Below the pieces are notes generated by a model. It saw only the letters and a program-made list of their open reading frames with translations. It was not told where the DNA came from and did not search any database. 59,986 nt of DNA, taken from the NCBI GenBank assembly GCA_946555345.1, contig CAMNSS010000019.1:1-59986 (forward strand), given 5' to 3'. Source of the stretch: an uncultured Eubacterium sp. (GTDB taxonomy: Bacteria; Bacillota; Clostridia; Peptostreptococcales; Anaerovoracaceae). This document shows positions 1 through 59,986 of the stretch, one piece after another (the first letter of the stretch is position 1; every line of letters starts with the position of its first letter). The position numbers and the translations under genes were made by a program.

Positions 1-100
1 AATATACAAATATTTTAATTAAAAAAAACCATACCCTCCCCCCAAAAAAAATTAAAAACCGGGGCGCTTTTTTTTTTTCCCCCCCCCCCGCTTCGCTACT
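1..100. other. Low-complexity contig edge, likely assembly artefact
   Basis: The first hundred bases are a chain of long A, T and C homopolymers separated by short AT-rich pieces. Base use is unlike anything else in the window and no reading frame or signal is recognisable. yqeY ends only about 20 bases further on. The simplest reading is poor consensus at the end of a contig rather than biology, though a genuine homopolymer-rich gap cannot be excluded. Confidence 0.6.
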
Positions 101-119
101 TTTCACTATATGTTGTATG

Positions 120-572
120 TTACCCCAGAAATTGCCCGACTGCCTCCTTTACGGCATTGCCGTCTGCAACTCCCTTAACCTTAGGCATGATCGCCCCCAT
201 GAGCTTACCCATGGATGCTTTCCCGCTGCCCTGTCCAACGCCTAAATCAGCCGCTGTCTCCTTGATGATCTCCATGATTTCACCGGCAGTAAGCTGTTTC
301 GGCATATATTCGGCCAGAACTTCAATTTCTGCGTTATAGGCTTCTATCAAGTCCGTCCTTCCGGCAGATTCAAAATCAGCGAGGGCATCTTTTCTCATTT
401 TTACCTGTTTTGCTAAAATGGACGCAATCCCTGCATCATCGATTTCTTCCCGGTTGTCTACCTCGTACTGCTTGATCGCAGCTCTTACAAAGCTGATCGT
501 CTCCTTGCGGACCTTCTGCTTGTTCTTCATCGCTTCTTTCAAGTCAGCGTTTAATCTTTCTTTTAAGGTCAA
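120..572 (-). CDS. yqeY: YqeY / GatB-YqeY domain protein
   Basis: This 150-residue protein matches the free-standing YqeY family over its whole length. It opens with a helical segment (MTLKERLNADLKEAMK) and carries the conserved EAYNAEIEVLAEYMPKQL stretch near residues 76-94. YqeY resembles the tRNA-binding tail of the GatB amidotransferase subunit; its exact role is unsettled but it is usually a partner gene of rpsU. The start is a TTG at 572 with GAGGTG six bases upstream. It lies 32 bases downstream of rpsU on the same strand, so the two probably share a transcript. Family assignment is secure, function is not. Confidence 0.93.
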   Translation of the reverse strand: MTLKERLNADLKEAMKNKQKVRKETISFVRAAIKQYEVDNREEIDDAGIASILAKQVKMRKDALADFESAGRTDLIEAYNAEIEVLAEYMPKQLTAGEIMEIIKETAADLGVGQGSGKASMGKLMGAIMPKVKGVADGNAVKEAVGQFLG

Positions 573-604
573 TTACAACACCTCTAATCTGTATTCTTCC
601 GCCT

Positions 605-784
605 TTAATATTTCTTCGCCTTTTTTCTTGCAGCTTCAGACTTCTTCTTTCTCTTTACGCTTGGTTTTTCGTAATGCTCTCTCTTCCTCAGCTCGGACAT
701 CACGCCGTCTCTTGCGCATGATCGCTTGAATCTTTTCAGTGCGCTTTCCAAGCTTTCGTTTTCCCTGACGATTACCTGTGCCAT
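605..784 (-). CDS. rpsU: 30S ribosomal protein S21
   Basis: A small basic protein of 59 residues beginning [19 protein letters not shown] and ending in a lysine/arginine-rich tail, as in bacterial S21. It is a late-assembling small-subunit protein near the mRNA 5' region on the ribosome. The ATG at 784 is preferred over an upstream in-frame GTG at 796 because AGGAGG sits about nine bases before the ATG and overlaps the GTG. It has its own promoter (854-882) and is followed by yqeY, the usual Firmicutes pairing. Confidence 0.95.
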
Positions 785-853
785 TTCCCGTTTCACCTCC
801 TGACTTTATCGAAATCATAACAGCCATTGGAACGGCTTGCCTACAACGTTGCT

Positions 854-882
854 ATTATACTATTTTATGGCAAGTTATGCAA
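854..882 (-). promoter_or_regulatory. Sigma-A-type promoter for rpsU-yqeY
   Basis: Read on the minus strand there is TTGCAT, a 17-base spacer and a perfect TATAAT. It lies about 70 bases upstream of the rpsU start and points at it. Spacing and -10 match are strong; not tested. Confidence 0.65.
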
Positions 883-920
883 GGATTTTTTTTCACATGG
901 CTGTGTTTCCCGGCGTCTGG

Positions 921-1262
921 TCAGCCCGGCGGCCATGTCATTTTTCTCTTGCCCAGGAGATGGAAATGGATATGCTTCACGGTCTGAAAACCGTCCTCGC
1001 CGCAGTTGTTGACCAGCCTGTAACCGTTTTCCAGTCCCAGCCCGGCGGCAATATCCTTCACCTTTGCCATGAGATATCCCATCAGTTCCTGGTCTTCTGC
1101 AGCCACATCGTCCATCGAGGCAATATGCTTCTTGGGAATGATCAGCACATGCACCGGAGCCTGCGGGTCTAAATCATGGAAACACAGGATTTTATCGTCT
1201 TCGTACACCTTATTGGACGGAATCTCCCCTGCTGCTATTTTACAGAATATGCAATCGCTCAC
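921..1262 (-). CDS. hinT: HIT family purine nucleoside phosphoramidase (HinT-like)
   Basis: This 113-residue protein carries the defining histidine triad HIHFHLL at residues 97-103; the middle histidine (about H99) is the expected nucleophile. Two N-terminal cysteines (CIFC, residues 4-7) and the closing WPPG are typical of the bacterial HinT branch, which hydrolyses adenosine phosphoramidates and aminoacyl-adenylates in the cytoplasm. The start is GTG at 1262 behind a GGAAGTGAG-type ribosome site. It sits between mtaB and rpsU, the usual clostridial neighbourhood, with its own promoter at 1296-1324. Confidence 0.93.
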   Translation of the reverse strand: MSDCIFCKIAAGEIPSNKVYEDDKILCFHDLDPQAPVHVLIIPKKHIASMDDVAAEDQELMGYLMAKVKDIAAGLGLENGYRLVNNCGEDGFQTVKHIHFHLLGKRKMTWPPG

Positions 1263-1295
1263 GTTCTCACTTCCTTTCCGCTGGATTCTGCATTC

Positions 1296-1324
1296 ATTAT
1301 AGCGTTTTATTTGTAAAAAAGCAA
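1296..1324 (-). promoter_or_regulatory. Promoter for hinT
   Basis: The minus strand reads TTGCTT, 17 bases, then perfect TATAAT, placed about 35 bases before the hinT GTG start. This gives a short leader and separates hinT transcription from mtaB. Confidence 0.6.
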
Positions 1325-1518
1325 TTCTTTTGCAAAACCTGCCGCTTTGCGCGCAGCTGGCAAACAGCCATCAGCTCCCTCCTGCAAAAACGCCAGGCAT
1401 CCAGCTGACAGCCGCCGGCCATTCTGCGCATGGCTAGCGGACAAAGACGGGTCCAGCCCCGCAATTAGCAGAAACCGGACACCTGCATATGGCGGACAGA
1501 AGGCGGTTGCAGCATCAT

Positions 1519-2937
1519 TCAGCGGATGTCCCCCGCAAAAACGGCGGACATGCCGTCCTCATAAGGCTCTGCCAGCCTAACCTTTACAAACTGATTCATC
1601 AAGCCGCCCGCATCCGCTGGCCTGCATTGTACATACACCTTCGTATAGTTATCGCTATATCCCGTAACCAGGTTTTTCCCCGGATATGCCTCCTCCAAAA
1701 GCACCGTTTCGATCCTGCCGCAATTCCTTTGGAAAAAAGCCTCCGCCGCTTTTGCGCCAATTTTATGAAGCGTCTCGCTACGCCGGTTTTTCACCTCCGG
1801 GGCAACCTGCCCGCCCATCTGTGCCGCCTTCGTGAACGGGCGCTTGGAATATTTGAAGATATGGGTCTTGCAAAAACCGCACGCTTCCACCAAAGTGCAG
1901 CTTTCTTCAAAGTCCTTTTCCTTCTCCCCTGGAAACCCTATGATGATATCAGTGGAAATTCCATAATGCGGGTCAAAGTCCTTTAAAACCCGTACGATCT
2001 CCAGATACTGCGCCCGGCCATACGGCCGGTTCATCGCCCGCAGGATTTTATCGCTGCCGCTCTGTGCGGAAAGGTGCATATGATGGCACAGCTTATCGTA
2101 TTTTAACAGCCGTTTCACATAATCGGCGTTGACGACAGCCGGCTCCAGGGAGCTAAGGCGTATCCTGAAATCACCGGAAAGCCGGTCCAGCGCTGCAATC
2201 GCTTTTTCCACGCCGTAAGGTTCATTCCCTGAACCACAAAACGCACCCACCGGACCGCTCCCGCCGCCGTTTGCAAATCCGCCGCCCTCTGCGAAGCCAA
2301 CTCCGCCAAGGTCATTTACGCTTTCCATATCGTAAAGCGCTGTATTGATTCCCGTAAGAACCAGCTCCTTGTACCCAGCGCCGATTAAATGCTCCGCTTC
2401 CGATATGATGGATGCCAGGCTTCTGCTCCTTACCCGCCCGCGCGCATAGGGAATCACGCAATAGGCGCAGAACCTGTTGCATCCCTCCTGTATTTTGATA
2501 TATGCCCTCGTCCTGTTTTCGATGCTGGAAACCGCGCCCGTTTCCTCATATGCATCGAGTTCGTCATAGCCCCGGACGTGCACCTGCTTGATCCCTTCCG
2601 CAAGATACTCGTTCACATACGCCGCCAGGCGGCTTTTCTCGTTCGTCCCCGCTACGATATCGACGCCTTCTACAGCGGAAACTTCCTCTGGCTTGATCTG
2701 GGCATAGCAGCCTGTCACTGCCACGACGCTGTCCGGGTTTATTTTTTTCATCCTGCGGATGTATTGTCTCGATTTTTTGTCCGCTATGGCTGTAACCGTG
2801 CAGGTATTGATCACGTAAACATCGGCAAATTCCCTTTCATCCACTACCGCAAAGCCTTGCGCCCTGAAATCCCTTGCGATTGCCTCCGTTTCATATTGGT
2901 TCACCTTGCAGCCAAGCGTGTGAAACGCTACCTTCAT
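1519..2937 (-). CDS. mtaB: MtaB, tRNA t6A37 methylthiotransferase
   Basis: A 472-residue radical SAM methylthiotransferase that adds a methylthio group to t6A37 of ANN-decoding tRNAs. The N-terminal cluster cysteines are C10 (TLGCK), C46 (NTCTV) and C77 (TGCYAQ). The radical SAM CxxxCxxC is C153/C157/C160 (EGCNRFCAYC), followed by the catalytic domain and a C-terminal TRAM-like region. The start ATG at 2937 has GGAGG seven bases upstream. Residues about 205-241 are a glycine-rich stretch (for example FAEGGGFANGGG) with no counterpart in ordinary MtaB, placed just after the radical SAM core loop; it looks like a low-complexity insertion. Function is assigned with high confidence. Confidence 0.95.
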   Translation of the reverse strand: MKVAFHTLGCKVNQYETEAIARDFRAQGFAVVDEREFADVYVINTCTVTAIADKKSRQYIRRMKKINPDSVVAVTGCYAQIKPEEVSAVEGVDIVAGTNEKSRLAAYVNEYLAEGIKQVHVRGYDELDAYEETGAVSSIENRTRAYIKIQEGCNRFCAYCVIPYARGRVRSRSLASIISEAEHLIGAGYKELVLTGINTALYDMESVNDLGGVGFAEGGGFANGGGSGPVGAFCGSGNEPYGVEKAIAALDRLSGDFRIRLSSLEPAVVNADYVKRLLKYDKLCHHMHLSAQSGSDKILRAMNRPYGRAQYLEIVRVLKDFDPHYGISTDIIIGFPGEKEKDFEESCTLVEACGFCKTHIFKYSKRPFTKAAQMGGQVAPEVKNRRSETLHKIGAKAAEAFFQRNCGRIETVLLEEAYPGKNLVTGYSDNYTKVYVQCRPADAGGLMNQFVKVRLAEPYEDGMSAVFAGDIR

Positions 2938-3086
2938 TGCTGTCCTCCATCTATTATCATGATATTCATGCTCGATGCATTTCTTATTATCATAACAAAT
3001 GATCCTTCGTTTGGGAACAGATGATTCACCGGATCATCCTGCTTTGCGCTCATGCCCGTCCGGGTTTGCCCCCCCTTCTTAACTTT

Positions 3087-3130
3087 GCCAAACTGAAAAG
3101 GATGCCAAAAGGCATCCTTTTCAGTTTGGC
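3087..3130 (-). terminator. 20-bp perfect hairpin fused to the tRNA-Ser 3' end
   Basis: A perfect inverted repeat (3087-3106 with 3111-3130) closes over a 4-base loop. On the minus strand the first arm begins with the discriminator G and CCA of tRNA-Ser, so the hairpin starts inside the tRNA's encoded 3' end. There is no clean T-run after it; it may act as a terminator or as a 3' processing structure. Confidence 0.6.
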
Positions 3131-3215
3131 GGAAGCGGTGGGATTCGAACCCACGTGCCCTTGCGGACAACCGCATTTCGAGTGCGGCTCGTTATGACCA
3201 CTTCGATACGCTTCC
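3127..3215 (-). tRNA. tRNA-Ser (anticodon CGA)
   Basis: An 89-base class II tRNA. The acceptor GGAAGCG pairs with CGCTTCC at the other end, the T arm reads GGTTCGAATCC, there is a long variable arm, and the anticodon loop is CTCGAAA, giving CGA (complement at 3178-3180). Discriminator G and CCA are encoded. A promoter lies at 3255-3283. It reads UCG codons. Confidence 0.95.
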
Positions 3216-3254
3216 ATATGCTTTTCGCGAAAGCTAATTTCCCCAACGGGTCTT

Positions 3255-3283
3255 AGTATACCTTAATTTGTAGTTGTATGCAA
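3255..3283 (-). promoter_or_regulatory. Promoter for tRNA-Ser
   Basis: The minus strand has TTGCAT, a 17-base spacer and TATACT, about 40 bases upstream of the tRNA 5' end. Both boxes are close to the sigma-A consensus. Confidence 0.6.
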
Positions 3284-3368
3284 TAGGATAAAGTGATATA
3301 TTTTTATTGGGAACGTTCCTGCATCCCATCACGCAAGACAACGACGTTTCAGAAAACGAGGTTACCAA

Positions 3369-4214
3369 ATGCATAAAAACATAGATGTCATCGTCGCAAA
3401 CGCTTCAGGAAACATTACCATCATGGTCCTCACGCCAACAGACCGTAAGGATTATAAAAAAATCGCGCGGCAGCTTTTGCAGCGCAAAGAACTGGACGGT
3501 GAACAGGTGGCTTTTTTACTTCCGGAAAAAGGTACGGCCCACACCGGTCCTGCCGCAGAAACTGCGCCTTCCCCCTTCCCGCAAATGGAAATGTGCGGGC
3601 TTGAATTTTGCGGCAACGCATCCAGGGCATTTGCGCTTTACATAGCAAATACAAGAAAACCGAAACAAGACAGGATCACCATAAAAACCAGCGGCTGCGA
3701 CAAACCGCTGACAGCCCACATAGCCCCCAACGGAACAGTCGCAATGGAAATGCCCGTGCCTTCCAGTATCCAGCTTATGCCAGCGAAAAAGCTTTCCCTT
3801 CAAAAAGACGGCCTTCTCGTAAAGATGGATGGCATTGCCCACCTGATCTTGCAAGATATTGCACCTGCGATGGAACTTTTTGAAACGATCAAGGAATATG
3901 TCTATGAAACCATTGCCCCTGATTTGCCCGCATTCGGGATCATGTTCTGCGACACCGTCAATCGGTATATGACGCCGGTCGTCTATGTAAAGGACGTAGA
4001 CAGCACATATTTCGAGGGAAGCTGCGCATCTGGCACGGTGGCGGCATCTTTTGCGCTGGCAGAAAGCAAGCCAAATGGAATCCACGCCTTCACCATGCAA
4101 CAGCCGGAGGGCGTTCTTTATACGACGGTGACAAAAAAAGAAGGCCTTGTGAAGCGAATCTCGCTCAAAGGCCGGATCACTTGTTCCGATGTAATTCATG
4201 TGAAGCTTCCGTAA
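3369..4214 (+). CDS. DapF-superfamily amino acid racemase/epimerase
   Basis: A 281-residue protein of the diaminopimelate epimerase fold. It has the two-cysteine layout of PLP-independent racemases: C81 in a CGNASR motif and C219 in GSCASGT, which correspond to the two half-site catalytic cysteines of DapF. The rest is divergent from housekeeping DapF, and an extra cysteine (C76) sits just before the first motif. It could be a DapF-like or CntK/histidine-racemase-like enzyme acting on another amino acid. It stands alone on the plus strand, with no lysine-pathway or metallophore genes nearby. GAGG is placed about nine bases before the ATG. Fold and mechanism are well supported; the substrate is unknown. 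Confidence 0.75.
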   Translation: MHKNIDVIVANASGNITIMVLTPTDRKDYKKIARQLLQRKELDGEQVAFLLPEKGTAHTGPAAETAPSPFPQMEMCGLEFCGNASRAFALYIANTRKPKQDRITIKTSGCDKPLTAHIAPNGTVAMEMPVPSSIQLMPAKKLSLQKDGLLVKMDGIAHLILQDIAPAMELFETIKEYVYETIAPDLPAFGIMFCDTVNRYMTPVVYVKDVDSTYFEGSCASGTVAASFALAESKPNGIHAFTMQQPEGVLYTTVTKKEGLVKRISLKGRITCSDVIHVKLP

Positions 4215-4397
4215 ACAGGCCGGCTGGCGGCGCATCGTTTTGAATCGTCCGCCAAGGCATCGTTCTGCGGCAAATGCCCAGTCACGCCAGGAAGCAGTTA
4301 CAGCCTGCTTCGCTCCAGCAGACGCCCAAAGACATCAGCCTGCTGCCTCTGGCTGGCACGCCGCCGCAAGCCCCCGCCTGCCCCCCTTGAGACCGCC

Positions 4398-5354
4398 TCA
4401 GCCTATATTGGCAGGCACGATGAACCGAAACGCATCCCGCACCATGGAAAACGCTATCTTTTGCTGCGTTGTGACTTCCCCATCAATACAAATTTTCATG
4501 CATTCCTCGTTCGCCGTAACCGTGAGGCTTCGTTCTTTGCTGTATTCGATGATTTTCCCTTCCCGAATCTTCTTCTTGTTAAGATGCGTTCCCTTCGCAT
4601 AGCTTGGGAACATGGAGATAAAAAACAGCCTGCTGACATTGCTGATCACGCTCACATCCATGAACCCGTCATCCAAGCGGCAATAAGGCACGCCTTTCAC
4701 GCCGCCGCCGCAAAAGCAGCCGTTTGCGACCGCCGACAAGAGAACCTTTCCATCTGCAATGCGCCCATCCTCGTATTCGATCCGCAAATCCGCGCCCTTC
4801 TTCCCGATTAAAACAATCGCCACTGCCACCAGGTACGCCAACGAGCCTTTCAGCAAAGGCCAGCGTTTTACCCTGCCTGCCAAATCCGCCACATTGCAGT
4901 CAAAACCGATATTGGCCATATTTACGCAGTATCCTTCCGTATGCTTGTCCTCGTATACGGCCTCGTATTTGATCAAATCGCTGTGTTTTGACTTTCCCAG
5001 GAACTGCCCTTTCAAATCCAGAAAATCCGAAACAGCGCCATAATTGCGGATATAATCATTGCCTGTCCCCATCGGAACCGCACCGATCTCCACATTGGAA
5101 AACCCGGCCGTAAAATTGACCAGCTCGTTCAACGTCCCATCGCCCCCGCAGCCGTAAAAGCGCAGGGTTTCACCCCGCCCGGCGTTTTTCACGCAAAGCG
5201 CTTTCGCATACCTTCCGCCATCCTGCGGCGCTTTTGTCAAATAAAGCTTGTAGTCCACCTGCAAAGCTTCCGCCGCCGCTCTCACCTTTTTCATGAATGC
5301 GTCCTGCGCATTTTTCCGCCCCGATGACGGATTCATGATAAATACGTATTTCAT
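4398..5354 (-). CDS. Diacylglycerol kinase-family lipid kinase (YegS/BmrU-like)
   Basis: A 318-residue soluble lipid kinase of the DAGK catalytic family. It begins KYVFIMNPSSGRKN, has the GGDGT nucleotide motif at residues 70-74 and the PMGTGND motif shortly after, and contains a C-terminal beta-domain. Such enzymes phosphorylate diacylglycerol or related lipids at the membrane face. The ATG at 5354 is preferred to one 18 bases upstream because GAAGGAG sits six bases before it. It is convergent with the racemase gene. The 180-base gap between the two gene ends holds only degenerate short repeats. Confidence 0.9.
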   Translation of the reverse strand: MKYVFIMNPSSGRKNAQDAFMKKVRAAAEALQVDYKLYLTKAPQDGGRYAKALCVKNAGRGETLRFYGCGGDGTLNELVNFTAGFSNVEIGAVPMGTGNDYIRNYGAVSDFLDLKGQFLGKSKHSDLIKYEAVYEDKHTEGYCVNMANIGFDCNVADLAGRVKRWPLLKGSLAYLVAVAIVLIGKKGADLRIEYEDGRIADGKVLLSAVANGCFCGGGVKGVPYCRLDDGFMDVSVISNVSRLFFISMFPSYAKGTHLNKKKIREGKIIEYSKERSLTVTANEECMKICIDGEVTTQQKIAFSMVRDAFRFIVPANIG

Positions 5355-5455
5355 CGTTTCTCCTTCGCGCATTAACCCCTTTTAAAAATACCACATTTAG
5401 GGTATAATATGCTACAGTTAATTAATGAATTTGACATACAGCAAGGAGGAAAACG

Positions 5456-6565
5456 ATGGACTCAAGAATCAAGAAACTGGCCGGCCTGCTGACGGACTAT
5501 TCTTGCGACGTGCAGAAAGGCGACAAGGTTCTGATCAGTTATGAAGGAGAGTGTTGCAAAAGCTTAGTACGGCAGCTTATTAAAAATGTTTATGCAAAGG
5601 GCGGCATGCCTTACGCAGAAATCAGGGATTCCGCTATTAATCGGGAAATCATGATGGAATGCTGCCAGGAGCAGATCGAATTTATGAACGATTACCAACT
5701 GGCGCAGATGAAAGGAATGCAGGCCTATATCGCCATCAGGGCCGGCGGCAATACGGCGGAGCTTTCCGATGTCCCGTCCGAAAAGCTCAATCTATACAGT
5801 AAGCTGACAAGGCCAACGCTGGACTACCGGGTAAACAAGACGAAATGGGTCGTTTTAAGATACCCGAACAACTCCATGGCGCAGCTTGCCAACAGCAGCC
5901 TGGAAGCTTTTGAAGATTTCTACTTCGATGTCTGCACCTTGGATTACCAGAAGATGAGCAAGGCGATGGACAGCCTGGTGGAACTGATGAACAAGACCGA
6001 CAAAGTCCACATCAAAGGACCTGGCACGGATTTGAAATTTTCCATCAAGGGCATCCCTGCCATCAAATGCGACGGCGAGCGGAATATTCCTGACGGGGAA
6101 GTCTACACCGCGCCCGTGCGGGAATCCATGAACGGCACAATCGCATACAATACGCCTTCCGAGGAACAGGGCTTCACCTACGAAAATATCGTCTTTAAGG
6201 TGAAAAACGGCAAAATCGTCAAAGCGACGGCAAACAACGACGAACGGATCAACCAGCTTCTGGATACCGATGAAAACGCCAGGTATTTCGGCGAGTTTGC
6301 CATTGGCGTGAACCCATATATCCTCCACCCGATGAAAGATACGCTCTTTGACGAAAAAATCGCAGGCAGCTTCCACCTGACGCCGGGCGCTGCTTATGAG
6401 GATGCGTTCAATGGCAACAAATCAGCCATCCACTGGGATCTGGTCATGATCCAACGACCGGAATACGGCGGCGGGGAAATCTACTTCGACGACGTACTGA
6501 TCCGAAAGGACGGAATATTCGTCATCCCAGAGCTTGAATGCCTCAACCCTGATAATTTGAAATAA
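5456..6565 (+). CDS. M29-family aminopeptidase
   Basis: A 369-residue thermophilic-type (M29) metallo-aminopeptidase, the usual length for the family. Recognisable elements are the N-terminal domain (DSRIKKLAGLLTDYS), the catalytic half with RESMNGTIAYNTPS, the histidine in ILHPMKDT, the HWDLVMI segment and the C-terminal GGEIYFDD. Together these supply the Glu, His and Asp ligands of the two-metal site. It removes N-terminal residues from peptides in the cytoplasm. AAGGAGG precedes the ATG by about six bases. A TATAAT at 5403-5408 lies upstream. It is monocistronic, closed by a strong terminator. Confidence 0.93.
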   Translation: MDSRIKKLAGLLTDYSCDVQKGDKVLISYEGECCKSLVRQLIKNVYAKGGMPYAEIRDSAINREIMMECCQEQIEFMNDYQLAQMKGMQAYIAIRAGGNTAELSDVPSEKLNLYSKLTRPTLDYRVNKTKWVVLRYPNNSMAQLANSSLEAFEDFYFDVCTLDYQKMSKAMDSLVELMNKTDKVHIKGPGTDLKFSIKGIPAIKCDGERNIPDGEVYTAPVRESMNGTIAYNTPSEEQGFTYENIVFKVKNGKIVKATANNDERINQLLDTDENARYFGEFAIGVNPYILHPMKDTLFDEKIAGSFHLTPGAAYEDAFNGNKSAIHWDLVMIQRPEYGGGEIYFDDVLIRKDGIFVIPELECLNPDNLK

Positions 6566-6593
6566 GAACCGGGCTGTAAAAGCAGCCTCATGC

Positions 6594-6630
6594 AAAACCC
6601 CCTGCCGTATAAAATACGGCAGGGGGTTTT
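6594..6630 (+). terminator. Rho-independent terminator after the aminopeptidase
   Basis: A 17-bp perfect stem (6594-6610 with 6614-6630) with a three-base loop. Its arms run A4-C5 and G5-T4, so it works in either direction. It ends 65 bases after the stop codon. Confidence 0.9.
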
Positions 6631-6943
6631 CCTGCAAACGATATCGGCCTCAAAGCAAAATCAACTCTTAGCGATTTGACAACAGATTCAGCAAAGCTTT
6701 CCTTATACAATCACAAAACACGACAATTCAATAGCATCCCGTTAACTGCCATGGTTGAAAATCATCACAAGCCAGAAAATCCGCGCTCATATAAAAATTT
6801 TTATATGCATCCTGTATTGAGCAGACAAATTGATTTCACCTTTTTTCTAGCCATTTCCATCCACAACCATTTTGCCTGGATATGGCCAGCCATAATTATT
6901 TAGTAATAAATGGAATAACTGTTAAAATTTATTAATTTTAGGA

Positions 6944-6972
6944 TTGACCGATGACCTATGTTATGGTATAAT
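6944..6972 (+). promoter_or_regulatory. Promoter for the coiled-coil gene; surrounding gap 6631-7112
   Basis: TTGACC, a 17-base spacer and a perfect TATAAT. The gene starts at 7113, leaving a leader of about 135 bases that contains an inverted repeat AATGAACGC (6970-6978) / GCGTTCATT (7008-7016). The rest of the 480-base gap is AT-rich and shows no credible gene. Confidence 0.65.
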
Positions 6973-7112
6973 GAACGCAATAACCGATACGGCGCCAGCG
7001 CAGAGAAGCGTTCATTGAATCATGAATGCCGATTGAGATGGCAAAAAAATTCATGGCATAATATAATAAATAGAATTTACGGAATGAACTATGAGAGAAA
7101 GGAGGCTTGGAT

Positions 7113-7793
7113 ATGGATGCAATCTTAAAAGAAATATTAAATGAAGTAAAAGAAAACAGCTACAGGCTCGGCCGTGTCGAAGCAAGTGTTGTTGAAGTGC
7201 AAAACGATGTTACTGAACTGAAAGAGGGATTTTCAGTAATCAAGGACGATGTTTCTAGTTTAAAATCGGGGTTCTCATTTCTCAAGGACGAGGTCGCCGG
7301 GCTGAAAACCGATGTTTCGTCGCTCAAGGGCGACGTTTCTAGCTTGAAATCGGAGTTCTCGATCCTCAAGGATGACATTTCTGATCTAAAAGAGGACGTT
7401 TCAATCCTCAAAACCGACATTGCGGTTCTCAAGGACGACGTTTCTGGCTTAAAAACGGAGTTCTCAGTTCTCAAGGACGAGGTTACAGTTCTCAAGGACG
7501 AGGTTACAATTCTCAAAGATGATGTCACCGGACTGAAAACCGATATTGCGACCCTCAAAAACGACATCGCCGGGCTGAAAAACGACAACACCGCCCTGCA
7601 AATCGACGTAAAAGCCAACAGGCAAATGCTGACAGGCATGGAAAGAAGACTGACAGAACGAATCGATAACATCTATAGCAAAAATAGCTCCAATGAAAAA
7701 GAGCTGCGCAAAATCAAAGCCCAGCTAAAAAGAAGGGACAAAATCGATCAAAAATGGGCGAGTGATACGATCAAGCGGATTGATGCAAGCTAA
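7113..7793 (+). CDS. Heptad-repeat coiled-coil protein
   Basis: I do not recognise a named family. The 226-residue product is almost entirely a regular coiled coil. From about residue 34 to 166 there are some 19 consecutive heptads of the form x-L-K-[DST]-[DE]-[VIF]-x, for example SSLKSEF, SILKDDI and SGLKTEF, with L and V/I/F in the a/d core positions. The DNA shows the matching 21-bp periodicity. The N-terminus (DAILKEILNEVKEN) and the basic C-terminus (LRKIKAQLKRRDK) are non-repetitive helices. No signal peptide or membrane segment is visible, so it is probably cytoplasmic or a structural rod. The ATG at 7113 follows AAAGGAGG by seven bases. Confidence 0.8.
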   Translation: MDAILKEILNEVKENSYRLGRVEASVVEVQNDVTELKEGFSVIKDDVSSLKSGFSFLKDEVAGLKTDVSSLKGDVSSLKSEFSILKDDISDLKEDVSILKTDIAVLKDDVSGLKTEFSVLKDEVTVLKDEVTILKDDVTGLKTDIATLKNDIAGLKNDNTALQIDVKANRQMLTGMERRLTERIDNIYSKNSSNEKELRKIKAQLKRRDKIDQKWASDTIKRIDAS

Positions 7794-7903
7794 AACCACC
7801 AAATTACGGCACGCCTACGGCAAATGCGCCGCACATTCAGCACGCATCTGAAGATGTTCATATCACAACCACATACCGCTATCCCGTTCATAAAACACAA
7901 CTG

Positions 7904-7933
7904 CCTCTCATATTCATAAATGGGAGGTTTTTT
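7904..7933 (+). promoter_or_regulatory. Hairpin that buries the M23 ribosome binding site
   Basis: CCTCTCAT (7904-7911) pairs with ATGGGAGG (7920-7927), eight pairs with one G-U, and is followed by six T and then the ATG at 7934. The right arm is the Shine-Dalgarno GGGAGG of the M23 gene. It could be a terminator of the coiled-coil gene, a translational switch, or both. Confidence 0.5.
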
Positions 7934-8974
7934 ATGAAAAACACGAAAAAAAACGCCGTGATGGTTGCAGCAGCAAGCATGATCCTGTGCGCCGCCCTTT
8001 CCATCTTCCTTTCCTCGTTTTTATCCGATCCGTATACCCTGACAGGCAAAAAAGCAAAAGATGCCGATAAACCTATCAAGTGGGTCGAATTCAACATTCC
8101 CTACGATATTATGAAAACAGCAATGGATATCGATATCGATAGCTACTGCAAAAAAATTCACGTAAGCTGGGTTGATATCCTGGCCTATCTGGGAGCAAAA
8201 TACGGAGGAGATTTTAATCGCTATAACGAATCGGATATGGACGAATTTGTTACAAAAGCAAAACAAGGAAAATCCATTGCCGCATTAACCAAAGATATGA
8301 AATACTTCAATTACTACAGCAAAGCTTACGGCGCTGTCCTCAACGGATTTTTAGGCGAATACCAGATAAAAACCACAGACGGGGAAACGGGCGTAGCATC
8401 ATGGAAAAAGGCTTACGGGCTGAAAGCATTTTCCCCGATTGGCGAAGGATTTTACTATTCTGACTTTGATGATTTCGGAACAAACAGAAGCTACGGCTAC
8501 AGCAGGCGGCATCTCGGGCACGATATGATGACTTCGGTCGGAACGCCTGTTATTGCCGTAGAAAGCGGCACGGTAGAAGCACTCGGATGGAATCAGTATG
8601 GCGGTTGGCGCATCGGCATCCGAAGCCATGACAATCTGCGGTATTACTACTATGCACACCTGCAAAAAGACAATCCTTACGCCGAATCCCTCCATATCGG
8701 TGCAACAGTCACGGCTGGCGATGTAATCGGTTACACGGGGCAAACTGGCTACAGCATCAAGGAAAATACGAACAATATCGATACGCCCCACCTCCACTTT
8801 GGGCTTCAGCTTGTCTTCGATGAAAAGGCAAAGGACAGCCCAACACAAATCTGGATCGACCTCTATGATATCACCCGCCTGCTCTCAACCCACCGCTGTT
8901 CCGTTATCCGAAACAAAGATACCGGCGAATATGAACGGAAATACCCCTTCATAGAAGAAGATCCTGCTTTTTAG
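7934..8974 (+). CDS. Membrane-anchored or secreted M23 metallopeptidase
   Basis: A 346-residue protein with an N-terminal hydrophobic segment (about residues 8-30, after a KNTKK basic start). This suits a signal anchor and places the enzyme outside the membrane. The C-terminal half is a LytM/M23 peptidase domain: HLGHD (H193 and D197), AH at 241-242 and HLH (286-288) supply the zinc ligands and catalytic histidine. Such enzymes cut peptidoglycan cross-bridges or stems, and some clostridial members act in sporulation. The middle region (residues 40-160) is not assigned. GGGAGG precedes the start but lies in a hairpin. A terminator follows at 9053. Confidence 0.9.
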   Translation: MKNTKKNAVMVAAASMILCAALSIFLSSFLSDPYTLTGKKAKDADKPIKWVEFNIPYDIMKTAMDIDIDSYCKKIHVSWVDILAYLGAKYGGDFNRYNESDMDEFVTKAKQGKSIAALTKDMKYFNYYSKAYGAVLNGFLGEYQIKTTDGETGVASWKKAYGLKAFSPIGEGFYYSDFDDFGTNRSYGYSRRHLGHDMMTSVGTPVIAVESGTVEALGWNQYGGWRIGIRSHDNLRYYYYAHLQKDNPYAESLHIGATVTAGDVIGYTGQTGYSIKENTNNIDTPHLHFGLQLVFDEKAKDSPTQIWIDLYDITRLLSTHRCSVIRNKDTGEYERKYPFIEEDPAF

Positions 8975-9052
8975 CAATGCTTCTTGCTTCATCTCCTTCC
9001 CGTTTCTTGTACGAATCCGCCAAGATAATCAACGGTATTTATATGGAACAAG

Positions 9053-9088
9053 AATAGGGAACGCCTTCTACGGCATTCCTTATTTTTT
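9053..9088 (+). terminator. Terminator after the M23 gene
   Basis: The arms AATAGGGAACGCC and GGCATTCCTTATT pair with two mismatched or wobble positions over a six-base loop and are followed by a run of T. It lies about 80 bases past the stop codon. Confidence 0.75.
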
Positions 9089-9243
9089 ACGGTTGTTTTG
9101 GATTACTATTGTTATTGTTTTGCGTAAAACTAGCAATATGCCAACGGTTTCCCCTGTTCTGAATTTACGCCAATCTTGTAATAAATCACGGTAATTTACA
9201 TCGAATCATGATGTTTGTAATAATTTTACATATTTTTTCAATG

Positions 9244-9287
9244 CTTGGAAATGCAGTGTTTCCAAGTGCTTTGACTTATGCTATAAT
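9244..9287 (+). promoter_or_regulatory. Promoter with overlapping inverted repeat, upstream of DUF4342/two-component genes
   Basis: CTTGGAAA (9244-9251) and TTTCCAAG (9259-9266) form a perfect inverted repeat. Its right arm overlaps a plausible -35 (TTTCCA, 9259-9264), which is 17 bases from a perfect TATAAT (9282-9287). This is the geometry of a repressor or activator operator. The 8975-9394 gap otherwise holds only the terminator and AT-rich sequence. Confidence 0.5.
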
Positions 9288-9394
9288 AAACGTCACACGA
9301 TTTCTAATCAAATTCTAATTTTCCTTAAATTGTTATCTAATATTGATATTGTATCATACAGCCATAATCAAAAAATATTATGGAGGCACGAAAT

Positions 9395-10057
9395 ATGGAA
9401 CAGATTGAAAAAGTGGAAAAATTAAGAACGAAAGCAGACATTACCTATGAAGAAGCAAAGAACGTCTTGGAAGAATGCGGCTGGGATTTGCTGGAGGCCG
9501 TATTGAAGCTGGAAGCGGAAGGCAAAACGAAAAATACAGCCGCCCGGTTTTCCACCCAAGGCTCTTCTGATGATGAACCGAAAAGCCCGCAGCAGCTTGC
9601 CGAAAGCTACCAAAGCTATCAGCAACAGAATCAAAAAAAGGACAAAGGGTTCTGGCGGACAATATGTGAAGGCATCCGTTTCATCTTGAGGAAAAGCATC
9701 GACAACAAATTTATCGTCAAAAGATACGGGAAAGCGGTATTAGATATCCCGGTTCTGCTATTGGTCATCCTCATGCTAGGATTCTTCTGGATTCTCCTGG
9801 TCCTGATGGCGGCCGGACTCTTCTGCGGTTTCAGCTACAGCTTTGCAGGACCTGAGCTTGGCAGGGATGATATCAACAGCGCAATGGACAAAGCTTCCCA
9901 TGCCGCTGAAACGTTGAAGGCAGAAATGAAAGAACAGGCACACAAAGAACACGCTGACCGAAACCATAGCGATTGCGAACACGCTGACGGCGGAAACAGC
10001 GGTCACGAAAACGCTGGCCAGGAACACAGAGATGAAAGCCACGATAAAAACAACTGA
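9395..10057 (+). CDS. DUF4342 membrane protein with His-rich tail
   Basis: This 220-residue protein starts with a UBA-like helical domain (TKADITYEEAKNVLEECGWD, roughly residues 13-45), as in DUF4342 proteins. A glutamine/serine-rich linker follows, then one or two hydrophobic helices (about 118-150, VLLLVILMLGFFWILLVL). The C-terminal tail of about 40 residues is very rich in His, Asp, Glu and Asn (HADRNHSDCEHADGG), which suggests metal binding or a disordered sensor tail. The start ATG at 9395 has GGAGG eight bases upstream. It is the first gene of the two-component operon, 30 bases before the regulator, so a role in envelope signalling is plausible but unproven. Confidence 0.8.
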   Translation: MEQIEKVEKLRTKADITYEEAKNVLEECGWDLLEAVLKLEAEGKTKNTAARFSTQGSSDDEPKSPQQLAESYQSYQQQNQKKDKGFWRTICEGIRFILRKSIDNKFIVKRYGKAVLDIPVLLLVILMLGFFWILLVLMAAGLFCGFSYSFAGPELGRDDINSAMDKASHAAETLKAEMKEQAHKEHADRNHSDCEHADGGNSGHENAGQEHRDESHDKNN

Positions 10058-10087
10058 AACCGATCACGAAACGAGGAAACTATAACT

Positions 10088-10762
10088 ATGCCAGAAAAGA
10101 TTTTAATCATCGAAGATGAAGAAAAAATCGCCAGATTCATCGAATTGGAACTAACGCACGAGGGGTATGAAATAGAAAAGTCCTACAATGGCAGAGAAGG
10201 ACTCGAAATGGCTGAAAACGGCCATTTCGACCTTTTGCTTTTGGACATCATGCTGCCGGAATTAAACGGGCTTGAGGTGCTGCGCCGCATTCGGAAAACA
10301 TCGGAGATCCCGATCATCATGCTGACCGCAAGGGATGCCGTGACCGACAAAGTCTCCGGCCTTGACATGGGCGCCGACGATTATATCACGAAGCCTTTTG
10401 CCATCGAAGAACTGCTGGCCCGCATCCGCGTCGCCCTGAAACGGAAAAAGCCCACCACGAGGGAAACAGCCGCCCTTGGTACGGGAAAACTGATACTCGA
10501 CAAAAACGCCCACAGCGTGATCTACGACGGAAAGTCCATCGAACTGACCAACCGGGAATTCCTCCTGCTAGAGATTCTATTGGAAAATAAGTCCATCGTA
10601 TTATCCAGGGACACGTTGCTGGAAAAAGTATGGGGCTACGACTATATGGGCGAAACCAACGTAGTGGATGTATATATCTACTACCTGCGCAACAAGCTCG
10701 ATGCCGTATCACCAGAAAAAATAATTGAAACCGTACGAGGAGTGGGATACATCATAAAATGA
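10088..10762 (+). CDS. OmpR/PhoB-family response regulator
   Basis: A 224-residue two-domain regulator. The receiver domain (1-120) has the acidic pocket at E9-D10-E11, the phospho-acceptor D53 (LLDIMLP), the conserved TAR threonine and the KPF lysine. The C-terminal winged-helix (about 128-224) ends in the usual VRGVGYIIK. It overlaps the kinase gene by four bases (ATGA), which shows a cognate pair. Target genes are not known, but the inverted repeat at 9244-9266 in front of its own operon is a candidate site. Confidence 0.95.
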   Translation: MPEKILIIEDEEKIARFIELELTHEGYEIEKSYNGREGLEMAENGHFDLLLLDIMLPELNGLEVLRRIRKTSEIPIIMLTARDAVTDKVSGLDMGADDYITKPFAIEELLARIRVALKRKKPTTRETAALGTGKLILDKNAHSVIYDGKSIELTNREFLLLEILLENKSIVLSRDTLLEKVWGYDYMGETNVVDVYIYYLRNKLDAVSPEKIIETVRGVGYIIK

Positions 10763-12171
10763 ACACCAATAAACGAACCAAATCCATTGCAAGAAAAATT
10801 AATAACAACGCAGTGCTGGAACTGCTGTCAGCCTTCATCCTCATCGATTTGCTGATCGCCGTCTTTTCCACCGTATTTTGGTGCTGCTCTGTAGAAAACG
10901 CCATAAACCAAAAGCCTGATCTTTCCGATGCGCGTTATTTCAGCACCATCAGCCGCCTGGAACGAAAACTTCCAGACGATGATTCCGAAAATCTCGCTGC
11001 CTCCGCCAGCTATGCCAAAGCCCAAGGGGAATATGAAACGGCTGCGGAAAGCAACGAAAAGCTCTTCCTGCCCATTGCCCCTGCCAAAACCTTGCTCGGT
11101 GAAGCCGTATATGTATGCGAAAACCAGAAAGGCGAGGAGCAATACACTTATGCTGGAGGCTTTTTAACCAACATATTTTCATGCCTTTCCATCATCACCA
11201 CCGTGGAGCTTCTCATTCTGGCATGGACATTCATCACCGGGGCGAGAAAGATCCGAATGCGCCTGCGCCCGCTGGACGAGCTTGCCTTGAAAGCGGAAAT
11301 GCTGGCAAACACCGCAGATTTTGACCAGCAGACGCTGGAAGAGCTGGAGCGGGCTATCAATGCCATAAGCCCGACTGCGACCGTGCGCCTCCATACCAAC
11401 AACACCGAAACGGAGCAGCTCGAAAAAGCCATCAACGGGCTTTTGGAGCGGATGCGGGAAAGCTACAGGCTGCAATCCCGTTTCGTATCCGATGCATCCC
11501 ATGAACTACGGACGCCTATCTCCGTCCTCCAGGGCTATGTAAATATGCTGAACCGATGGGGAAAAGACGATGAAAAAATACTGAATGAATCCATCGAAGC
11601 CATCAAAAGCGAAACGGAACACATGAAAAGGCTGGTCGAGCAGCTTCTGTTCCTGGCAAGGGGTGACAGCGGAAAAACCAAACTGAACATGGAAGCATTC
11701 TCCCTCAATGACATGATGCAGGAGGTCTGCGAAGAATCCGTCATGATCGATAAAGCGCACACATACAAATACCTTCCCTGCGCAGAGCCTGTCACCGTTA
11801 CGGGCGTTGCCGCCTTGCTAAAACAACCGGCCAGAAGACACATCTACCACGCAGCCAAATATGCAACGCAAGGTTCTGTCATAACTTTAAAAACAAACCG
11901 GTAAACAAAACACGGCGCTGACGGCATGCCTGCCAGTTTTTCGGCCTTTCTCATACAAGATGAAGGCATCGGCATGACGGAAAACGACGTGTCCCATATC
12001 TTCGAGCGTTTTTACCGTTCCGATCCAGCCAGGACAAAGGATGGCGGCGGCACAGGCCTGGGGCTTTCCATCGCGAAATGGATCATCGACAGGCACGGCG
12101 GGTACTTCGACGTTATTTCCCGGGAAGAAATCGGCACGAGAATCACAGTCTTCCTCCCCTCCCGCATATAA
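10759..12171 (+). pseudogene. Sensor histidine kinase interrupted by an in-frame stop
   Basis: The reading frame encodes two membrane helices (about residues 19-43 and 136-160), a HAMP-like linker, an intact H-box (H248 in SDASHELRTP) and the start of the ATPase domain, then stops at TAA 11902-11904 after 381 residues. The same frame continues directly to 12171 with the missing ATPase motifs: DEGIGM (G1), the F-box IFERFYR, and GGGTGLGLSIAKW (G2). The N-box before the stop is also damaged: where DNAAKY is expected the sequence reads YHAAKY, so the Mg-ATP asparagine is replaced by histidine. No ribosome site precedes the downstream ATG at 11926. I read this as one kinase gene inactivated by a nonsense mutation and further decay; a sequencing error could explain the stop but less easily the N-box. 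Confidence 0.8.
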
Positions 12172-12192
12172 TATGCAGGGGGGGTGATTTTT

Positions 12193-13164
12193 TTGCCGAC
12201 GATTATGGTCAATGGTTATGCTTATCCGTTTATATCACAGGATATCCTGCGGGAGTGGCTGCCTTCCCTCACCTATACGTCTTCCTTCAGTTATGGCTTC
12301 ACGCCCGATGGGGATATCATCAATTTAGATGACGAAGCCGTGCTGAATACAGTGCAGCAGTCCGGCGGTCAAGCGCTCATGGTGCTGACGCCTTTTGATG
12401 ATGACGGAAATTTCAACAGCAATTTAATATCGGAACTTCTGAACAACGCCGCCGGCACAGACCGTATCATCGAAAACATATTGACGGTCCTGCGCAGCAA
12501 AGGATTTGTCGGAGTGGATTTCGACTTTGAATACCTGCTGCCCCAAGAGCGGGACAAATACACGGCGCTTGTGCGAAGATCCAGGGAAATCCTGAACAAC
12601 CTGGGCTATATCGTCACGGTAACGCTTGCGCCGAAAACTTCGACGGAACAAAAAGGCCTTCTCTACGAAGGCCATGACTACAAAGGCATGGGAGAAGCGG
12701 CAAACTATGTACTGATAATGACCTATGAATGGGGCTATATGTTCGGTCCGCCCATGGCCGTCGCGCCATATAACCAAGTGCGCCGCGTGATCGAATACGG
12801 GCTGACGCAAATAACGCCGCAAAAAATCTGGATGGGAATGGCTAACTACGGCTATGACTGGACGCTACCCTTCGTACAAGGGGAATCCAGGGCTGAGAGG
12901 CTATCAAACCCTGAAGCCGTCGCAAGGGCGGCACGTTACGGAGCAGTGATCCGCTTTGACGAACTGGCGCAATCGCCATATTATACATATACAGACGCTC
13001 TGGGAAGAAACCATGAAGTCTGGTTCGAAAATGCTGCAAGCTGGCGCGCCAAGCTGAATTTAATTCCCGAATTTAACCTGGCGGGCATCGGAATCTGGAA
13101 CGTGATGGACCGGTTTCCGCAAGGACGGGAACTCCTCAATCAGATGTTTTCCATCGCAAAATAA
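12193..13164 (+). CDS. Family 18 glycoside hydrolase (YaaH/SleL-like catalytic domain)
   Basis: A GH18 barrel of about 323 residues with the catalytic DxDxE motif as VDFDFEY (glutamate near residue 113). Other conserved parts are IMTYEWGYMFGPPMAVAP, MGMANYGYDWTLPF and the closing GIGIWN. These match the catalytic part of clostridial YaaH/SleL-type N-acetylglucosaminidases acting on cortex or wall peptidoglycan. The LysM wall-binding repeats normally fused at the N-terminus are absent, and no signal peptide is visible. The TTG at 12193 is chosen because a G-rich ribosome site (GGGGGTG) sits at a proper distance; a GTG at 12184 overlaps that site. It follows the kinase frame by 21 bases. Confidence 0.88.
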   Translation: MPTIMVNGYAYPFISQDILREWLPSLTYTSSFSYGFTPDGDIINLDDEAVLNTVQQSGGQALMVLTPFDDDGNFNSNLISELLNNAAGTDRIIENILTVLRSKGFVGVDFDFEYLLPQERDKYTALVRRSREILNNLGYIVTVTLAPKTSTEQKGLLYEGHDYKGMGEAANYVLIMTYEWGYMFGPPMAVAPYNQVRRVIEYGLTQITPQKIWMGMANYGYDWTLPFVQGESRAERLSNPEAVARAARYGAVIRFDELAQSPYYTYTDALGRNHEVWFENAASWRAKLNLIPEFNLAGIGIWNVMDRFPQGRELLNQMFSIAK

Positions 13165-13451
13165 CAAAGACGGATTCGCCAATTCTTTTTCAGCGATAGG
13201 CTTTGTTACAGCGCTTGGGCATCCAGCGGATATTCAAGGCAGGTTGCAGGATGTTTACGGAACATCCTGGGTATGCTTGCATTCTGATTTTAAGGCTTGG
13301 AAATTTCTGGCTAATTATATAGCATTCACGAAACCTCGCATCAAATGCGTTGTTTTCCCTACCCAAAAAGACGCCGCCTATTTCGGGATGGCGCTTCACA
13401 AAGCGTTTTTCATCTGTACTGCTTCCACTCACCATAAACCGCTTCCAGCAA
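13165..13451. other. Unassigned gap with a hairpin and an anonymous minus-strand frame
   Basis: This 287-base stretch lies between the convergent GH18 and rsmE genes. It contains a perfect 9-bp hairpin (CAGGATGTT 13247-13255 / AACATCCTG 13261-13269) without a T-run. An open minus-strand frame of up to 92 codons (13190-13468) includes a stretch reading VKRHPEIGGVFLGREN. It has no convincing ribosome site and I recognise no family, so I do not call it a gene. Confidence 0.4.
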
Positions 13452-14318
13452 TTATAACTCCAATTCATACATGATCATCGCCATGGCGGCAAGGCCTGCC
13501 GTCTCCGTGCGGAGCGTCGTGCGGCCAAGGGAAACGGATCTGCCGCCCGCATTTACGATCGTTTCCGCTTCTTCTGCGGAAAATCCGCCTTCCGGTCCGA
13601 TAATAACGGCAATGCGGCGCAACAACCCAGCAGATACCGTCCCAGCTCCCTCTTCTGGGTCAATACGCCCAGGCGGTCTGTCAGACGTCTGGCAAACCTC
13701 CCCTTTCGCAGCAATATGATCCGCTTCATTGCAGCCTGCCCGTGATTCCCTGCAAGCCAGCTCCTGCCGCAGCACGTCTTTGATCGTCATGCCCGTCTCG
13801 TTCTCATATGGAAAAAGCACTAAATCAAACTGCTCAAATTCCTTTACCGCATCCGCAAGCTGAATCGGCATCGCCACCTCCGGGATAATGCCCCGCTTGC
13901 ATTGCTTGACCGCTTCGCAAGACACCTTCTGCCAACGCTCGATCTTCTTCCCGAAGTTTCCCTTATCGACGACCACCGTCCTAGCCATAAAGACGGGAAC
14001 GATCCGCCAGACCCCCAGCTCGACGCACTTTTGCACGATGGTCTCCATCTTTCCCTGTTTGGGGATTCCCTGAAACAGTGTGACCTCTATGCCTGGCTCT
14101 GCCGTAAAGCTCTGCTTGTCCAAAATCTGCGCCTCGGCATACGCCGCATCGAGATGCAAAAGCTTTACCCTGTATTCCCACGCCGACGAATCGGAAACGT
14201 CGATTTCATCGCCCGCCGACAAGCGAAGCGCCTTCATCATATGATGGAGGTCCTCCCTGTTTTCTATCCTGATGGTATTTTCACCGACATCTTCCGGCCG
14301 CACGAAAAATCTGCTCAT
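13452..14318 (-). CDS. rsmE: RsmE, 16S rRNA m3U1498 methyltransferase
   Basis: A SPOUT-class methyltransferase of 288 residues. It has an N-terminal PUA-like RNA-binding part (SRFFVRPEDVGEN), the helix with GIPKQGKMETIVQKCVELGV, and the C-terminal knot motifs IIGPEGGFS and SLGRTTLRTETAGLA that bind S-adenosylmethionine. It methylates U1498 of 16S rRNA. Between the middle domain and the IIGPEGG strand there is an extra run of about 45 residues (near 188-236) of low similarity to normal RsmE. The ATG at 14318 is preferred to a TTG six bases upstream. It lies 63 bases after prmA on the same strand and is probably co-transcribed with it. Confidence 0.94.
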   Translation of the reverse strand: MSRFFVRPEDVGENTIRIENREDLHHMMKALRLSAGDEIDVSDSSAWEYRVKLLHLDAAYAEAQILDKQSFTAEPGIEVTLFQGIPKQGKMETIVQKCVELGVWRIVPVFMARTVVVDKGNFGKKIERWQKVSCEAVKQCKRGIIPEVAMPIQLADAVKEFEQFDLVLFPYENETGMTIKDVLRQELACRESRAGCNEADHIAAKGEVCQTSDRPPGRIDPEEGAGTVSAGLLRRIAVIIGPEGGFSAEEAETIVNAGGRSVSLGRTTLRTETAGLAAMAMIMYELEL

Positions 14319-14381
14319 CGCCAATACCCCGCTCTATTTTCGCCGTTTGATTCTGATAACGTTCCTTTTCATCGCTTGCCT

Positions 14382-15359
14382 TTACGAAAGCTTCGCCGCA
14401 ATGGCGCACCATTCCCCGTCGTCTGCGGTTTCCACGACTTCAAAGCCTGCCGCCTTAATTGCCGCCAAGACCTTGTCCTTCTGCTCCAGGAGAATGCCGG
14501 AAGAAATGAACACGCCGCTCGGTTCAAGATGCGTACCCGCACGTCCTGCCAGCGTAATCACCAGATCCGCCATCAAATTCGCAACCAGGACGTCCGCCTT
14601 GAAATCAATGCCTTCGGTAAGGTTTCCCCGCATGATCCGGACCTGATCCTGTACTTTGTTCAAGGCGACGTTTTCTTCTGCCACTGTTACTGCATCTTCA
14701 TCGATTTCAATGCCCAGCACATCCGCACAGCCCAAAAGCGCCGCACCGATGGAAAGGATGCCTGAACCACATCCCACATCCAGTACCTTCTTCGCAGCAG
14801 GGTTTTCACCCAGGTAGCGTTCCATCATTTTCAGGCACAAAGATGTCGTTTCATGCGTCCCCGTGCCAAAAGCCATCCCCGGATCGATCTGGATCACCGT
14901 CTCGCCGCCAGAGCCTTGGTAATCCTCCCAGGTAGGCTTCACCACCAGCCGCTCTGTTATCTTCACAGGCTTGAAATTTTCCTTCCATTTATCCTTCCAG
15001 GTTTCATCATCTACGGTGATATCCTCGGCATACAGCCTGCCCAAATCAGCATCCCAGCCGAAAATGCCTTCCATTTCCTTGCTCTTTAGCATCATGACCG
15101 CAATTTTAAGCTGCTGCACCAGTTCCCTATTTTCCGGCGTATCCTCAAAAAACGCTGAAATGGTCGGTTCGCGATCCAAGTTTTCCTTCAAGCCATCCTC
15201 GATATAATCCCAGCCATATTCATTTTTTTTGCTAAGAATGTCCTCCATGTCAGCCGGGTCGTTGATCACAAGCTGGTCGATGCCCTTCGTCATCAGCATG
15301 GCCGTCACCTGTTCGATGCCCTGCTTGCTGGCGTGTATCTTAAATTCGATATATTTCAT
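14382..15359 (-). CDS. prmA: PrmA, ribosomal protein L11 methyltransferase
   Basis: A 325-residue class I methyltransferase. The N-terminal substrate-recognition domain (MKYIEFKIHASKQG onward) is followed by the SAM domain with IDPGMAFGTGTHETT, VLDVGCGSGILSIGA (motif I) and the NLMADL catalytic loop. It trimethylates lysines of ribosomal protein L11. AGGAGG is placed just before the ATG and a good promoter lies at 15389-15417. In many Clostridia it directly follows dnaJ; here a 4.3-kb block with two MATE exporters and a MerR gene separates them. Confidence 0.96.
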   Translation of the reverse strand: MKYIEFKIHASKQGIEQVTAMLMTKGIDQLVINDPADMEDILSKKNEYGWDYIEDGLKENLDREPTISAFFEDTPENRELVQQLKIAVMMLKSKEMEGIFGWDADLGRLYAEDITVDDETWKDKWKENFKPVKITERLVVKPTWEDYQGSGGETVIQIDPGMAFGTGTHETTSLCLKMMERYLGENPAAKKVLDVGCGSGILSIGAALLGCADVLGIEIDEDAVTVAEENVALNKVQDQVRIMRGNLTEGIDFKADVLVANLMADLVITLAGRAGTHLEPSGVFISSGILLEQKDKVLAAIKAAGFEVVETADDGEWCAIAAKLS

Positions 15360-15388
15360 CTTTCTTTCCTCCTAATATATTCCTATCC

Positions 15389-15417
15389 ATTATATCGGAA
15401 AAGCGCCGCAGAATCAA
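15389..15417 (-). promoter_or_regulatory. Promoter for prmA-rsmE
   Basis: The minus strand reads TTGATT, a 17-base spacer and a perfect TATAAT, about 30 bases upstream of the prmA start. Confidence 0.65.
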
Positions 15418-15459
15418 TCATGCAAAAACGAAGGAAAAAGCTTATTTCATCTGCAGGCA

Positions 15460-15502
15460 AAAACCCAGGGCATTGCCAGCGCCTGGGCTTTGCCTGGGTT
15501 TT
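15460..15502. terminator. Terminator after the first MATE gene
   Basis: AAAACCCAGG (15460-15469) pairs perfectly with CCTGGGTTTT (15493-15502). An inner GCCTGGGC segment could pair alternatively. Its A/T flanks allow use on both strands; the MATE gene at 15540 reads into it. Confidence 0.7.
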
Positions 15503-15539
15503 CATCACCAACTATTACCGTATGTAAACCATACGATAT

Positions 15540-16886
15540 CTACAAGCTCCCAATATAAAACCTGTAATGATATACATCCTTGTACTTAGCGAACATCTTA
15601 AACGTAAGCCCCAGCGTCATCAATTCAGCAAACGTCAGCGTCAGCCAGATCCCCGCCATGCCGAAGAGCCAGGACAGCAGGAACATCCCAGCGATCACCA
15701 TGATCAGCGCCCTGGATGCGGAAATAACCGCAGAAATCAGGCCGTTGCCATAAGCGGTGAAAAAACCGGAAGCAAAGATATTGATCCCGCCCAAAAGCAG
15801 CGCAATGGACAAGTAACGCACGCCTGCTACCGCCAAATCATAAAGCCCGCTTCCCGGCCGCTCGAAAAGCATGACGATGAAATTCCCAAAAATTAAACAG
15901 GCGAAAGCGCTCGCAATGGATGTCACGAAAATGAACTTCTTGGAATACCCGATGATCTGGTTGACCTTATCAAACGCCTTCGCGCCATAAAAATAGCTGA
16001 TCAACGGCGCAATCCCCATGATGTATCCCAAGAATACGGAAATGATCAGATAATGGCAGTTCAGCACGATGCTGACTGCTGCAACGCCAGTCTCACCGAC
16101 AATCCGTATCACGACCATGTTAAAGAAAAAAGTCGTGATCCCCGCCGAAGATTCGCTTACCATCTCCGACGAACCATTGACAAAACAATGCCCGATAAAA
16201 CGCCAGTCCGGCTGAAAGCGTTTAAATTTCAGCTTTGTATCCGCAAAGACAAAGTATGCGCCTCCGACGAGCATGACGGCAACCAAACCGCCCACATTCG
16301 CCCATGCGGTTCCTTCGATTCCCATATGGCAAGGACCGAGGAAAAGAATCGCCAGCCCCAGATGGGACACGCCGCCCATTATGTATAAAAACAGCGTAAA
16401 AGCAGGCTTTCCATCCACCCGGATAAAATACTCGAACAGGACGCCCAGAAAGGCAGCCGGGAAGCCCCAGGCCAGAATCACGAGAAAATCATGGCAATAA
16501 TCCGCTAAATTCTCCGTCGCCCCTAAAAATCCGATAATTGGCTCGATAAACACGAGCGTCACTGCGGTAAAAATGCAGCCGATCAGCGCAGACAACACGC
16601 AGACCGAGGAATATTTTTCGTTGGCCTCCGCCTGTTTCCCCTCTCCCATCTTGATTGCGACAATCGCACTCGAACCGGAAGCCAGCATAACGGAAACGCC
16701 CCACATAATCCCCTGTACGGGATATGCGAGGGAAAGCGCAGCCAGCGCCTCTTCCCCCAGAAGATTTGCGACCAACACGGAATCCATGCCATAATAAAGG
16801 GCGATCACGACCATCATCAGTACCGATGGCCATACGAACTTTATGAAATTTTTCCGCGTAATTTCACCTGTAAAAATGTCTTCCAT
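15540..16886 (-). CDS. MATE family efflux transporter
   Basis: A 448-residue polytopic protein with about twelve hydrophobic segments and the MATE-type N-terminal region (FVWPSVLMMVVIALYYGMDS, then ASGSSAIVAIKMGEG). MATE carriers export cationic drugs or metabolites by sodium or proton antiport across the cytoplasmic membrane. Its promoter has the stretched 19-base spacer typical of MerR targets, and a MerR gene is transcribed divergently next to it, so drug-inducible expression is likely. Substrate unknown. Confidence 0.93.
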   Translation of the reverse strand: MEDIFTGEITRKNFIKFVWPSVLMMVVIALYYGMDSVLVANLLGEEALAALSLAYPVQGIMWGVSVMLASGSSAIVAIKMGEGKQAEANEKYSSVCVLSALIGCIFTAVTLVFIEPIIGFLGATENLADYCHDFLVILAWGFPAAFLGVLFEYFIRVDGKPAFTLFLYIMGGVSHLGLAILFLGPCHMGIEGTAWANVGGLVAVMLVGGAYFVFADTKLKFKRFQPDWRFIGHCFVNGSSEMVSESSAGITTFFFNMVVIRIVGETGVAAVSIVLNCHYLIISVFLGYIMGIAPLISYFYGAKAFDKVNQIIGYSKKFIFVTSIASAFACLIFGNFIVMLFERPGSGLYDLAVAGVRYLSIALLLGGINIFASGFFTAYGNGLISAVISASRALIMVIAGMFLLSWLFGMAGIWLTLTFAELMTLGLTFKMFAKYKDVYHYRFYIGSL

Positions 16887-16907
16887 GCTTTTAAACTCCT
16901 TTCTTTT

Positions 16908-16938
16908 ATGATAAAGTATATCGTAACCATATAGTCAA
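16908..16938 (-). promoter_or_regulatory. MerR-type promoter with 19-bp spacer
   Basis: The minus strand has TTGACT (complement of 16933-16938), a 19-base spacer and TATCAT (complement of 16908-16913). The spacer holds an imperfect TATAT / ATATA dyad. Overlong spacers with a central dyad are the hallmark of promoters that MerR proteins untwist. Confidence 0.7.
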
Positions 16939-17018
16939 CAAAAACTTTGTTCTTTCATCACAATTTTTTTTGCTGATTCACAAGCGTTAAAACAAAAAAC
17001 CGCATACAGGAGAATACT

Positions 17019-17858
17019 ATGGATGCTGCTAGGAAAAAACAAAAGGGATATTTTACGACCGGGGAATTTGCCAAACTATGCGGCGTCAAAAAACAGACGC
17101 TTTTTCATTACGACCACATTGGCATTTTGCAGCCTGAAATCATCGGGAAAAACGGATACCGCTACTACTCTTACCTGCAGCTCGATACATACAACGCCAT
17201 CGCCATGTTAAAGGAGCTGGATATTCCCCTTGCCAGCATCAAAAAATACCTCAACACGCGAACGCCCGAGGCTTTTTTGCAGCTCCTTCATCAGCAGGAT
17301 AAGCTCGTCGATGAAAAGATCGCAGAACTTCAATGGCTCAAATCTTTCATCAAAGGACGCATTACGATAACCGAAGAGGGAATCAATGCATCGCATGATG
17401 AAATCCATGTCGAACACCACCCTGAGGAAGCCTATATTATCACCAGGTACAGCGGCGGCAGCGACGATAAAAATGTATATGCTGCCCTGTCGGAACATAT
17501 CGCCTACTGTCACCAAAACCAAATCTATAGCCCATATGCCATCGGCGGCCTGATATCCGCCAGCGACGATTTCACGTCAAATCATTACAGCTATTCCCAC
17601 CTGTATACGAAAATTCAGCCGGAAGATATCAGCCAATCCGTCCACGTGACGATCATCCCGCCCCAAACATACATCGCCATCTACAGCACCGATGGCTTTG
17701 ACCCCATCCCGGGCATGTTCATGCGCCTGTTAGACTTCGCACGGAAAAATAAATACCAGCCGGGAACACACTTTTTTGAAGATATCCTGCTGGATGATAT
17801 GTCCCGGTTCGGATTTGATGAATACACGCTTAAAGTATCGCTTCCTGTCTGTATGTAG
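17019..17858 (+). CDS. MerR-family regulator with effector-binding domain
   Basis: A 279-residue regulator. The N-terminal winged helix (residues about 10-80: [20 protein letters not shown], then [10 protein letters not shown]) is followed by a coiled linker. A C-terminal region of about 160 residues resembles the GyrI/BmrR-type ligand-binding fold. This layout is typical of multidrug sensors. It is divergent from the MATE gene at 16886, with the 19-bp-spacer promoter between them, and ends three bases before the convergent second MATE gene. It most likely senses a cationic compound and activates one or both exporters. Confidence 0.9.
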
Positions 17859-17861
17859 CAA

Positions 17862-19268
17862 TCAGCTTACGGCCGCGTGTTTCCACCTGCTGCTCCTGTA
17901 CCGGATGCAGAAGCAGACAGAACGCACGCCCCAGTCTATGATCATCGCAATCCATACGCCTAGCACGCCAAACCCCATCGTCTTCCCCAGTATAATTCCG
18001 AAAATAATTCTGAACACCCACATGGATGCGACGCTGATGATCATCGTGAAGGTGACATCCCCTGCCGCCCGCAGCACGTGCGGAATCGAAAAAGACAGCG
18101 GCCAGATCACGATGGAAGAAATGCAGTTGAGCAGAATCAGCTCAGTCGCAATTTCCGCCGTCTCATCCGACAATCCATACAGCATGATGATGAACGGCGT
18201 CGTAACGATAATAAGGACGTTGCTAACCAGCATCGCAACATATACCCATTTGACCAGCTTTTTACTGTAATGCATGACCTGCCTGTAATCGCCCGTTCCC
18301 ACGCATTGGCTGATGACCGATACGATGCCGAACCCCATGGCCATGCCCGGAAGCACCGCAATCATGGAAACGGCATTTCCCACAGCGTTGGCTGCGATGG
18401 ACGCCGTGCCAAAGCCCGATATCATGCTGAGCAGGATCAGCTTCCCTAGCTGAAACATACTGTTTTCCACACCGTTTGGAACGCCGATTTTAAGGATTTT
18501 GCGAATCAAATGCCAGTCAGGCTTATAGACGAATTTCCTGCTCAGATGCACCGCCAGGTCTTTATTCCGCAATAATACGTATATGAGCACTGCCGCCACC
18601 ATCCTGGATACCAGCGTCGGAACCGCTACGCCCTCTACGCCTCGGTGAAAACCGAAGATGAGAATCGCATTGCCCGCCACATTGATCCCGTTCATCAAAA
18701 ATGAAACCTTCATCGATATTTTTGAATTGCCCGTGCTGCGGAACAATGCCGCCCCGCCGTTATACACAGCGATAAACGGAACGGATGCCATTACGATGAG
18801 GTAATAAACGTCACAATTATGAGAAACGTCTTCATCGATATCCCCGAATATGAGGGACATCAATATCCCCTTCAGAAGATACATTGCCGCAGAGACGAGA
18901 AGGGAAAGCAACAGCAGGAACAACATGAGCTGATCGCCCGCCCGGCGGGCTTCTTCATCCTTTCCCTGCCCCAAAAACTGCCCCACGATCACCGCTCCGC
19001 CCGTAGCCAGAGCCGTCATGATCGTAATGATCAAAACCATCAGGGAATCCACCAGGGACACTGCCGATACAGCCGCTTCCCCTACGCTTGCCACCATCAG
19101 GGAATCGATCAATCCTACCGCAAAAAGAAGAAGCTGTTCTACAAACAGCGGCCACAATAACTTTATCAAATATTGGTTTGAAAATAAAAGTTCTTCCTTC
19201 GGAAGCGCAAGCTCCCTTTTCTTCCTGATTCTCATCTCACACAACCCATTCCATAAAATATCACGCAC
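17862..19268 (-). CDS. MATE family efflux transporter (second)
   Basis: A 468-residue polytopic MATE carrier with about twelve membrane segments; conserved pieces include LIDSLMVASVGEAAVSAVSL and ATGGAVIVGQFLGQG. It is only distantly like the first MATE gene. The start is uncertain: a GTG at 19268 lies right against a GAGGAGG ribosome site, while the next ATG (19235) has no clear site. A basic stretch RIRKKREL precedes the first helix. It lies tail to tail with the MerR gene, three bases apart. Export function is secure; substrate unknown. Confidence 0.9.
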   Translation of the reverse strand: MRDILWNGLCEMRIRKKRELALPKEELLFSNQYLIKLLWPLFVEQLLLFAVGLIDSLMVASVGEAAVSAVSLVDSLMVLIITIMTALATGGAVIVGQFLGQGKDEEARRAGDQLMLFLLLLSLLVSAAMYLLKGILMSLIFGDIDEDVSHNCDVYYLIVMASVPFIAVYNGGAALFRSTGNSKISMKVSFLMNGINVAGNAILIFGFHRGVEGVAVPTLVSRMVAAVLIYVLLRNKDLAVHLSRKFVYKPDWHLIRKILKIGVPNGVENSMFQLGKLILLSMISGFGTASIAANAVGNAVSMIAVLPGMAMGFGIVSVISQCVGTGDYRQVMHYSKKLVKWVYVAMLVSNVLIIVTTPFIIMLYGLSDETAEIATELILLNCISSIVIWPLSFSIPHVLRAAGDVTFTMIISVASMWVFRIIFGIILGKTMGFGVLGVWIAMIIDWGVRSVCFCIRYRSSRWKHAAVS

Positions 19269-19660
19269 TTCCTCCTCATTCCAGGCATACCGCTGTACCC
19301 GCTTACAAAACAGATTTCAGCCCCCGCAGCCTGCCCCGCTAAGTGAATTTCGATCCGCTCGCCGCAATGCGCCAGCTAAACAAGCCTCGCCCATCGTGCC
19401 TGCCCGCCAGATAAATTTTAACCCGCTGCGCTTGCCCCAGACGAACAGAACCCCGGGAAATGCCATGTCCTTCCAAGATTCGGACAACTCCCGGGTTTCA
19501 TTTATTCTGCTTTCTTGCGCCTTTTTCGCTCCCAGCAATCTCTGCCAGATCGCTTAAACGAAAATTTATTCCTCGTAACAAAACCAGTCTTCCAAGCACG
19601 AAACCTCGTGCATCGCACAAGGCCAGCGATCAAACTATGCCTTCGCACAAACGAATCCGC
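19269..19660. other. Gap downstream of dnaJ with a long hairpin (19449-19497)
   Basis: AACCCCGGGA (19449-19458) pairs with TCCCGGGTT (19489-19497), and the interior pairs further (TGCCATGTCC with GGACAAC). It lies about 165 bases beyond the dnaJ stop and could end the heat-shock transcript. No gene is supported in the rest; short frames lack ribosome sites. Confidence 0.5.
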
Positions 19661-20812
19661 CTACGAAAAAAATTCTTTAATCGAATCCAGAAAACTGCTC
19701 TTTTTCTGGTAACACTCATTGGTAACTGCTTTTCCCATCGCCTCAATGGCCTTCTTTTGTTTGCCGCTGAGCTTCGTCGGGATCTCCAGCGTAACCTTCA
19801 CATAAAGATCGCCTTTGCGGCTGCTCCGCACGCTCTTGATGCCCTTGCCCTTCAAGCGGAAGACCGTTCCCGGCTGCGTTCCTGCCGGGACTTTATAGGA
19901 AACCTTTTCCTCCAGCGTCGGCACGACGATTTCGTCGCCTAAAGCCGCCTGGTTAAAGCTGATCGGGATTTCCAGCCACAGATCCTGCCCCCTTCTTTCA
20001 AACATCGGATGCGGCTTCACGTTGATGACGATATACAGATCGCCATCAGGACCGCCGTTGATGCCCGGTTCTCCCTGTCCCTTGATCGGAATGACGGATT
20101 CATTGTCAACTCCGGCAGGGATGTTGACGGAAATCGTCACGTTTTCCCGCACTTTTCCCGTGCCGCCACAGTCCTTGCAAGGCGTTTCGTTGATCTCGCC
20201 TGTTCCGTTACAGTCAGGGCAAGGCGATACGCTTTGGAACGTGCCGAGCGGCGTCCGCTGGGACGTCCTCACTTCACCTGTTCCATTGCACTTCGGGCAC
20301 TGCTTTTTGGACGTGCCCGGAGCTGCCCCCGTGCCGCCGCAGGTCTTGCATTTCACATATTTGTTGATGCGGATCTGCTTCTTCGTACCGAACGCCGCTT
20401 CCGTAAATTCTATGGTGACCGCCTTCTGAAGATCGCTCCCTTTGCGCGGGCCGTTCCTGCGGCTGCGGCCGCCGCCTCCGCCGCCAAAACCGCCAAACGC
20501 ACCGCCGAACATATCAAAGATGTCTTCAAACCCGCCGAAGCCGCCAAAGCCGCCAGCCCCCGCACCGCCAAAGCCTGCATTTGGATCAACGCCGGCATGG
20601 CCAAAACGGTCGTACTTGCTCTTTTTATCCGGGTCTGATAGAACAGCATATGCTTCATTGACTTCCTTGAAATTCTCTTCGGCAGTCTTATCACCCGGAT
20701 TTTTATCCGGGTGATATTTCATCGCCATCTTCCGAAAAGCCTTTTTAATTTCATCGTCGCTGGCGCCTTTCTTTAGCCCCAGGACCTCATAATAATCGCG
20801 CTTATCTGCCAT
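19661..20812 (-). CDS. dnaJ: Chaperone DnaJ
   Basis: A 383-residue type I J-protein with every expected part: J domain with HPD (YHPDKNPGD), Gly/Phe-rich region ([13 protein letters not shown]), four zinc-finger CxxCxGxG repeats ([32 protein letters not shown]), and the C-terminal substrate-binding domains. It delivers unfolded clients to DnaK and stimulates its ATPase. It lies 24 bases after dnaK as the last gene of the CIRCE operon. Confidence 0.98.
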
Positions 20813-20836
20813 TATTTTCTTATCCTCTAATTTAAA

Positions 20837-22711
20837 CTACTGCTTGTCGTCGTCCACTACTTCATAATCAGCATCTACTACATTATCGCCTTGCGGACCT
20901 GCTGCATCTGCTGCGCCGCCCATATCCGGGCCAGCGCCTGCTGCGCCCGCCATATTCGGATCTGCGCCTGCGGCCTGTGCCTGCTGGTACATCTTCGCTG
21001 AAATCGTGTGGAATTTTTCTGTCAATGCCTCTGTCTTTGCCTTGATTTCTTCCGTGTTGCCTGCTTCCAGTGCAGCCGAAAGAGCATCCTTAGCGGCTAC
21101 GATATCGTTCTTTTCGTCTTCGGAAAGCGCATTGTCCAGCTCCTTAAGGTTCTTCTCCGTCTCATAAACGAGCGTTTCCGCCCTGTTCCGCAGTTCAACC
21201 TCTTCTTTCCGCTTCTTATCTTCCTCTGCATACTGCTCGGCTTCCTTCACCTTCGCCTGGATTTCATCATCCGAAAGCTTCGTGGAAGAAGTGATCGTGA
21301 TGCGCTGTTCCTTGCCCGTTCCCATATCCTTCGCGCTTACATTTACGATGCCATTGGCGTCGATATCAAATGTAACCTCGATCTGCGGAACACCGCGCGG
21401 TGCAGGCGGAATCCCTGTAAGCTGGAAGCGTCCCAGCGTGATATTGCCCGATGCCATGTCTCGTTCGCCCTGCATTACGTGGATATCTACCGCTGTCTGG
21501 TTGTCTGCCGCCGTGGAGAAGATCTGGCTCTTCTTCGTCGGGATCGTCGTATTTCGTTCGATCAGCTTTGTCGCTACGCCGCCCAACGTCTCGATGGACA
21601 GGGAAAGCGGCGTTACGTCCAGCAGAAGAACATCATTCACCTCACCCGTCAGGACGCCTGCCTGGATGGATGCGCCGATTGCTACGCATTCGTCAGGGTT
21701 GATTCCCTTGAACGGATCTTTGCCCGTAATATTCTTAACCGCATCCTGTACTGCCGGGATTCTCGTAGAACCGCCTACCAGGATAACTTTGGAAATATCG
21801 CTGTTGCTTACGCCGGCGTCCGCCATCGCCTTCTTCATCGGCTCGATCGTCTTGTTCACCAGATCCGCTGTCAGCTGGTCGAACTTCGCCCTCGTGATGT
21901 CCATGTTCATGTGGAGCGGGCCATTATCGTTTACCGTGATGAACGGCAGGTTGACGTTCGTCGTCTGTGCGCTGGAAAGCTCTTTCTTCGCCTTCTCAGC
22001 AGCTTCCTTCAATCTCTGCAATGCCATCTTGTCGGCTCTCAAATCCACGCCATTTTCCTTGGCAAAGCTTTCCGCCATGAAGTTAAGCAGCGCTTCATCG
22101 AAATCATCTCCGCCCAGCTTATTGTTTCCGTTTGTCGCCAATACTTCAAATACGCCGTCACCCAGCTCGAGGATCGAAACGTCGAACGTGCCGCCGCCTA
22201 AGTCATAAACCAAAATCTTGTGCTGGCTTTCGTCCTTGTCGAGACCGTAAGCCAGCGACGCTGCCGTCGGTTCGTTGATGATTCGCTTTACATCCAGCCC
22301 TGCGATTTTTCCGGCATCCTTCGTCGCCTGCTTCTGGCTGTCCGTAAAGTAAGCCGGTACCGTGATAACCGCTTCCGTAACCTTTTCACCCAGATAGCTT
22401 TCAGCATCTGCCTTGAGCTTGCCTAGGATCATCGCAGAGATATCCTGCGGCGTATACTTCTTGTTATCGATTTCTACCGTGTGATCCGTACCCATGTAAC
22501 GCTTAATCGATGCGATCGTTCTTTCCGGGTTGGTAATTGCCTGCCTCTTGGCAGTTTCCCCTACCAGCCTTTCCCCATTTTTGGCAAAGCCTACGACGGA
22601 CGGCGTCGTCCTGTTTCCTTCCGCATTAGCGATTACGACAGGCTCTCCGCCCTCAAGGACCGCTACGCACGAATTTGTCGTTCCTAAATCAATTCCTATT
22701 ACTTTTCCCAT
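20837..22711 (-). CDS. dnaK: Chaperone DnaK (Hsp70)
   Basis: A 624-residue Hsp70. The ATPase domain begins [21 protein letters not shown] and contains [17 protein letters not shown], the [10 protein letters not shown] phosphate loop and [22 protein letters not shown] linker leads into the substrate domain, and the C-terminal lid ends in an Ala/Gly-rich tail closing with an acidic [15 protein letters not shown] strong AGGAGG ribosome site precedes the ATG. It is third in hrcA-grpE-dnaK-dnaJ, under CIRCE/HrcA control. Confidence 0.99.
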
Positions 22712-22750
22712 TTTCTGAAACCTCCTCTTGTCTGTTATCTTCTCCGAAAG

Positions 22751-23326
22751 CTAGCCTGCGACCTTAACCATGGACGGCCTGATTACCTTGCCGTTCAGGG
22801 TATAGCCCTTCTGCATTACGCCGGAAACCTTGCCGCTTTCGTATTCTTCAGTTTCCTCGGTCATCACAGCGTTGTGGAAATTCGGATCGAAATCCTCCCC
22901 CAGCGCCGCGATTTCTGCCAAGCCGGACTTTTCCAGTTCACCACTCAGCTGTTTAAATATCATTTCCATACCTTCCTTGAAGCCGTCCCCGGTATCCTCT
23001 TGGCCCAGCGCTCTTTCAAAATTGTCCAGAACGTCGAGCAACCCGGTTATTATCTTCTCGTTTGCGTATGAATAAAGATCCGTTTTTTCTTTTTCTACCC
23101 GTTTCTTATAGTTTTGAAAATCAGCCATAAGCCGCAGGTATCTTGTATCTGCATCCTCCCCGGAAGCTTTTTCCGCCTCTTTGGCATCCTGCTTTTCTTC
23201 CTGTGCCTCCGTTTCCCCTGCTTGGCCAGAAGCCTCTTTTTCGGCATCCCCTGCCGCTTTTTCTGTCTCTTCCGCAGGTTCTTTTCCCTTTTCTTTTGTT
23301 ATGTCCTCAGCGTTAACCTTCGTCAT
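22751..23326 (-). CDS. grpE: Nucleotide exchange factor GrpE
   Basis: A 191-residue GrpE. The first 60 residues are an acidic Lys/Glu/Ala tail (ETEKAAGDAEKEASGQ); then come the long dimer helix (RYLRLMADFQNYKKRVEKEK) and the C-terminal beta domain ending GKVIRPSMVKVAG. It exchanges ADP for ATP on DnaK. Two adjacent ATGs are possible starts; 23326 has the better distance from GGAAGGAG. It overlaps the end of hrcA by 14 bases, indicating translational coupling. Confidence 0.97.
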   Translation of the reverse strand: MTKVNAEDITKEKGKEPAEETEKAAGDAEKEASGQAGETEAQEEKQDAKEAEKASGEDADTRYLRLMADFQNYKKRVEKEKTDLYSYANEKIITGLLDVLDNFERALGQEDTGDGFKEGMEMIFKQLSGELEKSGLAEIAALGEDFDPNFHNAVMTEETEEYESGKVSGVMQKGYTLNGKVIRPSMVKVAG

Positions 23327-24362
23327 CATCGTCTCCTTCCGTGATCATAAATGCTTTGCTTATATTATCCGTAAGATATTCAACCACCGATGTCACCTCG
23401 CCATAACGCATCCTGGTCGGGCCTATGACGCCGATCTTGCCGACCATTTTGCCATCCACATGGTAAGTCGCCGTAATCAGGCTGCAATCCTGCATCAGTT
23501 CATCCTGATTTTCATTGCCTATTGTTATTATGACACCGTTTTCCCTATTGATGAGGGTTCTTGTGAAATCTTCTTTTTTATTGACCATCTCCAGGAACAT
23601 CCTCGCTTTATCCAGGTCATTGTATTCAGGAAGCGAGAATATATTCGTCAGTCCATCCATGTAAAGGTTCACGTTGAGCATATCTTCCAGCGTCTTCACA
23701 AAACCTGGCACGATGTTTTTCTCCAGCATGGCCATCGCTTCCGCATCGGATTTCACATCCTTGATGATGTCGTAAGCGAGCGCCTCGCTCAATGTCTTTC
23801 CCCTGTAATTGTAGGTCATGGTCTTGGCCAGTATCCTGAGCGTATCCTCGGAAACGGTCCGGTCGAGTTTTACCGCTTTATTTGAAATCTTGCCGCTTTC
23901 CGATACCAGCATCAGCACCACGGTATGGGCATCCACAGGCAGCAAATTGATGTATTTCAACGTGTCCTGCTCCTGCCTCGGCGTGAGTGCAAAGGCCGTG
24001 AGGTTGGTGATCTCAGACAGCACATGCGCAGCGCGCTGCACGATATTCTCAAGCTCCGTCACATTGCTGTGAAGCTCCGCGGCAATCGAGTTTTTTTCCT
24101 GTGCGGTCAATTCCCGCTTGTTCATCATCTGGTTGACATACAGACGGTACGCCTTCTCGGAAGGAACCCTGCCCGATGAGGTGTGCGGGTGTGTCAAATA
24201 ACCAAGTTCCTCCAAGTCAGACATTTCATTGCGGATCGTCGCAGGGCTGATTCCCAGATTGTAATTCTTTGATATCGTCCGCGAACCGACCGGCTCAGCA
24301 GTCTTGATAAAATCAGCGATGATGGCTTGTAATATTTTCAGTTTTCGTTCACTTAAATCCAT
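23313..24362 (-). CDS. hrcA: Heat-inducible transcription repressor HrcA
   Basis: A 349-residue HrcA with an N-terminal winged-helix (ERKLKILQAIIADFIKTAEP, then SPATIRNEMSDLEELGYL) and the GAF-like dimer domain. It represses its own operon by binding CIRCE, and GroEL-type feedback usually keeps it active. The ATG at 24362 is the true start: it has ACAGGAG at the right distance, whereas an upstream in-frame ATG at 24389 lies inside the CIRCE operator. First gene of the heat-shock operon. Confidence 0.97.
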   Translation of the reverse strand: MDLSERKLKILQAIIADFIKTAEPVGSRTISKNYNLGISPATIRNEMSDLEELGYLTHPHTSSGRVPSEKAYRLYVNQMMNKRELTAQEKNSIAAELHSNVTELENIVQRAAHVLSEITNLTAFALTPRQEQDTLKYINLLPVDAHTVVLMLVSESGKISNKAVKLDRTVSEDTLRILAKTMTYNYRGKTLSEALAYDIIKDVKSDAEAMAMLEKNIVPGFVKTLEDMLNVNLYMDGLTNIFSLPEYNDLDKARMFLEMVNKKEDFTRTLINRENGVIITIGNENQDELMQDCSLITATYHVDGKMVGKIGVIGPTRMRYGEVTSVVEYLTDNISKAFMITEGDDDDEG

Positions 24363-24378
24363 CTTGAGACTCCTGTTG

Positions 24379-24405
24379 TTAGCACTCATTTAGCACGAGT
24401 GCTAA
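24379..24405 (-). promoter_or_regulatory. CIRCE operator
   Basis: TTAGCACTC, nine bases, GAGTGCTAA: a perfect match to the CIRCE consensus bound by HrcA. It lies between the promoter and the hrcA start, in the transcribed leader. Confidence 0.97.
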
Positions 24406-24415
24406 TTACAGTTTA

Positions 24416-24444
24416 AATTTACCACCGAAACGAAAGAAAGTCAA
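24416..24444 (-). promoter_or_regulatory. Promoter of the hrcA-grpE-dnaK-dnaJ operon
   Basis: The minus strand reads TTGACT, a 17-base spacer and TAAATT, about 10 bases before CIRCE. The weak -10 and nearby operator fit a repressible heat-shock promoter. Confidence 0.7.
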
Positions 24445-24462
24445 CACTTATTTAAAATTTTA

Positions 24463-25419
24463 TCATTTTTTTCCGATACTCATCAGGCCTTCCCGCGCAA
24501 ACATCTCCGCCCTGCTCTCAAACGTGAAGTCAGGCGCAGGAAGCGTCTCATAAATCGGGGCGTCCGCAAAATTTTCCGCATACGGCATCGGCGGGTTAAA
24601 TACCGAAAGCTGGCGCAAAAGCTGATCCGTATAATTCGTCCCATAGCGCCTCGCATCCGCCACCCTGTCCACATCGAAGGTCATGGTAAAGCTCAGCGGC
24701 CTGTTGTCGGCTTCGTAAAGGATTCTGCCATCCGGTCCTGCGATCATGGAATGCCCGTAGGAATAGCTGCCCAGATATTTTCCTGCGCAGTTGAGGGAAA
24801 TGAAGTACGCCTGGTTTTCAAACGCCCTGGTCGGCGCAATCGATTTGCACAAGTCATAAAGCCCTTCCGGGTCCATCGCCGGGCGGATCAAAATTTCCGC
24901 GCCCATCAGCGCCAGGTTTCGCGATATTTCCGGGAAACACCAGTCATGGCAATTCAGCACGCCGATTTTAATGCCTTTTTCTTTAATATCAAAGGTGACA
25001 TATTTTTCACCCTTCGTGATATGGCTCTCCACCGGGTAATACGGACACATCTTGCGGTGGACGTCGATCAGGCTTCCATCCGGGGCAAAGATCGGAATCG
25101 CATTATAAAAACGCTTTACGCCGTCCTTTTCCTCCCGCTCCATCATGCTGCCAGGCATGAAATAAATGCCGTACTCCCTGGCGATTTTTGAAAGGGTTTC
25201 CGTTACCTTTCCCGAAATCGGATCGCCGTTTGTGCGCTTTTCGCCTTCCGCCCAATATGTCCCGATCCCCATTTCAATCCCGGCAATCAGCTCAGGCGCA
25301 TTCATCCCTGCCATCAGGCTTCTCACTTCCTTCTTGATCCGCTCCAGGTTAAACTCAAAACTGCTGGAGCAGTCTCCGCTCTGCATCAAACCAATATTCA
25401 AATACCTTCCCATGATCAT
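24463..25419 (-). CDS. Carbon-nitrogen hydrolase (aliphatic amidase/formamidase-like)
   Basis: A 318-residue nitrilase-superfamily hydrolase. The catalytic Glu-Lys-Cys triad is seen as E in AGIEMGIGTYW, K in DVHRKMCPYYP and C in LNCHDWCFPE. The following region (GAEILIRPAMDPEGL, ending in a YGHSMIAGPDG stretch) resembles aliphatic amidases and formamidases more than ureidopropionases. It would hydrolyse a small amide to acid and ammonia in the cytoplasm. AAAGGAG precedes the ATG at 25419; a second ATG two codons on is possible. It shares no obvious operon with its neighbours, so the substrate is open. Confidence 0.85.
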   Translation of the reverse strand: MIMGRYLNIGLMQSGDCSSSFEFNLERIKKEVRSLMAGMNAPELIAGIEMGIGTYWAEGEKRTNGDPISGKVTETLSKIAREYGIYFMPGSMMEREEKDGVKRFYNAIPIFAPDGSLIDVHRKMCPYYPVESHITKGEKYVTFDIKEKGIKIGVLNCHDWCFPEISRNLALMGAEILIRPAMDPEGLYDLCKSIAPTRAFENQAYFISLNCAGKYLGSYSYGHSMIAGPDGRILYEADNRPLSFTMTFDVDRVADARRYGTNYTDQLLRQLSVFNPPMPYAENFADAPIYETLPAPDFTFESRAEMFAREGLMSIGKK

Positions 25420-25557
25420 CTTTCTCCTTTTCTCTTTTATGTTCTATCACATACGCCCTGGGGGCGAAACCCTGCAGCGCAATCTGTTGATTGTCATGCT
25501 TTCCCGCACGCCGCGCCGCCGCTTCTGGCAACGATTCCTCATCTGCTTGCAGCCGCT

Positions 25558-28500
25558 TCACATTACCCTGGCAAACGTGCGCAGTGCGAAAAGATACATA
25601 TAAGCTTCCTTGACCGGTTTTCCTTTTGCCGCTTCAAGAGCCTCTCTGTAAAGCTCCATCTGCTTGGCATAACGCTCTATGATATCTTGCTTGCGCGCAC
25701 CGCCGCCTACATGGCTGTTTTTATAATCGATCAACACAATTCCATCCGCTTCTTCAAAGAAACAGTCGATAATTCCCTGCACCAATGTTGTAACGCCATC
25801 GACTTCCGTCTGCAAAAGAAATTCGCGTTCCTTCTCCAGCGTTTTGCAGGATGCGGCGCGGATGCCAACCGGATCGTTAAAAAACGCCGCAATATTTTCT
25901 AAGCGTACCGCCGCCCGCTCTTCATCGTCAAGCTGTCCATCTGCATGAAGCTGGTCCGCTATCTGCGCAATATATGGACTGCCGCCCTCGAGCGCTGCCG
26001 CAAAATCGAGCTTTTCCATCACAAGATGCATCGCCGTACCAGCCTGGGCAGCGCCAATTTGCCTCTTCGTTTCGGAAAATGCCGGTCTTGCCAGGTAAAA
26101 GTCCTGCGCTTTTTCGCCGCCCTGTTTATTGATCTCCGTCACCGAATACTTTGATTTTACCGCATTCAAATGGGCGTGTGCATATGTATAAGATAACCGC
26201 TCTTCTATTTTTTCTTGCATCCCATCATCTGGTACGATTCCATCCGTATCAAGCAGCTCCGCCAGGCTGAGCCGTGCTGCGGCCTGCTGCTTTGAAAAGA
26301 ACGCTGGCTGGCTGGAATCCTCGTATATAACTTCCGCCCCGAAAGCTTCCATCGCATCGTATAACATTTCAAGCGGGCTGTTATGGCTGAACGCTCCATG
26401 CAGTGCGCCGCGGCACGTCCCCGTCAATATAAACCGGTCCATCGCCCTTGTCATCGCCACATAGAGAATCCTGATTTCCTCTTCGATGTGGTCGCTTGCG
26501 TTTTCCTGGTTGATGATCTGCTGGAGCAGCGTGCTGCGATACCACTTCTGTGCTTTATTTACCTGCGGAAGCCCGATGGCGAGACTCTTATGCATGGACG
26601 GGGAACGGATTTCCCGCTGGTTGCGGTAGCGTTTTCCCGTTTCCGCCAGGATGACAACAGGAAACTCCAGGCCCTTGCTCTTGTGGATGGTCATGATCTG
26701 CACGAGGTTGCTCTCCTCCGATAAAACCTTAGCCTCCTCGACCGGCCTGCTGCTCTTTTTCATCGCTTCCACATACGAGAGGAATCCGTAAAGGCCGCCG
26801 TAATTATCTTCCTCATACTGCGCCGCCTTCCCCGCCAAAAGCCGCAGGTTGGAAATACGCTGTTTTCCAGCAGGCAGGCTGCTGCAATAGTCAAAATATC
26901 CGGTATCATAGAGCAATATCCTGACGAGTTCCTCCAGGGAAACGGTATGCTTCAATTCCTTCCAGTATTGGATTTTTTCAAGCATGGCGGAAAGCTTGCA
27001 CGCAAGCCCCGCCTGCGGGCCTTCCTTTTGGTATCGCTGTACCGCATCGTAATAAGAAGGGCTCTTCCCCGCAAAAATCCTGATTTCCGCTAACTCCCTG
27101 ACCGTAAAACCGAACACGGGACACCGCATCACGGAAACCAGCGGGATGTCCGCCCTCGTATTGTCTATGATTTTCAACAGGTTGACAAACACCTGGATTT
27201 CAACCGTATCAAAATATCCGCCCTCGCTTTTCCCATAAGCGGGAATCCCCTGGTTATTGAGGAACTTTTCCAGCTCGCCGATCAGATTTCCATTTCGCAC
27301 CAGGACTGCGATATCGCCGTATTCTATGCTTCTCATGCAATCCCGCTTAACATCATAGATCGCATGGCCTTTGTTTTCCGCTATTATTTTAGCGATCAGC
27401 TTCATTTCCATTTCGGTTTTATCCGCAATTTCATCAGGCGATTGCGGCTTGTTTTCCGCTGCGTCAAGGTCGATGAGATGTATCTGGGCATCAAGGCCGG
27501 GATACTTTCCGCCGATAGCCGGATTGGCTTTGAGCGCAGCATTTTCATCATAATCACGCATGATCGATGCGAACACCCCGTTGACCAGGCCGATGACTTT
27601 ATTTTTACTGCGGAAATTCGTATTGAGGTCTATCTTGATGCTCTCCGTCGCATCGCCCGCACCATATGCGGCGTATTTGCGCTTGAAGATATCGGGATCT
27701 GCCTGCCTGAACCGATAGATGCTCTGCTTTACATCCCCTACCATGAAGAGGTTATCCCCTCTGGTAATCCTGGCGATGATCATCTCCTGTAGCATATTGC
27801 TGTCCTGAAATTCATCAATAAAAATGTAGCGAAACTTATCCCGGTATTCCGCAGCCACCTTATCATCGTCCAGAATATCGATCGCATCATGCATGACATC
27901 ATCAAAATCCATCTTGTTTTTCTGGTTCTTTTTCTCCCGGAAGATGGATTCCAGTTCTTTGACGAGGGAAACCAGGTATTTCGTATCTTCATAGCTTTCC
28001 CGCAATGCATCGTCGTATGCTTCGGGACTCTGTTTGTAATACCGCTTTTTTAAATCGTCCAGCGCTTTTTTCCCTTGGCTGTGCAAAGACTTGAACTGCT
28101 GCTCGATCAGGGCATAACCCGGCTTTTCGTCTGCCCGCCGCCTGGGGATGTTCACTTTCAGGAGCTTGTCGCAAAAAGCGCCGTATGCCGTCTCCATGCC
28201 CGTAACATCATCCTGCGCCCTGCACTTTGCAAAAACGCCCGCACAGCGGTCAAGATCCGCCCGTACCAATTCATTGAGCCTGTCCAGCGCCGCTTTTTCC
28301 AAAACATCCGCCGCACCTTCAAAGCATCTGCGCACTTTCTCAAACGTTCTTTTCGTATCCGCCATCACAAAAGCGGCAAGCCCCAGCGCCTTCACCGGTG
28401 AATCCGCGTGCAGCAATTCCGTTTTTTCCTCCGCCCAAGCCATGTAATGCGGGATGCTCCTCATTTTTTTGTATAAAGAAACGATGCTATTTTTAATCTC

Positions 28501-28998
28501 GTTTTCATTCCGGTCTCTGCTGTACTTCTTCAAAAATTCCGCAAAAGCCCCGTAATCCTCCGCAAACCGCCGCTCGAACAGTTCATCAACCGCTTCCCGC
28601 TCCATAATGTCCCGCTCTGTTTCATCACAGATTTTAAGGCCTGGTTCCAAGCCGGCCACATAAAAATATTTATGTACGACTTCCATGGAAAAGGTATGAA
28701 ACGTGCTGATATTCGCCTTGGGAAGCAGCGTCAGCTGCCTTTTCAAAAATGCCCTGTCCGCCCCCGGCTCATCCATCGCTTGGTTGATCGCGTTTTCCAA
28801 GCGTTCCTTCATTTCTTCCGAGGCTGCATTTGTAAAGCTGGTGATGAGAAACCTGTCGATATCGACCTTGTCCTTGATCACGAGCTGCTTGATCCGCTCA
28901 ACGAGCACGGCCGTTTTCCCCGATCCGGCCGCCGCCGCCACCAGGATATTCCGCCCCCTGTCCGTTATCGCACACTGTTGTTCCTTGGTCCAGCCCAT
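25558..28998 (-). CDS. addA: AddA, ATP-dependent helicase/nuclease subunit A
   Basis: A 1146-residue UvrD-like helicase-nuclease, somewhat short for AddA. Walker A is AAAGSGKTA (residues 22-30). Helicase motifs follow (FIDEFQDSN, GDVKQSIYRFRQADP, TIHKSKGLEFPVV, YVAMTRA). The C-terminal RecB-like nuclease motif is GIIDCFFEEADGIVLIDYKN. With AddB it processes double-strand breaks for RecA loading. The start ATG at 28998 follows GGGAGG by six bases; an in-frame upstream ATG lies before that site. AddB, usually immediately upstream, is not in this window. Confidence 0.96.
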   Translation of the reverse strand: MGWTKEQQCAITDRGRNILVAAAAGSGKTAVLVERIKQLVIKDKVDIDRFLITSFTNAASEEMKERLENAINQAMDEPGADRAFLKRQLTLLPKANISTFHTFSMEVVHKYFYVAGLEPGLKICDETERDIMEREAVDELFERRFAEDYGAFAEFLKKYSRDRNENEIKNSIVSLYKKMRSIPHYMAWAEEKTELLHADSPVKALGLAAFVMADTKRTFEKVRRCFEGAADVLEKAALDRLNELVRADLDRCAGVFAKCRAQDDVTGMETAYGAFCDKLLKVNIPRRRADEKPGYALIEQQFKSLHSQGKKALDDLKKRYYKQSPEAYDDALRESYEDTKYLVSLVKELESIFREKKNQKNKMDFDDVMHDAIDILDDDKVAAEYRDKFRYIFIDEFQDSNMLQEMIIARITRGDNLFMVGDVKQSIYRFRQADPDIFKRKYAAYGAGDATESIKIDLNTNFRSKNKVIGLVNGVFASIMRDYDENAALKANPAIGGKYPGLDAQIHLIDLDAAENKPQSPDEIADKTEMEMKLIAKIIAENKGHAIYDVKRDCMRSIEYGDIAVLVRNGNLIGELEKFLNNQGIPAYGKSEGGYFDTVEIQVFVNLLKIIDNTRADIPLVSVMRCPVFGFTVRELAEIRIFAGKSPSYYDAVQRYQKEGPQAGLACKLSAMLEKIQYWKELKHTVSLEELVRILLYDTGYFDYCSSLPAGKQRISNLRLLAGKAAQYEEDNYGGLYGFLSYVEAMKKSSRPVEEAKVLSEESNLVQIMTIHKSKGLEFPVVILAETGKRYRNQREIRSPSMHKSLAIGLPQVNKAQKWYRSTLLQQIINQENASDHIEEEIRILYVAMTRAMDRFILTGTCRGALHGAFSHNSPLEMLYDAMEAFGAEVIYEDSSQPAFFSKQQAAARLSLAELLDTDGIVPDDGMQEKIEERLSYTYAHAHLNAVKSKYSVTEINKQGGEKAQDFYLARPAFSETKRQIGAAQAGTAMHLVMEKLDFAAALEGGSPYIAQIADQLHADGQLDDEERAAVRLENIAAFFNDPVGIRAASCKTLEKEREFLLQTEVDGVTTLVQGIIDCFFEEADGIVLIDYKNSHVGGGARKQDIIERYAKQMELYREALEAAKGKPVKEAYMYLFALRTFARVM

Positions 28999-29035
28999 CG
29001 TTTTCCTCCCTGGCATTTCGGTGATAATTCATTTT

Positions 29036-29064
29036 ATCATACCATACTGGCGCAGAAACATCAA
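29036..29064 (-). promoter_or_regulatory. Promoter for addA
   Basis: The minus strand has TTGATG, a 17-base spacer and TATGAT, about 40 bases upstream of the addA start. This supports addA being transcribed alone. Confidence 0.6.
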
Positions 29065-29416
29065 TTTCATCGCCATCGGAAAGGAATTTTATGTTATACT
29101 GGTTTTAGGTAAATTGTAATGAAGCCCGCCGATGACATAGAACCGGCGAAGCCGCTTTATTTTCATGCAGAAAATATCGTTAGGCGCGATATGGCGGCCC
29201 GCCCCGGACGCCCTGCTAATTTCCGGGGCTTATCCTGAAAATTATACGGATTTGCAGAACTGGCCTGAATATCCAGTAAATAAGGGAAAACCGTCCTGAA
29301 TTTCCGGCGGCTCAAGGAATGCAGCAAACCCTGCTCCAATAAAACAACGCTGCCAGCTTTGTTACATATTTATGGGTAGATTAGGTTATGATGAATGAAT
29401 AGCGAGGTAAAAATAT
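29065..29416 (+). promoter_or_regulatory. Gap and possible long leader of gpmI
   Basis: TGTTATACT at 29092-29100 is a possible extended -10 pointing toward gpmI, which would give a leader of about 310 bases. That leader holds several short GC-rich pairings but matches no riboswitch class I recognise. A weaker promoter close to the gene (around 29365-29392) is an alternative. No coding region is supported here. Confidence 0.35.
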
Positions 29417-30940
29417 ATGCAAACTTACAAGCGTCCTGCCATGCTGATGATTTTAGACGGCTACGGACTCAATGAAAAAAAAGAAGGCAATGCGATCGCC
29501 GCTGCCAAAAAGCCAAACCTGGACAAAATCTTTGCACAATATCCGCAAACGACATTAAAAGCCTGCGGGCTTTCCGTGGGGCTTCCCGAAGGACAGATGG
29601 GAAATTCCGAAGTCGGGCATCTCAATATCGGCGCCGGCCGGATCGTATACCAGGATCTCACGCGGATCACCAAGGCCATCGAGGATAGCAGCTTTTTCCA
29701 AAATCCCGCCTTTCTCAAGGCCATCGCCCATGCGAAAAAAAACGATTCCACGCTCCACCTGCTGGGACTGCTTTCCGACGGCGGCGTCCACAGCCACATC
29801 ACGCACCTGCTGGCACTTTCCGACCTGGCCGCAAAGGAAGGAATCAAGTCGCTTTGCGTCCACTGCTTCCTCGACGGAAGGGACGTGCCGCCAAGATGCG
29901 CCGGGCAATATATCGAGCGTTTGGAAGCACATTTAAAGAAAACCGAGATCGGCCAGCTCGGCGTCATATCCGGCCGATATTATGCCATGGACAGGGATAA
30001 ACGCTGGGACAGGGTGGAAAAGGCGTACGATGCGATGACCCTGGGAGAAGGCGAACATGCGCCAAACGGGGCGGAAGCGATCCAGGCAGCTTACGTGCGC
30101 GGGGAAAACGACGAGTTCGTGCTTCCGACCGTGGTGGACGGGGCGATTCCTGTGCAGGATGGCGATGCCATGATCATGTATAATTTCCGCCCGGACAGGG
30201 CAAGGGAAATCACGAGAACCTTCGTGGACGCCGATTTCGACGGCTTTGCGAGGAAAAAGACAGTCGGCGATATCTGCTATATCTGCATGACCCAATACGA
30301 TGCGGAAATGCCGAACGTTACCCTGGCGTTCCCGCCGGAATCGCTGCAAAACACCCTCGGCGAATACGTAGCTGATTTAGGGCTTACCCAGCTTCGAATC
30401 GCGGAGACGGAAAAATACGCCCATGTCACCTTCTTCTTCAACGGGGGCGTGGAAGCGCCGAACCGAAACGAAGACCGCATCCTCGTGCCTTCCCCGAAGG
30501 TCGCCACATACGATATGCAGCCGGAAATGAGCGCTTATGAAGTGACCGAAAAGGTGCTGGAAGCGATCAAAACGGATAAGTACGATATGATTATCTTAAA
30601 CTTCGCCAACGCCGACATGGTTGGCCATACGGGCGTGATGGATGCCGCAATCAAGGCGATCGAAGCACTGGATCAATGTGTTCCGCAAATCGTCGATGCC
30701 ATTCTCGCAAAGGGCGGGCAGATCCTGCTTACCGCAGACCACGGCAATGCCGACGTCATGACCGATGCGGAGGGCAATACCGTGACCGCCCATTCCCTGA
30801 ACGACGTGCCGCTTATTCATATTGCAAAAGAGCCGCGCGCCTTGCATGACGGCGGCAGGCTGTGCGATATCGCACCTACGCTCTTAAAACTGATGGGGCT
30901 TGATATTCCGGAGGAAATGACGGGAAAACCGCTCGTATAG
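29417..30940 (+). CDS. gpmI: 2,3-bisphosphoglycerate-independent phosphoglycerate mutase
   Basis: A 507-residue alkaline-phosphatase-superfamily enzyme of normal length. Metal-site motifs are LMILDGYGLN near the start, GNSEVGHLNIGAGR (the phosphoserine loop, S near residue 64), and the C-terminal NFANADMVGHTG and LLTADHGNAD. The inserted transferase domain includes CFLDGRDVPPR and SGRYYAMDRD. It interconverts 3- and 2-phosphoglycerate in glycolysis with Mn(II). It stands alone rather than in the usual gapA-pgk-tpiA-gpmI cluster. A terminator follows. Confidence 0.97.
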   Translation: MQTYKRPAMLMILDGYGLNEKKEGNAIAAAKKPNLDKIFAQYPQTTLKACGLSVGLPEGQMGNSEVGHLNIGAGRIVYQDLTRITKAIEDSSFFQNPAFLKAIAHAKKNDSTLHLLGLLSDGGVHSHITHLLALSDLAAKEGIKSLCVHCFLDGRDVPPRCAGQYIERLEAHLKKTEIGQLGVISGRYYAMDRDKRWDRVEKAYDAMTLGEGEHAPNGAEAIQAAYVRGENDEFVLPTVVDGAIPVQDGDAMIMYNFRPDRAREITRTFVDADFDGFARKKTVGDICYICMTQYDAEMPNVTLAFPPESLQNTLGEYVADLGLTQLRIAETEKYAHVTFFFNGGVEAPNRNEDRILVPSPKVATYDMQPEMSAYEVTEKVLEAIKTDKYDMIILNFANADMVGHTGVMDAAIKAIEALDQCVPQIVDAILAKGGQILLTADHGNADVMTDAEGNTVTAHSLNDVPLIHIAKEPRALHDGGRLCDIAPTLLKLMGLDIPEEMTGKPLV

Positions 30941-30951
30941 GGGCTAGGGAA

Positions 30952-31003
30952 GGATGCCTGTGTTGGACAGGGCGCAGGAAATGCAGGCATCCTATAGATA
31001 CTT
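30952..31003. terminator. Terminator between gpmI and the XRE gene
   Basis: GGATGCCTG (30952-30960) pairs perfectly with CAGGCATCC (30984-30992) across a 23-base loop and is followed by a T-rich stretch. The convergent genes could share it. Confidence 0.6.
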
Positions 31004-31013
31004 TTTCCTTATC

Positions 31014-31703
31014 TTATCCCATATGTCCCGCTTTTCTCTTCCGATTGCAATAAGCTAATATTCTCAGCACAGCAAAGCTTGCTGCCGCAACCCCGATGAA
31101 AAACAGAACTACACTATGAACCGCCTGCGATGCAGATATGCCCAATCTGATGCAGCAAACCGCGAAAGCCACAGAAAAAACAGCCGCACAGCCCGCACCG
31201 ACCAGCGCGTCGGTCCATAAAGTGCTTTTGAATCCCGGCCACATTTCCCATACCCCGTGATAAACCATCGCACCGATATAAACTGCGCCACCGACAAGCA
31301 ACACGATTGTCTCCCCTGCGACAACCGCCAGCTTTCCCGTAACGATCAACTGAATAACAATCACCGCCGCACAAAACGAAAAAGTCAAACCAAAAGCAAT
31401 GCTCCCGGCCTTGACAGCTTTTTCTTTTTCCAGTTTACTGTAATCTGCTACCTTTGATAATGTCTCCTTTGTTTCCTGATCCATGATCCCGCTTCTCCTT
31501 TCTCCATCCAAAATTTCTTTCACCTCCACATCATAAAACTCTGCGATTTCAATCAGGATGCTCAAATCAGGCAGATTCGTTCCCGTTTCCCACCGTGAGA
31601 CTGACCTTCCCGACACGCAAAAGTTTTCCGCGAGCTGTTCCTGTGTCAGCCTCCGCTCCTTGCGGAGTAATTTTAAAAAAGCTCCGATCTTTTTCGTATC
31701 CAT
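31014..31703 (-). CDS. XRE-type HTH regulator with C-terminal membrane domain
   Basis: A 229-residue protein with a Cro/CI-type helix-turn-helix in the first 65 residues (FLKLLRKERRLTQEQLAENF, SRWETGTNLPDL). After a linker it has four hydrophobic segments (about 100-120, 125-147, 165-185 and 195-215). Membrane-tethered XRE regulators of this form are common in Clostridia, often near transporters or stress genes; the target is unknown. GGAGGGGCGGTAG precedes the ATG. It stands alone and converges on gpmI. Confidence 0.88.
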   Translation of the reverse strand: MDTKKIGAFLKLLRKERRLTQEQLAENFCVSGRSVSRWETGTNLPDLSILIEIAEFYDVEVKEILDGERRSGIMDQETKETLSKVADYSKLEKEKAVKAGSIAFGLTFSFCAAVIVIQLIVTGKLAVVAGETIVLLVGGAVYIGAMVYHGVWEMWPGFKSTLWTDALVGAGCAAVFSVAFAVCCIRLGISASQAVHSVVLFFIGVAAASFAVLRILAYCNRKRKAGHMG

Positions 31704-32202
31704 CTACCGCCCCTCCTTTCGCTTATATGCTATCATAGGCGCACATAATAAAACAGGACACAAAGCGAGAAATACCCTGTTTTCATGATTTCATATAAAA
31801 ACCTGCTTTAGCCCTCGCTTATCCTGCGTGTGTATTCGTGCTGCACCTGTGTCCGATCCGTTCATGGACTGCTTGCAATCTATTTGCAGTTCCGTTCATA
31901 CGCCTCCCGCTCGTTCCACCAGCCGCCTGCCTTAATTCATTAGCCGCCCGCCCGGCTCACCAATCACCTGCCCCAGTTTGATTCTCTTGATTTTTAAATA
32001 AGATACGATTTCAGAGAAATTTTCCGTATTTTTTCCTATTTTCCATGCAAAAGGCAATCTGTTTCTCTGATTTATGTAATATTTTTGCAGAGCAAGAGAA
32101 TCTAGGGGTCATTTTTCTCTCAAAATGGGATTTTGAAAAAATTCAAGAGAATTGCCCGCATGATACTGCCCTCGCTCCCTGTTTTCATGCCCGATAAACG
32201 AC
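31704..32202. repeat. Non-coding gap with repeated AAGAGAAT motifs in both orientations
   Basis: No gene is supported here. A short motif built around CAAGAGAAT recurs: GATTCTCTTG (31981-31990), CAAGAGAATC (32093-32102), TTCAAGAGAATT (32142-32153), AATTCTCTTGAA (32205-32216) and TTCAAGAGAATT (32234-32245). A separate short hairpin AAAACAGG/CCTGTTTT lies at 31750-31783. The left half is pyrimidine-rich; the right half is AT-rich. Confidence 0.6.
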
Positions 32203-32247
32203 AAAATTCTCTTGAAATTGCTATTTTCACATTTTCAAGAGAATTTT
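32203..32247 (-). terminator. 15-bp hairpin at the edge of the left direct repeat
   Basis: The arm at 32203-32217 pairs perfectly with 32233-32247 over a 15-base loop. Read on the minus strand it ends in TTTT. It abuts the displaced end of the MFS gene, so it is probably the original terminator of the minus-strand catabolic operon. Confidence 0.65.
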
Positions 32248-32459
32248 CCCTGCCCTGCTTTCCTTGCCCGGTCTCATCTTTCTCGACCGTTTTATTTTTC
32301 ACCAGTTCTTCTCGATCCACTTCTCCCGGCTCATTTTTCTCGCTCGCCCTACTCGCTCCTTCCTGCCAGCGACTTGGATTCCTTCATCCGCATCACGAGC
32401 GGTATCTACAAGCCGTTGAGAACCACGATTCCGATCATCGGGATCACGATCGAACCAGC
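32247..32459. repeat. 213-bp direct repeat, left copy
   Basis: This segment is identical to 33210-33422 at 210 of 213 positions (differences at 32408, 32421 and 32423; constant offset 963). It includes the last 112 bases of the MFS gene and 101 bases of its downstream sequence. Its right end coincides to one base with the hepT stop codon. Confidence 0.97.
32348..32459 (-). pseudogene. Displaced 3' fragment of the MFS transporter gene
   Basis: Within the left repeat the last 37 codons of the MFS gene are present without the rest of the gene. One of the three differences turns the CAG of the GLQIPL stretch into a TAG stop, and another changes isoleucine to valine. The fragment has no start and is not expressed as MFS protein. 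It marks where the gene end lay before the toxin-antitoxin cassette arrived or was copied. Confidence 0.85.
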
Positions 32460-32815
32460 TATCGGACATCGAATGTCTGAATGGTCTCATCGCAAAACTG
32501 ATACAACTGCGGGATATCAGATATCACAGTCTCCCATACTCTGTCGATATCCAAAGCGCCATAATTATGGGCGAACAAATTCCTCATCCCCTTGATTGCG
32601 GGCCAATAAATAATTTCTTTCGTCTCTTCCCGGAAATCCTCTGACAGATGTCCTGTTAATTCTCCAATTTGAAGAAGGCTCATGCAGATAGAATTTCTAT
32701 AATCCCTATCTGCATCAAAAATCATTTTATCTTTTCCAAACCGCTCAACTGCATCATCTATATCTTCACAGTAAGCCTTTATACGCTCCAATATGTCAAT
32801 GTTTTTCGTCCTCAT
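32459..32815 (-). CDS. hepT: HepT-type HEPN ribonuclease toxin
   Basis: A 118-residue all-helical HEPN protein of the HepT (formerly DUF86) family. The catalytic RX4HXY motif is R78, H83 and Y85 (MRNLFAHNYG). HepT toxins cleave RNA (tRNA in studied cases), and the partner MntA silences them by adding AMP groups to the motif tyrosine. Its start overlaps mntA by 20 bases, the standard arrangement. Its stop codon lies exactly at the border of the left direct repeat. Confidence 0.93.
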   Translation of the reverse strand: MRTKNIDILERIKAYCEDIDDAVERFGKDKMIFDADRDYRNSICMSLLQIGELTGHLSEDFREETKEIIYWPAIKGMRNLFAHNYGALDIDRVWETVISDIPQLYQFCDETIQTFDVR

Positions 32816-33128
32816 AAATCAGCTTCTCATCCTCCCCTATACCGATGCAAAACCGTTTTGTCCGAGCTTGATTCGCACTATGACGGAGGGCCTCTGTAGT
32901 CACGAGATCCACGGGTTTTTTCAGTGCCTGGGTCAGCTCATCATAAAGAGCGCCCAAACCAAACATACTCTTAACTGCTCCCCCATCAATCCGCAGGTCA
33001 ATGTCACTGTTCTCATCTGCTTCGCCACGGGCATAAGAACCAAAAAGATATGCCCTGCTCACTCCGTAGCTTTGCAAAATAGGATGTATAATCTCCTGAA
33101 TTTCATCTACTACATATACCTTTTCCAC
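32796..33128 (-). CDS. mntA: MntA-type nucleotidyltransferase antitoxin
   Basis: A 110-residue minimal nucleotidyltransferase. G30-S31 with D42 and D44 gives the GSX10DXD signature (GSYARGEADENSDID), and a third acidic residue follows in PVDLVT. The studied homologue AMPylates HepT and neutralises it. The GTG at 33128 is the start because GAGGAGGGG lies five bases before it; the open frame upstream has no ribosome site. Promoter at 33157-33186. Both genes lie in a 750-base segment between the 213-bp repeats. Confidence 0.92.
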   Translation of the reverse strand: MEKVYVVDEIQEIIHPILQSYGVSRAYLFGSYARGEADENSDIDLRIDGGAVKSMFGLGALYDELTQALKKPVDLVTTEALRHSANQARTKRFCIGIGEDEKLIYEDEKH

Positions 33129-33156
33129 GATTTCCCCTCCTCTCTGCTCGCATTTT

Positions 33157-33186
33157 ATTGTACCATTCGCTTCTCTCCATTTCAAC
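33157..33186 (-). promoter_or_regulatory. Promoter of the mntA-hepT cassette
   Basis: The minus strand reads TTGAAA, an 18-base spacer and TACAAT, about 30 bases before the mntA ribosome site. It lies inside the cassette, 24 bases from the right repeat, so the cassette carries its own promoter. Confidence 0.65.
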
Positions 33187-33209
33187 CCTGCTATTCCTTA
33201 TGCCAAAAT

Positions 33210-33422
33210 CCCTGCCCTGCTTTCCTTGCCCGGTCTCATCTTTCTCGACCGTTTTATTTTTCACCAGTTCTTCTCGATCCACTTCTCCCGGCTCATTTTT
33301 CTCGCTCGCCCTACTCGCTCCTTCCTGCCAGCGACTTGGATTCCTTCATCCGCATCACGAGCGGTATCTGCAAGCCGTTGAGGATCACGATTCCGATCAT
33401 CGGGATCACGATCGAACCAGCC
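33210..33422. repeat. 213-bp direct repeat, right copy
   Basis: This is the partner of 32247-32459. The right copy is the functional end of the MFS gene (stop codon at 33311) plus 101 bases downstream. Together the copies bracket the mntA-hepT segment 32460-33209. Confidence 0.97.
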
Positions 33423-34528
33423 AGCCCGCTCAAGCCTTCGAAGAAGAAGACGAACAGCGTTCCCGAAATCTGCCCCATCAGCAGGATCAATCCCAGGGAC
33501 GTCCCTTCCTGTGCCGGATAAGCCACCTCCGAGCCATGCTGGAACAAAATCGGCGCAACGCCCATGATCGAAAACCCGCAGACAGCGGCAATCACTACCA
33601 AAAGGAGATACCCATGGACAAAGGTGAATGCCAAGTAAAGCGGAACTAAAAGCGTTACCGCAGCCAGCAGGAACGGAATCCTCCTCCCCGCCTTATCGGA
33701 AATAATCGGCAACACGACAGCACCCGCCACGCCCGCCACGACAAACACCGCACCGATGATGCCGGCCTGCGCCGACGTGATGCCGCGCGGCATCAGGATG
33801 CTTTCGATTAAAGTCAAAATCGTATTGAAAATGCCAATGGAAACAAACGCCGCAAAAAGTGCAAGCCTGTAAGCGCGATTCTTAAAAAGCGACGCAATCG
33901 CAGAAAAGCTGAAATCCTCTTTCTCCGCCAAAGGCCCCGGAGGCGTAACCTGCGGCTTCTCCCGCGTCAGGAAGATCGCAATCACAGCGGCGACGATTCC
34001 CACTGCGGCAAACACGCGCAGCATCGCAGGAATCCCTGCGGATTCGGCTAAAACCGGCGAAAGCACCATCGGAATCGCAAATCCAAGATACTGCGCCATC
34101 GTCAAAATGCCGTCCGCAGTCGCCCGCTCCCGGAACGGAAACCAGTTCGCCGCCACCTTCGTCGTCACATTGAGCAAAAACGGCTGCCCCGCCGCTACCA
34201 GAAACTGCGATATAATCACCAGCGAAAAAGAATCCGAAAATGCCGCCCTGGTAAAGCCGAAAACTCCCGTCAAGAGACCGCCTATGATCAGCGACACCCG
34301 GAATCCGAACCGGTCGATCACATACGACGCCGGAATACAGCAGATGATAAACATGAGCATGTAGCTGGTTGCCAGCATATTGACCGCAAAGTTGCTAACA
34401 CCGTAAAACGCCTCCACGACGCTTGCGATCGGGGAAAAGGTAAGCCACATCATCTCCGTTGCAATCACGACGGGAACTGTGGCAAAGAGTACGACCCACC
34501 TGTAAGGCGATACGCTCCTGTCTTTCAT
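33311..34528 (-). CDS. MFS transporter of the aminotransferase/aldolase/kinase cluster
   Basis: A 405-residue major facilitator with about twelve membrane helices. The loop after helix 2 is SYVIDRFGFRVS and helix 5 follows GQPFLLNVTTKVAANWF; the general look is of a small-metabolite/FLVCR-like carrier rather than a drug pump. The ATG at 34528 overlaps the kinase stop (ATGA) and follows AGAGGAG by eight bases, so it is translationally coupled. As last gene of the cluster it probably imports the substrate. Its final 112 bases are duplicated at 32348-32459. Confidence 0.9.
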   Translation of the reverse strand: MKDRSVSPYRWVVLFATVPVVIATEMMWLTFSPIASVVEAFYGVSNFAVNMLATSYMLMFIICCIPASYVIDRFGFRVSLIIGGLLTGVFGFTRAAFSDSFSLVIISQFLVAAGQPFLLNVTTKVAANWFPFRERATADGILTMAQYLGFAIPMVLSPVLAESAGIPAMLRVFAAVGIVAAVIAIFLTREKPQVTPPGPLAEKEDFSFSAIASLFKNRAYRLALFAAFVSIGIFNTILTLIESILMPRGITSAQAGIIGAVFVVAGVAGAVVLPIISDKAGRRIPFLLAAVTLLVPLYLAFTFVHGYLLLVVIAAVCGFSIMGVAPILFQHGSEVAYPAQEGTSLGLILLMGQISGTLFVFFFEGLSGLAGSIVIPMIGIVILNGLQIPLVMRMKESKSLAGRSE

Positions 34529-36129
34529 TTTGCACACTCCTCTCTCAGCTTATGAAAATTATTTTTATTGTTCTTGTAAAGATCCTGGAAAATTTTAAAT
34601 AACGTCTGGTATCGCTTTGTATTCTCCCCGCGCGGCGCATAGGAAGCAGCAGCCGGAATGCGCTCCCGCACCTCGGAAAGGTCGCCAAACAATCCCAGCC
34701 CTACCGCCATGATTGCCGCTGCCCCGACCGAGCCTGCGTTTTGCGGGTTATCGACCGTTTCCACCGTCTTGCCCAGCACATCCGCAAGGATCTGGCAGGT
34801 CAGGCCGGACAATGCGCCGCCGCCCACGAAACGGATCACCTCGGAAGACGGCGTCAGCTTTTCCATCGCGCTCATCTGCCATTTCAAATGCATACAAACG
34901 CCCTCAATCACCGCATGCACCATGTCGAGCGCCGTCGTTTCGATCCCCAGCCCGAAAAACATTCCCCTAGCGTCCGCATCCTCGAACGGATTCCTGTTGC
35001 CATGAAGCCAAGGCGTAAAAATCACACCGTTGCTGCCCGCCGGGACATCCTGGATACGCTCCATAATAAAACTGTAGACATTCTTTTTATTGCTTTCGAT
35101 GTCCGCCGCAAAGCGCTTTTCACCGAAAATCCCCATTTCATCCAGCCCGATATGATCCCGCGCCCATTCGAGGCACTTGCCGGCCGTTTCCAGCTCCGCA
35201 AAACAGTTAAACCGAGCAGGATCAGCCCCCACGATGGATGCGATCATCGAGCCGACATCCAGCTTCTGCTTTTCCACAACCGTGCAGACCCAGCCCGAAG
35301 TCCCCATGTACACATGGGTATCCCCGGCCTTGGCCGCCCCGGCGCCGACGCCGATCAGGGAAGCATCACCGCCGCCCGAAAACACCGGCGTTCCTTCCGC
35401 AAGCCCCAGCTCCTTCGCCGCCTTAGCCGTAATGCCGCCCACCGCATCGCTGCTCAATACGATCTCCGGCAGATGGCTCATATCCACCTCCATCATGCGG
35501 CACAGCGTTTCGCTGAAGCAATTTTTCCCCCGCCTCGTATCGTAGAGCAACGTGGAAAACGCACTGTCGCGGGACATCGTGAATTTTCCGCTCGCCTTGT
35601 AAACCAAAAAGTCCTTTACATCGAGCCACTTATGTACGCGGGAAAAAACCTCCGGCTCGTTGTCCGCCACCCAGCGGTATTTGAACACGGGATCTTTGAC
35701 GCTGCCCGAAACAGCGCCGCTGATCTGCAAAGAGCGCAAAAGCCGCCATGCGTTCAGCCCAGCAATTTTAACGCCTTTGTGCATCAGCTGATCGATCTGC
35801 GCCTTGCCCCGGTTGTCCATGTAGCTCATGGCCCTGCGCACGGGATTTCCCTCTGCGTCTACCAAAACCACCGCCTGCATCTGCGCACAAAACGAAATGC
35901 CCTTGATCTCTTCTTTGGCGATGCCCGCCTTTTGCAAAAGCTTCCCCGTTGTCACGCACATGGCGTCCCACCACTGATCCGGGTCTTGCTCCACACCGCC
36001 ATTATCCAGCACATAGAGATCGTAGTCCTGCATCTGCCCCGCGACAAGCTCGATCGGCTGGCCTTTCTCCATGCGAAACAGACAGCTTTTCAGCCCCGTC
36101 GTTCCTACGTCATAGGCGATTACATACAT
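34525..36129 (-). CDS. FGGY-family carbohydrate kinase (xylulokinase-like)
   Basis: A 534-residue sugar kinase. The N-terminal FGGY domain starts VIAYDVGTTGLKSCLF and contains ISFCAQMQAVVLVD; the second domain has VFSGGGDASLIGVGAG, YMGTSGWV, and the C-terminal FVGGGALSGLTCQILADVLG. It phosphorylates a sugar or polyol before aldol cleavage. Closest in appearance to xylulose kinases, but family members have many substrates. AGGGAGG precedes the ATG. It overlaps the downstream MFS gene and lies about 110 bases after the aldolase. Confidence 0.92.
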   Translation of the reverse strand: MYVIAYDVGTTGLKSCLFRMEKGQPIELVAGQMQDYDLYVLDNGGVEQDPDQWWDAMCVTTGKLLQKAGIAKEEIKGISFCAQMQAVVLVDAEGNPVRRAMSYMDNRGKAQIDQLMHKGVKIAGLNAWRLLRSLQISGAVSGSVKDPVFKYRWVADNEPEVFSRVHKWLDVKDFLVYKASGKFTMSRDSAFSTLLYDTRRGKNCFSETLCRMMEVDMSHLPEIVLSSDAVGGITAKAAKELGLAEGTPVFSGGGDASLIGVGAGAAKAGDTHVYMGTSGWVCTVVEKQKLDVGSMIASIVGADPARFNCFAELETAGKCLEWARDHIGLDEMGIFGEKRFAADIESNKKNVYSFIMERIQDVPAGSNGVIFTPWLHGNRNPFEDADARGMFFGLGIETTALDMVHAVIEGVCMHLKWQMSAMEKLTPSSEVIRFVGGGALSGLTCQILADVLGKTVETVDNPQNAGSVGAAAIMAVGLGLFGDLSEVRERIPAAASYAPRGENTKRYQTLFKIFQDLYKNNKNNFHKLREECAK

Positions 36130-36238
36130 AAGCCGCCTCCCTTCTCTCCATCATCATCGGTTGCCGCTCCCTTCATGGCCGGCCTTTTCGTTTCCTTCTT
36201 GCCACGAGCTGCCTCCTGCTCTGCTTCTTAACAGCCCG

Positions 36239-37306
36239 TTATGCTTCCCGCTTCGAATATTTTTTCAAATAAAACTGCCGCATCAACAAGCTTTCCCAGC
36301 GGCTAAGCGGTTTTTCGCCGATGGCGGCAAGCGCCGCCCGGCAGTTTTTCTCGATTACGATGGAAAGCGCCTCGCAATCGCTCTCTTTCACCGCCGCACA
36401 GAGTGCGCCCCTGCCTTTTACGAGAAGCGGATTGCCCGTATCGATGGCGAGCTGGATCAGAAAAGCGTTTTCCTCCGTCACTTCCAGCCCTGTTCCCACG
36501 AGCTGCGCGAAATCATCAAGATATGGTTTTAGCTCTGCCCTTGCCTCCATGTATTTGAGGATTACCGGGCTGCTGTTCCAAAGCCCGCCGTACTGCTCCG
36601 CCAGCTCCTGCTCCATCTTCTGCGCCGCACCGTGAGCTGCGTTAGCGCCGCAAGCCATATCACAAGCCGCACCCATGCCGGACGCCGCATCGCAAGGCGC
36701 ATCTGCACTGAGCTTCGCACCGCAAGCCGCATCCACACCGAGATCGGCAAGATACCGCCCGCACGCTTCCTCCAGCGTGTGCGCGATTTCAAATGCCTCA
36801 TCGTAATCGCGCCCATAGCATACCGCGCCATGATTTCTCATGATCACCGCTTTATGGCCGGTCTCCTTGACGGCGGCAGCCGTATTGCGGCAAAGCCGTT
36901 TCGTCCCCGGAAGTCCGTATTCCGCGCAGAGTACGTAATTCCCCAGCCCCGGGTATTCCCGATCCAGCTTGATACGGGAAAGCCCCATCGCCGAAACGGC
37001 CGACGCATTGCTCTGATGGGTATGGATCACAAAGTTAGCGTCTTCTTTGATGCGGTAAATCTCCCTGTGGACTTTTTTCTCCGAAGACGGTTTCACCCCG
37101 TTTTTATCATAGCTTAAATCATCGATTTTCACCTCGATGACTTCTTCCGGCGTAAGCGTCATATAATTGCGCCCGCTGGCAGTGATGACAAAATGCGCTT
37201 CATCCGTCCGGCAGCTGACGTTTCCCCATGTCCTGGCGATCAGCCCCGATTCGGACAGCGCCTTGCCAGCCTCGATCACTTGCTTCTTTGCATCTAATAT
37301 ATCCAT
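36239..37306 (-). CDS. Class II aldolase/adducin-family protein with low-complexity insert
   Basis: A 355-residue protein. The first 200 residues are a class II (zinc) aldolase domain, with the metal histidines in VIHTHQSNASA and MRNHGAVCYG. Then comes an Ala/Cys/Gly-rich stretch of about 40 residues (DAACGAKLSADAPCDAAS and similar) encoded by degenerate short repeats at roughly 36623-36742. A C-terminal region of about 110 residues (AQLVGTGLEVTEENAF, VKGRGALCAAVKESD) has an aldolase-like look and may be a second, decayed half. The start ATG at 37306 is set by GAGGTG upstream. In the cluster it would cleave a phosphorylated sugar. Confidence 0.85.
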   Translation of the reverse strand: MDILDAKKQVIEAGKALSESGLIARTWGNVSCRTDEAHFVITASGRNYMTLTPEEVIEVKIDDLSYDKNGVKPSSEKKVHREIYRIKEDANFVIHTHQSNASAVSAMGLSRIKLDREYPGLGNYVLCAEYGLPGTKRLCRNTAAAVKETGHKAVIMRNHGAVCYGRDYDEAFEIAHTLEEACGRYLADLGVDAACGAKLSADAPCDAASGMGAACDMACGANAAHGAAQKMEQELAEQYGGLWNSSPVILKYMEARAELKPYLDDFAQLVGTGLEVTEENAFLIQLAIDTGNPLLVKGRGALCAAVKESDCEALSIVIEKNCRAALAAIGEKPLSRWESLLMRQFYLKKYSKREA

Positions 37307-37510
37307 CGCCTTCACCTCATTTTCTTTCCCGGCCGTCTGGGCATCCTGCTTTCTGGTAAAATTTTTTCCCACTTTCCTGCAAGCCGTTTATTTCATATTT
37401 GGGCAAACAACGCAACCCGTTTTCCTGTAAACATTTTATCCTGATTCCCAGCAGGCAGTTTGCCTGCGGCCTGTTTGGCCTGTTCCACGCTGGACAGTGC
37501 ATTCTTCCTC

Positions 37511-38986
37511 TTATTTAATCTGTTCCACGTTCGACAGCACTTTATCAAAACGCCTTAAAACATCGTCGATCATCGCTTCATCGTATGCCGCGCTCGTATA
37601 GAGCCTGCTGCCCGCCAGTGTCACGATTCCTTCCGCCATATAGGCAGCTCCCATGTGTTCCATCTCTTTTTTTCGGATGGAGGTCTGCTTCAAAACGCCT
37701 GGGATCTTCCATGGCTTTGACCAGTCGATCGCATACTGCATCGTACCCGTCGTATCCAGATGGCATACAGAACCCTGGTTGAAAGCGACAAACGGCAGTC
37801 CATACCGGTCGATGATCGCATTGAGTCCAGCAACCAGCCGATCGGCCATCCGCCCTGATTTTTCGATCGCGCCGCTTGTTTCGATTTCGCACAGCGTATA
37901 ATACCCCGCCACACAGGTGACCGAAGCAGCCGCCATCGTGCCGCCGACCAAAGCTTTCGGATTTTTCGATCCGCCGTTAAGGCCAGACGCCAAGTATTTC
38001 ATATATTCTTTCTTGCCGCCGATGCCGCCTGCGCCCGGATAGCCGCCGCCGATCACCTTGCCGAACAGCGTCAGGTCAGGAGAAATGCGGTAATACCCCT
38101 GTGCGCCGGACATCCCGATGCGGAAGCCCGTTACCACCTCGTCGCATACGAGAAGCGCGCCGTACTTCCTGCAAAGGAACTCAACCCCTTTCGGAAAATC
38201 GTATTCCACAGGCCTCGTGCCGCTCTCCGGTCCGATCGCTTCGATGAACACCGCCGCCGTTCCGCCTTTCTTGGCATTATCCTTTAATACCCGTTCCAAA
38301 TCGCTTAAATCGCCAGGGAAAAACTCATCTGTATAACGGAACATCTTCTTCGGTACGCCGCTGGCCTGCGTCCACCTTGAACCGGGGATTCTGATGCTGT
38401 AAGCGAGCTGGTCATTCCAGCCATGGTACGCGCCGCCCATCTTTACAATCCGCTTATTCTTGGTGGCAAGCCTTGCGATCCGCGTCGCCGCCATCGCCGC
38501 CTCGTTTCCCGAATTGAGCATCCGGAACATCTCGACGGAAGGAACGCTGTCGCAGATTTTCTTCGCCAGCTTATATTCGTATTCATGGAAAAGCCCGGTT
38601 GACGGTCCGCAGGTATCGAGCAGCGCCAGCACCTGATCCCGCACTGCTGGCGGATTGCTCCCCAGGACAACAGGGCCTCCTGCCTGCAAAAAGTCATAAT
38701 ACCGATTGCCGTCAATATCGTAGAGAAACGCGCCCTCCGCCTTGCTAAATGCTAGCGGGAACGGATGGTTGAACGCAAGATTGTGCTGCACGCCGCCCGG
38801 GATGATCTCCATCGCTTCATCGATCAGTTCTTTTGACCCTGCGCATTTCTTGCCAAAATAATCTTCCTCATAAGCCGCAAGCGCCCCAGGCTTGATCGAA
38901 TAAAGCGGCATCTTCATCAGCCGGTCCAGCTTCTGGTTGATTTTTCCCGCATCGGGATACGTTGAAATCGAAAATTTCTGTTCCAT
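37511..38986 (-). CDS. Class III PLP aminotransferase (GSA-aminomutase-like)
   Basis: A 491-residue fold-type I PLP enzyme. Seen are GGVQHNLAFNHPFPLAF, the cofactor-ring motif MLNSGNEAAMAATRIAR, LVCDEVVTGFRIG, and the PLP lysine in LTLFGKVIGGGYPGAG. It resembles glutamate-1-semialdehyde aminomutase but is longer at the N-terminus and sits in a catabolic cluster instead of with heme genes. Transfer of an amino group to or from a sugar-derived aldehyde or ketone is therefore the likelier role. GAGGTGAAGAAT precedes the ATG at 38986. First structural gene after the TetR regulator. Confidence 0.88.
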   Translation of the reverse strand: MEQKFSISTYPDAGKINQKLDRLMKMPLYSIKPGALAAYEEDYFGKKCAGSKELIDEAMEIIPGGVQHNLAFNHPFPLAFSKAEGAFLYDIDGNRYYDFLQAGGPVVLGSNPPAVRDQVLALLDTCGPSTGLFHEYEYKLAKKICDSVPSVEMFRMLNSGNEAAMAATRIARLATKNKRIVKMGGAYHGWNDQLAYSIRIPGSRWTQASGVPKKMFRYTDEFFPGDLSDLERVLKDNAKKGGTAAVFIEAIGPESGTRPVEYDFPKGVEFLCRKYGALLVCDEVVTGFRIGMSGAQGYYRISPDLTLFGKVIGGGYPGAGGIGGKKEYMKYLASGLNGGSKNPKALVGGTMAAASVTCVAGYYTLCEIETSGAIEKSGRMADRLVAGLNAIIDRYGLPFVAFNQGSVCHLDTTGTMQYAIDWSKPWKIPGVLKQTSIRKKEMEHMGAAYMAEGIVTLAGSRLYTSAAYDEAMIDDVLRRFDKVLSNVEQIK

Positions 38987-39143
38987 ATTCTTCACCTCTC
39001 ATGTTCAGGCACGATCCACGCGCCCTTATTCCTTTCATCAATAGCTCTAATGTCTTTGGGAGAAGCCGCTTCTCTTCGCCCGTTTCGTCTCATCTATTTC
39101 TTTCAATCCGGCTTTTTTGCATCCGCTTTCAGGCATCCTTCAT

Positions 39144-39773
39144 TCATCCGCCGCTTTCAGGCATTCCCTGTTCATCTGCTTTTTCCGCATAACAGCCGGC
39201 CAGGGCAAGATCCAGCATCCGCAACACCCTCTCCTCGCACTGCGCATCCGTGAGCGTTTCCATATCATCCCACTGAAACTGGGAATCCAGGTAAAGACCG
39301 ATCAGCAGATCCACCACCTCCCCGGCCGCAACATCCGTTCGGAAAATGCCTTCCGCCTTGGCTTCCCCCACCAGCGACAGGAAAAGCGCCTTCACTGCAT
39401 CCGCTTTGCCGTACATATCGCTCTGCTTGCACGCATTAAGAAAGAGAATCCGCCTGCTGACACCGATAAAAGGAATGCTGTCAGTAATGAGAAAAACCAG
39501 CACGCGCCTGATTTTTTCATCCGCGGCTGCCGTCTTTGGCATTTCTTCAACCAACCTGCGGGCGGCGTCGATTTCCTCCTCCAGCGTCCCTGCCAGAAGA
39601 CTTTCCTTGCTGGGGAAATAATTGTACAGTGTCGCCTTGGAAATCTCCGCCTTCGCCGCCACATCCCCAATCATCGTCGCCTCGTAGCCCTTTTCCTTAA
39701 AAAGCCGCCTGGATGCCTTGAGGATCTGCCTCCTGCATTTCAGCTTATTCATTTCACGCCTCGATCCAGCCAC
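39144..39773 (-). CDS. TetR/AcrR-family regulator
   Basis: A 209-residue one-domain-plus-ligand-domain repressor. The helix-turn-helix is at about residues 10-55 (RRQILKASRRLFKEKGYEAT, then AEISKATLYNYFPSKESLL). The remaining helices form the ligand pocket. The GTG at 39773 is chosen because GGAGG lies seven bases before it. It is just upstream of, and on the same strand as, the aminotransferase/aldolase/kinase/MFS genes and probably regulates them. Bases 39123-39136, just past the stop, repeat exactly a 14-base piece of its coding end. Confidence 0.9.
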   Translation of the reverse strand: MAGSRREMNKLKCRRQILKASRRLFKEKGYEATMIGDVAAKAEISKATLYNYFPSKESLLAGTLEEEIDAARRLVEEMPKTAAADEKIRRVLVFLITDSIPFIGVSRRILFLNACKQSDMYGKADAVKALFLSLVGEAKAEGIFRTDVAAGEVVDLLIGLYLDSQFQWDDMETLTDAQCEERVLRMLDLALAGCYAEKADEQGMPESGG

Positions 39774-39824
39774 CTGCACACCTCCTTTTCCTACAGCATA
39801 CGCCTGAAATGTAAGAATTGCAAG

Positions 39825-39868
39825 AAAAAATAGACTCAAGGCCAAAATTTAACCCAAGTCTATTTTTT
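39825..39868. terminator. Bidirectional terminator between pnp and tetR
   Basis: AAAAAATAGACT (39825-39836) pairs with AGTCTATTTTTT (39857-39868), giving a T-run on either strand. It lies 34 bases beyond the pnp stop. Confidence 0.85.
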
Positions 39869-39901
39869 GTCAGAAGTTTATAATATGTTTCCCAAGAAAA
39901 T

Positions 39902-42016
39902 CTATAACAGTTCTTTTCTGGAAAGGTTGATCCTGTTTTGGCTGTCGATTTCCGTCACCTTGACCTTGACCACATCGCCGACATTCATCACGTCTTCTAC
40001 CTTCTCCACGCGTTCCTTCGCCATCTTGGAAATGTGCAGAAGCCCTTCCTTGCCCGGCAGGATTTCGATGAATGCGCCGACAGAGCCTTTCGCCGTCGTG
40101 AGGATTCTGGTAACAGTCCCCTCGTAAATTTCACCCGGCTCTGGTTCTTTCAGCAATAATTCAATTTCGGCAACGCCCGCCTTAGCCGAATCCATATCCG
40201 GTGCAGCGATGTACACAAGGCCCGTATCGTCGATATCGATCTTCACGCCTGTATCGGCAATGATCCTGTTAATCGTCTTGCCACCCGGCCCGATCACCGT
40301 TCTGATCTGGTCAGGGTCGATCTGCATGGAAACGATTCTCGGTGCGTAAGGAGAAAGCTCCGGTCTCGGTTCAGGCAGCTCGTCCAGCATTTCCTTCATG
40401 ATGTGCATCCTGCCATCATGCGCCTGCTGCAACGCTTCCTGCAAGACCTGCTTGGAAAGCCCGTGTACCTTGATATCCATCTGGATTGCAGTAACGCCCT
40501 TTGCCGTCCCGGCAACCTTGAAGTCCATGTCGCCCAGGAAATCCTCCATGCCCTGGATATCCGAAAGGATCGCCATTTTGCTCGTCCCGTCTTCTTCTAC
40601 CCGTTCGATAAGTCCCATGGCGATTCCGGCAACCGGCGCTTTGATCGGCACGCCCGCATCCATCAGCGCCAGGCAGCTTCCGCATACGGATGCCTGCGAT
40701 GTAGAGCCATTCGAGGATAATACCTCCGACACCACCCGGATCGCATAAGGAAATTCCTCTTCGCTCGGCAGTACAGGAAGCAATGCCCGCTCCGCCAGCG
40801 CCCCGTGTCCGATTTCCCTTCTGCCCGGGCTTCTCATCGGCCTCGCTTCCCCGACGGAATAAGGCGGGAAGTTATAGTGGTGCATATATCGTTTTTCGGT
40901 CTGTTCCGTAATGCCGTCTATCGTCTGCGCCTCGCTCATTGCGCCCAGCGTAGCGACCGAAAGAACCTGCGTCTGCCCCCTCTTGAAAAGGCCTGATCCA
41001 TGCGTTCTCGGCAGCACGGAGGTATCGCACCAAACCGGCCTGATTTCTTCGCGTTTCCTGTTATCCGGCCTGATGCCGTCGTCCAGGATCAAGCTTCTCA
41101 CCTGCTCCTTGGTGATGGCATAAAGCACATTGCCGATATCCTTGGCGTTATCGGGATAGATTTCTTCAAAGTGTTCCTTCGTTTCCGTTTCAACGGCATC
41201 CATGTTATCCAGCCGCTCCATCTTATCGTACGTCTGGATGGCAGCCCTCATCTTATCCTCTGCATAACCCCTTACGGCAGCTTCGATATCCTCCGGCACT
41301 TTGTAAAGCTCCAGCTCCATCTTCGGCTTGCCCACTTCCGCTACGATTGCATCGATAAAGGCTACGATTTTTTTGATTTCTTCATGCGCAAACATGATCG
41401 CATCCAAAATGGTTTCCTCGGGAACTTCATTTGCGCCCGCTTCCACCATCATGATCGCATCCTTCGTCCCTGATACAACCAGGTGCAGGCTGCTTTCTTC
41501 CCGCTGTGCAAGCGACGGGTTGACGATGAACTGGCCGTCCACCATCCCGATCAGGACCGATCCGGTCGGGCCATCCCACGGAATATCGGAAATCGCCAGT
41601 GCGACGGAAGAACCGATCATGGCAGCGATTTCAGACGGCGCATCATAATCCACGCACATCACGGTAGCGACTACCTGCACGTCGTTAAAAAAACCTTTGG
41701 GAAAGAGCGGCCGAAGCGGCCTGTCCATCAAGCGGCAGTTTAAGATCGCCCGCTCGCTCGGCCTGCCCTCCCTTTTAATAAAACCGCCGGGGATCTTGCC
41801 CGCAGCGTACATTTTTTCTTCATAATCGCATGACAATGGGAAAAAATCGATGTCCGGCCTTGGCTCTTTTGAAGCGACAGCAGTCACATTGACGACTGTA
41901 TCCCCGTATTTTACCATGACCTGGCCGTTCGCCATCTCGCAAACCTTGCCGATTTCCAGTTCCAAAAGCTTGCCGCCGATGGCTGTCTTAAATGTTCTGT
42001 AATCTGTAAATTTCAT
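39902..42016 (-). CDS. pnp: Polynucleotide phosphorylase
   Basis: A 704-residue PNPase. Two RNase PH-like domains (first with KIPGGFIKREGRPSE; second with THGSGLFKRGQTQVLS and RREIGHGALAERAL) flank a helical domain. A KH domain follows (IGPGGKTINRIIADTGVKI) and then an S1 domain (PEPGEIYEGTVTRI, ending NLSRKELL). It degrades RNA 3' to 5' using phosphate. The ATG at 42016 is preferred; a TTG at 42025 is closer to AGGAGG and is possible. It follows rpsO, the conserved pairing. Confidence 0.98.
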   Translation of the reverse strand: MKFTDYRTFKTAIGGKLLELEIGKVCEMANGQVMVKYGDTVVNVTAVASKEPRPDIDFFPLSCDYEEKMYAAGKIPGGFIKREGRPSERAILNCRLMDRPLRPLFPKGFFNDVQVVATVMCVDYDAPSEIAAMIGSSVALAISDIPWDGPTGSVLIGMVDGQFIVNPSLAQREESSLHLVVSGTKDAIMMVEAGANEVPEETILDAIMFAHEEIKKIVAFIDAIVAEVGKPKMELELYKVPEDIEAAVRGYAEDKMRAAIQTYDKMERLDNMDAVETETKEHFEEIYPDNAKDIGNVLYAITKEQVRSLILDDGIRPDNRKREEIRPVWCDTSVLPRTHGSGLFKRGQTQVLSVATLGAMSEAQTIDGITEQTEKRYMHHYNFPPYSVGEARPMRSPGRREIGHGALAERALLPVLPSEEEFPYAIRVVSEVLSSNGSTSQASVCGSCLALMDAGVPIKAPVAGIAMGLIERVEEDGTSKMAILSDIQGMEDFLGDMDFKVAGTAKGVTAIQMDIKVHGLSKQVLQEALQQAHDGRMHIMKEMLDELPEPRPELSPYAPRIVSMQIDPDQIRTVIGPGGKTINRIIADTGVKIDIDDTGLVYIAAPDMDSAKAGVAEIELLLKEPEPGEIYEGTVTRILTTAKGSVGAFIEILPGKEGLLHISKMAKERVEKVEDVMNVGDVVKVKVTEIDSQNRINLSRKELL

Positions 42017-42134
42017 AATAAACAACTACCTCCTGTTTATTTCCTGTTAACTTCCGCAGCATTCAATCAATGCTGTTCACTGACACAAATAAAGACGGGG
42101 ACTTGCGTGCCCCGCCTAAATTCCTTAAATAGAT

Positions 42135-42401
42135 TTACTTTCTCAGACCTAAACGAGCGATTAACGACCTGTATCTTTCCAGATCCTTTTCCTTTAAATA
42201 GTTGAGAAGGTTTCTTCTCTGGCCTACCATCTTTAACAGACCTCTTCTGGAATGGTGATCCTTCTTGTGGATTTTCAGGTGTTCGTTCAAATCATTGATC
42301 CTGTAAGTAAGAATTGCGACCTGCACTTCGGGAGAACCCGTGTCGCCTTCCTTTAACTGATACTCTTTGATGATTTCCGCTTTCTTTTCTGTCGTTATCA
42401 T
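42135..42401 (-). CDS. rpsO: 30S ribosomal protein S15
   Basis: An 88-residue S15 of exact family length ([21 protein letters not shown], then [21 protein letters not shown]). It binds 16S rRNA early in assembly. GGAGGAAAAC precedes the ATG. A promoter at 42489-42517 gives a leader of about 80 bases with paired GC-rich arms, where S15 autoregulation is usual. Confidence 0.98.
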
Positions 42402-42424
42402 GTTTTCCTCCTTTATGATATCCG

Positions 42425-42517
42425 CCCAAAGCCGAGTCGTCGTCGGAGTTTCGTCCGGCTAAGCTTCGGGTAAAAAACTTAACGATTTATACTACCACAT
42501 CCGCGCCGTCTTTGCAA
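42425..42517 (-). promoter_or_regulatory. rpsO promoter and structured leader
   Basis: The minus strand has TTGCAA (42512-42517), a 17-base spacer and TAGTAT (42489-42494). In the leader, CCCGAAGC (42463-42470) can pair with GCTTTGGG (42425-42432), and AGCCG with CGGCT nearby offers a competing fold. Alternative leader folds are how S15 often represses its own translation. Confidence 0.5.
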
Positions 42518-42597
42518 GGCAAATCATGCGCATAAACCGATTTTGCGTTTTGCCATCCATCCCTGCGGAGAACATTTGCCAGCCACTCTTATAAAAA

Positions 42598-43695
42598 TTA
42601 ATGGCAGATTATTTTTCCCGTTTCTTCATCAAACACATGAATTTTCTGTACATCGAGTTCCAGCTCTACATCTTCCCCAACCTGGATATCCGTTCCCGAT
42701 GGAACTCTGGCGATGAGCTTTTGCCCGTCACAGGCCAAATATAAAAACAGCTCCGCCCCCATCATTTCCGCCAGATCCACATGGGCTGAAACGACGGCAG
42801 GCTTTTTCCTGCCCCGAAAACCGCCTTTGATATAGATATCCTCCGGGCGGATTCCCATGATGGCCTCCCGCCCCGCATAAGGAAGAATCGCTTCCTGTTT
42901 CACCGGAATGCGGCTGCCTGCGTACAGCAAATCGCAGGAATCCCCCGCTTTGGCTACTGCCGCATGGATAAAGTTCATCTGCGGCGAACCGATAAACCCA
43001 GCGACGAACAGATTGCACGGGGCATTGTACAGCTTCTGCGGCGTATCGCACTGCTGTATGACGCCATCCTTCATCACCACGATCCGGTCGCCCATGGTCA
43101 TCGCTTCCGTCTGGTCGTGCGTCACGTAGACGAAAGTCGTCTGCAAACGTTTGTGAAGCGCTGCGATTTGCCCACGCATCTCCGTGCGCAGCTTCGCATC
43201 CAAATTAGAGAGCGGTTCATCCAATAGGAAAACCGCTGGGTCCCGGACCATTGCGCGTCCCAGCGCCACGCGCTGTCTTTGTCCGCCTGACAGAGCCTTC
43301 GGCTTCCGGTCTAGGTATTGCTCCAGTTCCAGTATGCGGGCGGCGTTTTTCACCTTCTGGTCGATGATATCCTTCGGCGTTTTACGCAGTTCCAACGCAA
43401 AAGCCATATTTTTGTAAACCGTCATATGCGGATACAACGCATAATTCTGGAATACCATAGCGATATCGCGGTTTTTCGGCGGCACATCGTTGACGCATTC
43501 CCCGCCGATAAAAAGCTTGCCGCCGCTGACGTCTTCCAGCCCGGCGATCATCCGCAGCGTCGTTGACTTGCCGCATCCCGACGGTCCCACCAGCACGATA
43601 AATTCTTTATCCCTGATTTCCAGATTCAAATCAGGAATAACCGTCACGCCGTTGTCATACGTTTTGACGATATTTTGAAATGAAATATTTGCCAT
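42598..43695 (-). CDS. Carbohydrate ABC importer ATP-binding protein (MsmK/UgpC-type)
   Basis: A 365-residue ATPase of the sugar-importer class. Walker A is GPSGCGKST, the signature is LSGGQRQRVALGRAM, Walker B is VFLLDEPLSNLDA, and a C-terminal OB-type regulatory domain includes MGIRPEDIY. It powers the permease pair encoded just upstream. The four-gene order is substrate-binding protein, MalF-like, MalG-like, ATPase, all minus strand with short gaps. Unlike many Firmicutes, where one shared MsmX serves several importers, this system carries its own. Confidence 0.95.
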   Translation of the reverse strand: MANISFQNIVKTYDNGVTVIPDLNLEIRDKEFIVLVGPSGCGKSTTLRMIAGLEDVSGGKLFIGGECVNDVPPKNRDIAMVFQNYALYPHMTVYKNMAFALELRKTPKDIIDQKVKNAARILELEQYLDRKPKALSGGQRQRVALGRAMVRDPAVFLLDEPLSNLDAKLRTEMRGQIAALHKRLQTTFVYVTHDQTEAMTMGDRIVVMKDGVIQQCDTPQKLYNAPCNLFVAGFIGSPQMNFIHAAVAKAGDSCDLLYAGSRIPVKQEAILPYAGREAIMGIRPEDIYIKGGFRGRKKPAVVSAHVDLAEMMGAELFLYLACDGQKLIARVPSGTDIQVGEDVELELDVQKIHVFDEETGKIICH

Positions 43696-43709
43696 TTTGA
43701 GAACGCCTC

Positions 43710-44552
43710 CTAACCCTTTACTGCGCCTGCCGCCACGCCCTTGATGATATACTTCTGTCCTGCCAGGTACACGATGATGACCGGAATAACCGTGAGCATG
43801 ATGCTGGCCATCATCGGTCCCATTTCCACGCTCCCGTAGCTTCCCCTGAAATACTGGATCAGCATCGGTATGGTTTTATAGGACTTAATGTCCAGAACCA
43901 AAGTCGGAAGGAGATAGTCGTTCCAAATCCACATCGCTTCCAGAACCCCTACCGATACCAGTGTCGGGCGCAAAATCGGCAGCACCACCAGAAAATACGT
44001 TTGAACCGGGTTGCATCCATCTATCATGGAAGCCTCCTCGATTTCCAAAGGAATGGATTTCATGAACCCTGCAAACAGGAAGACAGCCAGCCCCGCGCCA
44101 AAGCCCAGGTAAATGACCCAGATATTCCACGGCGTGTTCAAATGCAGGCGGTCTGCCGTCTGGGACAACGTGAACATCACCATCTGGAAGGGAACGACCA
44201 TGGAAAAGACAAAGAGGTAATACAAAGACTTAGCCCACTTGCGCTTCACCCGGGTGATGAACCATGCGCACATCGAACAAAAAAGCAGGATCGCCGCAAC
44301 GGACGTCACCGTGATCACCAGGCTGTATCCCAGGCTTGCCAAAAAACCTTTCGACGCAATGGCATTCACAAAGTTTTCCAGGCCTGCGAAACTTTCCGCA
44401 TCAGGCAGGGAAAACGCACCGGCTGTCGTAATCGAGCGTTCCTGTTTTAATGAATTCATCAAAATCATAAAAACAGGATACAAGTATAAAACCGCCAAGA
44501 TGGCCAGCGCGGCCACCAGGATGCTGTTTTTGGCTGGATTTCGCTTTCTCAT
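43710..44552 (-). CDS. Carbohydrate ABC transporter permease (MalG-like)
   Basis: A 280-residue inner-membrane permease with six helices and the EAA loop as IPLEIEEASMIDGCNPVQTYFLV. The ATG at 44552 follows GGAGGTG and overlaps the stop of the MalF-like gene (TAATG), so translation is coupled. Pairs with the preceding permease. Confidence 0.94.
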   Translation of the reverse strand: MRKRNPAKNSILVAALAILAVLYLYPVFMILMNSLKQERSITTAGAFSLPDAESFAGLENFVNAIASKGFLASLGYSLVITVTSVAAILLFCSMCAWFITRVKRKWAKSLYYLFVFSMVVPFQMVMFTLSQTADRLHLNTPWNIWVIYLGFGAGLAVFLFAGFMKSIPLEIEEASMIDGCNPVQTYFLVVLPILRPTLVSVGVLEAMWIWNDYLLPTLVLDIKSYKTIPMLIQYFRGSYGSVEMGPMMASIMLTVIPVIIVYLAGQKYIIKGVAAGAVKG

Positions 44553-45403
44553 TACTGCTGCACCTCCTTCGCCCTTGTCGCCCGAAGCTGTACCAAGGAA
44601 ATCGCAATCACCACGATACAGAAAATAACGGCCTCGGCTTGCCCATATCCCTTCCACTGCATCCCGGCACGGGCATAAAATGTATTGTATATGTTAAGCG
44701 CCAGCATTTCCGTAGCGTGGGCAGGCTCTCCCGCAGTCAGCGCCAAGTTCTGGTCAAACAGTTTAAAGGAATTGGTCAGCGTCAAGAATACACAGATCGT
44801 AACCGAGGGCATGACCATCGGCAGCTTAATCCGCCATAAAGCCTTCCACGAAGAAGCGCCATCGATCTGCGCCGCTTCCAGCAGATCATCCGGTACATTC
44901 TGGAGGCCTGCGATATAGATGATCATCATGTACCCGATCTGCTGCCAGCACATGAGGATGATCAAGCCCCAGTACCCGGCAGGGGCATTCAGCGCCAGCA
45001 GGGGCTTTCCTGCAATAGAAAGCACGCCGTTAATCAGGATCTGCCAGATATACCCAAGCACGATACCGCCGATCAAGTTCGGCATGAAAAACACGGTACG
45101 GAACACATTTGTTCCCTTAAGTTTTTTCGTCAGCGCCAGCGCCAGCGCAAAGCCGAGAACGTTAATCAAAATCACCGATACAACCGCAAATACGGCTGTA
45201 AACCGAAAAGAACTGCCAAACGAACGATCTGCAAATACATGGGTGAAATTTGAAAAGCCTGCCCATTGCGCATTATCGATCGTCGTAAAACTGCAAAAAG
45301 AAAGATATAAGCCTTGTATAAACGGCATGATAAATCCAATGGCAAAGGCCGCCAGCGCAGGTCCTACGAAAAACGGGGCATACCGTTTTAATGCCTTTTC
45401 CAT
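44552..45403 (-). CDS. Carbohydrate ABC transporter permease (MalF-like)
   Basis: A 283-residue permease with six helices starting at APFFVGPALAAFAIGF. The EAA loop is VPDDLLEAAQIDGASSWKAL. The ATG at 45403 has GGGAGG upstream; the longer open frame has no ribosome site. It lies about 75 bases after the substrate-binding protein gene and is coupled to the MalG-like gene. Confidence 0.94.
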   Translation of the reverse strand: MEKALKRYAPFFVGPALAAFAIGFIMPFIQGLYLSFCSFTTIDNAQWAGFSNFTHVFADRSFGSSFRFTAVFAVVSVILINVLGFALALALTKKLKGTNVFRTVFFMPNLIGGIVLGYIWQILINGVLSIAGKPLLALNAPAGYWGLIILMCWQQIGYMMIIYIAGLQNVPDDLLEAAQIDGASSWKALWRIKLPMVMPSVTICVFLTLTNSFKLFDQNLALTAGEPAHATEMLALNIYNTFYARAGMQWKGYGQAEAVIFCIVVIAISLVQLRATRAKEVQQ

Positions 45404-45478
45404 AAAACACCTCCCGAATCGCCAAAACGGGACAGGCCGTATTCCCGCCTGCCCCAGCAAATACATGATTCCCGCATC

Positions 45479-46771
45479 CTATTCCCGGTTCGCCAGATCG
45501 TATTCATCCGCCCAGCCGCCGACAAATGCAGCGGTGACTGCTTCCCAGTTGGCATCCGTCGGATCAGCGGCATACGCCGTCAAAGCAGAACCGACGCCAT
45601 TTTTCCATTCCTCCGACGGCATAGTGGAAAAACTCCAAGCTACGGGGACTTTGCCTGCCGCAAGGTTTTCCGCATCCTGCCGCACGAATACATTCGGTGT
45701 TTCCACGGCATTTTGGAATGGAATGATAAAGCCCATGTCGTTTGCCATCGCCTTCGTTCCCGTATCAGAGCTTACGCACCAGTTGATGAATGCCAGCGTC
45801 GCATCGATATCCGCCTGGTCTGCCTGGCTGTTGACGCACCAGTAGTTTTCCGTACCCGTGCAAAGCCCCTGCTCCGATTCATTGCCAGCGCCGATATAAA
45901 TCGGGAGCATCGCCAGCGCATCGTCGCCCAGTTCTTCGGACAAGTCATTGTATTCCCAAGAGCCATTCTGGAAAAACACGGCTTCCTGCGCCAAAAACTC
46001 ATTCCGGGAATCGTCCCCCGTCTTGGCTGCCAGCTCCTTGCCATCGCAAGTCGCATTATTGATATATAAATCGAAGATCGCCCTATAGTTATCGAGATAC
46101 GTTCCCTTGACCGCCGCTGAGGAAGTAACGCCTTCCTCTTTGTATTCAAAGTACAGCGGCAGGTTTGCCAGGTGCGTCTTGAACCGCCAGTCGGAGGAAG
46201 CATCCATCCCGGCCGATGTAAACGCCGTAAATCCCAGCTTATCAGAACGTGCCGAGATATCCTCTGCCACATCCTTTAAATCGTCAAATGACTGGATATC
46301 CGAAAGGCTGTAGCCTGCTTTTTTCAAAAGCTTCGTATTGGTAATCAGCCCGTATGATTCGATCAGGTAAGCGACGCCATATACGGATTCGCCTTCGATC
46401 AGTGCATAATCATCACTGACTAACTGCCCATAAATGTCCGAACCCGACAGATCCAGGCAATAATCCTTCCAGTTTGCAAGCCCGACAGGGCCGTTTACCT
46501 GAAACAGCGTAGGCGCCCCGTCTTTTCCCATCTCACTCATCAGCGTTGTCTCGTATTCGCCCGATGCCGCTGTCACGACGGTAACATCCACTCCGGTTTC
46601 CTTTGTATAGGCATCGGCGAGCTTCTGCCACGCTTCGTCCTGTTCCGGTTTGAAGTTCAGAAAATATACAGAACCTTCCGCTGAATCTTTGCCGCCGCTT
46701 CCGCCGCACCCTGCCAGCGCAGACGCCGCCAGTACGCATAACAGCAGCACCGATAAAATCTTTTTCCCCAT
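45479..46771 (-). CDS. Sugar ABC transporter substrate-binding lipoprotein
   Basis: A 430-residue family 1 extracellular solute-binding protein. A lipoprotein signal (KKILSVLLLCVLAASALAGC) ends in lipobox LAGC with the acylated cysteine near residue 22, followed by a Gly/Ser linker. The body (VYFLNFKPEQDEAWQKLADA onward) is the usual two-lobed sugar binder. The ATG at 46771 has GGAGG eight bases upstream. It captures the sugar outside the membrane; with glucokinase divergent next door, glucose-containing oligosaccharides are likely. Confidence 0.93.
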   Translation of the reverse strand: MGKKILSVLLLCVLAASALAGCGGSGGKDSAEGSVYFLNFKPEQDEAWQKLADAYTKETGVDVTVVTAASGEYETTLMSEMGKDGAPTLFQVNGPVGLANWKDYCLDLSGSDIYGQLVSDDYALIEGESVYGVAYLIESYGLITNTKLLKKAGYSLSDIQSFDDLKDVAEDISARSDKLGFTAFTSAGMDASSDWRFKTHLANLPLYFEYKEEGVTSSAAVKGTYLDNYRAIFDLYINNATCDGKELAAKTGDDSRNEFLAQEAVFFQNGSWEYNDLSEELGDDALAMLPIYIGAGNESEQGLCTGTENYWCVNSQADQADIDATLAFINWCVSSDTGTKAMANDMGFIIPFQNAVETPNVFVRQDAENLAAGKVPVAWSFSTMPSEEWKNGVGSALTAYAADPTDANWEAVTAAFVGGWADEYDLANRE

Positions 46772-46998
46772 GAAAATCTCCTCCATCCCTGCATTTCATG
46801 CCGATTTCCGTTTTCGGTGACCAAAATCATCCTATAGGAATATTTTGCGGCAGATCGTCGGATCTCATACTATTTTTTTCATATTTTTTATTAAGTTCTA
46901 CCAGCGGCGGTAAAACTATATTTAAAAGGCTTTCTTTTCTTCTAAATAAAGGGGGATCGCATTGATAGGAGAGAATGCATCAAATTTTCTTAAATCTA

Positions 46999-47007
46999 TG
47001 GTATACT
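46999..47007 (+). promoter_or_regulatory. Extended -10 promoter for glucokinase
   Basis: TGGTATACT is an extended -10 element 33 bases upstream of the glucokinase ATG, with no good -35. It lies in the 268-base divergent region between the ABC importer and glk. Confidence 0.5.
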
Positions 47008-47039
47008 GGCTATATACGGCCATGAAGGAGGTATTTCTG

Positions 47040-48089
47040 ATGATAATGACACTCGATATCGGCGGGACGAAGACAATGTGGGCGTTCTGGGGAAAGGACG
47101 GTCTCGTGCAAAGCGGCCGGCGGCCGACCGAAACGATCGGTGATTTTACCGTGCTGATCCAGGAACTGATCGGCGAAATGAGGAATCGAAACAGCCAAGG
47201 CGGGCGGGATGGACGCAATGTCCAAGACAAACGGGACGGTCAAGACCAGCAGGACGTCCAAGGCGGCCAGCAAATCGACGCCCTCTGCATCGCCCTGGCC
47301 GGCTCCGTCACGGGCGATCGGTTTGAACTGACCAATACGGGGCAGGTCATCGACCTAGCGCAAATCAGAAAGAGCTTTCCTGAAATTGCCCAGATCGCAT
47401 TCATCAACGACCTGGAATCCCTCGCGCATTCCCTGCCCCGCCTCACGAGGGAAAATCAACTGATGCAATTTCGCAAAGGCGATGCGAAAAAAAGCGGTAC
47501 CAGCGATGCGAAAGAAAGCGCAAAGGGCGCGAAAGCGATCCTCTCCATCGGCACCGGGCTTGGCGTATCCGCCGTCACCAGGGAAGGCGTCGTCCTCCCT
47601 TCCGAAGGCGGACACGTAGATTTTGCACCGCAGAATGACAGACAGCGGCAGCTACTTGACCGCTTGGGGAAAAAATACGGCCATGTCAGCTACGAACGGC
47701 TGCTTTCCGGCCAAGGGCTTTCAAACATCTATGAAGCTGTTTCCCAAACAGCGGATGCAGTCCCTTCCGAAATCACAAAAGCTGCGCTGGCCGATGATCC
47801 TGCCGCTTGCCAAACATTCGGCCTGTTTACGGAAATCCTCGGCGCAGCGTGCGGCAATTTCGCCCTCACCTTCCTCTCCTCCGGCGGCATCTACCTGGGC
47901 GGCGGCATGATGCCAAAAATTTTTCCCCTCATCGATAAAAACATCTTTGAAGACGCTTTCACCGCCAAGGGGCGTTTTCGTCCTTATTTACAACAGCTTC
48001 CCGTCTATGTCATTTTAGATGAAACCGCGCCTTCCATCGGTGCGGCGGCATACGGCGAAAAACGATTAAGGCAATCAGCCCATCTTTAA
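47040..48089 (+). CDS. glk: Glucokinase (Glk, E. coli-type)
   Basis: A 349-residue kinase of the Glk family rather than ROK. The phosphate loop is LDIGGTKTMWAFWG; FINDLESLAHSL holds the catalytic Asp region; GTGLGVSAV, SEGGHVDFAPQND, YERLLSGQGLSNIYEAV and SSGGIYLGGGMMPK follow in the order known for E. coli Glk. It phosphorylates glucose with ATP. Two low-complexity inserts interrupt it: a Gln/Asp/Arg/Gly run near residues 46-78 and a Lys/Ser/Asp/Ala run near 145-165, the latter from a short DNA repeat. The ATG at 47040 follows AAGGAGG by eight bases. Divergent from the ABC importer. Confidence 0.9.
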   Translation: MIMTLDIGGTKTMWAFWGKDGLVQSGRRPTETIGDFTVLIQELIGEMRNRNSQGGRDGRNVQDKRDGQDQQDVQGGQQIDALCIALAGSVTGDRFELTNTGQVIDLAQIRKSFPEIAQIAFINDLESLAHSLPRLTRENQLMQFRKGDAKKSGTSDAKESAKGAKAILSIGTGLGVSAVTREGVVLPSEGGHVDFAPQNDRQRQLLDRLGKKYGHVSYERLLSGQGLSNIYEAVSQTADAVPSEITKAALADDPAACQTFGLFTEILGAACGNFALTFLSSGGIYLGGGMMPKIFPLIDKNIFEDAFTAKGRFRPYLQQLPVYVILDETAPSIGAAAYGEKRLRQSAHL

Positions 48090-48169
48090 AGCGGGCGTTT
48101 CCAGCTATGCCATCCGGTTTGCGGCGGACGGTTCAGCCCCATGCCACGCTGTTTTTGAAACGAGCGCTT

Positions 48170-51100
48170 TTACCCATGCCGCCCGGTTTTTGAGGAGAGC
48201 TTTTTTAACCATTCTGCTTTCCCTGCGGCCAGTTCTTTCGCCTCTGCCCGCCACGTCCAGTTGCCTTCGGCCTTGCCCGGCACATTCATGCGCCCTGTAT
48301 CATCAATGCCCAGCAGATCCTGCAGCTGGATGATGACCCATGCGGCCTCGCTTTCATATAACTTCTCGATGATCTCATCCGGCGTTTTCGGAACGCCCGA
48401 ATCCTTGCACCAGCCCGCCAAGGTCTGGTTATCGTGCGTCCCCGTGTAAAAGACGCGCCGCTTTGCCTCTGCGCTTGACAGGTTTTCCATTTCATCTGCG
48501 GATAGCTGGTACACCAGCATCCCCGGATAGCCAGATAGCTTGATCAGGTTATGCACCTGGGCGTCCAGGAAACCTAAATCCTCCGCAATGAACGGCAGCC
48601 GGCCGAGCCTTTCTTCCAGGAATGAGAAAAATTCCTTTCCCGCGCCCGGAATCCACCAGCCATCGCGCGGGGTCTTTCCCGCAGGGACAGCAAAAAACGC
48701 CGAAAAGCTCCTGAAATGATCCAGGCGGATATAATCATAATATTCCATTGCGCTTGAAATGCGCATAAGCCACCACTCATATCCATGCGCTTTCAAGTAG
48801 TCCCAGTCGTACAACGGGTTGCCCCAGTGCTGTCCATCCTCGCTGAAATAATCAGGCGGCACGCCTGCGCCCGCCAGCGGATATCCATCCGTTCCCAGGA
48901 GGAAAATTTCACGATGCGCCCAGGTGTCCGCACTATCGACGCCTACATAGACAGGAATATCGCCGATGATGGAAATTCCTTTTCCGTTAGCGTAATCCTT
49001 CACCTGTAACCACCTTCGCCAGAAAGCGAACTGCTCCTGCTTAATTTTTTCCAAATCCGCCTTTTTATGGATTCTCCACCAATCGAGGTTCTCCCTGTCC
49101 CGTTCTGCCTGCGGCCACTCCTGCCACGGTGCGCCTTCAAAATGCGCTTTCAGCACAACGTACAGCGCATAATCCTCCAGCCAATAGCTTTCCTTTTCAC
49201 AGAATGCCTGATAGCCTGACATATCTACATGATAACCAGGGTCTGAAAGCTGCGGATTGCCCGCAAAAACGCAAGGGCTTGCATAAGGAGAACCGCTCAT
49301 CTGATCCGCTGGGTTCAGCGGCAAAATCTGCCACAGCTTTTGCCCCGCCGCTTCCAAGTAATCGGTGAACGCTTCGGCCTGGCGATCCAGCCGCCCAGAC
49401 GGCAGGGACGATACATGGCAGAGGATTCCGCTGCTGCGGGATAGCTTTCGGGAAGCGGGCCTCTTGCGGCTGCAATAGAGCAGCCTCGCCGAAACAGCGG
49501 GCAAGGTCAGGGACAGCACGCCATCTTTCAAAACAGACGCATCCGAGCCGCCTTGGCTCGGTTCATCTTTATCCAAGTCATATTGCTCCGAGCCGCTTTC
49601 GTCTTGCCCTGGAAAGCCCCCATCTGGCAAAAGCACCTCTGAGGAAAGCAAATCAAGCACATATTCTGTCCGTTCCGGCAGCTGAATCATTGCATCGGCA
49701 GATCCGAAAATGTCCCGGTTGACAACGGCGATGACCGCTTCCCCTGCATTTTCATCATACCGCTCACAGACCAGCACATGTTCGCCCTGCCACGAAAAGC
49801 GATATGCCCCGTCCCGCAAAACGCTGTACTGCTTTCGCAGAAGCGCCAGCATCCGGTAATGCGCCAAAAGTTCCTGGTCTTCATTTCCCCAAGGATATGT
49901 GCCGCGGTTATACGGATCGGAAAACCCCTGTGCGCCCGCTTCATCCCCATAATAGAGACAAGGCACGCCCGGAAGCGCATATTGCAAGAGCGAAAGGACT
50001 TTCAGCCTGTTTTGCGCCAGCGAAAGCTTATCCGCAGGCAGCCTGTACGTTTCCTTTTCCACCTCGGAAAGCCCAGAAGGCGCATCTCCCAGCATCGTCA
50101 AAATCCGCACCCTGTCGTGGCTGCCGATCAAATTTAACGCCCCGTAAAAATTCTCCGTCGGATAATTTTCCGCCAGGCTGGCAATCCTCCGCACTGCTCC
50201 CTCCGCCGAGCATTTGCCCAGCATATAATCGAGCAGCAGCTCGCGCACGGGGTAATTCATCGTTGCATCCAGCTCATCGCCGAGAAAATACCGCCGCTGC
50301 ACGCCGTAGCTGACCTTATTGCTGGCATCCTCCCAGACCTCCCCCATGAGCAGGCCATCCGGGTCGGTTTCTTTGATTGCCGCACGGATTCCCGCGATGA
50401 AATCATCGGGAAGCTCATCCGCCACATCGAGCCGCCAGCCAGAAGCGCCGGCTTTCATCCACTTGCGGATCACGCTGTCTGGATTCCCATAAATGAACGC
50501 GCGGTATGCCGGATTGTTTTCATCCACATCCGGCAGATCCATAACGCCCCACCAGCTTTCGTATTCATCGGGAAACGCCATGAATTTATACCAGGCATAA
50601 TAAGGGGATTCCTCTCCCTGGCAAGCTCCCAGGACAGGGTAATTCCCCTGCTTGTTAAAATAGATGCTGTCTGCCCCCGTATGGTTGAAGACGCCATCCA
50701 GGATCAGCCTGATGCCGAGCCGCCCAGCATCTTCTGCCAGCGTGCGGAAATCTTCTTCCGTTCCCAGCGCAGGGTCAATCTCCATATAGTCTGCCGTGTC
50801 GTAGCGGTGATTGCTCTGCGCCTTGAAAACCGGGTTGAGATAAATTGCCCCTGCGCCCATGCTTTTCAGGTAAAAGAGCTTGCTACGGATTCCTGAAAGG
50901 CTTCCGCCAAAGAACGGCCAGCGCGTGACCTCGCCCTTCGCATTGCGGGTATAATACGGCGTATCGTTCCAATCCTGCTGGATCACGCGGCGCGGGCCTT
51001 TCCAATCCTGCTTTCTCGCCGCATTTTTTTGCCGTTCCAGCCAGCCATCGTCCCTGGCAAACCGATCGGGAAAGATCTGGTATACGATCGCATCCTTGTA

Positions 51101-51493
51101 CCAGGAAGGCACAGGAACAGGCTGGCAGACCGTAATCTGGAATGCCGGAGGCTCTCCCTCATAAAGCTCCCCTTCCCCGCCAAGCTGCTGCCGGTTGTTG
51201 CCGTAATAAAATCTGTTTTCCCCATCCTGGAGGATAAAATAATACCAGCATAAATCCGCCGTATCGCTGACGATGGCCGAAACGCAAAACCGCTGCATTC
51301 CAGCGGAAAGCGCCGTGTCCTTCATGGGCAGCAGTTTCTCCCCATCAAGCGGATGCCACAGGCGCAGGCTGCATGATAAGCCAGCGGGGGCATCCTCCAC
51401 CGTAAGTGAAAAAGTGATTTCCTGCCCCACGCAAACAGCCCCCGCAGGATTGCGGCATTCACGCTGCTGCGAATTGTGGTAACACCTTAGCAT
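48170..51493 (-). CDS. Fused GH13 amylase/neopullulanase and GH77 4-alpha-glucanotransferase
   Basis: A 1107-residue bifunctional enzyme. After an N-terminal beta domain of about 130 residues comes a GH13 barrel with the nucleophile in SGWRLDVADE, acid/base in LLMGEVWED and the third acid in LIGSHDRVR. An acidic linker (QDESGSEQYDLDKDEP) leads at about residue 680 to a complete GH77 domain: SSGILCHVSSLPSG, IIGDIPVYVG, YIRLDHFRSF, FIAEDLGFL and GTHDNQTLAGW. It would cut and rearrange alpha-1,4 glucans, complementing GlgP. The ATG overlaps the end of glgA by seven bases and follows GAAGGAG, so it belongs to the glycogen operon. Confidence 0.95.
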   Translation of the reverse strand: MLRCYHNSQQRECRNPAGAVCVGQEITFSLTVEDAPAGLSCSLRLWHPLDGEKLLPMKDTALSAGMQRFCVSAIVSDTADLCWYYFILQDGENRFYYGNNRQQLGGEGELYEGEPPAFQITVCQPVPVPSWYKDAIVYQIFPDRFARDDGWLERQKNAARKQDWKGPRRVIQQDWNDTPYYTRNAKGEVTRWPFFGGSLSGIRSKLFYLKSMGAGAIYLNPVFKAQSNHRYDTADYMEIDPALGTEEDFRTLAEDAGRLGIRLILDGVFNHTGADSIYFNKQGNYPVLGACQGEESPYYAWYKFMAFPDEYESWWGVMDLPDVDENNPAYRAFIYGNPDSVIRKWMKAGASGWRLDVADELPDDFIAGIRAAIKETDPDGLLMGEVWEDASNKVSYGVQRRYFLGDELDATMNYPVRELLLDYMLGKCSAEGAVRRIASLAENYPTENFYGALNLIGSHDRVRILTMLGDAPSGLSEVEKETYRLPADKLSLAQNRLKVLSLLQYALPGVPCLYYGDEAGAQGFSDPYNRGTYPWGNEDQELLAHYRMLALLRKQYSVLRDGAYRFSWQGEHVLVCERYDENAGEAVIAVVNRDIFGSADAMIQLPERTEYVLDLLSSEVLLPDGGFPGQDESGSEQYDLDKDEPSQGGSDASVLKDGVLSLTLPAVSARLLYCSRKRPASRKLSRSSGILCHVSSLPSGRLDRQAEAFTDYLEAAGQKLWQILPLNPADQMSGSPYASPCVFAGNPQLSDPGYHVDMSGYQAFCEKESYWLEDYALYVVLKAHFEGAPWQEWPQAERDRENLDWWRIHKKADLEKIKQEQFAFWRRWLQVKDYANGKGISIIGDIPVYVGVDSADTWAHREIFLLGTDGYPLAGAGVPPDYFSEDGQHWGNPLYDWDYLKAHGYEWWLMRISSAMEYYDYIRLDHFRSFSAFFAVPAGKTPRDGWWIPGAGKEFFSFLEERLGRLPFIAEDLGFLDAQVHNLIKLSGYPGMLVYQLSADEMENLSSAEAKRRVFYTGTHDNQTLAGWCKDSGVPKTPDEIIEKLYESEAAWVIIQLQDLLGIDDTGRMNVPGKAEGNWTWRAEAKELAAGKAEWLKKLSSKTGRHG

Positions 51494-52977
51494 GTCTGCT
51501 CCTTCATCAAATCCTCATACAATGCGATATACTGCTTCGCTGAATTTTTCCACGAAAAGTCGCGCTTCATGGCGTTTTTCCGCATCGCCATCCAGGAAAT
51601 GATATCATTTCTGTAAATATCGATCGCATCTTTGATCGTAAACAGCAGTTCATGCGCATTATAATTGGCAAAACAGAAGCCGTTTCCGTATTTATCATCC
51701 CGCCGAAAATCGATCACGGTATCTTTAAGCCCTCCCGTCTCGCGCACGATCGGGACAGCGCCGTACCGCATGGCGATCATCTGCGATAACCCGCACGGCT
51801 CAAACCGGGACGGCATGAGCAGCATGTCCGCTCCCGCATAAAGCTTCGAGGAAAGCGGCAAATCGAAGGTGATGCACGCGCTGGCCTTATCCGGCATCAC
51901 GCCCTGGAAATGACGGAACGCATCTTCATACCTGCGCTCTCCCACGCCGAGCGCCACGAGCTGGATATCCTCGCAGAGCAATTCTTCCAGGATATGCACG
52001 AGAAGGTCAAGCCCCTTCTGCTCCGTCAGCCTGCTGATAAAAGCGATTAACGGTACATCAGGCCGCACGGCAAGCCCCAGCTCCCGCTGCAACGCCTCCT
52101 TATTGGCGGCCTTGCCCTCTTTCACGGTAGATGCATTGTATTTCTGCACAAGATTAGCATCCCGTCCCGGCGAATGCTTGTACGTATCGATCCCATTCAA
52201 GATGCCCGTTAAAACATCGCTCCTGTAACGGAAAATGCCATCCAGGTTTTCCCCGTACCAAGGGGAACAGATTTCCTCCGCATAAGACGGGCTTACCGTC
52301 GTAATCCGGTCGCTGTAATACAGCCCCCCTTGCAGGTAATTGACTGCATCCCCATATGAAAGCTGATCGACGGCATTCTTGCGGTCAGAAAGCCCCAAAA
52401 CATCCCCTAACAGATTCCTTGGGAAAATCCCTTGGAATTTCAAATTGTGAACCGATAATACCGTTTTAATCTTCCGGTACTGCGGAAGATGCATATAATG
52501 CTCCCGCAAGAACACAGGCGTTAAAGCCGTATGCCAGTCGTTGCAATGAATGATATCCGGGGAAAAGTCCGGGATGTGCATCAGGCATTCCAAAACCGCC
52601 TTGCTGAAAAAGGCGATCCGCTCGCCGTCATCCCCATAGCCATACGGATATTCCCTGTTAAAGTAATATTCATTATCCACAAAATAATAAGTGACGCCCT
52701 TGCGCTTTAGCTGCTCAATCCCGCAATACTGGTTTCGCCAGGAAAGAGGAACGGTAAATTCGGCGATTCGTTTCATCTTTTTTTTGTCGTTTTCATCGAT
52801 CGATCCTGCCTTGGGGAGAATCACGCGCATATCCACGCCAAGGCGGCAGACCGCACTCGGCAGCGAACCGCCGACATCCCCCAGCCCGCCCGTTTTAATA
52901 AAGGGATCTGCCTCAAATATCGCATACAGAACCTGTAAATTTTTTCCTTCCTGTCCTTTTCCCACTTGTTTCGTCAT
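51487..52977 (-). CDS. glgA: Glycogen synthase GlgA
   Basis: A 496-residue GT5 ADP-glucose glycogen synthase. The ADP-glucose site is FIKTGGLGDVGGSLPSAV; HCNDWHTALTPVF, the retaining GT-B hinge and RFEPCGLSQMIAMRYG near the C-terminus complete the family picture. It extends alpha-1,4 glucan from ADP-glucose. The ATG at 52977 has AAAGGA seven bases upstream; earlier GTG/ATG codons overlap the end of glgD. Follows glgC and glgD, which supply its substrate. Confidence 0.97.
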   Translation of the reverse strand: MTKQVGKGQEGKNLQVLYAIFEADPFIKTGGLGDVGGSLPSAVCRLGVDMRVILPKAGSIDENDKKKMKRIAEFTVPLSWRNQYCGIEQLKRKGVTYYFVDNEYYFNREYPYGYGDDGERIAFFSKAVLECLMHIPDFSPDIIHCNDWHTALTPVFLREHYMHLPQYRKIKTVLSVHNLKFQGIFPRNLLGDVLGLSDRKNAVDQLSYGDAVNYLQGGLYYSDRITTVSPSYAEEICSPWYGENLDGIFRYRSDVLTGILNGIDTYKHSPGRDANLVQKYNASTVKEGKAANKEALQRELGLAVRPDVPLIAFISRLTEQKGLDLLVHILEELLCEDIQLVALGVGERRYEDAFRHFQGVMPDKASACITFDLPLSSKLYAGADMLLMPSRFEPCGLSQMIAMRYGAVPIVRETGGLKDTVIDFRRDDKYGNGFCFANYNAHELLFTIKDAIDIYRNDIISWMAMRKNAMKRDFSWKNSAKQYIALYEDLMKEQTC

Positions 52978-52991
52978 CGTATATCCTTTCA

Positions 52992-54095
52992 TCACAATTT
53001 TTGATTTTTTTCGATCACCAGCGGCGTATAGCGATTGCCGCTGAGCCGGACGTTCTCGCTCACCTGGACGAACTTATCGCAGATCACATTGTCCAGCACA
53101 GCGCCCGGCGCAATCTGGCACCGCTGCATGATCACAGAATTGCGCACCACTGCGCCTTTGCCGATCCTCACATTACGGAACAAGATGCTGTTCTCAACCG
53201 TCCCTTCGATAATTCCGCCGCTGGAATCGATGGAATTGGTCACATTGCTTCCCTTGAGGTATTTCGATGGCGGCGCATCCTGTACCTTGGTAAATATTTT
53301 TTTGCTGCTATTAAAAAGCGCATCATGAATGCCCGCTTTTAACAAATCCTGTGAACACTGCATATAATCATAAATGCTGTCGATCGCTCCCACATACCCG
53401 TTGAACGCATAGGAATCGATTTTCAGCCTGCCGACATTCTCCATCAGGATTTCCATCATGTCGATGTAATCCAAGTTCTCATACCACGCCATCAGTTCCA
53501 AAAGCTTGCTTTTATTGATGATAAAACAGTCCATGAACCAAGCGGCGATTCCTGTGGCCTGCCTGTTAAATGACCGAATCATTCCGTCGCGGTCAAGCTC
53601 CAGGAACATCCCGCTCTTAATATTGGCGCTGGCGACCTCCTTATAGAGCATGGTCACATCTGCTCCCGAAGCGCGGTGCGCTTTCACGGACGGCTCAAAA
53701 TCGATGTTGTATACCTTATCGCTCGCACTGACGATTACCTGCTCCTCGTCGGCCCGGTCCAGGTAAGAACGGTTATTGATGAAATCCCGCAATAAAAACT
53801 TGCCTTCAAACCGCTTCATGCCATATACCGAACCCGGCAGGAGGAACAGGCCGTTTTCCTTGCGGTTTAAAGACCATTCCTTGCCTGCACCCAGGTGGTC
53901 CACCAGGGAACGGTAGTAGTGCGCTGAGGTGATTCCCACCGAGCGGATGCCGGAATGCACCATGTTGGAAAGCGGAAAGTCCACCAAGCGGTAACGCCCG
54001 CCAAATGGAATCGTAGCGACAGGCCTCAGCTCCGCCAATTTTCCAAGGCTTTCATTGGTGTAATTCGTCGTAATAAGCCCCATGACCTTCTTCAT
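52992..54095 (-). CDS. glgD: GlgD, regulatory ADP-glucose pyrophosphorylase subunit
   Basis: A 367-residue homologue of GlgC with a nucleotidyltransferase-like N-half (GLITTNYTNESLGKLAELRP, FGGRYRLVDFPLSN) and a left-handed beta-helix C-half. The G-rich loop and catalytic residues of GlgC are not conserved, so it is the non-catalytic partner that tunes GlgC in Firmicutes. The ATG at 54095 follows GAGGAGG by nine bases. Only 13 bases separate it from glgC. Confidence 0.95.
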   Translation of the reverse strand: MKKVMGLITTNYTNESLGKLAELRPVATIPFGGRYRLVDFPLSNMVHSGIRSVGITSAHYYRSLVDHLGAGKEWSLNRKENGLFLLPGSVYGMKRFEGKFLLRDFINNRSYLDRADEEQVIVSASDKVYNIDFEPSVKAHRASGADVTMLYKEVASANIKSGMFLELDRDGMIRSFNRQATGIAAWFMDCFIINKSKLLELMAWYENLDYIDMMEILMENVGRLKIDSYAFNGYVGAIDSIYDYMQCSQDLLKAGIHDALFNSSKKIFTKVQDAPPSKYLKGSNVTNSIDSSGGIIEGTVENSILFRNVRIGKGAVVRNSVIMQRCQIAPGAVLDNVICDKFVQVSENVRLSGNRYTPLVIEKNQKL

Positions 54096-54108
54096 ACTGA
54101 CCACCTCC

Positions 54109-55260
54109 TCAGCTGCGCTGGTTTTCTATCATTTGATTGTCTCCAATAACGGCAATTTCATCACTTTTACAATCCCCGAAAACAGCGCCTTCTTCCACCA
54201 CGGTATTCTCCCCGATGATTGCGCGCTCTACCTTTGCGCCCTTCCTGACGACCGCCCCCGGAAGCAAGATCGAATCGATCACTTGCGCATCTTCTTCGAT
54301 ATAGATATCAAAGCTTAAAATGGAATGCTTCGCTTTTCCGAAAATATGGCTGCCATTACATACGAGACAGTCCTCCACGACCGCAGCAGGGCCTACATAA
54401 TGCGGCGGATAGATATTGGAATTGCTGAACACCCTCATCTCCTCTTCAAAGATGTTAAACGGCGAACCAGGATCCAAAAGCTCCATATTCGTGTTGTAAT
54501 AGCTTTCGATCGTCCCCACGTCCTGCCAATAACCGGAGAAGGTATAGGCATACAGGTTTTTGCCTTCCGCAAGCAGCATTGGGATGATATTCTTGCCGAA
54601 ATCGTGTTCCGAGCTGTCGCTTTCGCTGTCCGCAAGCAACGCTTCCTTCAAGACCGGCCAGCTAAAGATATAGATGCCCATCGAAGCGAGGTTGCTGTCA
54701 GGATTTTTCGGCTTTTCAGAGAACTTATTGATCTTGCCGTCTTGGTCCGCTGTCAAAATTCCAAACCGGCTGGCCTCCTCCATCGGCACTTCCATCACGG
54801 AAATGGTCAGGTCCGCATTCGATTTTTTGTGATAATCCAGCATCAGGCTGTAATCCATCTTGTAAAGGTGATCCCCTGAAATGATCAGCACATACTCAGG
54901 ATTGTAATTATCGATAAAATCCAAGTTCCGGAAGATCGCATCCGCCGTCCCGCGGTACCACTGGCCGCCGGATTCCGTCGCATACGGCGGAAGAATGAAG
55001 ACGCCGCCATACGCATCGTCCAGATCCCAGGCCGCTCCCGTACCGATATACGAATTGAGCACGAGCGGCTTGTACTGCGTCAGCACGCCAACGGTCGTGA
55101 TATTGGAATTGGTGCAGTTGGAAAGGCTAAAATCTATGATCCGGTACTTTCCGCCAAAAGCCACTGCGGGCTTGGCTATCTTTCGCGTAAGCGCCCCCAA
55201 GCGGCTTCCTTGTCCGCCTGCCAGAAGCATTGCCACACATTCTTTCTGCTGTATATGCAT
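54109..55260 (-). CDS. glgC: Glucose-1-phosphate adenylyltransferase GlgC
   Basis: A 383-residue ADP-glucose pyrophosphorylase. The nucleotide loop is [15 protein letters not shown], followed by [24 protein letters not shown], and the catalytic [13 protein letters not shown]-terminal beta-helix follows. It makes ADP-glucose, the committed step of glycogen synthesis. The ATG at 55260 follows AAAGGAGG; the open frame further upstream has no ribosome site. Confidence 0.97.
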
Positions 55261-55304
55261 ATCATTTCCCTCCTTTGTTCGTATTGTATCGTATAAAAAC
55301 TTAT

Positions 55305-57722
55305 TTAAACATGCCAGATTTCCTCCGCATACTGACGGATCGTCCGGTCGCTGCTGAAGTGGCCTGCTTTCGCAATATTGGCAAGGGACATTTTGAACCA
55401 CCTGCTTTCATCTGCGTATGCTTTGCCCATTTCCTGCCACGCATCCAGGTAACTGGCAAAATCCTTTAATACGAAATATTCATCGTTATAGCGAAGCAGG
55501 TTATCGTGAATTGGCCAAAATTCTGCGCCCAGATCTGCGAAAAAGCCATTGACTAGCTGGTCAACCGTCTCTTTGAGCGCAGGATTTTCCGCACAGATTC
55601 TTTCGGCGGAATAATCGCCCCGTTTATAATATTCCTCCACCTGCTGTGCGCTAAGCCCGAAAATAAAAATATTGCCATCGCCTGCCAGCTCGCGGATTTC
55701 CACATTTGCGCCGTCCATCGTTCCCAGCGTCACCGCACCGTTGAACATGAATTTCATGTTGCCGGTGCCGCTGGCTTCCTTGCCCGCAGTCGAAATCTGC
55801 TCGCTGATGTCCGCCGCCGGATAAATCAACTGGCCGAGGCTGACCCCGAAATTTTCCAGAAAGACTACCTTGAGCTTGCCGCCGATTGAAGCATCGTCAT
55901 TGACCATCTCCGCTACTGTATTGATAAGGCGGATCACTTCTTTGGCGAACACATAACTCTGCGCAGCCTTGCCAGAGAAGATAAACGTGTACGGCGGCAT
56001 ATCCATATCCGGATTTTTTTTCAGCATATTGTAAAGATACATTATCTTAATAATATTAAGAAGCTGCCTCTTGTATGCGTGGATTCGCTTCACCTGCACA
56101 TCGAAAACGGAAAACGGATTGACGATAATCCCAGCGCTTTCCCGGATATACTGCGCAAGCCTGCACTTATTTTCATATTTAATATCCTTTAATTCCTTCA
56201 TGAAGCCGATATCGTCCTGGTAAGCGAGAAGCCGCTCGAGCTGATACGTGTCCTCCATCCACTCCTTTCCGATCGAAGCTGTAATCAGCCTGGCCAGCCG
56301 CGGGTTTGCCTCGATGAGAAAACGCCGGTGGCTGATCCCGTTGGTCTTGTTATTGAACTTTTGCGGCATGGTCTGGTAAAATTCCTTGAAAACGTCCTTT
56401 TTCAGGATGTCGCTGTGGATCGCCGCCACGCCGTTGACCGAATGGCTTCCAATGATGGAGAGGTTTGCCATTTTCACCTGCCCGTCCCACAAAATCGAAG
56501 TCGCCTGCAAAAATTCCTGCCTGCCCGGCATCCCGCCGTCGATTCCTTCCCGGTATCGCCTGTCGATCTCCTCGATGATCATATATACCCGTGGAAGCAG
56601 CCGTTCCATCAAATCGATCGGCCAGCATTCCAGCGCCTCCGGCATCACGGTATGGTTGGTAAAGGAAACCGTCCTTGTGGTGATATCCCATGCTTCATCC
56701 CACTCCAGGCATTCTTCATCTATCAGGACCCGCATCAGCTCCGGGATGCAAAGCGCAGGATGCGTATCATTGATATGGATAGCCGTCTTTTCAGGAAATC
56801 CGCTCCAGTTGCCGCTTCCATAAAGCTTCTTGTAGCTTCTGGCGATCGAGCCAATGCCCGCCGCCACCAGGAAATATTCCTGCTTGAGCCGCAGTTCCTT
56901 CCCCTCCGGCGTGCTGTCGTCAGGATATAGCAGGGTGGTGATGGCCTTGGTCTCATTTCGTTCCCGTACGGCATCGCTGTAATGCCCCTTGCTGAACGCT
57001 TCCATATCCAACTTTTCCTCTACGGTTTCCGCCTGCCAAAGCCGCAGCATATTGACATTCTTCCCGCCATACCCCACGATGGGAACATCATATGGCACTG
57101 CCCGCACCGTCTGGTAGCCCACATGCTTAAAATATATCTTGCCATCCTCATAAGTACGATCCACCTTGCCGCCGAGATGGACATGAACCGCTTCGTCCGT
57201 ATTTCGCATCTCCCACGGATATCCGTTTTTCAGCCATGGATCGGGTTCTTCGATCTGCATATTGTTTTCAATCCGCTGTTTAAATAAGCCGAACAGGTAC
57301 CGGACGCCCATGCCAATGCCTGCGATCCCGCAAAATGCCATGGAATCGAGGAAGCAGGATGCAAGCCTCCCCAGACCGCCGTTGCCCAGCGCCGGGTCTG
57401 GCTCTTTTCCGCAGAGGACATCCAGATCCTCCCCCATATCCGCCAGGCCTTCCCGCACCACGTCTTCCACGCCAAAATTGATCAGGTAGTTGTGCAGAAG
57501 CCTTCCCATGAGAAACTCCATCGAAAAATAGTACACGCGTTTCTTCCCGCTTTGATTGTTGCGGCTTCTGGTATCGGCATGAAGCCTGACCGCCTTGCCG
57601 CAGATCAGTTTCGCCAGCACTTCATATTTCTGCTGCTGGGTACACTCCTTAAACGGCTTTGCGACTACATTCATAAATTCTGCTTCATATTGCCTGATAA
57701 AATCGTCCTTCCCTAAAAACAT
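55305..57722 (-). CDS. glgP: Glycogen phosphorylase GlgP
   Basis: An 805-residue GT35 phosphorylase of full length. Landmarks are [50 protein letters not shown] and the PLP-lysine region [16 protein letters not shown]. It releases glucose-1-phosphate from glycogen chains. The ATG at 57722 has AGGAGG at the better distance than an ATG at 57731. It starts next to the end of glgB in the same operon. Confidence 0.97.
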
Positions 57723-57727
57723 AACTG

Positions 57728-59665
57728 TCATACCTCCTCAATGCTGCTATTTGCCGTACTTTCATCATCAATCGATACAGGCGCAAGCAATACGCCGCCT
57801 ACAGGCGGCACCGTGATTTCGATGAACTGCTCCTGTCCGTGATACTGCCCTTGCTGCGAGGCGATTGTCCCACTGCCATTGACCTGCCCGCTCCCGCCAA
57901 AGCGTGTTTCATCCGAGTTAAAAACTTCTTGATACGTTCCCGCAAACGGAACGCCTATTTTAAAGCCATGATATGTGCCAGGCTGGAAATTCAATACCGC
58001 AATGATGAAATCATCCTTGCGGAAGCCTTTGCGCACGAACACCAGGATGCTCTGTTCATTGTTATCGGCATCCAGCCATTGATGCCCTGCCTGCGCATAG
58101 CTCTGCTGCCATAATGCAGGCTGCTGCAAATAGCAATGGTTCAGTTCCCGGACGAATTGCTGATGCTTCGCATGAGGTTCGTATTCCAGCAAAAACCACT
58201 CCAGCTCCTCGTAAAACCGCCATTCGATGAACGGCGCGATCTCACTGCCCATGAACGTTAGCTTGCCCCCCGTATGGCATATCTGGTACAAAAGCAGCAG
58301 CCGCACCCCGGCAAACTGCCGCCACCTGTCGCCAGGCATGCGCCCCATCAGCGAACACTTTCCATGCACCACTTCATCGTGGGAAAGGGGGATGATAAAG
58401 TTTTCGTTGAAGGCGTACATCATGGAAAACGTCAGCATATTATGGCAGCCCCTGCGATACGGAAAATCCACCGAACAGTATTTCAAGGTGTCGTTCATCC
58501 AGCCCATGTCCCATTTATAATGGAAGCCCAGACCGCCCTCCTCCGGCGGGTACGTCACCAGCGGCCATGCCGTGCTCTCCTCCGCCACCATGAAAACATC
58601 GGGAAAGAGCCTGCCCACGGCCGCATTGCACTTTTGCAAAAATGCCTTCGCCGCCAGGTCTTCTTCTCCTCCTAAATAATTGTATTTTTTCCTGCCTTCA
58701 TCCGCTACGCCAAAATTCAAATACAGCATACTGCTGACGCCGTCCACGCGGATTCCGTCCGCATGGTACTCTTCCAGCCAGTAAACCAGGTTGCTCACCA
58801 GGAACGACTGGACCTCGGGACGCCCGACATTGAACTTAAACGTCCCCCATTCCATGTGTTCTTCCGACTCGTAAAGCTCCGAGCCGTTGAATCGGCAAAG
58901 CCCGTGGGCATCGCGGCAGAAATGCCCCGGAACCCAGTCCAGGATCACGCCAATTCCTTCCCTGTGGAACGCATCGACCAGTTGCTTGAACTCTTTTGGC
59001 GTCCCAAACCTGCTGGTCGGCGCATAATAGCCCGTCACCTGGTAGCCCCACGAGCCATCGAAAGGATGCTCCATAACCGGCATCAGTTCCACATGGGTGT
59101 AGCCCATATCCTTGACATACTGCGGAAGTACGCCGGCCAGCTCCGTGTAGGTGTAAAAGCTGTCCGCTTCCTCCCTGCCGGGATGCCGCCGCCACGAACC
59201 CAGATGCACTTCATATATGTTCAGCGGGCTTTCAAAATGGGAGCGCGCCTTCCTCCGCTCCATCCAGTCCCCGTCGCCCCACCGATAGGAAAGATCCGCG
59301 ATGCGGGAGGCCGTCCCCGGACGCTTTTCGGCGGAAAAAGCATATGGATCTGCCTTGTAAAACAACTCCCCCGAAGGCGCTTCGATGATGTATTTATACA
59401 GCATCCCTTCCCTGGCGTCGCTAGCAAAGGTTTCCCAGATGCCGCTATCCCCGACAGGCTTCATATAATGGCGGTTTCCGCTCCATTGGTCAAATTCACC
59501 GCTCACGCATACGCTCCTCGCCCACGGCGCCCAAACGGTGAACCGGTAACCTTCCTGTCCATCGCATTCCGCCTTGTGCGCCCCCATGAATTTATAGCAA
59601 TGCGTTTGCTCGCCTTGCAAAAATAATTGCACGTCCTGCTTCCCATAACTCGTTTTCTCTGTCAA
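57728..59665 (-). CDS. glgB: 1,4-alpha-glucan branching enzyme GlgB
   Basis: A 645-residue GH13 branching enzyme. An N-terminal CBM48 (YRFTVWAPWARSVCVSGEFD) is followed by the barrel with YTHVELMPVMEHPFDGSWGYQ, nucleophile Asp in GIRVDGVSSMLYL, acid/base in MVAEESTAWP and the third acid in PLSHDEVVHGK. It introduces alpha-1,6 branches. The TTG at 59665 is the likely start because AGAGGG lies six bases upstream; an earlier TTG at 59686 overlaps that region. First gene of the glycogen operon, with a promoter at 59710-59737. Confidence 0.96.
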   Translation of the reverse strand: MTEKTSYGKQDVQLFLQGEQTHCYKFMGAHKAECDGQEGYRFTVWAPWARSVCVSGEFDQWSGNRHYMKPVGDSGIWETFASDAREGMLYKYIIEAPSGELFYKADPYAFSAEKRPGTASRIADLSYRWGDGDWMERRKARSHFESPLNIYEVHLGSWRRHPGREEADSFYTYTELAGVLPQYVKDMGYTHVELMPVMEHPFDGSWGYQVTGYYAPTSRFGTPKEFKQLVDAFHREGIGVILDWVPGHFCRDAHGLCRFNGSELYESEEHMEWGTFKFNVGRPEVQSFLVSNLVYWLEEYHADGIRVDGVSSMLYLNFGVADEGRKKYNYLGGEEDLAAKAFLQKCNAAVGRLFPDVFMVAEESTAWPLVTYPPEEGGLGFHYKWDMGWMNDTLKYCSVDFPYRRGCHNMLTFSMMYAFNENFIIPLSHDEVVHGKCSLMGRMPGDRWRQFAGVRLLLLYQICHTGGKLTFMGSEIAPFIEWRFYEELEWFLLEYEPHAKHQQFVRELNHCYLQQPALWQQSYAQAGHQWLDADNNEQSILVFVRKGFRKDDFIIAVLNFQPGTYHGFKIGVPFAGTYQEVFNSDETRFGGSGQVNGSGTIASQQGQYHGQEQFIEITVPPVGGVLLAPVSIDDESTANSSIEEV

Positions 59666-59709
59666 AAGATTCCCTCTTTCTTTCAAATGAAATGAATTTA
59701 TATACTAAA

Positions 59710-59737
59710 AGTATACCACAAAATCGGCGTTATTTAA
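59710..59737 (-). promoter_or_regulatory. Promoter of the glycogen operon
   Basis: The minus strand reads TTAAAT, a 16-base spacer and TATACT, about 45 bases upstream of the glgB start. The -35 is weak, which leaves room for an activator or for nutritional control. Confidence 0.5.
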
Positions 59738-59909
59738 CAGGATTTACTATTTCTTTAAAAAAAGCTGGAAAAAATCTTCAAGGCGTATTATAATAAGAAT
59801 GCGGCAAGGGGGAAAGCTTTTCGGAGATAGCTATGAGGCAGCTTGCGAAACAGCATCACCGAATGGAAAAAGCCTTCCGTCTCATTATCACAAAAACAAC
59901 TTAAAACCT

Positions 59910-59986
59910 CGGGATGTGGCTCAGCTTGGTAGAGCGTTGCGTTCGGGACGCAAAGGCCGCAGGTTCGAATCCTGTCATCCCGACCA
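59910..59986 (+). tRNA. tRNA-Pro (anticodon CGG)
   Basis: A complete 77-base tRNA. Acceptor CGGGATG pairs with CATCCCG, the T arm is GGTTCGAATCC, the anticodon loop is TTCGGGA with CGG at 59944-59946, and ACCA is encoded at the end. It reads CCG codons. A possible -10 (TATAAT, 59789-59794) lies about 115 bases upstream. The window ends exactly at its last base. Confidence 0.95.

Follow-up and report, generated by a model that had tools for sequence, protein, structure and literature searches.

In toxin-antitoxin pairs of the MntA-HepT kind, MntA AMPylates HepT, and without MntA the RNase is free. One question is how small toxin-antitoxin pairs move from chromosome to chromosome when no known mobile element carries them. 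Integrase-borne islands are known that target the ends of genes, with replacement of the gene end. In the accessible part of PMC3874152, which cites Nobusato 2000 and Furuta 2010, some restriction-modification systems are described as moving without a mobile element, with long and variable target duplications of the order of 100 bp; the accessible part of PMC3031569 likens IS-linked products to this long-target-duplication form of insertion, and the reference list of a toxin-antitoxin review, also accessible in part, contains Nobusato (PMC2654758). In the literature searched, most subscription papers being outside its reach, we found no description of a long target duplication for HepT/MntA.

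Here we describe an mntA-hepT pair enclosed by a long direct repeat at the 3' end of an MFS transporter gene. The window, by which we mean the whole stretch of DNA analysed (59,986 bp), is the entire contig C19 of a draft genome of 36 contigs and 2.85 Mb. As far as the restriction-modification case is described in the accessible parts of PMC3874152 and PMC3031569, the locus shares with it an addiction-type pair, no linked mobile element and a long, variable, direct target duplication; unlike that case, its cargo is a type VII pair, the second repeat copy lies near the hepT stop codon in 10 of the 13 loci returned by a wide scan, and an empty site at strain level is not seen here. Locus-variable long direct repeats at both borders, with neither transposase nor integrase nor terminal inverted repeats, are what marks this form of insertion, and all of this was found. 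Toxin-antitoxin pairs in Tn3-family transposons likewise show such pairs riding on mobile DNA (PMC7157771, accessible part), whereas neither a transposase ORF nor terminal inverted repeats were found at this locus; the locus also differs from an integrase-borne gene-end island in having no integrase ORF between its repeats and no att core shared across loci. The structure is real and not unique, and it is most probably a recent case of a known form of gene mobility, now with a type VII pair as its cargo.

A direct repeat encloses the pair

A repeat search returned a 213-bp direct repeat with an offset of 962 (Table 1), whose copies are identical at 210 of 213 positions when compared base by base. 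The three mismatches (32408, 32421 and 32423) all lie within 16 bp, inside the part that copies MFS coding sequence, a clustering that is unexplained. The initial annotation had given the same identity and the same left copy, and both stand; the right copy, which it placed at 33210-33422, was one base off. Every one of the 139 repeated 30-mers in the window can be assigned to this pair of copies, and no third copy was found in the 2.85-Mb draft at E ≤ 0.001, giving two in total. A chance origin of the repeat pair is excluded. An artefact of assembly or of strain mixture is conceivable in a draft of 36 contigs, but we consider it very improbable, as the copies differ at three sites, each copy has its own flank, and similar structures occur in other assemblies.

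Table 1. Features of the mntA-hepT locus, in window coordinates
Feature	Position	Strand	Remarks
Hairpin	32203..32246		Abuts the outer edge of the left repeat; absent from terminator-scan output
Left repeat copy	32247..32459		Putatively dead copy of the MFS 3' end at 32349-32459 (-), with in-frame stop
hepT	32459..32815	-	118 aa; PF01934, 62 bits (cut-off 23.5); RX4HXY = R78, H83, Y85
Inserted unit	32460..33208	-	Promoter, mntA and nearly all of hepT; 749 bp, 43% GC
mntA	32796..33128	-	About 110 aa; PF18765/PF01909 (PF01909 42.2 bits, cut-off 21); GSX10DXD
mntA ribosome-binding site	33134..33140	-	GGAGGGG, by eye
Promoter-like site	33157..33185	-	TTGAAA-17-TACAAT; similar boxes in near homologues L064, L070 and L079
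Right repeat copy	33209..33421		Putatively live MFS 3' end (33311-33421) and 102 bp further
MFS transporter gene	33311..34537	-	Proposed insertion target; 408 aa, open frame intact

Read along the minus strand, the order is the MFS gene, 102 bp of its 3' flank, the insert, a second MFS end with the same flank, and the hairpin, around which 146 bases have a DNA fold z of -4.2. In the empty site that we infer, this hairpin would begin 102 bp beyond the MFS stop codon. The GC content of the insert is 43.1%, against 54.9% in positions 33422-34537 of the MFS gene. ORFs of at least 70 aa in the insert are confined to mntA, hepT and frames overlapping them; in agreement with the initial annotation, the ORF list for the interval between the repeats holds no transposase, integrase or recombinase. 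No inverted repeats of at least 20 bp were reported over 28000-38000, and no terminal inverted repeats were found when the insert ends were compared by eye. Near the left copy, an intergenic repeat at 32079-32157 has partial copies at G000:C1:93635-93714 and C3:171667-171726 (G, C and L numbers are our labels for genomes, contigs and loci).

The cargo is a predicted type VII pair

The genes matching PF01909 and PF01934 are adjacent and in antitoxin-first order, with mntA upstream of hepT, and the motifs RX4HXY in HepT and GSX10DXD in MntA are kept across alignments of ten sequences each. These are signature motifs of HepT/MntA type VII systems in the accessible part of PMC7641770; the window's pair has the same gene order, Pfam families and motifs as the system described there, and differs from it in lying between long direct repeats and in falling below the NCBIfam equivalog cut-offs (HepT 26 against 60 bits, MntA 44.1 against 60), a score that serves as a naming threshold and is not a defining trait. 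Judged from these sequence features, the window holds a putative class I HEPN/MNT (type VII) toxin-antitoxin system, and its earlier description as a self-contained MntA-HepT cassette is upheld by the Pfam matches and motif alignments. The mntA gene probably starts at the GTG at 33128, as judged from homologues; its longest ORF begins at a TTG at 33185. A promoter scan gave three promoter-like sites in 2 kb, against 2.5 expected by chance.

The hepT stop codon had been said to touch the repeat border, and it does overlap the left repeat, by one base. With 118 aa, HepT falls 11-19 residues short of five close homologues (129-137 aa). We do not claim that the junction truncated it, because many HepT proteins are equally short: 101 of the 145 sampled have at most 118 aa, and a phage homologue (L319), 71% identical, has 120 aa. 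No second HepT was found in the window's draft genome, and a PDB profile search gave a single match, to a designed protein.

The transporter gene and the arrival of the cassette

The right copy of the MFS end has an open frame and encodes an isoleucine that is common to 15 of 16 aligned relatives, whereas the left copy has a valine codon at this position and an in-frame stop. Given this stop and the valine codon, the left copy appears to be a dead, decaying tail and the right copy the live end of the gene. The initial annotation had proposed that the cassette brought a replacement end for the MFS gene. This proposal is unsupported: the right copy is open, the left copy is decayed, and the divergence of the tail from 12 relatives (partial gene copies omitted) is not unique, since 3 of the 38 windows of a sliding-identity comparison along the gene are at least as diverged. 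Duplication of the resident target explains the repeat better than import of an MFS end does.

The MFS region is present in 17 of the 49 genomes searched from the genus, both counts including the window's own genome, and 14 of the 16 MFS-bearing relatives can be read for about 1.3 kb or more beyond the MFS match. None of these 14 has the cassette beside the MFS gene, the best DNA match to the mntA-hepT part having E = 0.35, and to this extent the suggestion that the cassette arrived at this locus is borne out. PF01934 is found in nine of the 49 genomes (own included), and in those that bear the MFS gene it lies on other contigs. The sequence past the MFS gene differs among the relatives and does not align between species, so that a clean empty site is not demonstrable. 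Five homologues of Lachnospiraceae/Eubacterium type share 71-76% identity with the window's HepT over 112-115 residues, against at most 48% for matches within its own family; in a tree of 45 HepT proteins the window's HepT falls in a clade of seven rows with the Lachnospiraceae/Eubacterium-type homologues, with moderate support of 92/85, which is below the program's star. Horizontal arrival of the cassette is well supported by these sequence comparisons; most likely the insertion is recent and duplicated 213 bp of its target.

The same two-copy structure would result if one copy were donor DNA, that is, if a donor MFS end arrived together with mntA-hepT and was joined by homologous recombination on one side and illegitimately on the other, or if a circle carrying an MFS end and the cassette entered by a single crossover, for which repeats of this length should suffice. 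Such an arrival requires an earlier insertion at the same place, and none is seen in the 14 readable relatives, nor is the MFS tail set apart by its divergence; we therefore regard it as unlikely.

Similar repeats at other mntA-hepT loci

The first set comprised 164 loci, gathered by retrieving nearly all of the HepT matches listed; 145 had the pair, with 136 unique cassettes, of which 135 were left after merging and a filter for mntA-first order. Removal of identical HepT tails reduced them to 133, where cassettes count as distinct if they differ anywhere in the final 60 residues of HepT; related loci thus remain. A wide scan for direct repeats of at least 40 bits that span the pair within 1.5 kb returned 13 of the 133 cassettes, against 6 of 528 mock cassettes. 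The six mock matches come from two loci: four from L091, which has simple repeats, and two from L187, where the mocks lay within a genuine duplication around the cassette. In ten of the 13 matches the second copy begins near the hepT stop codon.

A geometry test, for which 125 cassettes had sufficient flank, asked for a second copy starting between 40 bp before and 60 bp after the hepT stop codon, again at 40 bits or more. It was positive for 10 of the 125 cassettes, the window included, whereas of 312 gene-anchored mocks taken from these loci one was positive (one-sided Fisher p of about 2e-5); pairing the upstream flank of one locus with the downstream flank of another gave 0 of 15,500 at 40 bits. 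Two of the ten, L111 (both copies in coding sequence) and L070 (82%), are doubtful and yet counted. We also judged the matches at L091 (simple repeats), L156 (99 bp, 117 bp past hepT), L111 and L149 unconvincing. The geometry was selected after the first wide scan, and a later set therefore matters: its 27 rows came down to 18 when five duplicate-locus rows and four refetched or near-identical loci were removed, and to 17 without L304, which lacks a right flank. One of these 17 new cassettes was positive, L311, with a 48-bp, 94% repeat that starts 5 bp past the hepT stop codon. The sole gene-anchored mock match at 40 bits is a direct repeat of 131 bp and 88% identity that flanks an unrelated ORF close to mntA-hepT in L075 (4972-5101 and 5825-5955, reverse-strand coordinates).

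As a control we used ParE-type pairs, 90 loci among the matches listed, with the better of two cassette definitions taken for each. One of the 90 was positive in the geometry test, a modest excess for mntA-hepT (p of about 0.02). In the wide scan 7 of the 90 had spanning repeats, a frequency similar to the 13 of 133 for mntA-hepT, and most of these seven repeats look, by eye, dispersed, palindromic or like a piece of a tRNA. The repeats may reflect a general toxin-antitoxin effect, and only about 8% of mntA-hepT loci carry them. Direct repeats of 139 bp (91%) in L234 and 87 bp (84%) in L223 span ParE-type pairs.

The repeat-bearing loci are scattered across the 45-row HepT tree (eight are in it: the window, L036, L070, L073, L081, which is the cassette of L187, L089, L093 and L167), and this scatter points to independent events. 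No repeat matches that of another locus at 40 bits or more, and thus there is no shared core; the lengths differ from locus to locus, the geometry test giving 31 to 213 bp and L187 having 362 bp. These differences count against a former integrative element that once used a site-specific recombinase to target gene 3' ends and has since lost this enzyme, as does the lack of any further ORF of at least 70 aa in the insert, and although gene-end targeting and replacement are known from integrase-borne islands, we hold such an origin to be extremely improbable. Tandem duplication is common in bacteria, and the structure could have formed locally if an insertion without duplication was followed by tandem duplication of repeat and cassette and by loss of one cassette. 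This course of events needs two steps, with a deletion that ends near the hepT stop codon, repeatedly at unrelated loci, and it can hardly be credited.

Kinds of duplicated sequence

The initial annotation had suggested searching genomes for mntA-hepT between duplicated gene ends; comparable repeats did turn up in other genomes, and two of them are duplicated gene ends. The closest parallel to the window is L187 (G428), revealed by a scan with 4-kb flanks over 59 loci of at least 6 kb, in which an 835-aa ORF contributes its final 314 bp to a 362-bp, 99.7% repeat (2538-2899 and 5643-6004), a further 48 bp making up the rest. The two copies enclose an insert of 2.7 kb that holds mntA-hepT together with a gntR-type gene and the cut start of an aldolase-like gene (names by eye). 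In L123 a gene end is duplicated over 88 bp at 83%, 731 bp beyond hepT. Promoter or intergenic sequence is duplicated in L089 (81 bp, 98%, ahead of a divergent gene that by eye is peptidyl-prolyl isomerase-like), L168 (73 bp, 96%), L145 (37 bp, 95%) and L188 (31 bp, 90%). The repeats of L168 and L089 are present in exactly two copies in their respective genomes; the genus searches for these two returned the query genome alone each time, and they speak to copy number only (G375 is 72% complete). Hairpins, several of them terminator-like, form the repeats of L073, L311, L093, L139 and, below the 40-bit line, L167; these five shorter repeats could instead have arisen by local duplication of a hairpin.

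Several further arrangements were observed at these and other loci. A short repeat unlike the intergenic one near the window's left copy is found in G192, about 30 bp beyond the L168 duplication, and has 42 other matches. At 1704-2385 of L168, mntA-hepT stands behind a Phd/ParE-like toxin-antitoxin pair (named by eye), as if such pairs were stacking. Stretches of an upstream ORF are copied again past hepT in L063 (1808-1832 and 4518-4542, 25 bp, exact) and L068 (2769-2823 and 4424-4478, 55 bp, 95%), and these short copies are possibly remnants of longer duplications. A comparison of G727 and G751 with G753 (L186 and L300) was set aside as a parallel: where G727 and G751 carry mntA-hepT, next to a topoisomerase-like gene (by eye), the related G753 has another gene, swapped at the gene borders and without direct repeats, which is a different kind of exchange.

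A staggered break as the probable route of insertion

From these observations, we hypothesize that a break with widely staggered ends at the 3' end of the MFS gene took up a minimal mntA-hepT unit of horizontal origin, and that fill-in duplicated 213 bp, an account that we consider probable. A cut in each strand, the two separated by tens to hundreds of bp, would have accepted the foreign fragment, and filling in the stagger would have duplicated the 213 bp between the cut points, leaving the MFS gene with its own end and a second, decaying copy behind hepT. The unit carries no enzyme for the joining, which would probably be the work of host repair acting on a two-nick break or of a similar end-joining event. 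The pair would then persist because its loss is costly, as expected of addiction from the known relation of MntA and HepT.

The host gene would survive because the duplicated stretch covers its end, promoter or terminator, and with a long duplication it would be understandable that such units insert at gene ends and do the host no harm. That the second copy lies close behind hepT may be due to selection for the smallest unit that works or to a property of the joining step; inserts larger than the minimal unit do occur, as in L187. Since the window's duplication abuts a hairpin and several loci duplicate one, we take breaks linked to hairpins as a lead, and no more.

The mechanism proposed for restriction-modification systems would in this way extend to type VII toxin-antitoxin pairs, and scars around the same gene pair hint at spread without a transposase. 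More tentatively, and as a possibility that we would not yet back, mntA-hepT might be a transposase-free mobile unit that repeatedly enters chromosomes with nothing more than the stretch from promoter to stop codon, next to the ends, promoters or terminators of host genes, each time duplicating a long and variable piece of the target and so sparing the host gene. The process would perhaps be shared by addiction modules generally, and the edge near the hepT stop codon would point to a definite, undescribed joining step. The window and its parallels provide a concrete scar to search for, and one that is testable in strain collections.

Plasmid and phage copies of the pair

Enterobacterial copies proved uninformative: 69 E. 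coli records in 67 of 5,426 genomes lie at 61 plasmid and 8 chromosomal places, and 67 of the records are at least 99% identical. The sole enterobacterial region that was read belongs to a Klebsiella plasmid; there the pair is followed by a cupin gene, with a transposase nearby. Scans of viral sequences for mntA-hepT gave 1 and 9 loci. The IMG/VR contig L319 has, at 3007-3682, an mntA-hepT pair close to that of the window (71% each), which sits between phage single-strand-annealing and helicase genes, the hepT stop codon overlapping the helicase start; Faecalibacterium phage FP_oengus has other small genes in the interval that matches the place of this pair. An L319-like phage is a possible vehicle for mntA-hepT.
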